This document shows, piece by piece, positions 1 through 42,617 of a stretch of 42,617 nt of DNA. The translations under genes and the position numbers were made by a program. Origin of the DNA: Salinicoccus halitifaciens. GTDB taxonomy: Bacteria > Bacillota > Bacilli > Staphylococcales > Salinicoccaceae. The DNA lies in the NCBI RefSeq assembly GCF_021026095.1, contig NZ_JAJNCU010000009.1, positions 1-42,617 of the forward strand, in the 5' to 3' direction. The notes below the pieces were generated by a model. The model searched no databases and was not told the DNA's origin. It was given only the letters and a program-made list of their open reading frames with translations. Position 1 is the stretch's first letter. Each line of letters starts with the position of its first letter.

Positions 1-7
1 TTTATAT

Positions 8-52
8 AAAAATCCCCGGATTAAAATTCACATTTTAATCCGGGGATTTTTG
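8..52. terminator. Bidirectional Rho-independent terminator
   Basis: A perfect hairpin (ATCCCCGGATTAAAA paired with TTTTAATCCGGGGAT, 7-nt loop) is flanked by an A-run on the left and a T-run on the right. It can end the minus-strand yhaO-yhaN-yhaM transcript and also a plus-strand gene lying to the left of the window. Confidence 0.9.
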
Positions 53-90
53 GTTATGGGCGGGGACTTATGTCCCAGCCCCGTTTCATT

Positions 91-1029
91 TTAGAAGCTC
101 TCAGGTTTATAAAGGTTCCTGTTTTCCAGAGGGAATATCCGTTCCGTAAACATGCCTTCTTTAGTGTTTTCCAGATGTTTATCCATCATCATCATCCGTG
201 CATCGATATTGTCGATGAAGTGCAGGATTTCCGCCTCCTTCAACATCGGCACTTTCGGTGAACCGTACTCGAGCTTGCCGTGGTGCGAGAGGATCAGGTG
301 CTTCAACAGCAGCACTTCCTCCCCTTCAATCTCCAGTTCATCTGCAATTTTGGTGATCTCCTCCACTGCGATGACGATATGGCCGATCAGGTTGCCTTCC
401 GTCGTATAAGTCGTCCCTATCGGTCCGGACAGCTCCTTCACTTTACCGATATCATGCAGGATGATGCCGCTGTACAGCAGGCTCCTGTTCAATGACGGGT
501 AGATGTCGCACAACGCTTCCGCCGTCCTCAGCATATAGTGTACATGGTATGCGAGACCGGAGACGAAGTCGTGATGGTTCGTCATTGCGGCAGGATAAGT
601 CAAAAACTCATTCTTATATTTTGAGAGAAGCTGACGGACGATGCGCTGAAGCGCACCGTTCTCTATCTTCAAAGTATAATCCAGTATGCTTTCAAGCAGC
701 TCATCTTCATCCATCGGCGCTTTTTCGACAAAGTCCTTCGGCTGCAGTCCGTCCTGCTCCGTCGCGAGGCGGTACATCGCGATTTTCATCTGGCGTTTAT
801 TGCGGTAGTCGATGACGTCGCCCTTCACTTTGATCAGCGTCTCAGGAACAAGGGCTTCCATATCTTCCTTGGAGACCGTCCAGAGCTTGGCTTCGATTTC
901 GCCTGACTTGTCCTGCAGATACAGTGTCATGTAAGGTTTCCCCTGGGTGGTGACACCCTGCTGGCTTCTTTTGATCAGGTAGAAAGTTTCCACACTGTCC
1001 CCTGCTTTAAGATTTGCGATATTCGTCAC
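91..1029 (-). CDS. yhaM: 3'-5' exoribonuclease YhaM
   Basis: This 312-residue protein matches the YhaM/CBF1 family, exonucleases that trim RNA and single-stranded DNA from the 3' end. The N-terminal half is an OB-fold for nucleic acid binding (the [10 protein letters not shown] stretch near residue 40). The C-terminal half is an HD domain with H-D-I-G-K near residue 190 and further histidines (H-H-G-K) that ligate metal. I place the start at the GTG at 1029, because an AGAGG Shine-Dalgarno lies about 7 nt upstream and the next upstream GTG is inside that site. The staphylococcal homologue begins at the same point. It is the last gene of the yhaO-yhaN-yhaM operon, 11 bp after yhaN from this start, and is followed by a strong terminator. 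Confidence 0.93.
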
Positions 1030-1040
1030 AAAATTCACCT

Positions 1041-3971
1041 CTATTTAACTTTCTCTTTTAGTCTGATTGTCTGGCTGGAAGGTATTGCGGTGTCAAGGTT
1101 GCATGTGAAATAAAGGACCTGGTCTTTCACTTCGCTCCGCAGATAATCCATTATGATCTTCTTGCGCTCTTTATCGAAATGGACGAATGCATCATCAATG
1201 ATCAGCGGCAGTTTGTAATAGCCCTGCAGTGCCTGGATCAGGCTGAGCCGGAGACTGATGTAGAGCATCTCCTTCGTCGACTGCGAGAGCTCCAGAGGAT
1301 GGAAGAGCTGGCCGTTCGAATGTCTGACGGTGATGCCATTGTCATCATAGATGACATTGATGTACCGGCCCTTGGTCACAAATTCGAATATGCTCCTCGC
1401 TTCCTCGATGACAATCGGCAGACGCTCATCCTTGATCGCTTTTATATGAGTCTCGATGAGCAGCTGGATATATTTGAGCGACAGGTAATCTTCCGAGAGG
1501 CCCTGGATCAGGCTCTTGCGCATTTCATACTCATGGTTGAGTTCGCTCAATTTGCCGTCGCTTTCCAGCACTTCGATTTCCTTGTTCAGTTTAGCAAGCA
1601 CTTTCTGCTCATCCTGCACCAGTTCGTTGAAATGCTCAATCTGTTTATTGATGCCCTCTTCCTCTTCTTTCAGGTCCGCAAGCCTCAGGGAAGCAAGGTC
1701 GTTCCTTATATCATAATCGAACAGCTCTTCACTCAATTTTGCATCGAGCTCCCTGAACTGCTCCAGATTCTTCCGGTATTCTTCGGCTTTGCGTGCATGA
1801 TAGTAGTAGTCATCCTCATTTTCTGCATCGACATGATCGAACAGTTCTCCGATCTCTCTGCCGGCTGAGGCCACTCTTTCTTGCATGACGCTGATTTCAT
1901 TTTCAAGCAGCTGGATCTGGTCGGAGAGATGATTGTAATTTGCGATATCCTCATTGAGTTCGGTGAGCCTTGAATTCACTTCATAGAAAATGGAAGCATC
2001 ATTGTATGTGATGCCGAACCTTGAAATCTCAGCCTTCACTTCACGTTTGAACGCCTGCAGGCTTCTGATGACATTATCCTTCTCGACGCTGTGCCTGTTG
2101 ATCTGGTTGCGTTTTTGCTTGATATCGCGGATTGTATGGATCGCATCCACAATATATTTGTTTTCGATTTCAGGATTGATTTTAAGTTTCCGCTTCACTT
2201 CCAGAAGGTCGGTGTTCAGACGGTCATGTTCGGTTTCTTTCATCGCGAGTGTCTCTTTCAATTCTTCGATCTTCACATTGAGGGAAATGCGTTTCGATTT
2301 CAGGGTGCGCAGATCCATCTTCAAATCCCTCGCATCATTCAGGTCGAAATCGATATCGTGTGCCTGTTTGATTCCTTCAATTTCGTCTCTCAGTTCCGCC
2401 ACTTCATTTTCATAATCGGTCCGGAGACTCTCCTCCTCTTCCCTGTTCGTCAGGAAGAGTATGAGGAGCGCCGCCAGGCCGATTGCCGTGAACACCGTTC
2501 CCATGACCAGTGCGGAGTTGATGAAATAAAAGATCCCGATGCCGAGCGTGACCGCACTGATGGCGAGGACGAGGAAGGTCTGGTTCCTCTTTGCACGGTT
2601 GCGTTCCCGCTTCTCCCTCTCATATTCCTTTTCAATGAGCTGGAACATCTTGCCCTTTTCTTTAAGCTCGATCTCCTTGTCCAGCACTTCCTTTTTGACC
2701 CTGATGCGCGCATCACTGATCTGGGCCGCCTCAAGCTCTGTGATTTCCTGGTCGAGCTGTCTGATGTCGGATTTGATATGTTCAACCTCGCGCACGAGAT
2801 ATTGCTCTTCGAGATTGACCTCGTCCAGTTTGGCAAGCAGTGCCTGCACTGATTCCCGGACGATGTTCGAGTCATCCACTTCGAGATGCTCACTCTCCCA
2901 GCCGATGTCTTTCTGCAGCTGGACGATTTCGTCTTCGAGGGTTCCGATTGCATTGGTGAGGCGGGTGACTTCCAAATTCTTCTGTTTAATGTCAGGCTCC
3001 CGGGACTTGAGTGCCTCGAGATATTCAATATCTTCTGGCGCAGGCAGTTTGATCCGGTTGATTTCACTCTTCAATGATTTCAATTTTTCCAGACGGAGAT
3101 CGATATCCTTAGCCGCCTGTTCGTAGCTGTTTTTCAATGACTCGTATCTTTCGATACCTTTTTCAGGGAATGTGGGGGGCGCGACATTCAGTATGCCTTC
3201 AAGCGCCTTCCATTCTTTTATATCTCTGTGATACATGATTTCTTTCATCTTCTGTTTTCTAACGCTATCCAGCTGGTGCAGCGCATCCCGTTTGGCACTG
3301 ATGCTCTCTTCATACTTCATCTGTTCAGTCGTCAGATGATTATAATTCGATTCCTCTGCTTCAAGTTTCCGGATCTTCTCGTTGATCTCGCGGAGTTCGA
3401 CCAGTTCCTGATTGATTTTCGGATTGATCCCGTTTTTCTTATATAAATCCTTCAATTCCTGATCGATGGCCGAGAGCATCTCGTCATATTGATGGGAGCC
3501 AAGCGCCCCTGCACGGAGCAGATACTCCTGGAGTTTGTCTTCAGTCATATTCTTATGGATATCCTGGAGTCCGAGCACATCGAATGAAAATATGGAGCGG
3601 TATGTCCGTTTATCGATGAAGTTCATCTTCCTGACGAGCCAGTCTTCACTGCGTGAAGAACCGTCATTCAAGTATATCTTCACGTCGCCCTGGACTTTAT
3701 TGCCTTTGACCCTTTCTATCTCGACCGGGCCTTCGCCGTCTTCGAAGTCGACGGTGAGTTTGCCGCCGTACATGTTGTGCATGCGCGGCTCGCGCCTCGG
3801 TTCAGCTTCTTTCCTAGTCGGAAAGCCGAAGAGGACAGAGTGGATGAATGACTGCATCGTGGATTTGCCCGCTTCATTTTCACCGAATATCTGGACGAAC
3901 TGATGGGGTGTCCTGATCTCGGTTTCTGCAATCTTCCCGTAACCGTATATATTTAATGATAGAATCTTCAT
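1041..3971 (-). CDS. yhaN: YhaN, Rad50/SbcC-like ATPase with a central membrane hairpin
   Basis: This 976-residue SMC/Rad50-type ATPase has a Walker A motif (G-E-N-E-A-G-K-S-T) near residue 31. Long heptad-rich coiled coils run on either side of the middle. The C-terminal end carries the signature-like L-S-Q-S-T-K-E and Walker [10 protein letters not shown]. Around residues 460-510 the coiled coil is interrupted by two adjacent hydrophobic segments, which predict a membrane hairpin and so a membrane-tethered complex. It lies 7 bp downstream of yhaO, an Mre11-like nuclease, so the two probably form a nuclease-ATPase pair. Its substrate is not established from sequence. The TM pair is characteristic of the YhaN family and separates it from true SbcC. 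Confidence 0.9.
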
Positions 3972-3978
3972 CTTTTCA

Positions 3979-5163
3979 CTACTTCCTCATCAGCATTTTC
4001 AAACGCTCTTCGCCAAGCTCCAGATAGTCTTCTTTTTCCAGTTCATTCATCGGCGGCAGCAGACGGTTGATTTTCGGGTCCATGTACATGCTGTTCAGGG
4101 CTTCCTTGAATATTTCATCATTGTCCGAATAACTTGCTTTTATGTCATTCAGTATTGCCGTCTGGTCCTGGTTTGCATAATCGATCGTCAATGAATCGAT
4201 CCATATGAAGTCCTTCACATCCTGCTCATCCTCATGGAGCAGCAGAAGAAGTTCATTATAATCCGCTTCCGCCAGTTCATCATCCCCCTCGTGATGGAGC
4301 GTCAGCTGAATGATCTTCTTGCCGGCCTCGCGCAGCCGTGATTTGAATTCAACGATGGCCTGATATACATCATGCTTATCCAGGGCCGGCATATCAAGCG
4401 TGTATTCTGCAAAAGTGATTTCATGGACAGGGACGAATGTCGTGCTGAGGAAGACCTCATCCCCTTCGACAAGGAGAAATCCTTTATCGCCGTACTCATT
4501 CCTGTTACGCCCCTGTATATTCCCGGGGTAATGGATCGGCGGGAGGTCCGAGAGCTGTTCCCTGACATGGATGTGCCCAAGCGCCCAGTAATGGTAGAGC
4601 TTGCTGTTGAGCGTCTCCAGGTTGAATTCCGTATAGCGTGCCTGCTTATGGCTCGAGTTTGCATAAGTGCCGTGCAGTATGCCGATATGGATGCCCTCAT
4701 TCAGATCATTGACCGGATAGTCATCGAGCTTGTTTTCATATGTATCGTCAAGGAAATAGCTGAAGCCGTGAAGGAAGATGCGTTCACCCTTCGAGCTCAC
4801 GGATTCGAATGTCTCCACCTGCTCCTTGAAGACACTCACGTTGTCCGGCCACTTCGTCTTCGCCTTTTCGGTGAGCGGATCATGGTTGCCGTGCAGCATA
4901 TAGACGAATATGCCGTTATCCTTCAGACGTTCAAACTGCCGCTTCAAAAACGTTTCGGATTTCAGGGTGCGGTTTTCCTTGTCGAAGACGTCACCGGCGA
5001 TGATGATGAAATCCACCTGTTCTTTGATTGCAATATCGATCATTCTTGTCACGCTTTTATATGTACTTGAGATCAGATCCTCGAAGATGTTCTTCGGCAT
5101 CCTGGTCCGGGATTTGAACGGACTGTCCAGGTGCAGATCCGCACAATGTATAAATTTGACCAT
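3979..5163 (-). CDS. yhaO: YhaO, Mre11/SbcD-like metallophosphoesterase
   Basis: This 394-residue calcineurin-like phosphoesterase is predicted to act as a DNA exonuclease. The metal-binding motifs appear in order: D-L-H-L-D-S-P near residue 8, G-D-V-F-D near residue 60, G-N-H-D near residue 95, then H-G and G-H-I-H near residues 165-200. A C-terminal capping region follows. The ATG at 5163 is preferred because a GGGTG ribosome site sits about 6 nt upstream. It is the first gene of the yhaO-yhaN-yhaM operon and the natural partner of the YhaN ATPase. SbcD is the closest alternative, but the yhaM-yhaN context favours YhaO. Confidence 0.9.
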   Translation of the reverse strand: MVKFIHCADLHLDSPFKSRTRMPKNIFEDLISSTYKSVTRMIDIAIKEQVDFIIIAGDVFDKENRTLKSETFLKRQFERLKDNGIFVYMLHGNHDPLTEKAKTKWPDNVSVFKEQVETFESVSSKGERIFLHGFSYFLDDTYENKLDDYPVNDLNEGIHIGILHGTYANSSHKQARYTEFNLETLNSKLYHYWALGHIHVREQLSDLPPIHYPGNIQGRNRNEYGDKGFLLVEGDEVFLSTTFVPVHEITFAEYTLDMPALDKHDVYQAIVEFKSRLREAGKKIIQLTLHHEGDDELAEADYNELLLLLHEDEQDVKDFIWIDSLTIDYANQDQTAILNDIKASYSDNDEIFKEALNSMYMDPKINRLLPPMNELEKEDYLELGEERLKMLMRK

Positions 5164-5220
5164 CAATTTCACCCACTTTGCTTTATATGTTCATACACAA
5201 CCAGTATACCAAATTTCAAA

Positions 5221-5250
5221 ACAAAAGAGGCCTAAGAATAGACCTCTCAA
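5221..5250 (-). terminator. Terminator after yheA
   Basis: On the minus strand GAGGTCT and AGGCCTC form a 7-bp stem (one G-T pair) with a 6-nt loop, followed by TTTTGTTTTG. It lies directly after the yheA stop codon and before the yhaO upstream region. Confidence 0.75.
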
Positions 5251-5253
5251 TGA

Positions 5254-5613
5254 TTAATTTTGGTTGTTGATTCCGTACAATTCTTCGATCGGTTTCATGA
5301 TGACACGATTCAAGTCCTGAATCAGCTGACTCATGTTCTGTTCAGCTTCCATCAAAGCTTTGATGTTCTCATCATTTTCTATTTCCGCAGCTGAGCTCTG
5401 TGCCTTCTGCACGTCTTCTTCAAGGATTTCCTCGCCCTGCATCTGCTTTTGCTGAAGCTCCATCTGCACCTGTCTGAATTCATCAAACAATGCCTTGGAT
5501 TCAGGGTTGCTGTTCACTTTCCCATAAAGTTCCTTCATATTGTTGAATTCATCTGATTCTCTTAATGCACTCTCGAGTGCATTGGCCTGATCGTATACAT
5601 TTACTGACATCAT
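5254..5613 (-). CDS. yheA: YheA/YmcA family protein (UPF0342)
   Basis: This is a 119-residue, highly charged and almost wholly helical protein with the YlbF/YmcA/YheA fold. Residues such as A-L-R-E-S-D-E-F and L-F-D-E-F-R in the first half are typical. Relatives YlbF and YmcA act with YaaT in RNA maturation in Bacillus; the role of YheA itself is not established. Two in-frame ATG codons at 5613 and 5610 follow an AAGGAG site, and the second has the better spacing. It is downstream of the DUF445 gene (gap about 50 bp), the same order as yheA and yheB in Bacillus, and ends in its own terminator. Confidence 0.85.
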
Positions 5614-5661
5614 AAAACTCCTTATTTTTTTGATGTGTCTACTGTAACATATTCTTTTAAT

Positions 5662-6792
5662 TTATAACAACACTACAACGATGCCCTGGAACAATCCGAT
5701 GACCGCCCCCAGGATGAACCCGAGCAGCGTGATCATCTGGAACTCTTTTTTCGCAACATCCATGACAAGATTTTCAATGTGGGCAAGCTCAAAGCTGTCT
5801 ATCTGCTTCTTGATCACTTCGGCAAGCTGAAGTTTATCCATAATCCTGCCCATATTGTGGGCCAGATAATTGATGGTGTTGTCTTTCAGCGTATACTTGC
5901 CGCGCTCTTTGAAAGAGTCAAAGAATTCCCTGTTGAATTCAATGATCGGCTTATCCAACAGACTGCGCACGTCGATGCGCGCCTCCAGTGCACTGCTGAT
6001 GCTTGTGACGAGCCCGTCCTTGTCATCCTCGGACAGGAAGTCATTGACCGGCCTGCCCTTCACCCTCCTGTACTCTTCGATGATGAACTTTTCCATGATA
6101 TCCACCATTTTAGGATGATGGATCAATTTCACAAGCTCTTTTTGGATATTCAGGGTGATGCTCTCTTTCGTCATTAAATATTTCAGCGTTTTAGCAAGCC
6201 GCCCTCTCTTTTCTATGAACTCATCCGTCATCGTGTACAGATCTGCGTAGCCTTTGTCGGAGGTCATATATTCTTCGAGTTTGCGGGTGAGCTGGGGCTG
6301 GAGCCCCGCCACTTTCATGTCGATCGTATGCATGGCATCTCGCGGCATAAGGTCCTCTATCTTAGATATATAAAGTTTTTCACTTTCTTCCGATATCTTC
6401 TTCTCAAGTTCTGCATTGAATCCCCTGATCACTTTCTCACTCAGGTCCGGATGCAGCCGCTCAAGGAAGTAACCGATGCTGAGCTTCTCCTCTTCGATCG
6501 TGCTGATCTGCCTGTCGATGAAATTCATGATGAACCGGTCCGTTTCGGGACTTTTGACTTTATTTATGAAAACATCCGGTGTCAGCAGATGACCGGTGAT
6601 GATCCTGCCGAGCTTCGTCGAAGCTTCGCTCCGACGGCTTGGTATGACGCCCGGTGTGAACGGCAGCTTGATGCCGAATAAATGCTTCGCCTCATAGGGG
6701 CGGAACAGCATCCTGATGGCAAGCATGTTCGTGAAGCCCGCAATCAATGATCCCGTCACCACCATGAATATGATCAATCCAATTGTATTCAT
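5662..6792 (-). CDS. yheB: DUF445 membrane protein, YheB-like
   Basis: This 376-residue DUF445 protein has one hydrophobic segment at the N-terminus (residues 3-22) and one at the extreme C-terminus (about 355-376), with a long charged helical middle. That suggests a membrane-anchored protein whose body lies on one side of the membrane. The conserved motif near residue 30 (N-M-L-A-I-R-M-L-F-R-P) and F-T-P-G-V-I-P-S-R-R are family signatures. The open frame extends upstream to 6897, but that extension crosses the terminator of the preceding gene. The ATG at 6792 has a strong GGGGAGG site. The function of the family is unknown; it neighbours yheA as in Bacillus. Confidence 0.88.
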   Translation of the reverse strand: MNTIGLIIFMVVTGSLIAGFTNMLAIRMLFRPYEAKHLFGIKLPFTPGVIPSRRSEASTKLGRIITGHLLTPDVFINKVKSPETDRFIMNFIDRQISTIEEEKLSIGYFLERLHPDLSEKVIRGFNAELEKKISEESEKLYISKIEDLMPRDAMHTIDMKVAGLQPQLTRKLEEYMTSDKGYADLYTMTDEFIEKRGRLAKTLKYLMTKESITLNIQKELVKLIHHPKMVDIMEKFIIEEYRRVKGRPVNDFLSEDDKDGLVTSISSALEARIDVRSLLDKPIIEFNREFFDSFKERGKYTLKDNTINYLAHNMGRIMDKLQLAEVIKKQIDSFELAHIENLVMDVAKKEFQMITLLGFILGAVIGLFQGIVVVLL

Positions 6793-6860
6793 CCACTGCC
6801 TCCCCTGCCTGATCTCTTTCTTCACTTCGCAATAATACCATAAAAGCATCCGATTATTGA

Positions 6861-6892
6861 AAAAAAAGAGCAAAGCGTCATGCGCTTTGCCC
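6861..6892 (-). terminator. Terminator after the XRE regulator gene
   Basis: GCAAAGCG-tcat-GCGCTTTGC forms a near-perfect stem. On the minus strand it is followed by TCTTTTTTTTC. It ends the regulator transcript and shows that reading frame upstream of 6792 is not part of yheB. Confidence 0.85.
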
Positions 6893-6914
6893 TTCATTTA
6901 TGGGACCACAGAGT

Positions 6915-7370
6915 TTATACCGGCTGAAGATCCGTCTGCTTGTTGAAGAACGTCCTGATTTCGCGTTCGATGTATGAAGCATGCACCGGCTGGTTCTCGT
7001 CGTTCAATACTCTGTATATTTTATTGCCTTTGTTGAATTGAAGTTCATAGCCACTTCTTGTTTCAAGTGTTTCCCAGTACACTTTCTCGCTGTCGTAAAG
7101 CGGATATACACAATGGCCTCTGGATATCACCTGAGCGAGTTCCAGCGGATCTCCGGAGAATGTATTGGTCAATACTTCACTGTTCCTGAAAAGTGCACAT
7201 AAAGAAATACATGTCGTCCAATTCGGCAAAATACGCTCTTTTTCGATCTGAACCAATGTCTTCTTTGATAATCCAATCGTGTGGCTCATAGAGTCCTGTG
7301 TGTACCCGGCTTCGGTACGCACCATCTTGAACTTGGACTGTAAAGTTTCTATAAAAGCTTGCTTATCCAT
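6915..7370 (-). CDS. XRE-family transcriptional regulator
   Basis: This 151-residue protein carries an N-terminal Cro/C1-type helix-turn-helix (residues 8-65, with R-T-E-A-G-Y-T-Q-D-S-M and L-S-K-K-T-L-V-Q-I-E-K). A C-terminal domain of about 85 residues is not a recognised ligand-binding fold from sequence alone. The ATG at 7370 is chosen because AAAGGG lies about 7 nt upstream. It is a single-gene unit with its own terminator. A very large palindromic hairpin lies about 100 bp upstream (7469-7525). The regulated genes are not known; the adjacent transporter at 7560 is one candidate. Confidence 0.82.
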   Translation of the reverse strand: MDKQAFIETLQSKFKMVRTEAGYTQDSMSHTIGLSKKTLVQIEKERILPNWTTCISLCALFRNSEVLTNTFSGDPLELAQVISRGHCVYPLYDSEKVYWETLETRSGYELQFNKGNKIYRVLNDENQPVHASYIEREIRTFFNKQTDLQPV

Positions 7371-7468
7371 TTTAAACACCCTTTCAAAAATACAACGGCC
7401 TATCGCTGCCGACGATAACGTTAAAAAACTACACTTAAAATATAATAATATAAATTTACCAAAAATAA

Positions 7469-7525
7469 AAGAGTATACAAGATAAGTTCAATAAGTGTTC
7501 ACTTATGGAAATCTTATATACTCTT
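7469..7525. terminator. Large hairpin between XRE gene and symporter gene
   Basis: The outer arms AAGAGTATACAAGAT and ATCTTATATACTCTT match at 14 of 15 positions and enclose an inner perfect hairpin ATAAGT-gttc-ACTTAT. On the minus strand the structure is followed by TTTTATTTTTGG, so it can terminate the symporter transcript. The nested palindrome could equally be an operator; see findings. Confidence 0.65.
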
Positions 7526-7559
7526 ATTATTATACCACTTTTCCATATAAAGTGTAATA

Positions 7560-8852
7560 TTATGCTTGCTTCGCCGTCTCCGCCTTCTCCTCTTTCCTCG
7601 TCATCTGCTCATTCAGCACGACGGAGATCGCTGCATCACCCGTGATGTTCACGGCTGTACGGGTCATATCGAGCAGCCGGTCGATACCGATGATGATGCC
7701 GATGGCTGCAGGGTCGAGGCCGACCGCGGTGAGCACCATCGCAAGCATGACCAGGCCGACGCCCGGGACACCCGCCGTTCCGATGCTCGCCACGACCGCA
7801 ATGATGACGACAGTGATCATCTGCATGATGGTGAGGTCCACCCCGGACAGCTGTGCGATGAAGACCGTCGCCACCCCCTGCATGATCGCGGTGCCGTCCA
7901 TGTTGATCGTCGCACCGAGCGGCTGGACGAAACTGGATACACCTTTCCTGACACCCAGGTTCTTCTGCGCAGTCTCCATCGATATCGGCAGTACAGCACT
8001 CGATGACGATGTACTGAATGCGACACCCATCGCCGGTGCGAAACCTTTGATGAACCAGATGAAACTACGTTTCGCAAGGAAGCGGATGGCGCCGCCGTAA
8101 ACGAATAAGAAATGTATGAACAGTGCGAGCAGCACACAGACGAAGTACATGCCGAGCTGCTGGATGGCACCGAATCCGGCCTGGACGAAAGCCGTCGCTA
8201 CAAGGCCGAAGGCACCGATCGCTGCGAAGTATTTCATGATTGCAAGCACGATCCACATGACGACTTCATTGGCCTCTTCGAACAGCCTGATCAGTCCCGG
8301 CACTTTGTCTTTCACGGCAATCAATGCGATGCCGATGAATATCGCAAATGCGATGATCTGCAGCATATTCGCAGTCCCCATCGCTTCGATCACGTTGGTC
8401 GGGATGATGTTGATGATCGTCTGGTCGAATGTCTGGTTGATCGCTTCACCGGTCTCTCCTTCAAGCTCGGTTTCACGGTACTCCTCCACTTCGGATGAAG
8501 AAAGAAGTTCTGATTGGCCTTCACCCGGCTGAAGCACGAGCGCGACGATGATCGCGATTGAGATGGCGATGGCGGTCGTCGTCAGATAAAATGCCAGCGT
8601 CTTGATGCCGAGACTGCCCAGGGTCTTCGGATCCCCGACACCGACCACGCCGAGCACGATGGAAATGAATACGACGGGGACGACCATCATGAATATCATG
8701 CTGAGGAACAGCTGCCCCACGACATTGAATATGTACTGATCGATCCACTGCACCCAAGCCTCGCCGGACATTGGGCTCAAGATGGAGCCGATGATGATGC
8801 CGGCAACCAGCCCGATGACAATATATAATGTTAAACGGTTACTTACTTTCAT
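7560..8852 (-). CDS. Dicarboxylate/amino acid:cation symporter (DAACS family)
   Basis: This 430-residue integral membrane transporter is of the GltP/GltT/DctA type and couples uptake of glutamate, aspartate or C4-dicarboxylates to H+ or Na+. The serine-rich re-entrant loop S-S-S-S-A-V-L-P is near residue 275, and N-M-D-G-T-A-I near residue 310 supplies substrate and cation ligands. About eight membrane segments are visible plus the two re-entrant loops. An extracellular acidic loop (about residues 115-150) is rich in Glu. The ATG at 8852 has a GGGAGGA site; upstream codons in frame are not supported. Sequence alone does not fix the substrate. It is transcribed as a single gene. Confidence 0.9.
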   Translation of the reverse strand: MKVSNRLTLYIVIGLVAGIIIGSILSPMSGEAWVQWIDQYIFNVVGQLFLSMIFMMVVPVVFISIVLGVVGVGDPKTLGSLGIKTLAFYLTTTAIAISIAIIVALVLQPGEGQSELLSSSEVEEYRETELEGETGEAINQTFDQTIINIIPTNVIEAMGTANMLQIIAFAIFIGIALIAVKDKVPGLIRLFEEANEVVMWIVLAIMKYFAAIGAFGLVATAFVQAGFGAIQQLGMYFVCVLLALFIHFLFVYGGAIRFLAKRSFIWFIKGFAPAMGVAFSTSSSSAVLPISMETAQKNLGVRKGVSSFVQPLGATINMDGTAIMQGVATVFIAQLSGVDLTIMQMITVVIIAVVASIGTAGVPGVGLVMLAMVLTAVGLDPAAIGIIIGIDRLLDMTRTAVNITGDAAISVVLNEQMTRKEEKAETAKQA

Positions 8853-9039
8853 ATTATTCCTCCCTGATGCGTAGTGAAAACACTTCCAAATTATACAGCG
8901 AAACAATTTTTTTAACAACTGAAACTTTTACAAATCCCGTCTCACCGGGCTGCAGGCGGATTTTGAGGGAGACGTCCCTTATTCATCGGCCGGTTGGAAT
9001 TACATTTCCGATAACCTCTATATGTAGCTGCATCAATAA

Positions 9040-9068
9040 AGGCACCGTCACTGAAATGACGGCGCCCC
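9040..9068 (-). terminator. Terminator after airR
   Basis: GGCACCGTCA-ctgaaa-TGACGGCGCC forms a 10-bp stem with one G-T or A-C position, depending on strand. On the minus strand TTTATT follows, at the end of the airS-airR transcript. Confidence 0.8.
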
Positions 9069-9074
9069 GGAACA

Positions 9075-9707
9075 TCAAAGTTTCACAAGATTATATTTGA
9101 TCGCATAGATTACAGCCTGTGTACGGTCTGAGACTTCCAGCTTGTTCAGAATATGGCTGACATGCGTCTTCACTGTCTTCTCACTCACATAAAGGGCCTC
9201 CCCGATCTCCTTGTTGGATTTGCCCTTAACGATCTCCTTCAGCACATCTATTTCACGTGCGGATAAGGCATTCCTTTCATGCGGCAGGTTTCCGGTATTA
9301 TCGATGATCTTCAATATGTTCGGATGGATGACCTTCTCACCCTGGATCACATCCCTGATGGAGGAGACGAGCTCCTCCGCTTCCATCTCCTTGATGATGT
9401 AGCCGTCCGCCCGTGCCTGGAACACCGGCCTGATATATTCCTCGCTCGTGTAGCTCGAAAGTATGAGCACCTTCACCTTCGGATAATCCGCCTTGATCAT
9501 CCGGGTGAGCTCGATGCCGTCAATCTCCGGCATGACGAGATCCAGGAGTACCAAATCGACTTCCGCGTGGTGTTCCTTCAAGTATTCGAGCGTTTCCCTG
9601 CCGCTGCCGAAATCTTCGAGCACATTGATGTTCTCGGTGGTCGACAGCAGGAATTTCATGCCTTCCCTCACGATATGATGATCGTCCGTGATGATGACGT
9701 TATACAT
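9075..9707 (-). CDS. airR: Response regulator AirR/YhcZ (NarL/LuxR type)
   Basis: This 210-residue NarL/FixJ-family regulator has a receiver domain at residues 1-120 with acidic D8-D9, phospho-acceptor Asp56 (L-L-D-L-V-M-P) and a Lys in V-L-I-L-S-S. A LuxR-type helix-turn-helix follows at 145-205 (L-S-A-R-E-I-D-V-L-K-E-I and N-K-E-I-G-E-A-L-Y-V-S-E-K-T-V-K-T-H). The ATG at 9707 is 8 nt after GAGGAG; a GTG at 9716 is possible. It overlaps or abuts the end of the sensor kinase gene, so the two are translationally coupled. AirR controls redox-dependent respiration and related genes in S. aureus; the targets here are an inference. Confidence 0.8.
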   Translation of the reverse strand: MYNVIITDDHHIVREGMKFLLSTTENINVLEDFGSGRETLEYLKEHHAEVDLVLLDLVMPEIDGIELTRMIKADYPKVKVLILSSYTSEEYIRPVFQARADGYIIKEMEAEELVSSIRDVIQGEKVIHPNILKIIDNTGNLPHERNALSAREIDVLKEIVKGKSNKEIGEALYVSEKTVKTHVSHILNKLEVSDRTQAVIYAIKYNLVKL

Positions 9708-9712
9708 ATGCT

Positions 9713-10819
9713 TCACTCCTCAATCGGTACAGTGATCCTGACGACTGTACCTTCATCAATTCCTGTATCTATATCCAGCTCGCCGCCGAGTTTCCTGATG
9801 CGTTCCCTCATGTTGCCGAAGCCGTAGCTCGTCGCCCTCTTGTTGCGCAGATCGAACCCGGCGCCCCTGTCCGTCACCGTCGTGTAAAGTTTTTTATCCC
9901 GTACGGTCATTTTGACATCCGCCTCTTTTACACCGGAGTGTTTCATGACGTTGTTCAGGCTTTCCTGTATGATGCGGTAGAGCTCGATCTCTGCAGCGTC
10001 GCTGATGCTGTAGAAGCCTTCCAGTTCGATGTTGACCTTGACCCCGATGAGTTCGCTGTACGATTCGATGGCATGCAGTATGCCGTTCTCAAGCCCGATC
10101 GGCTTCAGCTGCCATATCAGTGCCTTCATTTCCTTCATGGCGTGTTTCGATGTATTTTCGATGGAGGTCAGGGCATCGTCGATCTTCTCTGCATCAGAGA
10201 GGGATTTCGCCGCATGGGACGTGATGCCGATGGAAAACAGCATCTGGTTCACGGAATCATGGAGGTCGCGTGCAAGCCGCTGACGCTCCTTGATGACGAC
10301 ACTTTCCTTCTCCTTTGCGGTCAGTTCGATCCTTTTCAAGGTCGATCCGATCTGGAATGCCACCGATTCGAGCAGTGCGAGCTCGTCCTTGTCGAACTCT
10401 TCACGGTCCGGGCTCGCCACGTTCAACAGACCGTAAGACTCGGAGCCGGATATGAGCGGCATGGTGGCATGGTGGGTGATGCCTTTATTCTCCCCCGGGA
10501 ACTCCAGCTGGGCCTTTTCAAGCCTTGAACAGACGAAGATGTTCGTCGCCGTCCTGAGCTGGCCTTTATGGTAAGCCCGGACACACCAGCAGCTCCCGTC
10601 ATCCAGGTAGTGGCAGTCCCGCTTTTTAAGCGAAGGCGGAAGCCGGTAATGGGCAGCGAGTTCATGTTCACCCTCATCATTGATGAAGAAGATCCAGCCG
10701 GTATCGAATTCAGTATGGTCGATGAGTTCGCGGAGCGCACCGTCCAGCATCGTCTTAAGATCGGTCTCTTCATTCAGGAACTCTGCGATATCTTTCAATA
10801 ATTTTAATTTACTCTTCAT
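9713..10819 (-). CDS. airS: GAF-domain sensor histidine kinase AirS/YhcY
   Basis: This 368-residue cytoplasmic kinase has no membrane segment. A GAF domain spans about residues 20-165, followed by a HisKA_3 dimerisation region with R-D-L-H-D-S near residue 190 and an HATPase_c domain (N-N-V-M-K-H-S near 285, D-R-G-A-G-F-D, and Y-G-F-G-N-M-R-E-R). Four cysteines cluster in the GAF domain at about 69, 77, 79 and 97, including S-C-W-C. In the S. aureus AirS family a redox-active iron-sulphur cluster senses oxygen, and this cysteine set fits that. The ATG at 10819 is favoured; in-frame ATGs lie further upstream. It is upstream of and overlaps airR. Confidence 0.8.
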   Translation of the reverse strand: MKSKLKLLKDIAEFLNEETDLKTMLDGALRELIDHTEFDTGWIFFINDEGEHELAAHYRLPPSLKKRDCHYLDDGSCWCVRAYHKGQLRTATNIFVCSRLEKAQLEFPGENKGITHHATMPLISGSESYGLLNVASPDREEFDKDELALLESVAFQIGSTLKRIELTAKEKESVVIKERQRLARDLHDSVNQMLFSIGITSHAAKSLSDAEKIDDALTSIENTSKHAMKEMKALIWQLKPIGLENGILHAIESYSELIGVKVNIELEGFYSISDAAEIELYRIIQESLNNVMKHSGVKEADVKMTVRDKKLYTTVTDRGAGFDLRNKRATSYGFGNMRERIRKLGGELDIDTGIDEGTVVRITVPIEE

Positions 10820-10864
10820 GGAAACACCCATATTCATTTCTGTTGTAATCAATTTGTAAAAATA

Positions 10865-10893
10865 TTGATGGCAAATGATCCCCTGCATACTAT
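10865..10893 (+). promoter_or_regulatory. SigA-type promoter for the thiol-redox operon
   Basis: TTGATG, a 17-bp spacer and TACTAT (followed by AATA) lie about 50 bp before the bdbC start. It is divergent from airS. Confidence 0.6.
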
Positions 10894-10943
10894 AATATTA
10901 TATTATGTAACCAAGTAAAGAAAGTAAGAGGAAGGTCGTCCAT

Positions 10944-11348
10944 ATGAAAAACAACAAACTATTCATGCAGCTGATATTCCTTGTCTCATTGATTGCGACA
11001 CTCGGTTCCCTGTATTTCAGCGAAGTCAGGATGTATCTTCCCTGCGAGATGTGCTGGTACCAGCGGATCATCATGTATCCGATCGTGCTCATATCATTCA
11101 TCGGCCTCATCAGGAATGATCTGAATTCAAGGATTTACGTCAGGGCGTTCAGCGGCATCGGCATCATCACCTCCGCCTACCATTACAGCCTGCAGAAATT
11201 TTCGTTCATCGCCGACAGTCAGCCTGCTTGCACGGGTGTCGACTGTACTGTACAATATATAAATTGGTTCGGCTTTATCACGATTCCGTTTCTCGCACTC
11301 ATCGCATTCATACTGATCTTTACAATGTCATTTTTAATCAAAAAATAA
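10944..11348 (+). CDS. bdbC: Disulfide bond formation protein BdbC/DsbB family
   Basis: This 134-residue, four-helix membrane thiol oxidase would pass electrons from extracellular thioredoxin-like proteins to quinone. The first cysteine pair is C-E-M-C in L-P-C-E-M-C-W-Y-Q-R near residue 35. The second pair lies in an external loop near residue 95 (A-C-T-G-V-D-C). AGAGGAAGG gives a good ribosome site. The next gene, 16 bp downstream, is a membrane-anchored thioredoxin with C-P-H-C, its likely partner. The cluster sits divergent from the AirSR redox sensor, which suggests, but does not show, common control. Confidence 0.9.
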   Translation: MKNNKLFMQLIFLVSLIATLGSLYFSEVRMYLPCEMCWYQRIIMYPIVLISFIGLIRNDLNSRIYVRAFSGIGIITSAYHYSLQKFSFIADSQPACTGVDCTVQYINWFGFITIPFLALIAFILIFTMSFLIKK

Positions 11349-11364
11349 AAGGAGTTATCATTGA

Positions 11365-11868
11365 ATGGGAAATAAAATATTTTACGGCATCATCGCAGCA
11401 ATCGTTGTTGCATTCATCGCAATTTTCATCGTCATGAACAACAATTCATCCGAGCCTGACCAGCTGAGCGACTCGGGCTACTACCCTTATACGGATATGG
11501 AACCCGAGGCACTGAGCGGTCCGACGATCGACGCACTGGATAATGAGGATTACCATTATAACCAGACGCCGGCTGAAGTCGCAGGTGCCATCGAGGACGG
11601 CGACGGCCAGTACGTCTACTTCTGGTCCCCTACATGTCCACACTGCCTGGAAGCCACACCACTGCTTGTGGACGCTTTCGAACAGGCGGATGAAGACCTG
11701 ATCCAGCTGAATGTCCTCGAGTACGAGGAGCCTTGGAGCACATACGAGCTTGAGGCGACACCGACACTCATCTACTTTGAAGATGGGGAAGAAGTCGAAA
11801 GAATTACCGGGAATCCGGGAGACGTTGAAAGCTATGAGTCATTCATCGCTGCAACTTCAGGAGAATAA
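11365..11868 (+). CDS. Membrane-anchored thioredoxin-like thiol-disulfide protein
   Basis: This 167-residue protein has an N-terminal membrane anchor (residues 5-27), an acidic linker (residues 30-75) and a thioredoxin fold. The active site is W-S-P-T-C-P-H-C near residue 92, and the cis-proline appears in E-A-T-P-T-L-I-Y-F near residue 133. The C-P-H-C dipeptide is that of oxidising DsbA-like proteins. The domain would face the outside of the cell. It follows bdbC by 16 bp with an AAAGGAG site and directly abuts the pseudouridine synthase gene. It probably oxidises exported proteins and is re-oxidised by BdbC. It is too small and lacks the helical insert of classical BdbD. Confidence 0.85.
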   Translation: MGNKIFYGIIAAIVVAFIAIFIVMNNNSSEPDQLSDSGYYPYTDMEPEALSGPTIDALDNEDYHYNQTPAEVAGAIEDGDGQYVYFWSPTCPHCLEATPLLVDAFEQADEDLIQLNVLEYEEPWSTYELEATPTLIYFEDGEEVERITGNPGDVESYESFIAATSGE

Positions 11869-11871
11869 TTG

Positions 11872-12699
11872 ATGAAATTCACAGTGCATGAAAATTTTGA
11901 CGGCCAGTCCCTCGAAGACGTCTTAAAGACGCTTCACTTATCGAAAAAGGAACTTCATCTTCTGCGCATGTCAAAAGATATCGAAATCAACTCGGAGAAG
12001 AAGCCTTTGAACACCGTCCTCCATACGGGTGATGCCGTAGATCTCCCGGCGGCGGAAGAAAAAAGCCAGTACAAGCCGAGTTACAGGACATGCGAAGTAT
12101 TGTACGAGGACAGATATCTCGCCCTCCTCTTCAAGCCTCGCGGCGTCAAGACACATCCGAATGAAATGCACGAAACGAACACATTGATGAACCATGCACT
12201 CTATACGCTCGATGTGGATTATCTCGAACCCGTCCACCGTCTCGATCAGGAGACGAAAGGCGTGATACTGGTGGCCAAGCACCCATACGTCAAAAAGATG
12301 CTTGATCATATGCTGGCTGAACGCGAAATCAAGCGCGTCTACATCGCAAGGGTCGATACGAAGAAACGTCTGGAGCCCCAGACCATTTCCGCACCGATCG
12401 CCAAAAACCCGAAAGAAAGAAATAAATACCACGTCACCCCGCGCGGAAAAGAAGCCGTGACGAACATCATCAAATCCAAAGTGACGGATGAGTACTGTGA
12501 AATCGAACTGGAGCTTGAAACCGGGCGCACCCACCAGATCAGAGTCCATCTTGCGCATATCGGGTTTCCCATCATCGGAGATCCGTTGTACGGCGGCTCG
12601 ACACTGAGGGATCTGCAGCTGTTCAGCTATAAGATGTCATTCATCCATCCGATCCTTCAGAAAGAATTGACCATCGCACTGGATAAAGATGAATTATAA
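11872..12699 (+). CDS. RluA-family pseudouridine synthase
   Basis: This 275-residue enzyme isomerises uridine to pseudouridine in rRNA or tRNA. The catalytic motif V-H-R-L-D-Q-E-T-K-G is near residue 120, with its Asp as nucleophile. The later G-R-T-H-Q-I-R-V-H motif near residue 210 is also present. The N-terminus looks like a short S4-type RNA-binding region. The start codon is the ATG three bases after the stop of the thioredoxin gene; a TTG immediately before is unlikely. Which RluA paralogue (RluD-, YhcT- or YjbO-like) cannot be decided here; position next to airSR matches the yhcT-yhcY-yhcZ neighbourhood of Bacillus. Confidence 0.88.
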   Translation: MKFTVHENFDGQSLEDVLKTLHLSKKELHLLRMSKDIEINSEKKPLNTVLHTGDAVDLPAAEEKSQYKPSYRTCEVLYEDRYLALLFKPRGVKTHPNEMHETNTLMNHALYTLDVDYLEPVHRLDQETKGVILVAKHPYVKKMLDHMLAEREIKRVYIARVDTKKRLEPQTISAPIAKNPKERNKYHVTPRGKEAVTNIIKSKVTDEYCEIELELETGRTHQIRVHLAHIGFPIIGDPLYGGSTLRDLQLFSYKMSFIHPILQKELTIALDKDEL

Positions 12700-12702
12700 A
12701 TG

Positions 12703-12745
12703 AAAAAGCCCTTTGAAATCACAATGATTTCAAAGGGCTTTTTTT
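12703..12745. terminator. Bidirectional terminator between rluA-type gene and ppk
   Basis: AAGCCCTTTGAAATC-acaat-GATTTCAAAGGGCTT is a perfect 15-bp stem with an A-run before and T-run after it. It serves the convergent pseudouridine synthase and ppk genes. Confidence 0.95.
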
Positions 12746-12758
12746 ATGGTGCCGCATA

Positions 12759-14879
12759 TCAGTTGCTCTTCTTGAATCTGTTCCTGATCCGCGTCAGCAG
12801 ATAATTTTCCTTATGTTCTATCTGTTCACGGTTCACTTTCAGCGCACGGCGCATCAGTTCTTCCTGCGCGCTGAGCAGCGGCGCATCATTCCTCACATAT
12901 GCGTAAGTGCCGTCCGGCTTCTGGTAGCGTGCTTTTTTATTGTCTCTCAAGTACAGTGCGTTGATCTCCTTCAATTCTTCGATGAACCTTTCATCATTCA
13001 CCGGGAAGAGGATCTCCACACGCTTGATCATGTTCCTTGTCATCATATCCGCAGAGGATAAAAACATCTTATCCTGTCCGTTATGGCGGAAGTAATAGAT
13101 CCTTGTATGTTCCAGGAACCTGCCGACCACACTGATGACGCGGATATTTTCACTCACACCGGGAATCCCTGCCTTCAGACAGCATATGCCGCGGATCACG
13201 AGGTCGATCCTGACGCCTTCCTGTGATGCGATGAGCAGCTTATCAATGATCTTCTTATCGGTAAGTGAGTTCATCTTGGCGAATATATAGCCGTTGCCGT
13301 GCGCTTTATGGAATGCGATTTCCTTGTTGATGTAATCATCGAACAAATCCCGGATTTCAAAAGGTGCCACATGCAGCGATTTGTATTCGGGTTTCAGTGA
13401 ATATCCGCTCAAGTAGTTGAAGAAGTTGATCGCATCGTCGCCGATATCCGGATCTGTCGTGATGATGCCCATATCCGTATATTGCTTCGCTGTGGAGTCG
13501 TTGTAATTGCCCGTCCCGAGATGGACGAACCTGACCAGCTTGTTCCTCACACGCTTGATGACGAGTGTGATCTTGCTGTGCGTCTTCAAATAGTTCATAC
13601 CGTAGATCACATGGCATCCTGCATCCTCGAGCTCCTTCGCCCAGTGGACGTTGCTCTCCTCATCGAACCGCGCCTTCAATTCGACCAGCACCGAGACCTG
13701 CTTGCCGTTCTCGGAAGCTTCCTTCAGGGCGGCGATGATCGGTGAATCGCTCGATACACGGTACAACGTCTGCTTGATCGCGAGCACATCCGGGTCTTCC
13801 GCCGCCTCTTTGACGAAATCCACGATCGGCTGGAATGACTCGAACGGATGGTGCAGGAAGATATCTTCCTTCAAGGCGCGCTCATACACATCGTCCGTAC
13901 CGAGGAACTTCGGGGACTGCGGTTCGAACGGTTTATAGATCAAATTCGGGTATCTCCCCTTAAGGTTCGAGACGAACTCGAAAAGGAAAGTCAGATCCAG
14001 CGGCCCGTCAAACTTATACACATCATTTTCACCGAGGGAGAGCTCCTCCATTAAAAATGAGCCTTTGATCGCACTGTCCCCGCCGCTGTCGATCTCGAGG
14101 CGCACTGCTGCACCTTTCGTGCGTTCCTTGAGGAACCTTTCGATTTCGATCAGCAGATCCTGTGCCCCCTCCTCATGGATGGTGAGGTCGGCATTCCGCG
14201 TGATCCTGAATGCGAATGTCCTGTCTATTTTGTACCCTTTGAATAATTTGCCGACATTCCTGATGATGATGTCTTCGGACAGCACGACGTATGTCCTGCC
14301 GTCATCATGGAAAGTGTAGAACCGTTTGATGATTGTCGGCAGCTGCACGATCGCCGTCTGATCACCAAGCTCATTCGACAGATTCACGAATATATTGATC
14401 TTTTTATTCATCAGCTTCGGGAAAGGCCGGTATGCATCGATGCCGAGCGGCGTCAATGAAGGGAAGATTTCTTCGTCGAAGATTTTATCCGTCTCCGCTT
14501 TGAATCCATCAGGCAGATCTTCCGGCTTTTTGAAATAAACCCCGTAACTTTCAAGTTCATCTTTAAGGTCGTTGAAGATGCGGTACTGGGCTGTGCAGTT
14601 TTCCCTGTTCAATCTGCTGATGTTTTCAAGCTGCTCACCCGGGGTCATCTTCGTCTTATTTTCAGGCTCATGGTAATTCATCTTCACCTGGTCTTTCAGC
14701 CCGCCGACCCTGACCATGAAAAATTCATCCAGGTTGGAACTGGTGATTGCGAGGAATTTGAATCGTTCGAGCAATGGATTATGGTCATCGATCGCCTCTT
14801 CCAGCACTCTGTAATTGAACCTGAGCCAGCTCAGTTCACGGTTATCATAATATTCCCTGTTGTCGAGTTTGTATTCCAC
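12759..14879 (-). CDS. ppk1: Polyphosphate kinase 1
   Basis: This protein of about 706 residues makes inorganic polyphosphate from ATP reversibly. The family domains are in order: N-terminal helical domain (R-E-L-S-W-L-R-F-N near residue 10), head domain, then two phospholipase-D-like catalytic domains. The autophosphorylated His is in K-T-H-S-K-I-T-L-V near residue 430, and the partner region is [13 protein letters not shown] at 14879 lies 6 nt after GGAGGG and fits best; ATGs at 14885 and 14900 are in frame but badly spaced. It is 36 bp downstream of ppx in a fumC-ppx-ppk operon, coupling synthesis and breakdown of polyphosphate. Confidence 0.93.
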
Positions 14880-14915
14880 GGTCATCCCTCCAATCACCAT
14901 TATATCGTTTTAATG

Positions 14916-16442
14916 TTAAGCTTCTATGAATTTTATCGCCAATTTCTTATCGAGTATCTTCTCGATATGCTTCTTCTGTCTTGATGCCTGATATTCCTCG
15001 GCGATCGGGTCACCCTTATACTTGATGGTGAGCAGATACTCATCATCATGCTCTTCAAGATACAGGTCACTGACGATGTTCGTATGCGAGATATTGAGCG
15101 CATTCGAAAATTTGAGTATGCTCCCGAGATCGAGCAGCAGTTTGATGTCCTCGTCATCAAACCAGCCCACGTCCTCTGCATAAAATTTAAGGAGCGTCTT
15201 GTTCTTGAAGCTTGCAATCAACGCAAGCCGCACCCGGTCCCGGTGGACGATGCCGTTGATGTTGCTGTTGGCGAGCAGGTAGAATGTATGCTGGCTCGTC
15301 GCATCCCGGTCTATGAAATCACCGAGATAGAATATTTTAGCCGCGTTCTTCAAAAGGTATTTGTCATGCTTCGATATCGTGAGCAGATCATGGCGGTTCA
15401 GTTCATGGTAGATGCGCTCCGTGATTTCAGTCCGCTTCTCGGAGGTTTCCGGATTCAGCTTGAAATCATTGGCGAGCTCGCTCATCGCATCCTCGTAGAT
15501 CTTATATTTGTTGAAGGCATACGGCTTCTCCTTCGCTATGATGGACATGGCGAGACCTTCACGCAGGCCTTTGCGGCTGAATTTGAATTCCTTCGCATCG
15601 ACGATGTCGTAAAGTGTCTTGAAGACGAGCAGGCTCGGCAGTATGATGTCACTGCGGTCCCTGCTCAGACCGTCGATATCATCCAGATCTTCACCTTCAG
15701 TATTCATAAGGATATCCATGACACCTTCAAGGCCGTCACGCTGAAGGGAATAACCGTGCACACCGGCGATCGGATAATTGATCATCGACTGATGAATCCG
15801 GGCGACGTTCCGGGCACTGCCGCCGATCGCAAGGATGGGAACGCGCCTTTTGGCCAGCCATCTGACCTTTCCAAGTTCCTCTTCAATATGTTTTCGTGCT
15901 TCTTTGATCGCACCTTCGTCATTATGGGCTTTTCCTTCAAAGAACATTTCCTGGAGCGTCACCACGCCGTAAGGGATACTTGTGGAATAGATGAGTTCTT
16001 TATCTTCGAAGAAAGTGAGCTCCGTGCTTCCCCCGCCGATGTCGATGGTGACTGCGTCATGGGTGCTGATCGTATGGGTGACTGCATGGAAGCCGTAATA
16101 AGCCTCTTCCTTGCCGGAGATCACTTTGATGTCGATATCCAGGTCTTCTTTGACACGCTTCACAATATCGTCGACATTTGAAGAATTCCTGATGGCTGCA
16201 GTGGCGACGGGATACAAGTCTGCCACATCATACTTGTCGGCAATCTGCTTGAAGCTGTGGAGTATATTCACCAGAAGTTCGATCCCCTCTTCTTCCATGA
16301 GACCGTCTTCAGTCACGTAACCCGCGAGCCTTGCAGGCGTTTTTATATTCTGGATCTCTTTCAGACCCGTCTCTTCGGTATACTCGAACAGAACCAGCCG
16401 TACGGTGTTCGAGCCTATATCTATCAAGCCTATCCGTTTCAT
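14916..16442 (-). CDS. ppx: Exopolyphosphatase Ppx/GppA
   Basis: This 508-residue enzyme of the ASKHA phosphotransferase superfamily removes terminal phosphate from polyphosphate and possibly ppGpp precursors. The N-terminal phosphate-binding loop I-D-I-G-S-N-T-V-R-L is at residue 6. The second phosphate loop I-D-I-G-G-G-S-T-E-L is near residue 143. A C-terminal HD-like helical domain follows residue 310. It overlaps nothing, starting 11 bp after fumC and ending 36 bp before ppk, so synthesis and degradation enzymes are co-transcribed. Specificity between polyphosphate and pppGpp cannot be told from sequence, but ppk linkage favours polyphosphate. Confidence 0.92.
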   Translation of the reverse strand: MKRIGLIDIGSNTVRLVLFEYTEETGLKEIQNIKTPARLAGYVTEDGLMEEEGIELLVNILHSFKQIADKYDVADLYPVATAAIRNSSNVDDIVKRVKEDLDIDIKVISGKEEAYYGFHAVTHTISTHDAVTIDIGGGSTELTFFEDKELIYSTSIPYGVVTLQEMFFEGKAHNDEGAIKEARKHIEEELGKVRWLAKRRVPILAIGGSARNVARIHQSMINYPIAGVHGYSLQRDGLEGVMDILMNTEGEDLDDIDGLSRDRSDIILPSLLVFKTLYDIVDAKEFKFSRKGLREGLAMSIIAKEKPYAFNKYKIYEDAMSELANDFKLNPETSEKRTEITERIYHELNRHDLLTISKHDKYLLKNAAKIFYLGDFIDRDATSQHTFYLLANSNINGIVHRDRVRLALIASFKNKTLLKFYAEDVGWFDDEDIKLLLDLGSILKFSNALNISHTNIVSDLYLEEHDDEYLLTIKYKGDPIAEEYQASRQKKHIEKILDKKLAIKFIEA

Positions 16443-16453
16443 AAAAAGTTCAC

Positions 16454-17845
16454 CTATTCTTTAGATTCAGTCATATCTTCAGGTCTGATCCACTCATCGA
16501 ACTGCGCTTCCGTCAAATGACCGGATTCGACAGCTGATTCTTTCAGCGTGATGCCTTTTTCATGAGCATTCTTGGCAATTTTCGCCGCTTTTTCATAACC
16601 GATATGCGGATTCAGTGCCGTGACGAGCATCAATGAATTATTTAGGAACCTGTCTATGTTTTCATGTATCGGTTTGATGCCGACAGCACATTTATCATTG
16701 AATGTTACCATGCCGTCTGCCAGAAGGTAGATCGACTGCAGTGTATTGTACAGGATCACCGGCTTGAAAACATTGAGTTCGAAGTTGCCCTGTGATGCTG
16801 CAAATCCGACTGCTGCGTCATTTCCGAAGACCTGTGTCGCCACCATCGTCAGCATCTCCGACTGGGTCGGGTTGACTTTGCCCGGCATGATGGATGACCC
16901 CGGTTCATTGGCGGGGATTTCAATCTCCGCAATGCCCGCACGCGGCCCTGAAGCAAGCCATCTCACGTCGTTTGCGATCTTCATGAGGTCTGCTGCAAGC
17001 GCTTTAAGTGCACCGTGCAGATAGACCACTTCATCATGTGCAGTGAGGGCATGGAACTTGTTCGGGCTTGTGACGAACTCGTAACCGGTCTGGACGGATA
17101 ACTCCCTTGCCACACGCGCACCGAATTCAGGGTGTGCATTGATGCCGGTGCCCACCGCCGTGCCGCCGATCGCAAGGTTCCTGAGCTGGCCTTTCGACTC
17201 TTCGATGAGTTCCTCACACTTTTCAAGCATGTATCTCCAGCCGCTGATTTCCTGTCCGAGCGTGAGCGGTGTCGCATCCTGCAGATGCGTACGGCCGATT
17301 TTGATGATATCATCATACTCTTTTTCCTGTGCTTCGAAAGTTCTTTTCAATTTCATCAGTGCAGGCAGCAGCTGCTCTTCTACAGATACGAGGAGTGCCA
17401 CGTGCATTGCTGTCGGATATGTGTCATTGGAGCTCTGAGACATGTTCACATCGTCATTCGGATGGACTTTCTCATCTTCGATACCCTTTTCCTGCAAGTA
17501 CTCGTTGGCGACATAGCTGACGACTTCGTTGACGTTCATGTTGCTCTGTGTGCCGCTTCCGGTCTGCCAGACGACAAGCGGGAAATGCTCGTCCAGTTCA
17601 CGGTTGATTACACGGTCGCATGCATATGCAATCGCATCCTTCTTGTTGTCCGACAGTTTGCCCAGATTGTTGTTCGCAACAGCCGCCGCTTTTTTCAGCT
17701 CGGCGAATGCCACGATCACTTCAATCGGCATCTTCTCTTTGCCGACCGGGAAATTCTGACGGCTGCGTTCGGTCTGTGCCGCCCAGTATTTATCAGCGGG
17801 TACTTTGATTTCTCCAATAGTATCTTTTTCAATTCTGTATGACAA
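16454..17845 (-). CDS. fumC: Class II fumarate hydratase
   Basis: This 463-residue iron-independent fumarase interconverts fumarate and L-malate in the TCA cycle. The superfamily signature [11 protein letters not shown] is near residue 318. The substrate sites [12 protein letters not shown] near residue 97 and [10 protein letters not shown] near residue 185 are intact. The only well-placed start is TTG at 17845, 9 nt after AGGAGG, so initiation is from a non-ATG codon. It is the first gene of the fumC-ppx-ppk operon. Aspartase shares the fold, but the residue pattern is that of fumarase. Confidence 0.94.
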
Positions 17846-17912
17846 TGAAAAAAACCTCCTGTAAATTAGTATTCATCAACATTTTATACTAATTCACCAG
17901 AGGATTCATCTG

Positions 17913-18125
17913 TTATTCATCATTTTCTTGCCGATCTGCATGCGACTCATCAACAGAAGTATCAATCGGATAGTCCGGGTTTTGGGAAAGCTGTTCCATT
18001 TCCCGGCCGAGCTCACGCACATCTTCCATATCGTACGTCATCGTATTCGGATCCGGTTCCACCAGATCCTTATAGTCTTCATCCTCGTCATTTCCGTATC
18101 GGACCTTCCAGTCTTCCTTCTTCAT
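17913..18125 (-). CDS. Small acidic protein of unknown function
   Basis: This 70-residue hydrophilic protein is very rich in Asp and Glu and has no membrane segment or recognised motif. The central stretch E-D-V-R-E-L-G-R-E-M-E-Q-L is likely helical; both ends are probably disordered. It lies between fumC and the NagB-like gene on the same strand, 21 bp downstream of the latter, so it is probably co-transcribed with it. A GAGGT-type ribosome site precedes the ATG. The reading frame is supported by position and by a good start rather than by homology that I can name. Confidence 0.65.
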   Translation of the reverse strand: MKKEDWKVRYGNDEDEDYKDLVEPDPNTMTYDMEDVRELGREMEQLSQNPDYPIDTSVDESHADRQENDE

Positions 18126-18146
18126 CCCGTCCTCACCTCTTCAGAC

Positions 18147-18749
18147 TTATGCAAATTTAAAGCTGTAATAATCGGCAATATCCGGATCCAGCCCCGATGC
18201 CGCCTCGCGGTCCAGCACAACCGTCACCATACGGTGCGATTTGATCTGGCTGTAAGCATCCTTGTCATTTTCCTTGGCGTTGTACAGCGCCCTGACCACA
18301 TCCGCCTTGTCCGCGCCCGTTGCCACCACGAACAATTCGCGGGCATCGAACACCGGCTCATTCTTATCTTCGTCATTGAAGCCGACATTGCCTTTACTGT
18401 CGAGGTACAAGAGCCCCAGGCTGATCTGTTTTTTATCTTTATCATCAGAATCCAGGAGACTGTTCAGTGATTCACTCGAGCCGTCTTTATGGAACTGGTT
18501 TTCAGGTATTTCAAGCTTATCCAGCACATCCGTCGTCGGTCTCCCGATCAATGCGATGTTCACCTGGGAGAAATCTGCAGGATGCTGCTTCGTCTCACCG
18601 ACGAATTTTTCATAAGTCCAGTTCAGATCTTCATTCATCTCCAATGCAAGCAGGCTGGTGGGATTGTTATGGACCTGTTTCCTTAAAATATCAGCAGTAT
18701 ATACACTTAAAGTTTCTTTGGTGTCGAAAATTTTAAAATTCATAGCCAT
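18147..18749 (-). CDS. NagB/6-phosphogluconolactonase-like protein, probably non-catalytic
   Basis: This 200-residue protein resembles the glucosamine-6-phosphate isomerase/6-phosphogluconolactonase superfamily in layout. It has an N-terminal strand-helix, N-N-P-T-S-L-L-A-L-E near residue 30 where NagB has its sugar-phosphate loop, and F-V-V-A-T-G-A-D-K-A-D-V near residue 140 like the family A-T-G-x-x-K-A motif. The G-S-T-P phosphate loop and the N-L-D-E-Y motif of true NagB are missing, so catalysis is doubtful. The ATG at 18749 is 8 nt after GGAGG. It precedes the small acidic gene on the same strand. The fold assignment is moderate; the function is unknown. Confidence 0.6.
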   Translation of the reverse strand: MAMNFKIFDTKETLSVYTADILRKQVHNNPTSLLALEMNEDLNWTYEKFVGETKQHPADFSQVNIALIGRPTTDVLDKLEIPENQFHKDGSSESLNSLLDSDDKDKKQISLGLLYLDSKGNVGFNDEDKNEPVFDARELFVVATGADKADVVRALYNAKENDKDAYSQIKSHRMVTVVLDREAASGLDPDIADYYSFKFA

Positions 18750-18949
18750 GGTCATTTCCTCCATATAATGTGTTTTAAGACATATCATACTTAGTTTACC
18801 CATAATTTTATCACAAATAACACTGAAGCAACTTTAAAATGAAAATACTGTAACTTTGTGAGCAGAAAACACCCGTCCCCTCCGTATAGCATTTATAATT
18901 ATAGTTAGAGATTAATTTCACAAATTATGAATGGAGAGGATGATTCAGA

Positions 18950-19477
18950 ATGGAAGGTTCAACGAAGAAATTCAACTGGATTTCACTGATTGTCGGAATC
19001 ATATTCATCATTCTGGCAATCTTTTTATTCGCAAACCCGGACGCCACTATTTTGGCCGCAGTATTCCTGCTCGGCTTCGGCGCAATCTTCAAAGGTGTCT
19101 TTGAAATTTTCTTCAGAAGGAAAATAAAGGACTACGCGGACAGGAATTATACCCTGATGCTCATCATCGGCATCATTGACATCATCATCGGCCTGCTGAT
19201 TTTGTTCAATATACAGCTTGGCATCATCGCCCTGCCGATACTGCTCGGCGCATGGTTCATCGTCGACTCCGTCTACCTGCTCATCACATCGAGCTACATC
19301 AAAGAACGGAGCACCAGCAGATTCTGGGCCGCGGTCATCATCGGCATCATCGGTATACTACTCGGTATCATGGTCCTGTTCAACCCGCTGACCGGACTCT
19401 TTGCTATTGCATTCCTGATGGGAATCTACTTCCTGATTGCAGGCATCGAGTTCATAATCGAAGCATTCGATTCATAG
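18950..19477 (+). CDS. HdeD/DUF308 family membrane protein
   Basis: This 175-residue protein has six closely spaced membrane helices and short connecting loops, with the paired-repeat pattern of DUF308. Phe-Asn-Pro/Leu-Phe motifs (V-L-F-N-P-L near residue 145; L-F-A-N-P-D near residue 27) recur at equivalent places in the repeats. Enterobacterial HdeD is linked to acid resistance; in Gram-positives the role is unknown. An AGAGGA site precedes the ATG. It is a single gene on the plus strand, divergent from the NagB-like gene. Confidence 0.85.
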   Translation: MEGSTKKFNWISLIVGIIFIILAIFLFANPDATILAAVFLLGFGAIFKGVFEIFFRRKIKDYADRNYTLMLIIGIIDIIIGLLILFNIQLGIIALPILLGAWFIVDSVYLLITSSYIKERSTSRFWAAVIIGIIGILLGIMVLFNPLTGLFAIAFLMGIYFLIAGIEFIIEAFDS

Positions 19478-19491
19478 CATTCAAAAATTAT

Positions 19492-19521
19492 ATGAAAGCC
19501 TCTTTTTAAATGTGGTATAAT
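19492..19521 (+). promoter_or_regulatory. Promoter of the small membrane peptide gene
   Basis: ATGAAA, an 18-bp spacer and TATAAT preceded by TGTGG (extended -10) are visible. A second TATAAT lies 10 bp downstream. The gene start is about 48 bp further on. Confidence 0.55.
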
Positions 19522-19568
19522 CAGATATAATGTAAATTATATAAGCGAGTACGCTAGGAGGCAGACTA

Positions 19569-19682
19569 ATGGATGCATTTTTAATCTTAATGGTATGTAT
19601 TGCGTTTTTAACCGCAATTTTCACTGCTGGCCGTGAATCTGAGTGGGGTTACAAAGACGACGGCGAAAAGAGAATCAAATAA
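19569..19682 (+). CDS. 37-residue single-span membrane peptide
   Basis: This short frame encodes M-D-A-F-L-I-L-M-V-C-I-A-F-L followed by T-A-I-F-T-A-G-R and a charged tail ending K-R-I-K. There is one predicted membrane helix (residues 3-20) and a polar C-terminus with acidic and basic residues. A full AGGAGG site lies 6 nt upstream of the ATG, with a good -10 box before it and a strong terminator 36 bp after the stop. The unit therefore looks like a real monocistronic gene of about 230 nt. I do not recognise the family. It could also be a dual-function small RNA. Confidence 0.65.
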   Translation: MDAFLILMVCIAFLTAIFTAGRESEWGYKDDGEKRIK

Positions 19683-19718
19683 TATTGAAATTCGAAAGAC
19701 CTGCTCAAATTGAGCATG

Positions 19719-19753
19719 ATGCCGTAGATCATTTCTGATCTGCGGTATTTTTT
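19719..19753 (+). terminator. Terminator of the small peptide gene
   Basis: ATGCCGTAGATCA-tttc-TGATCTGCGGTAT is a 13-bp stem including two G-T pairs, followed by a run of six T. Confidence 0.85.
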
Positions 19754-19780
19754 CGTGATATTTGGGTGGGTTTCGGCTCG

Positions 19781-20000
19781 AAGTTGCGGATATTTCTCCG
19801 TATTTCGCAACCTTCATACGATCTCAAAGGCAACGTTGCGAATTCTCACTCCTTTTTCGCAACCTTTGCCTGTATTTCACCCCAACCTTGCGAATTTACC
19901 TCCCGATTTCGTAACCTTATACCGTGTTCCAAGTCAATGTTGCGGATCTATTCTCCTTTTTCGCAACTCTTGCCTGTATTTCATCCTGATCTTACGAATC
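19781..20000. repeat. 52-bp periodic repeat array
   Basis: TTGCG or TTACG recurs at 19784, 19836, 19888, 19940 and 19992, exactly 52 bp apart. Its inverted partner TCGCAAC (once TCGTAAC) recurs at 19805, 19857, 19909 and 19961, also exactly 52 bp apart. Units two and four match at about 41 of 52 positions, more than either matches the others. The phase is not a multiple of three and the stretch lies between two terminators, so it is non-coding. The rest of the 19683-20183 gap holds only the two terminators. Confidence 0.85.
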
Positions 20001-20056
20001 CAAGGTAATAAGCAATTAAAAACTTCATGATAACTCATTAGAGTTCGAATTGTAAT

Positions 20057-20102
20057 AAAAAAAGACGACTTCAAACCCATTGATTTGAAGTCGTCTTTTT
20101 TC
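20057..20102. terminator. Bidirectional terminator downstream of the nitroreductase gene
   Basis: AAAGACGACTTCAAA-cccattga-TTTGAAGTCGTCTTT forms a 15-bp perfect stem with an A-run before and T-run after. It ends the minus-strand queG-trmL-nitroreductase transcript, 80 bp beyond its last stop codon, and would also stop any plus-strand read-through. Confidence 0.9.
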
Positions 20103-20183
20103 ATAATTCGATTTATATTACTGCTTTCTGCTTGCATAGAATATCAGCAGTGCATTACTTGTAAACAGCGGGAAGCTACACTC

Positions 20184-20927
20184 TTACTGCCCTAAAAATC
20201 CCTGCTTTTTAACGACTTCGTCGACATCCAGGCGCTGCTTTTTATTGAGCATGCCGACCACCTGGTCGCTCCACGAATCATCCCTCTTGCCGCCTGTGCG
20301 TTCTTTATAGTATGCGCTCACACGCTCGTCATAATCTTCGATTTCCTCTTTCGTCTCATCCAGATGCTGGTAGGTGTTCTCGTGATATACCGCTTCAAAC
20401 GGCAGTCGCTCCTTCACACTGCCTTCGTGTGCCGGGTAGCCCGCCACCATGCCGAAGAGCGGGAATGTGCCTTCAGGCAGCTCGAGTATCTCGATCACTT
20501 TCGCCATATCGTTCCTCAGAGAACCGATGTAGCAGATGCCGAGTCCGATGCTCTCGGCCGCAACGGCGAGGTTCTGCGCCGCAAGCGCCGCATCGACGGT
20601 GCCGACGATGAACTGTTCCGTCAGATGGAAGTTGATCGGTGCATCTTTTTCTTCAGATAAGTCGCGGTGTCTTCTATAGTCTGCAACGAAGACGAATAAA
20701 TGCCCGTTGTTCTCGACATAGGGCTGGGTGCTGATTTCCTTCAGTGCTTTCTTCTTTTCAGGATCCGTCACCCCGATGATCGTATATGCCTGGACGTAAC
20801 TTGAAGTGCTGGCACTCTGTGCCGCTTCAACGAGCATCCTGATCGTCTCGTCCGGTAATTTCTCTTCGGTGAATTTACGTATTGAACGGTGGTTTTTAAG
20901 CAAGTCAATCACTGCATACTTTTCCAT
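20184..20927 (-). CDS. FMN-dependent NADPH nitroreductase, NfsA/FRP type
   Basis: This 247-residue flavoprotein uses NAD(P)H to reduce nitro compounds, quinones or flavin. The FMN-binding N-terminal motif N-H-R-S-I-R-K-F near residue 12 and S-A-S-T-S-S-Y near residue 38 are present. G-L-G-I-C-Y-I-G-S near residue 128 and F-G-M-V-A-G-Y-P near residue 158 are also there. The C-terminal basic tail (K-K-Q-R-L-D) is usual for NfsA-type proteins that bind NADPH. It is the last gene of a queG-trmL-nitroreductase run, 14 bp after trmL. The physiological substrate is unknown. Confidence 0.88.
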   Translation of the reverse strand: MEKYAVIDLLKNHRSIRKFTEEKLPDETIRMLVEAAQSASTSSYVQAYTIIGVTDPEKKKALKEISTQPYVENNGHLFVFVADYRRHRDLSEEKDAPINFHLTEQFIVGTVDAALAAQNLAVAAESIGLGICYIGSLRNDMAKVIEILELPEGTFPLFGMVAGYPAHEGSVKERLPFEAVYHENTYQHLDETKEEIEDYDERVSAYYKERTGGKRDDSWSDQVVGMLNKKQRLDVDEVVKKQGFLGQ

Positions 20928-20941
20928 GTCAAAGTGTCCTC

Positions 20942-21412
20942 CTATATAAGTCCCGGATAGTTTTGCTGCCTCAATGCTTCATATACTAGCATAGTTGCGG
21001 TATTAGCCAAATTCAGCGACCTGACGTTCTCCGTCATCGGCACCCTCAGCAGCGTTTCATCATATTCTTCCCTGACCCACTCGGGCAGCCCTGTCGTCTC
21101 ACGGCCGAAGACGAAGTAATGGTTCTCGTCAAAGTCAGAGTAATCCATATCCGAGTGGGCCTTTTTGCCGTGTTTTGAAAGCATGTAATAATTGCCTTCA
21201 CTTTCTTCAAAAAACTGTTCGATCGATTCATAATAATGGATGTCCACAAACTCCCAGTAATCCAGACCTGCCCGCCTCACCATCTTCTCTTCGACGCTGA
21301 AGCCGAGCGGCTTGATCAAATGCAGTGTGGTATCCGTCGCTGCACATGTACGGGCGATATTCCCCGTATTCTGGGGTATTTCCGGTTGAAATAAAACGAT
21401 GTGGTTCGGCAT
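20942..21412 (-). CDS. trmL: tRNA (cytidine/uridine-34-2'-O)-methyltransferase TrmL
   Basis: This 156-residue SPOUT (trefoil-knot) enzyme methylates the ribose of the wobble base in leucine tRNAs. The knot motifs are visible: P-E-I-P-Q-N-T-G-N-I-A-R-T near residue 10, F-G-R-E-T-T-G-L-P near residue 100, and V-R-S-L-N-L-A-N-T-A near residue 128. The length is the family norm. It starts with AGAGGAAG upstream, 13 bp after queG, another tRNA wobble-modification enzyme, and 14 bp before the nitroreductase gene. The substrate tRNA-Leu(TAA) and tRNA-Leu(CAA) genes are in this window. Confidence 0.93.
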   Translation of the reverse strand: MPNHIVLFQPEIPQNTGNIARTCAATDTTLHLIKPLGFSVEEKMVRRAGLDYWEFVDIHYYESIEQFFEESEGNYYMLSKHGKKAHSDMDYSDFDENHYFVFGRETTGLPEWVREEYDETLLRVPMTENVRSLNLANTATMLVYEALRQQNYPGLI

Positions 21413-21425
21413 GTCTTCTTCCTCT

Positions 21426-22559
21426 CTAATGACTGGTTTCCTGGATGCCTTTCAGCATTTCCTCTTTCACTTCCGCATCCTGTTCGTGCGGATATCTTTC
21501 ATGGATGTACCCGGCGGCATCACTGCCCTGGATCTGGCCGATCGCCCAGTAGGCGGTGCCCTTGATCACCGGACGCGGATCATTTTCCGCAACACGCTTC
21601 AAAGTGTCCACTGCAGATTCCTCTTTAAAATGTGCCAATGCAATTATAGCATTTCTCTGGATCGGCTTCTTCCCCCGCCATACCCCGGCGAGGTGGCCGT
21701 ACTTCTCCTTGAACTCCCTGTTGGATATTTCAAGGAGCGGCTCAAGCTCAGGCTTCAATATTTCAGGTTCGAGGACGATATCCTCATGGTGATCGGTGTT
21801 GATGCCCTTATTCCTCGGGCAGACCTGCTGGCATGTGTCGCACCCGTATAAGCGGTTGCCGATCTTATATCTGTACTCATCCGGCATCCAGCCTTTGATC
21901 TGGGTGAGGAACGAGATGCATTTGTTGGAATCGAGCTGGCCGTTGCCGACGAGCGCCCCTGTCGGACAGCGGTCGACGCATATGTTGCAGTCTCCGCATG
22001 AATCGATCAACTCCTCGTCCGGCGGGAACGGGTAGCTGACGATCATTTCGCCGAGGTATGTGTAGGTCCCGAGCTCCGGGTTGATGACGAAGCCGTTCTT
22101 GCCGATGTAGCCGAGGCCGCTTCTCCGCGCCACTTCACGGTCTGAGAGCACGCCCGTGTCCACCATCGATTTCGTCTCAATCCCCGGGTCGATGGACTTG
22201 ATATAGGCTTCAAGCTTATTGAGACGCCTGTTCAGCAGTTCATGGTAATCCATGCCCCATGAGGCACGGGCGAACATCCCCCGCCGGCTGCCCTTCCTGC
22301 CCTTCGGCGCATCCGGGAGTTTATTCGGATACCCGACGGCGATGGCGATGATGCTTTTCGCACTCGGCAGGCTTGCTTTCGGGTTCGTGCGCTCTTCCAC
22401 GCTGCCTTTTTCAAAGCCTGATGCATATCCCTTGTCCAGATAGTCGATGAGCTTCGCCTTATATTCCAAAAATGGCTCGGCATGCGTGAAGCCGATATCG
22501 TCGATGCCGATGCTGTGGGCGTAGTCGATGACTTTCCGCTTGAATTCATGACGGTCCAT
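21426..22559 (-). CDS. queG: Epoxyqueuosine reductase QueG
   Basis: This 377-residue cobalamin- and iron-sulphur-dependent enzyme performs the last step of queuosine synthesis at the tRNA wobble position. Two 4Fe-4S motifs are visible: C-G-D-C-N-I-C-V-D-R-C-P near residue 190 and C-D-T-C-Q-Q-V-C-P near residue 245. A C-terminal HEAT-like region from about residue 300 (I-I-A-L-A-H-F-K and P-V-I-K-G-T-A-Y-W-A-I-G) helps tRNA recognition. The ATG at 22559 has an AAAGGAGGA site 7 nt upstream. It is first in a minus-strand operon with trmL and a nitroreductase, and divergent from the ABC-F leader. Confidence 0.94.
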   Translation of the reverse strand: MDRHEFKRKVIDYAHSIGIDDIGFTHAEPFLEYKAKLIDYLDKGYASGFEKGSVEERTNPKASLPSAKSIIAIAVGYPNKLPDAPKGRKGSRRGMFARASWGMDYHELLNRRLNKLEAYIKSIDPGIETKSMVDTGVLSDREVARRSGLGYIGKNGFVINPELGTYTYLGEMIVSYPFPPDEELIDSCGDCNICVDRCPTGALVGNGQLDSNKCISFLTQIKGWMPDEYRYKIGNRLYGCDTCQQVCPRNKGINTDHHEDIVLEPEILKPELEPLLEISNREFKEKYGHLAGVWRGKKPIQRNAIIALAHFKEESAVDTLKRVAENDPRPVIKGTAYWAIGQIQGSDAAGYIHERYPHEQDAEVKEEMLKGIQETSH

Positions 22560-22576
22560 GATCATTCCTCCTTTCA

Positions 22577-22605
22577 TTGAAAATAAACACTGAAAAGTGT
22601 AATAT
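22577..22605 (+). promoter_or_regulatory. Promoter for the ABC-F leader
   Basis: TTGAAA, a 17-bp spacer and TAATAT point along the plus strand. Transcription would begin near 22612 and give a leader of about 225 nt before the ABC-F start codon. Confidence 0.65.
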
Positions 22606-22642
22606 GGAATTAATTATAGAGAAAAGGAGTGAAATCAGGCCG

Positions 22643-22651
22643 ATGAAGTAA
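22643..22651 (+). other. Possible two-codon leader ORF (Met-Lys-stop)
   Basis: ATGAAGTAA lies 13 nt after AAAAGGAG. A GTG-initiated five-codon frame at 22629-22646 overlaps it. Later tiny frames start at 22666 (M-T-Y) and 22677 (12 codons) but lack a ribosome site. Known ABC-F attenuators use upstream ORFs this short. Confidence 0.4.
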
Positions 22652-22802
22652 ATTATCCTTTACCCATGACATATTGATGCTTATTCAGCATGCAAAAAAT
22701 GTCGGATCAGGATAATCACGGCCTAATTTTCTCCTTGTTCATTACGGATGATGTTATTTAATGTGTTTTATGAAGCATATTATAACATAGAGGCCCGTCG
22801 TA

Positions 22803-22837
22803 CCCTGATTCGAAATACTGAATTCGGGGGTTTTTTT
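22803..22837 (+). terminator. Attenuator terminator abutting the ABC-F start codon
   Basis: CCCTGATTC-gaaatact-GAATTCGGG forms a stem with one mismatch and a G-T pair, extended by GG and a run of seven T. The ATG follows the T-run directly. The G-run that would serve as ribosome site lies in the stem, so the hairpin can block both elongation and initiation. Confidence 0.8.
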
Positions 22838-24358
22838 ATGCTTGAATTGAAAGATATCCACCTGGAAGTGAATGGTGAGCTTCTGCTCTCAGTCGATCAC
22901 CTTCTGGTACAGGAACATAAGACGATCGGATTGATCGGCAGAAACGGCAGCGGCAAAACGACACTCTTCAACCATATGATTGAAAACAGTGAGATTTATA
23001 CGGAGGACACCATCCAGCTGATTCCGCAGATCAAGGATACCGACATTAAAAAAAGCGGCGGCGAGACGACACAGCTGTATTTAAACCGGACGCTGAATAA
23101 GGATGCAGGGATCATGCTTTTGGATGAGCCCACCACACACCTCGATGAGCAGTATTCCAAAGCTCTGGTGAAAAAGCTGCAGCATATCGATAATATCAAG
23201 ATTATCGCCTCCCACGACCGTGAATTCCTGAACAGGACCGTCGATGAAATATGGTCCATTGAGGACAATTCGATCAAAGTCTACCCGGGCAACTACGACA
23301 AATATAAGGAGATGAAAGAGCACTCCATAAAGAGGCAGCAGGATGAGTATGATAAATATGTAAAAGTTAAAAAACAATTATCAAATGCGATTGATAAGAA
23401 AAAGCGTCAGGCGGATGGCGCCGCAAAAGTAAAGGATAAGTCTGATTCCGACGTGAATGTCATCGGTGCAAAACCCTACTTCAACAAGAAACAGAAGAAA
23501 CTCGACCAGGTGGCGGGCGGCATGAAATCCCGGTTGGAACAGCTTGAAGTAAAGGACAAGCCGATCGAGGAGAAGGAAATCAAGTTCCATACCCAGGATA
23601 TGGAATCCCTCGGTCAAAAGATGATCATCAGAATTGAGGATGAAGATATCAAACGTGAAGATAAAACCATATTGGCAGGGGCTTCTTTATTTGTAAGAGC
23701 GGGTGAAAAGATCTCAATAACCGGCGCAAACGGCAGCGGTAAAACCAGCCTGCTCAACCATATCCACGAAAAATATAAAGAGTCTTCACTTAAAATCGGC
23801 TATTTCCACCAGCAGCTGGAATCACTTGATAATGATAGGACCATCATTGAAAACATCATGACAGCGAGCCGCTATGATGAGACGACCGTCAGGACCGTCC
23901 TTGCCAGGCTGAATATAAAGCGCGATGCGGTATATAAGAAAATAAGCGTCATCAGCGGCGGGGAACGCGTCAAAGTCCAGCTTGTGAAAATCTTGATGTC
24001 GGATATTCAGTTGATGATGCTCGATGAGCCGACGAACTTTCTCGACATCCATACGGTTGAAGCACTTGAAGACATGCTGCAGAGCCATCCTGCGGCCATC
24101 ATCCTCGTTTCACATGACCGGTTACTCCGTGAAAATATCACTGACACCAATTACAATATTGAGTATGGAAAACTGCTCAGTGATCAGACTACTGAATTTC
24201 TTGATGACACCGGGGAAGCACTGATGGTTCTTGAGAATAAAATCACTGAAGTGCTCAGCAGATTGTCTCTTGAACCCACTGAAGCTCTCGATGCCGAGTT
24301 CAACCGCTTACTCGAAGAAAAACGGGTATTGTTAGGCAAACGGGATAAGAGGAGATGA
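22838..24358 (+). CDS. Vga-family ABC-F ribosome protection protein
   Basis: This 506-residue protein has two ATP-binding domains and no membrane segment. Walker A motifs are G-R-N-G-S-G-K-T (34-41) and G-A-N-G-S-G-K-T (near 300). The signatures are K-S-G-G-E-T and I-S-G-G-E-R, with Walker B L-L-D-E-P-T and M-L-D-E-P-T-N-F-L-D. The linker (about 165-255, with V-I-G-A-K-P-Y-F-N-K-K-Q-K-K) and C-terminus (K-I-T-E-V-L-S-R-L-S-L-E-P) closely follow Vga(A), which displaces pleuromutilins, lincosamides and streptogramin A from the ribosome. The drug spectrum here is an inference. The ATG at 22838 follows an attenuator; an upstream in-frame extension crosses that hairpin and is rejected. Confidence 0.88.
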   Translation: MLELKDIHLEVNGELLLSVDHLLVQEHKTIGLIGRNGSGKTTLFNHMIENSEIYTEDTIQLIPQIKDTDIKKSGGETTQLYLNRTLNKDAGIMLLDEPTTHLDEQYSKALVKKLQHIDNIKIIASHDREFLNRTVDEIWSIEDNSIKVYPGNYDKYKEMKEHSIKRQQDEYDKYVKVKKQLSNAIDKKKRQADGAAKVKDKSDSDVNVIGAKPYFNKKQKKLDQVAGGMKSRLEQLEVKDKPIEEKEIKFHTQDMESLGQKMIIRIEDEDIKREDKTILAGASLFVRAGEKISITGANGSGKTSLLNHIHEKYKESSLKIGYFHQQLESLDNDRTIIENIMTASRYDETTVRTVLARLNIKRDAVYKKISVISGGERVKVQLVKILMSDIQLMMLDEPTNFLDIHTVEALEDMLQSHPAAIILVSHDRLLRENITDTNYNIEYGKLLSDQTTEFLDDTGEALMVLENKITEVLSRLSLEPTEALDAEFNRLLEEKRVLLGKRDKRR

Positions 24359-24359
24359 G

Positions 24360-24710
24360 ATGATGCTCAAACTGAAAAGGGTGTATGAGGATGTCTCCGG
24401 GCAGGATGGGAAGCGGATACTTGTGGACGGCATCTGGCCGAGGGGCGTCAAAAAGGAAGAGCTTGAACATGATGAATGGATGAAGGAGATTGCACCTTCG
24501 TCGGAACTCAGGAAGTGGTTCGACCATGACCCGGATAAATGGGATGAATTCAAAGAAAAATATAAGAAGGAACTGGATGACTGTAAGGAAGTTTTGATGC
24601 AAATCAAGGAGGATTCCGACGGACATAATGTCACCCTGCTTTATGCTGCAAAAGACGAAAAGCATAACCAGGCTGTGGTGATCAAGGAATATATCGAGGA
24701 TTTGAAGTAG
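24360..24710 (+). CDS. DUF488 family protein, YeaO-like
   Basis: This 116-residue protein of the DUF488 family has the usual motif L-V-D-G-I-W-P-R-G-V-K-K near residue 25 and W-F-D-H-D-P-D-K-W-x-E-F near residue 55. The function of the family is not established. Two consecutive ATG codons at 24360 and 24363 follow a GAGGAG site; the stop codon of the ABC-F gene ends just before, so the genes are translationally coupled. It shares the terminator at 24722 with the convergent copB gene. I see no catalytic residues that settle its role. Confidence 0.85.
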   Translation: MMLKLKRVYEDVSGQDGKRILVDGIWPRGVKKEELEHDEWMKEIAPSSELRKWFDHDPDKWDEFKEKYKKELDDCKEVLMQIKEDSDGHNVTLLYAAKDEKHNQAVVIKEYIEDLK

Positions 24711-24721
24711 CAACGCAAATG

Positions 24722-24763
24722 AAAAAGGCCTCAAAACCAATAGGTTTTGAGGCCTTTTTCTGC
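24722..24763. terminator. Bidirectional terminator
   Basis: AAAAAGGCCTCAAAACC-aata-GGTTTTGAGGCCTTTTT is a perfect stem flanked by A- and T-runs. It serves the DUF488 gene (plus) and copB (minus). Confidence 0.95.
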
Positions 24764-26842
24764 TTAATTCAATTTCAACGTCATTGCATTCAGCGCAACA
24801 ACGACCGTGCTGATTGACATCAGTATTGCGCCGACGGCCGGGGAGAGGATCAGTCCGATGGAAGCGAGCACACCTGCTGCAAGCGGGACGGCGATTATAT
24901 TATATCCTGCCCCAAGCCACAGGTTCTGCACTGTTTTATTCATCGTCTTCTCTGAAAGTGAGAGGAAGTTCATGATGTCCGACGGATCACTCTTTACCAG
25001 TATGACATCCCCGGATTCTACCGCAACATCTGTTCCGGCACCTATAGCCACCCCGATGTCCGCCCGGACGAGGCTCGGTGCATCGTTGATGCCATCACCC
25101 ACCATCATCACTTTCTTTCCTTCCTTCTGATACGACTGGATCACCGCTTCCTTATCCTCGGGCATCATCTGTGCATGTACTTTACTGATGCCAAGTTCGG
25201 CGGCGACCGCTTCTGCAACCTGCCTGTTGTCTCCTGTCATCATGACAGGTTCGATTCCGCGTTCAATCAGATCTTTAACCATGCCTTTAGAGCTTGCCTT
25301 AATTTGATCGCCCTGTGCGACGATGCCGCTGTTTTCACCGTCGATGATAAGGAAACTGACCGAGTTTCCCCGCCCTGCGAGGGATTCAAACTGCTTCTCA
25401 TCGTAAGCTATATTATGATCTTCCAGATAGGACATGCTTGTAATCTTCATGTCCTTGCCGGCAATTGTGGCTTCCAATCCAATGCCCGGGATGTTGTTGA
25501 CATCTTCAGCCTGCGGGACAGTGATGCCCTCCTCCGCCGCTTTATCCAGTATGCCGAGGGCGAGTGGATGACTCGAACTTTTTTCGATTGCTGCCATGAA
25601 GCCCAATATTTCTGTATCAGAATACGCCTCATTGAAACTTTCAAAATGATTCACTGCAAAGTTACCTTCTGTGAGTGTGCCTGTCTTATCCATCATAACT
25701 GCATCCAGATGCCTTGCCGTCTCCAATGATTCACGGTTTTTAACGATCAGTCCGTTTCTCGCACCGATGGAAGTCGACCGTGCCGTCACAAGTGGAATGG
25801 CAAGCCCGAGCGCATGTGGACACGCTATGACTAGCACCGTCACCAGCCTTTCAGTCGCAAAACTCATATCGCTTGAAATCATCATCCATACCACGAATGC
25901 AATCAATCCGACACTGAGCGCGAAGTAGAATAAATACCCCGCAATCCTGTTGGCAAGCAGCTCTGCGCGTGACTTATCGCTTTGAGCCCGGCTCACGAGC
26001 CCCATCACCTGTGACAGATAACCGCTTTCCCCTGTACCCGTCACTTTTACAGTAATGGTGCCGGATCCGTTCACAGAGCCGCCGATGACTTTATCGTCGA
26101 CTGTCTTCTCAATATTCCTTGACTCTCCTGTAACAAGGGATTCATCCACAGAAGTGCGCCCCGCTGTGATGATGCCGTCAGTCGGGATGTTGTCCCCCGC
26201 GTTCACCTGGACGACGTCGCCCTCGTTCACTTCAGAGAGCGTGACCTCTTTCGTATTCCCATCCTCTTCAACGATGACTGCCGTGTTCGGGAGGAGCTCG
26301 GCCATTTTTTTGAGTGCATCCCCTGCGTTCCCGACCGCATTCATCTCAATCCAGTGGCCCAGCAGCATGATGACGATTAATGTCGCCAGTTCCCAGAAAA
26401 AATCCATCGTATGTGCATCTGCTGCACCGAAGTGGTTCATATAGAACGCATATAAACTGTAGAAATATGCGACCGAGATGCCCATTGATATCAGAGTCAT
26501 CATGCCCGGCTTCCGGACCTTCAGCTCTTCCTTCGCACCACTCAGGAAAGGCTGGCCGCCGTAGAAATACAGTATTGTTGCAAGCACGAGCACCACCCAC
26601 TCAGATCCGGGGAACGTGAACTGGAAAGGCAGTTCGATACCCATCATCGGGGCGAGAAAGATGATCGGCACTGCGAAAATCAACGAAACAAAAAACTTTT
26701 TCCTGAAATCTCCATGATGGTGATGTTCGTGACCCCCGCCGTGATTCCCGTGTCCATCCTGATGATCATGAGCGGCATGGCCGACGTGATGGTCTTCGCT
26801 GTCATGATGGTGATCATGATGTTCATGCTTATGTTGTGACAT
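24764..26842 (-). CDS. copB: Copper-exporting P-type ATPase CopB (P1B-3)
   Basis: This 692-residue heavy-metal P-type ATPase has an N-terminus (residues 1-47) that is a histidine-rich metal-binding tail with no C-x-x-C domain. The membrane metal site is C-P-H in I-A-C-P-H-A-L-G, which defines P1B-3 enzymes that export copper or silver. The phosphorylation motif D-K-T-G-T-L-T, the T-G-E-S motif and G-D-G-I-N-D-A-P are all intact. The ATG at 26842 has an AGAGGG site 6 nt upstream; 26848 is an alternative. It lies downstream of copY, the copper-responsive repressor, with candidate operators between them. Confidence 0.92.
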
Positions 26843-26882
26843 ATTCATCCCTCTTTTCTTTATTATTAAGTAGAACCATGTT

Positions 26883-26918
26883 TACACCTGATTTTCAATT
26901 TATACCTGGTAAGGGTAT
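26883..26918. promoter_or_regulatory. Candidate copper operators before copB
   Basis: TACACCTGAT at 26883-26892 matches the cop box TACAnnTGTA in all but the last two bases. ATACCTGGTAAGGGTAT at 26902-26918 is a 17-bp imperfect inverted repeat with the ATACC/GGTAT ends seen in CsoR operators. Either could allow copB to respond to copper apart from copY. Confidence 0.45.
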
Positions 26919-26956
26919 ATAAAACCTTAAAAAATTTTGAGTCAGTGATCTCCATT

Positions 26957-26985
26957 CAAAAACCCGTGTTACGGGTGACGGGTTT
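26957..26985 (-). terminator. Hairpin at the end of copY
   Basis: AAACCCGT and ACGGGTTT (outer) or ACCCGT-gtt-ACGGGT (inner) can pair, with TTTTTG following on the minus strand. The stem overlaps the copY stop codon and may partly separate copY from copB. Confidence 0.5.
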
Positions 26986-27412
26986 GGCATCTGCACTGAC
27001 CGGCGGGACAGCTGCACGGCACTTCTTCCACTGCGTCTTTTTTCTTTTTCTCTATCATCCTTTCAAGCAGCTCTATATCTTCAAAGCTTAAAACCGAATT
27101 CCCAATCAGCCCTGCAATCATGCTGCCATTATCCTTATCACAAATATTATTGAATGTCTCATCCAGGGTGTGTTTGAGGAATTCATCTTCGCCGATCTTG
27201 GCCGAATATAAAAACATCCTGCCCTCTTTTTCCGTATCAAGCATTTCTTTTTTAACGAGCCTGCCGATGAATGTTTTAATCGTGGCAGCACTCCAACCCT
27301 TCTTTTTCTGCAGGACTTCTATGATTTCCCTGCTCGTCACCTGCTCCTGTGCCCAGACAGCTCGCATGACTTCCCATTCAGAATCCGTAATCTTATAATC
27401 CGGCTGTGCCAT
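26969..27412 (-). CDS. copY: Copper-responsive repressor CopY (BlaI/MecI/CopY family)
   Basis: This 147-residue repressor has a winged-helix DNA-binding domain in residues 1-75 (D-S-E-W-E-V-M-R-A-V-W and K-K-G-W-S-A-A-T-I-K-T-F-I-G-R-L). A C-terminal dimerisation part follows. It ends with C-S-C-P-A-G-Q-C-R-C, the C-x-C-x4-C-x-C metal switch in which Zn is replaced by Cu(I) to release DNA. The ATG at 27412 lies 6 nt after GGAGGG. Two perfect TACAnnTGTA boxes lie 18-57 bp upstream, so autoregulation is likely. CopB is the next gene. Confidence 0.93.
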   Translation of the reverse strand: MAQPDYKITDSEWEVMRAVWAQEQVTSREIIEVLQKKKGWSAATIKTFIGRLVKKEMLDTEKEGRMFLYSAKIGEDEFLKHTLDETFNNICDKDNGSMIAGLIGNSVLSFEDIELLERMIEKKKKDAVEEVPCSCPAGQCRCQTRHP

Positions 27413-27430
27413 CTTCATCCCTCCATCGTT

Positions 27431-27440
27431 TACATCTGTA
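27431..27440. promoter_or_regulatory. CopY operator (cop box) proximal
   Basis: TACATCTGTA is an exact match to TACAnnTGTA, 18 bp upstream of the copY start. Confidence 0.85.
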
Positions 27441-27458
27441 GTCTTATTATCTTTAGTT

Positions 27459-27468
27459 TACAACTGTA
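27459..27468. promoter_or_regulatory. CopY operator (cop box) distal
   Basis: TACAACTGTA is a second exact cop box, 28 bp from the first. Paired boxes are usual for cop promoters. Confidence 0.85.
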
Positions 27469-27508
27469 ATCGTTAATTGTCAAATTTTTTAGGTGTTACT
27501 CCTTATAT

Positions 27509-27528
27509 ATTCAAGTAGCTACTTGAAT
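27509..27528. promoter_or_regulatory. CadC operator 1, overlapping -35
   Basis: ATTCAAGTAGCTACTTGAAT is a perfect 20-bp palindrome. It covers the TTGAAT -35 element (27523-27528) of the cadC promoter, whose -10 TATACT is at 27546-27551 after 17 bp. Confidence 0.8.
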
Positions 27529-27551
27529 GTAAATTTAAAAGGGAGTATACT
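27523..27551 (+). promoter_or_regulatory. cadC-cadA promoter
   Basis: TTGAAT, a 17-bp spacer and TATACT lie between two metal-regulator palindromes, 36 bp before the cadC start. Confidence 0.8.
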
Positions 27552-27554
27552 TTT

Positions 27555-27574
27555 ATTCAAATATATACTTGAAT
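27555..27574. promoter_or_regulatory. CadC operator 2, over the start site
   Basis: ATTCAAATATATACTTGAAT repeats the first palindrome with the same half-site ends. It lies across the predicted transcription start. Confidence 0.75.
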
Positions 27575-27586
27575 GAGAGGTGCGTT

Positions 27587-27955
27587 ATGAATAGAGAAGA
27601 GACCTGCGAAATTTTCTGTTATGACGAAGAAAAAGTCGACCGCGTGCAAGAGGATTTACAGACTGTGGACATTGCCGGTGTCTCGCAAATGCTTAAGGCC
27701 ATCGCCGATGTGAACAGGGCCAAAATCACGTATGCCCTGTGCCGGGAAGAGGAATTATGTGTGTGCGATATCGCAAATATACTCGGCGTGACCATCGCCA
27801 ACGCCTCCCACCATCTGCGCACCCTTTATAAACAGGGGGTCGTCACTTTCAGGAAAGAAGGAAAACTTGCCTTCTATTCGATTGAGGACCAGCATATCAA
27901 GCAGATCATGATGATTGCCCTGACGCATAGGAAAGAAGTGGCAGCCAATGTCTGA
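27587..27955 (+). CDS. cadC: ArsR/SmtB-family metal repressor CadC
   Basis: This 122-residue winged-helix repressor releases DNA on binding Cd, Pb or Zn. E-L-C-V-C-D near residue 60 is the cysteine pair of the DNA-recognition helix. Further cysteines at the N-terminus (T-C-E-I-F-C, about residues 6 and 10) complete the typical CadC metal site. The helix-turn-helix [14 protein letters not shown] is intact. The ATG at 27587 has a GAGAGG site; an upstream in-frame start at 27569 lies in the operator. It is directly followed by cadA and is the first gene of the operon. Confidence 0.93.
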
Positions 27956-27968
27956 GGGGCTCGCTAAA

Positions 27969-30167
27969 ATGGATCAGACAGACGAAAGCATCTACCGTGT
28001 AGAAGGTTTTTCCTGTGCGAATTGTGCGGGGAAGTTTGAAAGTAATGTCAAGAAGCTGCCCGATGTCCACGACGCTAAAGTCAACTTCGGCGCTTCCAAA
28101 ATTTCGGTCTACGGCTCGGCGACGATTGAAGAGCTGGAAGCCGCCGGTGCATTTGAAGACCTCAAAGTGGCACCGGAGAAAACAACTAAAGATCACGATT
28201 CTCAAAAAGAAACGCCCGTCCCGTTTTATAAGAAACACAGCACCCTGCTCTACTCGCTGTTATTCCTCATTTTCGGTTTCATTTCCATGTTTGTGAACGG
28301 CAATGATAATATCCTTACGCCTTTGCTGTTCATCACCTCGATGCTCGTGGGCGGGAGTTCGATGCTGAAGACCGGCCTTCAGAATCTCATCCGTCTGGAG
28401 TTCGATATGCGGACACTGATGACGGTCGCAGTGATTGGCGGTGTCATCATCGGAGAATGGGCCGAAGTTGCGATTGTCGTCATCCTTTTTGCCCTCAGTG
28501 AAGCCTTGGAGCGTTTTTCGATGGAACGTGCAAGGCAGTCCATCAGTTCACTTATGAACATCGCGCCTAAAGAGGCACTCATCAGGCGGAATGGACATGA
28601 AATGACGGTTCATGTCAATGATATTGAAGTCGGCGACATCATGGTCGTCAAGCCGGGACAGAAAATCGCAATGGACGGCGTCATCGTCGATGGTTACTCT
28701 GCCGTCAACCAGGCAGCCATCACAGGTGAATCGGTGCCTGTCGGGAAATCCCGTGATGATGAAGTCTTTGCAGGCACGCTGAACGAAGAAGGTCTGCTCG
28801 AAGTCAAAATCACCAAGTTGGTCGAAGATACGACCATTTCAAAAATCATACATCTTGTTGAAGAGGCCCAGGGTGAACGCGCCCCGGCCCAGGCGTTCAT
28901 CGATAAATTTGCGAAATATTACACCCCCGCCATTATGGTCATTGCCCTGTTGGTTGCGGTCATGCCGCCCCTATTCTTCGGGGCCGCCTGGTCGACGTGG
29001 GTGTACCAGGGATTGGCCGTCCTTGTTGTAGGCTGCCCTTGTGCACTGGTGGTATCCACCCCGATATCAATCGTTTCCGCCATCGGGAATGCCGCCAAAA
29101 AAGGTGTCCTTATAAAAGGCGGCGTCCATCTGGAAGAAATGGGCGGATTAAAAGCCATAGCATTCGATAAGACAGGGACACTCACAAAAGGCGTACCCGT
29201 TGTGACCGATTATCAGTTGATTGATGATTCTCTTGATGAAAAAGAAGTGCTGTCGATCATCTCCGCCCTGGAATACCGTTCCGAGCATCCATTGGCATCC
29301 GCCATCATAAAAGAAGCGGAAGATAATAATGTGCCGTACACCGATATACCTGTCGAAGATTTTTATTCCGTCACAGGAAAAGGGATACAGGGCAGCATCA
29401 ACGGCGAGATATATTATATCGGCAAGCCGGCATTATTCAATGAGATGGAGGCATCCGGCTTCAGCAGTACTGTTGAAGATAAGGTGAAGGCGCTCCAGGA
29501 TCAGGGGAAGACGGTCATGATTGCAGGCACCGGGGAAAGCATCCAGGCAATCATCGCCGTCGCGGATGAAGTGCGCGAATCCAGCCGGGAAGTGATCGGC
29601 AAGCTGCATCAGGCTGGCATCAGGAAGACGGTCATGCTGACCGGCGATAACCGCAGTACGGCCCGGGCCATCGGTGAACGGACCGGCGTGACGGATGTCC
29701 ACTCCGAATTGATGCCGCATGAGAAGCTGGATGTGATCAGGCAATTGAAGACGGAATATGATCACGTGGGGATGGTCGGCGACGGCGTGAACGATGCACC
29801 GGCACTCGCCGCCTCCACAGTCGGCATCGCCATGGGCGGCGCAGGCACAGATACTGCCCTCGAAACGGCAGATGTCGCCTTAATGGGCGATGACCTGAGA
29901 AAACTGCCGTTCACGATAAAGCTCAGCCGTAAAACGTTGAACATCATCAAAGCGAACATCGCTTTTGCCATCGGCATCAAAATCATTGCCCTGCTGCTCG
30001 TCATCCCCGGATGGCTGACGCTCTGGATTGCGATTCTCTCAGACATGGGTGCAACACTCATCGTCGCATTGAATGGTATGAGGCTTATGCGGGTGGAGGA
30101 AGATGAAGCCGAGGATGAGCCGGTGAATAAAAACACCTATGCTGAAACGTTGAAGCTGGAGAATTGA
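27969..30167 (+). CDS. cadA: Cadmium/zinc-exporting P-type ATPase CadA
   Basis: This protein of about 732 residues is a P1B-2 ATPase that pumps Cd(II), Zn(II) or Pb(II) out of the cell. The single N-terminal HMA domain carries F-S-C-A-N-C (C16-C19). The membrane site is G-C-P-C-A-L-V, the phosphorylation motif is F-D-K-T-G-T-L-T, and [10 protein letters not shown] completes the hinge. I prefer the ATG at 27969 because GAGGGG sits 9 nt upstream; an ATG at 27948 inside the end of cadC is also possible. It is co-transcribed with cadC from the operator-flanked promoter and ends at a strong terminator. Confidence 0.94.
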
Positions 30168-30189
30168 TTATAAAAGTATCCATACATCC

Positions 30190-30221
30190 AAAACACCCCG
30201 ACTGTAATGGTCGGGGTGTTT
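30190..30221. terminator. Bidirectional terminator
   Basis: AAACACCCCGAC-tgtaatg-GTCGGGGTGTTT forms a strong stem with A- and T-rich flanks. It lies between the convergent cadA and glycerate kinase genes. Confidence 0.92.
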
Positions 30222-30224
30222 ATT

Positions 30225-31364
30225 TTATGGGATATCCAGTTTGACTACTGAGATCACCTGGTTCACGGCTTTTTCCAGGTTGAAGCGGGTGGCTTCACTG
30301 TCCATCGCTTCTTTCAAGGATACCGGCGTCCGCTGGATGGAAAAGATCGCATCGAGGCGGCTTTCGGTCAATGTGTAGGCATCCTCTGTCAGGCTGCCGC
30401 CGAATGCGATGACGGGTACACCATACTTCTTCGCCGCCTCCGCAAGCCCTGCCGGCACCTTGCCCATCGCAGTCTGTGCATCCAACCTGCCCTCACCTGT
30501 GATGACAAGGTCCGCATCCTTGATTTCAGTCTCCAGATCAAGCAGGTCGATCACCAGCCGGATCCCGGGTTCGAGCCGGGCATCCAGATAACCATAGAAA
30601 GCAGCACCCAGTCCGCCGGCGGCACCGCCGCCTTCAACAGTCGAGATGTCGATGCCCATCTCAAGTGTCTTATCCGCATAATGTTTCAGTGCATCATCCA
30701 GCCTTGGCAGCATGGCCTCTCCTGCACCTTTCTGGGGTCCGAAGATATATGTCGCACCATCCGGTCCGTATAGCACATTATTCACGTCACAGGCCACCCG
30801 GAAATCACAGTCATCAAATTCAGCCGCTTCTTCCGTCTTGATGATCTGTTCGATATCCTTTAACCCTCCGCCGCCGGGCGGGATCGGCTCACCGTCATCA
30901 TCGTGGAAGCGGTAGCCCATCGCCTGCAGCATCCCTACACCGCCGTCATTGGTCGCACTGCCGCCGAGTCCGATGATGAAAGTCCTTGCACCTTCATTAT
31001 AAGCATGACGGATCAGTTCCCCGACACCGTAAGTCGTCGCCCGCCATGGATCGAGCGTGTCTTCTGCGAGCAACGTCAAACCGCACGCTTCTGCGATTTC
31101 AATGACGGCAAGGTTTTCTTTATTCACAAAGCCATAACGGGCATTGACTTTACCCCCGAGCGGGGCGGTGACTTCTCTTGACCGGATTTCCCCGCCAAGA
31201 CCGTCGATCAGCGCATCAATCGTGCCCTCCCCGCCGTCTGCCATGGGGAAAGTGCGCACATCTGCATCGTCAATTATGGCTTTTATCCCTTTTCTGACTG
31301 CTTCGTTCGCCTCAAGCGATGACAGGCTGCCTTTGAAAGAGTCCATGGCTGCAATAACCTTCAT
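30225..31364 (-). CDS. glxK: Glycerate kinase (GlxK/GarK family)
   Basis: This 379-residue kinase phosphorylates D-glycerate to 2- or 3-phosphoglycerate. The family motifs are clear: D-S-F-K-G-S-L-S near residue 8, P-M-A-D-G-G-E-G-T near residue 41, G-L-G-G-S-A-T-N-D-G-G near residue 130, and G-E-G-R-L-D near residue 293. The length is normal. It is a single gene on the minus strand that shares its terminator with cadA. The product isomer cannot be told from sequence. Upstream lie 170 bp of repeats without an obvious strong promoter. Confidence 0.92.
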   Translation of the reverse strand: MKVIAAMDSFKGSLSSLEANEAVRKGIKAIIDDADVRTFPMADGGEGTIDALIDGLGGEIRSREVTAPLGGKVNARYGFVNKENLAVIEIAEACGLTLLAEDTLDPWRATTYGVGELIRHAYNEGARTFIIGLGGSATNDGGVGMLQAMGYRFHDDDGEPIPPGGGGLKDIEQIIKTEEAAEFDDCDFRVACDVNNVLYGPDGATYIFGPQKGAGEAMLPRLDDALKHYADKTLEMGIDISTVEGGGAAGGLGAAFYGYLDARLEPGIRLVIDLLDLETEIKDADLVITGEGRLDAQTAMGKVPAGLAEAAKKYGVPVIAFGGSLTEDAYTLTESRLDAIFSIQRTPVSLKEAMDSEATRFNLEKAVNQVISVVKLDIP

Positions 31365-31384
31365 TTGATCCCCACCCCTGCTTT

Positions 31385-31502
31385 AATTTCCGGACAGTCG
31401 CCCTTCACCCTGCGGCTCCTTCCGTTTTTCTCAACAGAATCCAGACAGAACAATCATAGTATCGGCCTCTGTCCGTTTTCACTACCATAATCCAGACAGA
31501 TT
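31385..31502. repeat. 51-bp periodic intergenic repeat
   Basis: GACAG recurs at 31393, 31444 and 31495, exactly 51 bp apart. AATCCAGACAGA is shared by the last two units, and TCCGTTTT recurs at 31421 and 31472. In the last unit TCTGTC (31468) and GACAGA (31495) form inverted ends. The stretch lies between dsdA and glycerate kinase and codes for nothing. Confidence 0.65.
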
Positions 31503-31536
31503 CGACCTCTCGCAGACCTTCATCCGGAAGAAGTGT

Positions 31537-32820
31537 TCATAGTCCCCCAAGCAGCGCCTGGCCCTCTTCATAATCGCGCCGCCACACTTCTTCCGGAACC
31601 ATGTCACCGCCGGTCGACCACACGAGGTGTGTGCCGGGGATCATGTCCGGGTCTTCCTGCTGAAGCTTATAGGCACCGGGCATCCCGGCAAGTGCAGAGG
31701 GTTCAAGCTTCATCTCCTCTTCCTCCCACAACTTGGCGAGCAGCTTCAATAATGCCTGATCTTCAACAGTGTAGAACCCGTAAATCATGTCTCCGACTGT
31801 CTTCCCGATGAACTTCGATGCACGTCCGACGGCGAGCCCGTCCGCAATCGTCACGTTATCGAGCCCGATATCGCGCACGGAAATTTCATCGTGCCGTCCG
31901 CTCATCACGCCGAGCAGCATGCACGGCGAATGTGTAGGCTCGGCAAACACCGGACGGACGGCATCACCGAAGACTGCCTTCAGCCCGAATGTGATGCCGC
32001 CGGGCGCCCCGCCGACCCCGCACGGGAGATGTACGTACAATGGCTTGTCTCTGCTCACTTCTATCCCCGCTTCCTCCAGCTGCCCCTGCAGTCTGAGCGC
32101 GCTCACCGCATACCCGAGGAACAAGGTGACCGAGTCTTCATCATCGACGAAATAAAAGTCATCGCGCTGCATGGCCTCTTCCCTGCCGATTTCCACCGCA
32201 TGGCTATAGTCGTCCATATGCTCGATGACGTCCACCCCGTATTCCCGCAGCATTGCCTTCTTCCACTCTTTGGCATCGGCCGACATATGGATCTCCACTT
32301 TGAAGCCAAGCTTTGCACTCATGACGCCGATGCTGAGTCCCAGGTTGCCCGTCGAGGCGCAGATGATGGTATGGCGTGAAAACAATACCTTGAACTGATC
32401 CGAGGCAAACTGTGAATAATCCAGGCTTTCATCGATCAGCCCCTCCTCCAGCGCGATTTCCTCGGCATGCTTCAACACTTCATAGATGCCGCCGCGGGCC
32501 TTCACCGATCCTGAAATGGGGAGTATATCATCCCGTTTTATATACAGGCTGCCCGCGAGAGCAGTACCGTACAGATCATCCAGATGACGCTGCATCCGCT
32601 CCAGGCGCACGACCGGCGATTCGATGATCCCGTTCTGCCCGCTTGTTTCAGGGAACAGCCTTTCAATGAGCGGGGCGAATTTCAAGAGCCTTTCTTCCGC
32701 GGCCCTGATGTCGGCCATGGTGAAGGCACCGTCTTCAATCACTTCATGATGCTCATATCCATCATTTTTCCAGAAGACTTCCTCCGCTGCTTTCAAACGT
32801 TCCAAAACCTGTTCATTCAT
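31537..32820 (-). CDS. dsdA: D-serine ammonia-lyase
   Basis: This 427-residue PLP enzyme degrades D-serine to pyruvate and ammonia. The PLP lysine is in I-S-G-S-V-K-A-R-G-G near residue 110. C-A-S-T-G-N-L-G near residue 165 and C-G-V-G-G-A-P-G-G near residue 270 form the phosphate-binding loops. The ATG at 32820 has GGAGGGG 6 nt upstream; the upstream in-frame extension crosses the terminator of the next gene and is rejected. It is a single gene. D-serine breakdown protects cell-wall synthesis from D-Ser misincorporation. Confidence 0.92.
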   Translation of the reverse strand: MNEQVLERLKAAEEVFWKNDGYEHHEVIEDGAFTMADIRAAEERLLKFAPLIERLFPETSGQNGIIESPVVRLERMQRHLDDLYGTALAGSLYIKRDDILPISGSVKARGGIYEVLKHAEEIALEEGLIDESLDYSQFASDQFKVLFSRHTIICASTGNLGLSIGVMSAKLGFKVEIHMSADAKEWKKAMLREYGVDVIEHMDDYSHAVEIGREEAMQRDDFYFVDDEDSVTLFLGYAVSALRLQGQLEEAGIEVSRDKPLYVHLPCGVGGAPGGITFGLKAVFGDAVRPVFAEPTHSPCMLLGVMSGRHDEISVRDIGLDNVTIADGLAVGRASKFIGKTVGDMIYGFYTVEDQALLKLLAKLWEEEEMKLEPSALAGMPGAYKLQQEDPDMIPGTHLVWSTGGDMVPEEVWRRDYEEGQALLGGL

Positions 32821-32844
32821 CTTATCCCCTCCGAAATTAAAAAG

Positions 32845-32868
32845 AGCAGACTTTTCGTCTGCCCTTAA
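32845..32868 (-). terminator. Terminator after the DUF6176 gene
   Basis: GGCAGACGAAAAGTCTGC forms a stem of six to seven pairs, followed on the minus strand by TCTTTTTAATTT. Confidence 0.8.
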
Positions 32869-32887
32869 TTTATCACTATTCGAATTT

Positions 32888-33244
32888 CTAATCAGCACTT
32901 TCCATCGCTTTTCTCACGCGGTACGGAATCATCGTGACAGCCGCCGTCATATCTTCAGGACGGAATGTCTTATCGATGCATTCATCAAAGAATTCGATAT
33001 GCTTTTCATCGATCTTCGGTGCGCTTGGGCCATCATCATCGGCCGCCCGTTCGTCCTGTACACTGTACCAGTACAGGTACTCGACATTATTGAACGCTTC
33101 ACGGAAAATCGTCTCGACATACATCCGCTCACCTTCGAGGTTCAACAGCACGTCATCCATGTTTTCGTGGATATAGTTGATCCAATCATCCACACGTCTG
33201 CTTTTTCCTTCTTTTACACGAAATTTTGTGAGTTCCACTCTCAT
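32888..33244 (-). CDS. DUF6176-like small protein
   Basis: This 118-residue soluble protein has the pattern of an antibiotic-monooxygenase-like (dimeric alpha-beta barrel) single domain. The N-terminal strand is V-E-L-T-K-F-R-V-K-E-G-K, followed by V-D-D-W-I-N-Y-I, and E-R-M-Y-V-E-T-I-F-R-E then L-Y-W-Y-S-V-Q near the middle. I think it belongs to DUF6176, whose function is unknown. The ATG at 33244 lies 6 nt after AGAGGTG; a GTG at 33253 overlaps that site. It is a single gene with its own terminator, divergent from maf. Confidence 0.7.
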   Translation of the reverse strand: MRVELTKFRVKEGKSRRVDDWINYIHENMDDVLLNLEGERMYVETIFREAFNNVEYLYWYSVQDERAADDDGPSAPKIDEKHIEFFDECIDKTFRPEDMTAAVTMIPYRVRKAMESAD

Positions 33245-33322
33245 CGATTTCACCTCTTAAGTAACTGTTCAACTAAACATCATTTCGCTCAAATTAAAGT
33301 CATACCGGCCACTGTTGAATTT

Positions 33323-33351
33323 TTGACTCGTGAGCCATCTTTAAATATGTA
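33323..33351 (+). promoter_or_regulatory. Promoter of maf
   Basis: TTGACT, a 17-bp spacer and TATGTA lie about 25 bp before the maf start codon. Confidence 0.5.
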
Positions 33352-33376
33352 ATAATATAGTAAAAAGGATGTTTAT

Positions 33377-33931
33377 ATGAAATTAATTTTAGCTTCATCT
33401 TCACCCCGGAGGAGAGATCTCCTGAACCAGGTCAACATAAAATTTGAGCTGCGGGAACAGCTGACAGACGAATCAAGAGTAACGATAACAGAACCTGTGG
33501 AAAAAGTAAAGACCCTGGCGGCGAGAAAATCGCACAACACCAAGGTTTCAGACTCTGAAGTCATACTGACCGCCGACACCGTCGTTTCAAAGGACGGCGT
33601 CATTTATGAAAAGCCGGAAAATAAAAATCACGCCCGTGAGATGATCAAAAGTCTGAGCGGCGGCGTCCATCAGGTTTACACCGGCTGCATGCTGCGCTCC
33701 CTTCATAAAGAAGAGTTCATCATCTCCAAAACGGACGTGGTGTTTTATGATCTGACTGATGAAGAAATTGAAAATCACTTACAATATGAAGACTATATGG
33801 ACAAAGCAGGTGCATACGGCATTCAGAGCCACGGCGCCCTGCTCGTCAAGGAGATACACGGCGACTACAACACCGTCGTCGGTCTGCCGCTCGCAGAAGT
33901 CGTGCGCGCGTTGCAGAAGTGGCAGGAGTGA
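33377..33931 (+). CDS. maf: Maf family nucleotide pyrophosphatase
   Basis: This 184-residue house-cleaning pyrophosphatase hydrolyses non-canonical or modified nucleoside triphosphates. The signature S-S-S-P-R-R near residue 8 is intact. The conserved T-A-D-T-V-V near residue 65, K-P-E-N near residue 79, and G-A-Y-G-I-Q near residue 145 are also present. Its stop codon TGA and the stop of the convergent HD gene form the palindrome TGATCA without any gap. It is the short form (YhdE-like), so dTTP/UTP derivatives are the likely substrates. Confidence 0.93.
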   Translation: MKLILASSSPRRRDLLNQVNIKFELREQLTDESRVTITEPVEKVKTLAARKSHNTKVSDSEVILTADTVVSKDGVIYEKPENKNHAREMIKSLSGGVHQVYTGCMLRSLHKEEFIISKTDVVFYDLTDEEIENHLQYEDYMDKAGAYGIQSHGALLVKEIHGDYNTVVGLPLAEVVRALQKWQE

Positions 33932-34576
33932 TCACCGCTCCCCCTGCCATTCAGCATGGAACTGCTCCAGATAATCTTCCATGAACTTATGGCGCGCTTC
34001 AGCCAGTTCCTTCGCTGCATCCGTGTGCATCAGGTCCTTCAGCTTCAGGAGCTTTTCGTGGAAATGATTGATCATCGTATTTTCTTCACGGTATTCCTTG
34101 AGTGTCATCCCCTCTCTCGCCCCGGCTTCCGGATTATGAATTTCATGATTTTTGGCACCGCCGAAAATGAAAGTCCGCGCAATGCCGATGGCACCCAGCG
34201 CGTCAAGCCTGTCCGCATCCTGGACGACCGCATCTTCGATGCTCCTCACTTCAAAGGCATTATTCCCGCCCTTGAAGGACACGGCCTGCATGGCATAGAG
34301 TATCCGCTCGACGACCGCTTCCTCAATTGAAAAGCCCCTCAGGTAATGCCTGGTGTCTTCGACCGCATGCTCGCTCCCGTTAAGCTTATCATCTATCGTA
34401 TCATGCAGCAGGCTCGCCACCCTGATGATGAATTCATCCCCGCCTGCCTGCTTCTGGATGCGCATCGCATTCCTGTACACCCTCATCACATGATGAAAGT
34501 CATGGCCCGTCGAATCCTCTGCATGAAAATCCCTGACATGTTCTACGACTGAATTGATGATCTCTTCCTGATTCAT
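33932..34576 (-). CDS. HD-domain phosphohydrolase, YedJ-like
   Basis: This 214-residue HD-superfamily metalloenzyme carries H-D-F-H-H-V near residue 26, with H-D at L-L-H-D-T-I near residue 60 and D-A-D-R-L-D-A-L-G near residue 128 as metal ligands. The YedJ/YpgQ group hydrolyses (d)NTPs to (d)NMPs and pyrophosphate; Bacillus YpgQ is an example. The ATG at 34576 has GCAGGGG 6 nt upstream. It converges tail-to-tail with maf, another nucleotide-pyrophosphatase gene, with no intergenic base, and no terminator is visible between them. Confidence 0.86.
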   Translation of the reverse strand: MNQEEIINSVVEHVRDFHAEDSTGHDFHHVMRVYRNAMRIQKQAGGDEFIIRVASLLHDTIDDKLNGSEHAVEDTRHYLRGFSIEEAVVERILYAMQAVSFKGGNNAFEVRSIEDAVVQDADRLDALGAIGIARTFIFGGAKNHEIHNPEAGAREGMTLKEYREENTMINHFHEKLLKLKDLMHTDAAKELAEARHKFMEDYLEQFHAEWQGER

Positions 34577-34623
34577 TTCCATCCCCTGCCGATCCTTTGA
34601 ATTTTAAACATCTTAAAATTGAA

Positions 34624-34650
34624 AATACCACACCCGGAAGGTGTGGTAAA
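34624..34650 (-). terminator. Terminator after the YceI gene
   Basis: TACCACACC-cggaa-GGTGTGGTA forms a 9-bp stem, followed on the minus strand by TTTTCAATTTT. Confidence 0.82.
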
Positions 34651-34662
34651 GTTTCTGACTGA

Positions 34663-35193
34663 TTATTTTTCTTCTCTGAACTGCAGTTCAAGGTTGACTT
34701 TGACCTCTTTACTTACAAGGACGCCGCCTGTTTCAAGTGACTGGTTCCAGGTCAGGCCGTAATCTTCACGGTTGATTGAAAATGAACCTTCGAAACCGTA
34801 AACTGTGTCACCGCTCATCGGGTCGGTCCCCTGGCCGTTATATTCCATGACGACCGTTTCTTCTTTAGTCGTGCCTCTGATCGTCAGATCGCCCGTCACT
34901 TTGAATGTGTTGCCGGACTTTTCGATATTCGTTGAAGTGAAAGTGATCTCAGGATAATTTTCAGCATCGAAGAAATCTTCGGACTGCAGGTGGCCGTCGC
35001 GGTCGCCGACGCCTGTGTTGATCGTTGCCGGATTCGCTGTCGCCTTAAGGCTCGCATTTTCGAAATCCTCGATTGAATCCGCTTCGATTTCTATGGAGTA
35101 CTCTTCGAAAGTGCCCTTCACTTTAGTCACCATCATGTGTTTCACTGAAAACTCGACTTCTGAGTGGAAATTATCTGCTACAAATTTAGCCAT
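34663..35193 (-). CDS. YceI-family lipid-binding lipocalin-like protein
   Basis: This 176-residue beta-barrel protein binds long-chain isoprenoid or other amphiphiles in characterised relatives. Typical motifs are S-E-V-E-F-S-V-K-H-M near residue 13, and H-L-Q-S-E-D-F-F-D-A-E-N-Y-P-E-I near residue 68. G-D-L-T-I-R-G-T-T-K near residue 101 and R-E-D-Y-G-L-T-W-N near residue 145 complete the set. There is no signal peptide, so it is cytoplasmic, as in staphylococcal relatives. It is a single gene with its own terminator. Confidence 0.9.
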   Translation of the reverse strand: MAKFVADNFHSEVEFSVKHMMVTKVKGTFEEYSIEIEADSIEDFENASLKATANPATINTGVGDRDGHLQSEDFFDAENYPEITFTSTNIEKSGNTFKVTGDLTIRGTTKEETVVMEYNGQGTDPMSGDTVYGFEGSFSINREDYGLTWNQSLETGGVLVSKEVKVNLELQFREEK

Positions 35194-35304
35194 TATTAAA
35201 AACCTCCGGTATATTCATGTTTATTTTTAACATGTATTTATAATATACCACTCAGTTACAAAAAGCAAGTAACAAACTTAATAAATCTCAAATTCTAGAT
35301 ATTT

Positions 35305-36999
35305 TTATTCGTCCCGGCTCAGTTCATTGAAGAACTTTATGATTTCATTGTTCATATCATCAATGTTTTCAGTGTGCATATACTGATGGCCTTCATTTTC
35401 ATAAGCGACGAAATCCACACCTTTACCTTTCCGCTTCATCCTGCCGTACATTTGGTCGGATTCACTGTAAGGAACCCTCACATCATGCTTCGAGTGGAAT
35501 ATTCTGAGCGGTGCCTGTATGTTCATGGCGTTTTCAAGCGGCGCCGTCGCCTCAAAGAAATCATCATGTGTGCCGATGAAGCCGTACTCATGGGAGCGCA
35601 GCTGCCTGCGCCATTTCGACGTATTCTGAAGCAGCGTCTTCAAATGCGATATACCCACGATATCGACAGCACCTTTCCACAACTCCGGATACTGTGTGAT
35701 GGCCATCAGTGTCATAAAGCCGCCGTAGCTCCGGCCCATGATGAATATCTGTTCAGGATCAGCATTACGGGAATTGATCAGATGTTCCCTCAAATATATG
35801 ATGTCATCGAGCGCGTCCAGCCGCTTCAGCTGATCATCCAGGCCGATGTAGAATTTGTGGTAGCCCGTGCTCCCCCTGATGTTCGGCACCGCAATCTGGT
35901 ACCCTTCCCGGTAAAGTTTATAGTACAATTCGTTGAACTCGGGCCGCGCCTGCGATTCCGGCCCGCCGTGTATATGGATCACGGTTTTGACATTCTGGCC
36001 CGGCTGCTTATAAAGGTAATACGGGACATCCAATGCATCGAATGATACATATGTGCCCGTTTCGGTCACGATATCAGTGCCCGCCGGACTGTTGCCGAAC
36101 AGCTTTTCAGATCTGTCCGTCCTGATATCATACTTATAGGCACGGTGGGGTTCAGCCATGCTTGAGTGGAGTATATATAAATGGTCCTTCTCTTTTTTCA
36201 ACGAGTGGATGACACCGTCATCCGGGAACTCAAGCCGCTTCAGGACATCTTCATCAATATCATATTCGTACAGTGTTGAATATCCGTTCTCATTCAGTGT
36301 CAGATAAGCCATGCGCCCTGCCAGTATGAAATGCTCGATGTTCCATTTGAAGTCAGTGAGCCTTCTGTAGTCCCATGTATCTTTATTTAATGAATAAAGG
36401 TTCAAATAGCCGTTTTTGAAGTCGCTGACGAATATGGCTTCCTCTTCGTCCAGTGAACTGTATTTTTTGAACCTGCCTTCCGGGAAAGGCAGCGGCTCCA
36501 TCCTGGCACTTTCAATATCATATATATAAAATTTTGAATCAATGTTTGTAGCATCCTGACTGAGCAGCAGCTGGCCGTCACGGAATTTGGAAATGATTTT
36601 GGTCGGCTTCTGGAATATATTGAGGATGCGGCCCCGGCCTTCCAGATCCGTCATGCACAATTCAAACTCACTCTTCTCCTGATGATTTCTGAAGTACAGT
36701 ATATGCCCGTCCATATAAGTCCCGTAATAATGATAATGATCCGGGGCGGCTGTAAGCTCGAAACCATTATTTGCGAGTTTGAACTGTTCACGTTCATTGC
36801 CGTTGTAATCCGTCGAAATCATCAGGCGGTCATTGACGAACCAGTAATTTTTGACGTTCTGCACCTCGTGCGTCACCTGTTCTGTCGAACCGTCCGCAAG
36901 GTTGTATCTATGCAGCTCGCGCTTCCCCGTCTCGTCGCTGATGTAGTATAAGAAGCCTTCTTTTAATTTCATGTTCAGGTACTTTATAAAATTGGTCAT
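35305..36999 (-). CDS. S9-family prolyl oligopeptidase-like serine peptidase
   Basis: This 564-residue protein has an N-terminal beta-propeller (about residues 10-300) and a C-terminal alpha/beta hydrolase. The nucleophile is Ser in M-G-R-S-Y-G-G-F near residue 415. The acid is in S-K-H-D-V-R-V-P near residue 505, and the histidine is in N-E-G-H-Q-Y near residue 540. A family pattern I-H-G-G-P-E-S-Q near residue 340 forms the oxyanion side. There is no signal peptide. The ATG at 36999 has GGAAGGG 8 nt upstream. The closest type is acylaminoacyl peptidase, but the substrate is unknown. It is a single gene. Confidence 0.88.
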   Translation of the reverse strand: MTNFIKYLNMKLKEGFLYYISDETGKRELHRYNLADGSTEQVTHEVQNVKNYWFVNDRLMISTDYNGNEREQFKLANNGFELTAAPDHYHYYGTYMDGHILYFRNHQEKSEFELCMTDLEGRGRILNIFQKPTKIISKFRDGQLLLSQDATNIDSKFYIYDIESARMEPLPFPEGRFKKYSSLDEEEAIFVSDFKNGYLNLYSLNKDTWDYRRLTDFKWNIEHFILAGRMAYLTLNENGYSTLYEYDIDEDVLKRLEFPDDGVIHSLKKEKDHLYILHSSMAEPHRAYKYDIRTDRSEKLFGNSPAGTDIVTETGTYVSFDALDVPYYLYKQPGQNVKTVIHIHGGPESQARPEFNELYYKLYREGYQIAVPNIRGSTGYHKFYIGLDDQLKRLDALDDIIYLREHLINSRNADPEQIFIMGRSYGGFMTLMAITQYPELWKGAVDIVGISHLKTLLQNTSKWRRQLRSHEYGFIGTHDDFFEATAPLENAMNIQAPLRIFHSKHDVRVPYSESDQMYGRMKRKGKGVDFVAYENEGHQYMHTENIDDMNNEIIKFFNELSRDE

Positions 37000-37030
37000 T
37001 TCTTCATCCCTTCCAATGTCATTTAATACA

Positions 37031-37075
37031 AAAATACCCTAAACCTCCCGAGTTGGAAAGGTTTAGGGTATTTTA
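37031..37075 (-). terminator. Terminator after the Usp-like gene
   Basis: AAAATACCCTAAACCT and AGGTTTAGGGTATTTT form a 16-bp stem with a 12-nt loop. It begins directly at the stop codon of the preceding gene. Confidence 0.85.
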
Positions 37076-37690
37076 TCAGAAATCCTCCACTATGCCTTCT
37101 GTAATTTTGCGTTCAATGAGCCTGTTGCCGACATATATATAAATGACACCTGTCTCAAAATCCGTGTAATTCGATTTGTAGTATACAGCTTCATAATCAT
37201 AGTCGTTATCAATATTATCGACAATCCTGTAGGCACCGTCAATCTTTTTGAGGAATACTCTCTTACCGGATGCATATTCGAAGAAGTCATTATCCACAGC
37301 CAGATTGAACGGTATAAAAGATAAATAGGTCTCCGGCATCTTACTCAGTATATAGCTGGAAAGCGACCCCTGCAGAATCAAATCCATCAGCTGTTCTCTG
37401 TCCTCGCCGATGATCAAATGATCCGTCTTCTTCTTCTGGGCATATTGAACCGCTTTTTCAAATGCATGCTTAGGCGAACACTCAATGATATCCAGATTAC
37501 AGTTCAGTTCTTCCGCACGGTTTTTGATCAGCTGGAAGTCCACTTCTTTGTTGTACTTCAACTCTTCGGAACTGATATCAACGACAAGGATATTAAGGTT
37601 ATCGTCATCATGAACCAGCTCCAGGGCATGTTTGATCATGCTTTCACCTTGGATACCATACTCTATCATAATCGTAACGTTTTTACCCAT
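37076..37690 (-). CDS. Universal-stress-protein-like domain protein
   Basis: This 204-residue protein has a first half (residues 1-110) with a Usp/Rossmann-like pattern: V-T-I-M-I-E-Y-G, then a helix, L-N-I-L-V-V-D, A-V-Q-Y-A-Q-K-K and D-H-L-I-I-G-E. The ATP-binding G-x-x-G loop is reduced to G-E-D-R-E, followed later by L-Q-G-S-L-S-S-Y-I-L. The second half (130-204) is a beta-rich extension I do not recognise. The ATG at 37690 lies 7 nt after GAGGAG. Its neighbours are psuG and the S9 peptidase; no operon link is clear. Confidence 0.65.
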   Translation of the reverse strand: MGKNVTIMIEYGIQGESMIKHALELVHDDDNLNILVVDISSEELKYNKEVDFQLIKNRAEELNCNLDIIECSPKHAFEKAVQYAQKKKTDHLIIGEDREQLMDLILQGSLSSYILSKMPETYLSFIPFNLAVDNDFFEYASGKRVFLKKIDGAYRIVDNIDNDYDYEAVYYKSNYTDFETGVIYIYVGNRLIERKITEGIVEDF

Positions 37691-37770
37691 AACTAATCTC
37701 CTCTGATCCATAGATATGATATAGGATGATTATAACATCTTGTCACAGAATTGTTACATGTTAATTGAAT

Positions 37771-38679
37771 TTATTTGTGATAGCTTACAGCAATCCGTGT
37801 ACCGACTTCAGCATTGTTCTTTACAAGTCTGATGTTCGTCTCAAGGCTTTTACCTTCCGTCGACTCCACGACTTTGCTGAGGAGGAAAGGTGTTGAATCT
37901 TTACCGTGTATGCCTTTTTCCCCGGCTTCCCGTACAGCCTCATTGATGACGCTGTCGATGTAGTCCTTATCCATCGCATCCTCTTCCAAAATCGGGTTCG
38001 CCACGACGATGCCGCCTTCAAGACCCAGTTCGTATTTGACCCTGGCGATATCTGCGATCTCTTCCACCGTCTCACTTGTCGCATTCAGCTTGATACCGCT
38101 CTCGCGGGTGAAGAATGCAGGCAGTTCATCCGTCTGATAGCCGATTACAGGCACACCTTTCGTCTCAAGGTATTCCATCGTCTTATCAAGATCCAGAATC
38201 GATTTCGCACCTGCACAGATCACGACAACATCAGTCTGAGCAAGTTCCTCCAGATCCGCAGAAATATCCATCGTTTCCTCGACACCACGGTGTACCCCGC
38301 CGATGCCGCCTGTGACGAAGAAGCGTATGCCTGCCATCTCCGCACAGATCATTGTGGAAGCCACCGTCGTCGCCCCCAGCTGCTTCGTTGCGACCACCTG
38401 GGCCATATCGCGCCTTGATACTTTGGCGACACCATCCGTATTCGCCATGATTTCAAGTTCTTCATCGGTAAGGCCGATTTTGATCTTACCGTCGATGATG
38501 GCGATCGTTGCCGGCACGGCACCGTTGTCCCGTACAATCTGCTCGACTTCTTTAGCCATCTCCACGTTTTGAGGGTAAGGCATGCCATGTGAGATGATTG
38601 TGGATTCCAGCGCCACTACGGGTTTATTTTCATCCAGTGCTTTCTGCACTTCTTCTGTAATGCTTAAATATTGTTTCAT
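37771..38679 (-). CDS. psuG: Pseudouridine-5'-phosphate glycosidase
   Basis: This 302-residue enzyme cleaves pseudouridine 5'-phosphate to uracil and ribose 5-phosphate. Family motifs include [15 protein letters not shown] near residue 20, and T-V-A-S-T-M near residue 105 with a nearby conserved Lys region. [12 protein letters not shown] near residue 122 and the K-D-S-T-P-F-L-L end near 260 are also present. Its ATG overlaps the stop of psuK by 4 bp (ATGA), so the kinase and glycosidase are coupled. Together they return uracil from modified RNA. Confidence 0.94.
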
Positions 38680-39770
38680 TTGATTTCCTCCAGATTTTTG
38701 ATTAATTGATATTCATCCAGGTCCTGCCTGACCGTATAGCTGGTCTCTATCGTTTTCCTGCTGTTGATCATGCCGAGTCTGATCGTGTCTTCCATATCCA
38801 TACCCTTTAACCAGCCGTAAATCACGGCAGCGGAGAAAGAATCACCCGCACCGGTCACATCCACGACATCCGCAGAAGCTTCTATTTCATATACAGAAGC
38901 CTTGCCTCCGGAACTGTATACAAGGGACTTGGAACCATTCGTGACGATGACATGCTCTACACCTTCTCTGTTCCATCTGCCTGCCGCATCGCGCAGATCA
39001 TCTTCACTCTCTATGGAGATATCGAAATATGCTTCCGTCTCATCCCGGTTCACAATCATCCAGTCCACTGCATGAAGATTATGCGGCATATTTTTCATCT
39101 TCGGCCCCGAGACCGGTATCAGCACGAGTTTTATTCCGTACTTTTCTGCATAGGAACATAAAAATTCAAGAGAGGCTTTCGGGATGTTCAAGTCGACGAC
39201 GATGCACCTGGCACGCTTTAATATATAGCTGTTTTGTATCAGTACTTCCGGCGTCAGCTCGTCATAGACCGCCATATCCGCAAAACCATATTCCATCTCA
39301 CCATTTCCACTGATCAATGCAGTATAGGATCCGGTGCTCTTATTCCCGATCTGATGGACATAGTCAAGATTGATGAAAGGTGCACTGAGCGACTTGATGG
39401 TCTCCCACTCGCTGTCCACGCCGCATGCAGTAATCAATGTGACATCCTGGGAAAGACGGCCGAGGTTCTCACTGATGTTCCTTGCCACCCCGCCGACGGA
39501 CTTTGTCGACTCGATTGGATTCGAGGTTCCGTGAATCAGCTTTTCTTTGACGTAGAACTTCCGGTCAACGTTCGCCGCACCGATGCAGACGATCGGGTAC
39601 TCATCGTTCAGTACGTAAGCCTTGCCCTGAACATACTCCTTCTTGATCAGTCCCGATATGATGTTCGCGACCGCCGAACGTGAGAGCCCGACCTTCTCCG
39701 CCAGCTCCTGCTGAGAGATGAAGGGATTCTCTTTTATAAGATCGAGCACCATCTGTTCCTTCTGGTTCAT
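38676..39770 (-). CDS. psuK: Pseudouridine kinase with N-terminal helix-turn-helix
   Basis: This 364-residue fusion has a winged helix-turn-helix ([16 protein letters not shown] near residue 20) in residues 1-60. A PfkB-type sugar kinase fills residues 65-364, with G-G-V-A-R-N-I-S near residue 95 and the catalytic D-V-T-G-A-G-D-S-F near residue 310. It phosphorylates pseudouridine for PsuG. The ATG at 39770 is 7 nt after GGAGG; 39773 is the other candidate. Two palindromes sit in its promoter (39784-39814), so the DNA-binding part may repress its own operon. Confidence 0.9.
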
Positions 39771-39783
39771 CATTACACCTCCA

Positions 39784-39814
39784 AAACATTTGTTTTAGTT
39801 TCAAACAATTGTTT
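39784..39814. promoter_or_regulatory. Paired palindromes before psuK
   Basis: AAACATTTGTTT (39784-39795) and the perfect palindrome AAACAATTGTTT (39803-39814) are 19 bp apart. They lie between the psuK start and a -10-like TATATTATAA on the minus strand. Confidence 0.55.
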
Positions 39815-39920
39815 ATAATATACCACAGAATGATGAAATTCACATCACTTTATATGTATTTTCAAAATAAAGAAATCTCTTTATAACCCTTACAAAATCT
39901 TAATATATTTTACACAGCTA

Positions 39921-39950
39921 TTGACTTGGTATCAGGCGATGGGTTATAAT
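39921..39950 (+). promoter_or_regulatory. Promoter of tRNA-Leu(CAA)
   Basis: TTGACT, an 18-bp spacer and TATAAT lie 28 bp before the tRNA. Confidence 0.8.
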
Positions 39951-39977
39951 TCTATTGTTGCTTAAAAATATTGCGAT

Positions 39978-40062
39978 GCCACCATGGCGGAATTGGCAGA
40001 CGCGTCGGACTCAAAATCCGATGGCCGTAAAGGCCGTGCCGGTTCGACCCCGGCTGGTGGTA
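39978..40062 (+). tRNA. tRNA-Leu(CAA)
   Basis: This is an 85-nt class II tRNA with a G-C-C-A-C-C-A acceptor, CTCAAAA anticodon loop and long variable arm. CCA is not encoded. It is on the plus strand, facing the minus-strand tRNA array, and has its own promoter and terminator. Confidence 0.95.
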
Positions 40063-40075
40063 CTAAATGAGATAT

Positions 40076-40114
40076 AAAGGCCTTCAACTACATTGTTGAA
40101 GGTCTTTTTTATAT
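40076..40114 (+). terminator. Terminator of tRNA-Leu(CAA)
   Basis: AGGCCTTCAAC-tacatt-GTTGAAGGTCT is followed by TTTTTT. Confidence 0.9.
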
Positions 40115-40159
40115 GTAAAATCGGACTATTATTCCTTAAATAAGACGCCGTACCCAACC

Positions 40160-40240
40160 ACAATATCAGAAGAAGCTCTAATGACTCATCATCTAAAGTC
40201 TGATGGTCCTAAAGGCCATACCCGGTCTGTAATACCAGTC
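40160..40240 (+). pseudogene. Decayed tRNA-Leu remnant
   Basis: TCTGATGGTCCTAAAGGCC and the following CCGGT line up with the anticodon stem, variable arm and T-arm of the functional tRNA-Leu 180 bp upstream. The anticodon and T-arms no longer pair, so this is not a working tRNA. The rest of the 40063-40364 gap holds only terminators. Confidence 0.6.
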
Positions 40241-40275
40241 CCCTGGAGACACTCTCCAAGGGTGTTTTTTTATTA
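40240..40275 (+). terminator. Terminator after the tRNA-Leu remnant
   Basis: CCCCTGGAGA-cac-TCTCCAAGGG pairs with one mismatch and is followed by TGTTTTTTT. Confidence 0.75.
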
Positions 40276-40293
40276 CATATATTTTTAAACATT

Positions 40294-40326
40294 AAAAAAC
40301 CGGCTGCATAAGCAACCGGCCGGTTT
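40294..40326 (-). terminator. Terminator of the tRNA array
   Basis: On the minus strand AACCGGC and GCCGGTT pair around a 14-nt loop, followed by a T-run. It lies 40 bp after the last tRNA. Confidence 0.85.
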
Positions 40327-40364
40327 ATAACAATCAATTTAATTATGAAACAAAATAAATAAAA

Positions 40365-40439
40365 TGGAGCGGAAGATAGGATTTGAACCTATGTCTTGCT
40401 TCAGGAAGAAGCATGTTCTAAACACTGAACTACTTCCGC
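40365..40439 (-). tRNA. tRNA-Gly(TCC), atypical D-loop
   Basis: This 75-nt tRNA with encoded CCA has acceptor and discriminator identical to the tRNA-Gly(GCC) of the same array. The D-loop reads AGTGTTTA and lacks the invariant GG at 18-19. The anticodon loop CTTCCTG has T at position 37 and can extend its stem by a C-G pair. The variable loop is 4 nt. This pattern is that of staphylococcal non-proteinogenic tRNA-Gly, which serves Fem transferases. Confidence 0.85.
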
Positions 40440-40459
40440 ATTGTATGGAAGGATTGCAA

Positions 40460-40530
<71 letters not shown>

Positions 40531-40537
40531 AGAAAAA

Positions 40538-40609
40538 CTGGGCTGGAAGGATTCGAACCCTCGCATGACGAGACCAAAACCCGTTGCCTTACCGCTTGGC
40601 TACAGCCCA
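40538..40609 (-). tRNA. tRNA-Gln(TTG)
   Basis: This is a 72-nt cloverleaf with anticodon loop TTTTGGT. CCA is not encoded. Confidence 0.95.
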
Positions 40610-40615
40610 ATAAAA

Positions 40616-40692
40616 TGGGGCGACCGATGGGAATCGAACCCACGAATGCCGGAGCCACAATCCGGTGCGTTAACCACTTCGCCACGATCGCC
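40616..40692 (-). tRNA. tRNA-His(GTG)
   Basis: The anticodon loop is TTGTGGC. The extra G at position -1 opposite C73 is encoded, and CCA is encoded. Confidence 0.95.
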
Positions 40693-40695
40693 ATA

Positions 40696-40769
40696 TGGCA
40701 GGGGTAGTAGGAATCGAACCCACACCAAAGGTTTTGGAGACCTCTATTCTACCATTGAACTATACCCCT
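40696..40769 (-). tRNA. tRNA-Trp(CCA)
   Basis: This is a 74-nt cloverleaf with anticodon loop TCCAAAA. The 3' CCA is encoded. Confidence 0.95.
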
Positions 40770-40773
40770 AAAA

Positions 40774-40854
40774 TGGTGGGGGGCAGATTCGAACTGCCGA
40801 ACCCGAAGGAGCGGATTTACAGTCCGCCGCGTTTAGCCACTTCGCTACCCCACC
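40774..40854 (-). tRNA. tRNA-Tyr(GTA)
   Basis: This is an 81-nt class II tRNA with anticodon loop CTGTAAA and a medium variable arm. CCA is not encoded. Confidence 0.95.
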
Positions 40855-40857
40855 AAA

Positions 40858-40933
<76 letters not shown>

Positions 40934-40943
40934 TGAGAAAAGG

Positions 40944-41016
40944 TGGTCCAGGACGGAATCGAACCGCCGACACAAGGATTTTCAATCCTTTGCTCTACCG
41001 ACTGAGCTACTGGACC
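40944..41016 (-). tRNA. tRNA-Phe(GAA)
   Basis: The anticodon loop is TTGAAAA. The gene ends in A followed by CCT, so CCA is not encoded. Confidence 0.95.
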
Positions 41017-41034
41017 TGCCTATGTAATTAAAAA

Positions 41035-41110
41035 TGGCGGTCCCGACGGGAATTGAACCCGCGATCTCCTGCGTGACAGGCAGGCATGTTAACCGCTACA
41101 CCACGGGACC
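41035..41110 (-). tRNA. tRNA-Asp(GTC)
   Basis: The anticodon loop is CTGTCAC and CCA is encoded. With G34 it is a substrate for queuosine, and queG is in this window. Confidence 0.95.
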
Positions 41111-41123
41111 ACTAAAAAAAGTA

Positions 41124-41197
<74 letters not shown>

Positions 41198-41218
41198 ATA
41201 ATAATATTAAAATAATAA

Positions 41219-41311
41219 TGGCGGAGGAAGAGGGATTCGAACCCCCGCGGGCCGTTAAGCCCCTGTCGGTTTTCAAGACCGATCCCTTCAGCCGAACTTG
41301 GGTATTCCTCC
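41219..41311 (-). tRNA. tRNA-Ser(TGA)
   Basis: This is a 93-nt class II tRNA with anticodon loop TTGAAAA and a long variable arm. CCA is encoded. Confidence 0.95.
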
Positions 41312-41335
41312 GTATGAAAAAAGCATTTAAAAAGA

Positions 41336-41412
41336 TGGTGGACCTTGCAGGACTCGAACCTGCGACCCAACGGTTATGAGCCGTTTGCTCTGACCAACTG
41401 AGCTAAAGGTCC
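41336..41412 (-). tRNA. tRNA-Ile(CAT), lysidine-dependent
   Basis: The loop is CTCATAA with acceptor GGACCTT, which matches the Bacillus minor isoleucine tRNA whose C34 is changed to lysidine by TilS. Elongator methionine tRNA is the next gene, as in the Bacillus rrnB order. Confidence 0.75.
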
Positions 41413-41416
41413 AATA

Positions 41417-41490
41417 TGGCGGCGGAGGGGATCGAACCCCCGACCTCACGGGTATGAACCGTGCGCTCTAGCCAGCTGAGCTACACCGCC
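41417..41490 (-). tRNA. Elongator tRNA-Met(CAT)
   Basis: The acceptor is GGCGGTG with loop TTCATAC, typical of the Bacillales elongator. CCA is not encoded. Confidence 0.9.
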
Positions 41491-41515
41491 ATGGTAAACT
41501 CAATGTTTTAAATAA

Positions 41516-41591
41516 TGGTGGAGACTAGCGGGATCGAACCGCTGACCTCCTGCGTGCAAGGCAGGCGCTCTCCCAGCTGAGCTAAGCCCCC
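41516..41591 (-). tRNA. tRNA-Ala(TGC)
   Basis: The loop is CTTGCAC. The acceptor includes two G-T pairs, and CCA is encoded. Confidence 0.95.
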
Positions 41592-41617
41592 ATTATGATG
41601 AGTATAAGTGAATCAAG

Positions 41618-41691
41618 TCGGGAAGACAGGATTCGAACCTGCGACCCCTTGGTCCCAAACCAAGTGCTCTACCAAGCTGAGCTACTTCCCG
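41618..41691 (-). tRNA. tRNA-Pro(TGG)
   Basis: The loop is TTTGGGA. CCA is not encoded. Confidence 0.95.
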
Positions 41692-41700
41692 TAATTTAAG

Positions 41701-41774
<74 letters not shown>

Positions 41775-41788
41775 ATAAGAATGAAATA

Positions 41789-41877
41789 TGGTGCCGAGGA
41801 CCGGAATCGAACCGGTACGATAATCACTTATCGCAGGATTTTAAGTCCTGTGCGTCTGCCAATTCCGCCACCCCGGC
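41789..41877 (-). tRNA. tRNA-Leu(TAA)
   Basis: This is an 89-nt class II tRNA with loop CTTAAAA. CCA is encoded. It is a predicted TrmL substrate. Confidence 0.95.
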
Positions 41878-41918
41878 TAACTTATTAAGACATGATTCTG
41901 ATACTATGAATAATTATA

Positions 41919-41993
41919 TGGAGCGGAAGACGGGATTCGAACCCGCGACCCCCACCTTGGCAAGGTGGTGTTCTACCACTGAACTACTTCCGC
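41919..41993 (-). tRNA. tRNA-Gly(GCC)
   Basis: The loop is TTGGCAA and the D-loop has an intact GG. CCA is encoded. It is the ordinary protein-making glycine tRNA of this cluster. Confidence 0.95.
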
Positions 41994-42010
41994 ATATACA
42001 ATTTTAATAG

Positions 42011-42093
42011 TGCGGGTGAAGGGAGTCGAACCCCCACGCCGTAAAGGCACTAGATCCTAAGTCTAGCGTGTCTGCCAGTTCCACCACACCCGC
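42011..42093 (-). tRNA. tRNA-Leu(TAG)
   Basis: This is an 83-nt class II tRNA with loop CTTAGGA. The 3' end is followed by CTA, so CCA is not encoded. Confidence 0.95.
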
Positions 42094-42094
42094 G

Positions 42095-42170
42095 TGGTGA
42101 GCCATAGAGGATTCGAACCTCTGACCCTCTGATTAAAAGTCAGATGCTCTACCGACTGAGCTAATGGCTC
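42095..42170 (-). tRNA. tRNA-Lys(TTT)
   Basis: The loop is CTTTTAA. CCA is encoded, and the gene is separated from the next by a single base. Confidence 0.95.
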
Positions 42171-42187
42171 ATACTTGATGAAGAAAA

Positions 42188-42263
<76 letters not shown>

Positions 42264-42268
42264 ATAAA

Positions 42269-42344
42269 TGGTGGAGAATGACGGGTTCGAACCGCCGACC
42301 CTCTGCTTGTAAGGCAGATGCTCTCCCAGCTGAGCTAATTCTCC
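42269..42344 (-). tRNA. tRNA-Val(TAC)
   Basis: The loop is CTTACAA. CCA is encoded. It is the first tRNA after 5S rRNA, the usual order in Bacillales. Confidence 0.95.
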
Positions 42345-42388
42345 AAAATAAAAACATGATGCTGATATTCAATTGATAAAAATGAATT

Positions 42389-42503
42389 GCCTGGCAGCGT
42401 CCTACTCTGGCAGGACGTATGTCCAACTACCATCGGCGCTGGAGAGCTTAACGGCTGTGTTCGGCATGGGAACAGGTGTGGCCTCTCCGCCATCGCCACC
42501 AGA
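42389..42503 (-). rRNA. rrf: 5S ribosomal RNA
   Basis: The minus strand reads TCTGGTGGCGATGGCGGAGA at the 5' end and ends GACGCTGCCAGGC, with the family motifs CCATGCCGAACAC and GCGCCGATGGTAG. It is the last rRNA of an operon whose 23S and 16S genes lie to the right. The 42504-42617 spacer has a small hairpin (TGATTACA/TGTAATCA) and perhaps the very end of 23S; no other gene is visible. Confidence 0.96.
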
Positions 42504-42617
42504 CAATTATTGATTACAGAATGTGTAATCAATGTTGAATGTCATGTACATTCAAAACCATATAGAAGCCAAGCAGTGCAGAAAACCTACACGGTACAAA
42601 TCTTTGAATAAGTCATC

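Follow-up and report, generated by a model that had tools for sequence, protein, structure and literature searches.

A leader with a two-codon frame and a terminator/anti-terminator switch upstream of a Vga-like ABC-F gene in Salinicoccus halitifaciens: a probable ribosome-mediated attenuator

The ABC-F gene, its leader and its neighbours

The stretch of Salinicoccus halitifaciens DNA analysed here in its entirety, referred to as the window, comprises 42,617 nucleotides (contig NZ_JAJNCU010000009.1) and includes a gene for an ABC-F protein preceded by a leader of about 226 nt, which runs from about 22612 to 22837. When considered from the point of view of curated profiles, the 506-residue protein scores 408.2 bits against NF000355 (ribosomal protection-like ABC-F), above the curated cut-off of 380, and 465 bits against NF000170 (Vga family), under the curated cut-off of 725, and its best match among solved chains is 7nhl. 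The designation "Vga-type" given in the initial annotation is thus right in that the protein is Vga-like and passes the ribosome-protection model, and too narrow in that the Vga cut-off is missed; what the leader directly precedes is a ribosome-protection ABC-F gene in the sense of NF000355. An earlier start at ATG 22748, taken from a mechanical list of open reading frames, was discarded because the orthologues begin at the ATG that follows the U-run. The features of the locus are as follows:

22577-22605, plus strand: promoter TTGAAA (22577-22582), 17-nt spacer and TAATAT (22600-22605), from the sequence and a matching site in relatives
22622-22629, plus strand: Shine-Dalgarno (SD) sequence of the small frame, AAAAGGAG, from the sequence and a purine-rich, G-rich run there in the aligned leaders
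22624-22642, plus strand: 5' strand of the SL-1 foot, overlapping the small-frame SD, from the minimum-energy (MFE) fold and the strand-swap test
22643-22651, plus strand: two-codon frame ATG-AAG-TAA (Met-Lys), from the sequence, with the ATG kept in 21 of 21 rows
22652-22659, plus strand: strand A, the partner of B in SL-1 (anti-antiterminator), complementary at 8 of 8 positions to 22709-22716, and swap test
22700-22716, plus strand: switch strand B, pairing through 22709-22716 with A and through 22703-22711 with C, from swap tests, pair counts and complementarity
22719-22736, plus strand: 3' strand of the SL-1 foot, from the MFE fold, the strand-swap test and complementarity
22803-22812, plus strand: strand C, CCCTGATTCG, the terminator 5' arm and anti-terminator partner of B, from the swap test
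22819-22829, plus strand: strand D, TGAATTCGGGG, the terminator 3' arm, with one bulge relative to C, from the fold and the swap test
22826-22830, plus strand: GGGGG, an SD-like run lying mostly within the terminator stem, with a putative SD role for the ABC-F gene
22831-22837, plus strand: terminator run of seven U, after a G, abutting the ABC-F ATG at 22838, from the sequence and the fold
22838-24358, plus strand: ABC-F gene of the Vga-like ribosome-protection type, 506 aa, from profile scores and the nearest solved chain

The initial annotation had read this region as an attenuator leader with a terminator/anti-terminator switch, and its main parts were recovered: the promoter is present, the small-frame SD and ATG-AAG-TAA are in the sequence, the long-range helix between 22624-22642 and 22719-22736 belongs to the minimum-energy fold, and the T-run does touch the ABC-F start codon. 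Single-sequence scans for a promoter and a terminator are nevertheless at or near chance, as would be expected of a fortuitous structure in front of a constitutively expressed ABC-F gene: the promoter match alone is at chance level in the window (1 found, 1.3 expected), and a simple terminator scan of the window does not list the terminator of the ABC-F leader, for which the last 46 nt of the leader give an energy of -11.2 kcal/mol. Such a chance origin is, however, hardly credible in view of the folding of the whole leader (249 nt; z -3.89, with 0 of 200 shuffles as good), of its conservation in 21 of 21 leaders and of the strand-swap tests described below.

A QueG-like gene lies divergently upstream of the ABC-F gene and recurs in 15 of the 29 loci searched, these being L002-L016, the 15 two-codon relatives. 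Downstream, a DUF488 gene (24360-24710; inactive N3 subclade according to Pfam) begins 2 nt past the ABC-F stop and is kept only in the same-genus loci L002-L005 (4 of 29); it would share the ABC-F attenuator. A plasmid origin was considered and set aside, as a collection of 72,556 plasmid records holds no DNA match to the ABC-F gene. Because of the conserved neighbours and the lack of a match in that collection, the ABC-F gene looks like a resident chromosomal gene. Elsewhere in the window, 39978-42503 holds a 5S rRNA gene and 23 tRNA genes (22 in minus-strand orientation), an ordinary tRNA array, and 35619-35649 matches the Rfam Iron response element II, which is known from animals, at 30.7 bits (cut-off 30, E 0.047), probably by chance.

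Conservation and co-variation of the leader

Of 150 related genomes searched with the protein, 51 gave a match at E 1e-60 or better, and the aligned set comprises 21 orthologue leaders, namely the window and L002-L021, all from the window's family (f1) with 45-91% protein identity; L012 and L014 were excluded from alignment A3. All 21 carry the same anatomy before the ABC-F gene, including a conserved SD and short frame. The small-frame ATG is found in every leader and is followed by a stop after two codons in 16 and after three in 5, as against a stop within three codons for 16 of the 136 other ATGs in the same leaders. Second codons of the small frame in this set include AAG, GAG and AAA. 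A promoter matching at least 9 of 12 positions stands at the corresponding place in 20 of 21 (8 in L019), compared with 16% of shuffled stretches, and the distance from the end of the -10 box to the small ATG is 35-40 nt, again in 20 of 21 (53 in L017). Two further candidates were rejected: a small-frame start at GTG 22629, because relatives, compared by eye, do not keep it in a constant frame with the ATG, and the exact vmlR NusG pause motif as a constant element, since it occurs in 13 of 21 leaders and is absent from the window. In-frame stops flagged in the ABC-F genes of L006, L007, L010 and L019 fall at residue 503 or 494 and are simply the gene ends.

At the downstream end, each of the 21 leaders has a purine run that includes GG, lies in or at the terminator 3' arm and stops 6-10 nt short of the ABC-F ATG, so that by sequence all of them have the cplR-like arrangement in which the gene's SD lies in the terminator 3' arm and the U-run extends to the start codon. 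This position is what a mainly translational attenuation would call for, in which the last hairpin would act by covering the ABC-F SD and termination proper would carry little weight, and PMC10201436 reports that cplR with a mutant U-run kept its drug control. Such a reading is unlikely, however, because a run of six or seven U follows the terminator stem in nearly every aligned leader and is needless for hiding an SD.

Helices were assessed by a strand-swap test, in which the pairing energies of native strands are compared with those of strands exchanged between species over 5000 permutations, both for the 21 leaders and for 8 divergent leaders that are less than 80% identical. Permutations as good as the native pairing numbered 1 (21 leaders) and 47 (8 leaders) for the SL-1 foot, 0 and 1 for A:B, 0 and 3 for B:C, and 0 and 2 for C:D, against a background in which 1 of 165 pairs of sequence windows reached z -3 or below. 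Motif-anchored pair counts agree, with 262 of 273 cells paired and both-sided change in 5 of 13 columns for B:C, and 231 of 252 cells and 4 of 12 columns for A:B. Four helices therefore co-vary, the long-range one included, and A:B, B:C and C:D correspond to a mutually exclusive anti-antiterminator, anti-terminator and terminator; the comparison with 20 orthologues in this way bears out the attenuator leader as first proposed, with its tiny frame, its terminator/anti-terminator switch and a Vga-like ABC-F gene. RNAalifold predicted six different pairs from a MAFFT alignment and missed all four helices, likely because the alignment gaps are out of register. The model built from that structure (R1) is correspondingly poor, with 6 pairs and all four helices missing; being nearly sequence-only, it matches 4 of 398 sampled class genomes, at one place each and all in the window's family, and of the 26 other loci scanned with it L121 matches best (24.9 bits).

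Two copies of the anti-terminator strand had been proposed, and one of them holds, the GATCAGG strand, which starts at 22705 and not at 22704. AATCAGG at 22633 is complementary to CCTGATT in the terminator; it shows no co-variation, as 31% of permutations (21 leaders) and 40% (8 divergent leaders) equal the native pairing, and the corresponding letters differ in the same-genus L003, L004 and L005. The only conserved anti-terminator strand is 22700-22711.

Folding is consistent with these pairings acting as a switch. Unmasked full-length folds contain A:B (at least 11 pairs) and C:D (at least 8 pairs) and lack B:C in 21 of 21 leaders, and masking a ribosome footprint on the small frame flips the full-length MFE to B:C in 9 of 21, among them the window, where this shift had been anticipated. 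In the other 12 the anti-terminator would thus have to gain its advantage from the order in which the strands are transcribed. In transcripts ending at arm C, with arm D still to be made, B:C forms in 20 of 21 leaders when the footprint is masked (all except L016) and in 3 of 21 when it is not (L008, L013 and L014, the last with a leader truncated at its 5' end).

Relation to vmlR, cplR, Vga and ncr1575 leaders

The vmlR and cplR leaders have been tested with drugs (PMC9226507 and PMC10201436). The vmlR leader of Bacillus subtilis, whose frame is MIN and which matches Rfam RF02452 (ncr1575), shares with the window, as described in PMC9226507, an SD and tiny frame in SL-1, the SL-1 anti-antiterminator, an anti-terminator, an intrinsic terminator and a resistance ABC-F gene; it differs in its three-codon frame and in that the gene's SD is covered by another, separate hairpin further downstream (SL-4), and the ABC-F proteins belong to different clades. 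In cplR of Clostridioides difficile (frame MRI), according to PMC10201436, the end of the transcript falls at the ABC-F start codon and the SD of the gene is itself occluded within the terminator stem, both as in the window by sequence, whereas the frame has three codons and the ABC-F is of a different clade (CplR-like rows L033-L035). The claim that the leader seems distinct thus holds for its sequence, which differs from known leaders, but not for its plan, which is that of vmlR and cplR.

The nearest named ABC-F relatives of the window are vga(A) of staphylococci and lmo0919/vgaL of Listeria, for which ribosome-mediated attenuation is given by the citing papers (PMC10201436 and PMC12421871). 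Sixteen further Vga-type leaders (L022-L030, L031, L032, L041, L132, L133, L134 and L136) have the same order of parts as the window and a small frame of three codons in 15 (read by eye in L022 and L023) and of six in L026; unlike the window, they have the gene's SD downstream of the terminator. This split type includes L022, L023, L024 and L026 of the window's own family f1. From 80 further loci only L031, L032 and L041 joined this set, and L033-L040 were inspected as well. By eye, L033-L036 have an SD-like run and a U-run directly before the ABC-F start, an arrangement that matches the description of cplR in PMC10201436; against the CplR model (cut-off 780), L034 scores 769 bits and L033 551 bits, these being the two scanned. 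Twenty of the 30 places that initially had no locus were fetched, and L131, L135, L137-L141, L142-L145 and L146-L150 stayed outside the 16 comparison leaders: L131 and L135 are Vga-like by protein and have no such leader, in L142-L145 no leader was seen, and L146-L150 are second copies of Msr-like type or kin of these, in all cases by eye.

Other leaders came into view alongside these. In L137-L141 (genus g10), with ABC-F genes 34-36% identical, the leader frame is ATG-GTA-ATT-CTA-TAA or a close variant of it; together with an extended inverted repeat, CCAAATGATGATAT / ATATCATCATTTGG, it suggests by eye another attenuator type. The organism's own genome holds a second, Msr-like ABC-F gene (L148, L156; contig C4, about 294600-296300), which scores 639 bits against the Msr model (cut-off 680) and whose own leader contains, by eye, the frame MGIPRIWQAFLNKPTE; similar frames precede its kin L146, L147 and L150, and L149 is less alike. 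This leader may be another drug-sensing attenuator.

The Rfam family ncr1575 matches the window leader over its full length (1-212) at 23.8 bits, below the gathering score of 60, and the window's own genome has no match at E 0.001. Among 299 sampled class genomes 43 match, 30 of them over the cut-off, and among 14 control genomes Bacillus subtilis only. Of 53 places 20 were fetched (L111-L130), and an ABC-F match adjoins 19 (missing at L121; L126 is short). At the aligned ATG each of the 20 carries a frame of three codons, which reads MIN in 11; most also contain overlapping ATG frames, and in L119 there is a nested two-codon frame. Because of this adjacency, the three-codon and MIN frames, the match in B. 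subtilis and PMC9226507, we infer that ncr1575 is in substance a vmlR-type leader; filed as a Bacillus sRNA, it looks like a cis-regulatory leader since an ABC-F gene adjoins nearly every fetched locus. The Rfam name "sRNA ncr1575", together with the full-length match, would suggest that the window's leader is a separate small RNA ended by a plain terminator. This is very improbable, given a match short of the gathering score, the ABC-F gene beside the fetched loci, and an anti-terminator B:C that co-varies and that a plain terminator does not need.

Proposed mechanism and the two-codon frame

Very likely, the ABC-F leader is a ribosome-mediated attenuator that keeps the gene off unless a drug arrests a ribosome on the tiny frame; translation of that frame, termination, and the drug response with its spectrum would all follow the examples of vmlR and cplR. 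Without drug, a ribosome would start on ATG-AAG-TAA, make Met-Lys and depart, after which SL-1 would close and sequester switch strand B; the terminator would then form and transcription would stop at the ABC-F start codon, while in read-through transcripts the ABC-F SD would stay trapped in the terminator stem. A drug preventing formation of the first peptide bond, by homology expected to be a lincosamide, pleuromutilin or streptogramin A, would keep the ribosome on the small frame and SL-1 open, so that B would be free to pair with the terminator 5' arm, the polymerase would read on and the ABC-F SD would be exposed. Because the terminator 3' arm carries the SD-like run of the ABC-F gene, one hairpin probably locks both transcription and translation.

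It is also conceivable that the small frame responds to slow translation in general, for instance at termination or when amino acids run short, rather than to a single drug group. In a two-codon frame the stop would reach the A site once a single peptide bond is made, and any delay there would therefore hold SL-1 open; the small-frame stops of the 21 leaders are TAA in 13 and TAG in 8, and never TGA. Such general sensing is quite improbable, however, because the leader precedes a resistance-type ABC-F gene and because the tested relatives respond to peptidyl-transferase drugs (PMC9226507 and PMC10201436).

The protein tree has 40 rows, with L006, L007, L010 and L019 left out, and separates the window's group (17 rows) from the rest by a branch with support 100/99; the other groups are Vga (12 rows, 55/78), CplR-like (3 rows) and VmlR (8 rows). 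Within the window's group, one branch is made up of the two-codon leaders (13 of 13 rows, 93/90), with three more two-codon loci outside the tree, and the three-codon leaders form its sister branch (4 of 4 rows, 100/98), with L019 outside the tree. Since all 36 comparison leaders outside the window's group have a frame of three or more codons, a shortening within the window's family would be the simpler reading. It is tempting to see here a minimal attenuator, with its frame cut to two codons and a single hairpin locking transcription and translation, which would sense the first peptide bond alone and not the peptide, a view that we hold with about as much confidence as doubt. A full-text literature search, followed through titles and the starts of abstracts and with the original vga(A) and Listeria papers outside its scope, returned no two-codon ABC-F leader frame; a two-codon minigene in a toxin-antitoxin operon is the subject of PMC8708949. 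What is new here is the lineage, a separate ABC-F clade, together with the two-codon frame, the plan being already known from vmlR and cplR.

These observations suggest that an unstudied family, too, has inducible resistance built like that of vmlR and cplR, here in the form of a resident chromosomal gene. Furthermore, changing the vmlR frame to MRK weakened induction (PMC9226507), and the leader described here, in which a third codon is wholly lacking, is a naturally reduced system in which to ask if the encoded peptide is of importance.
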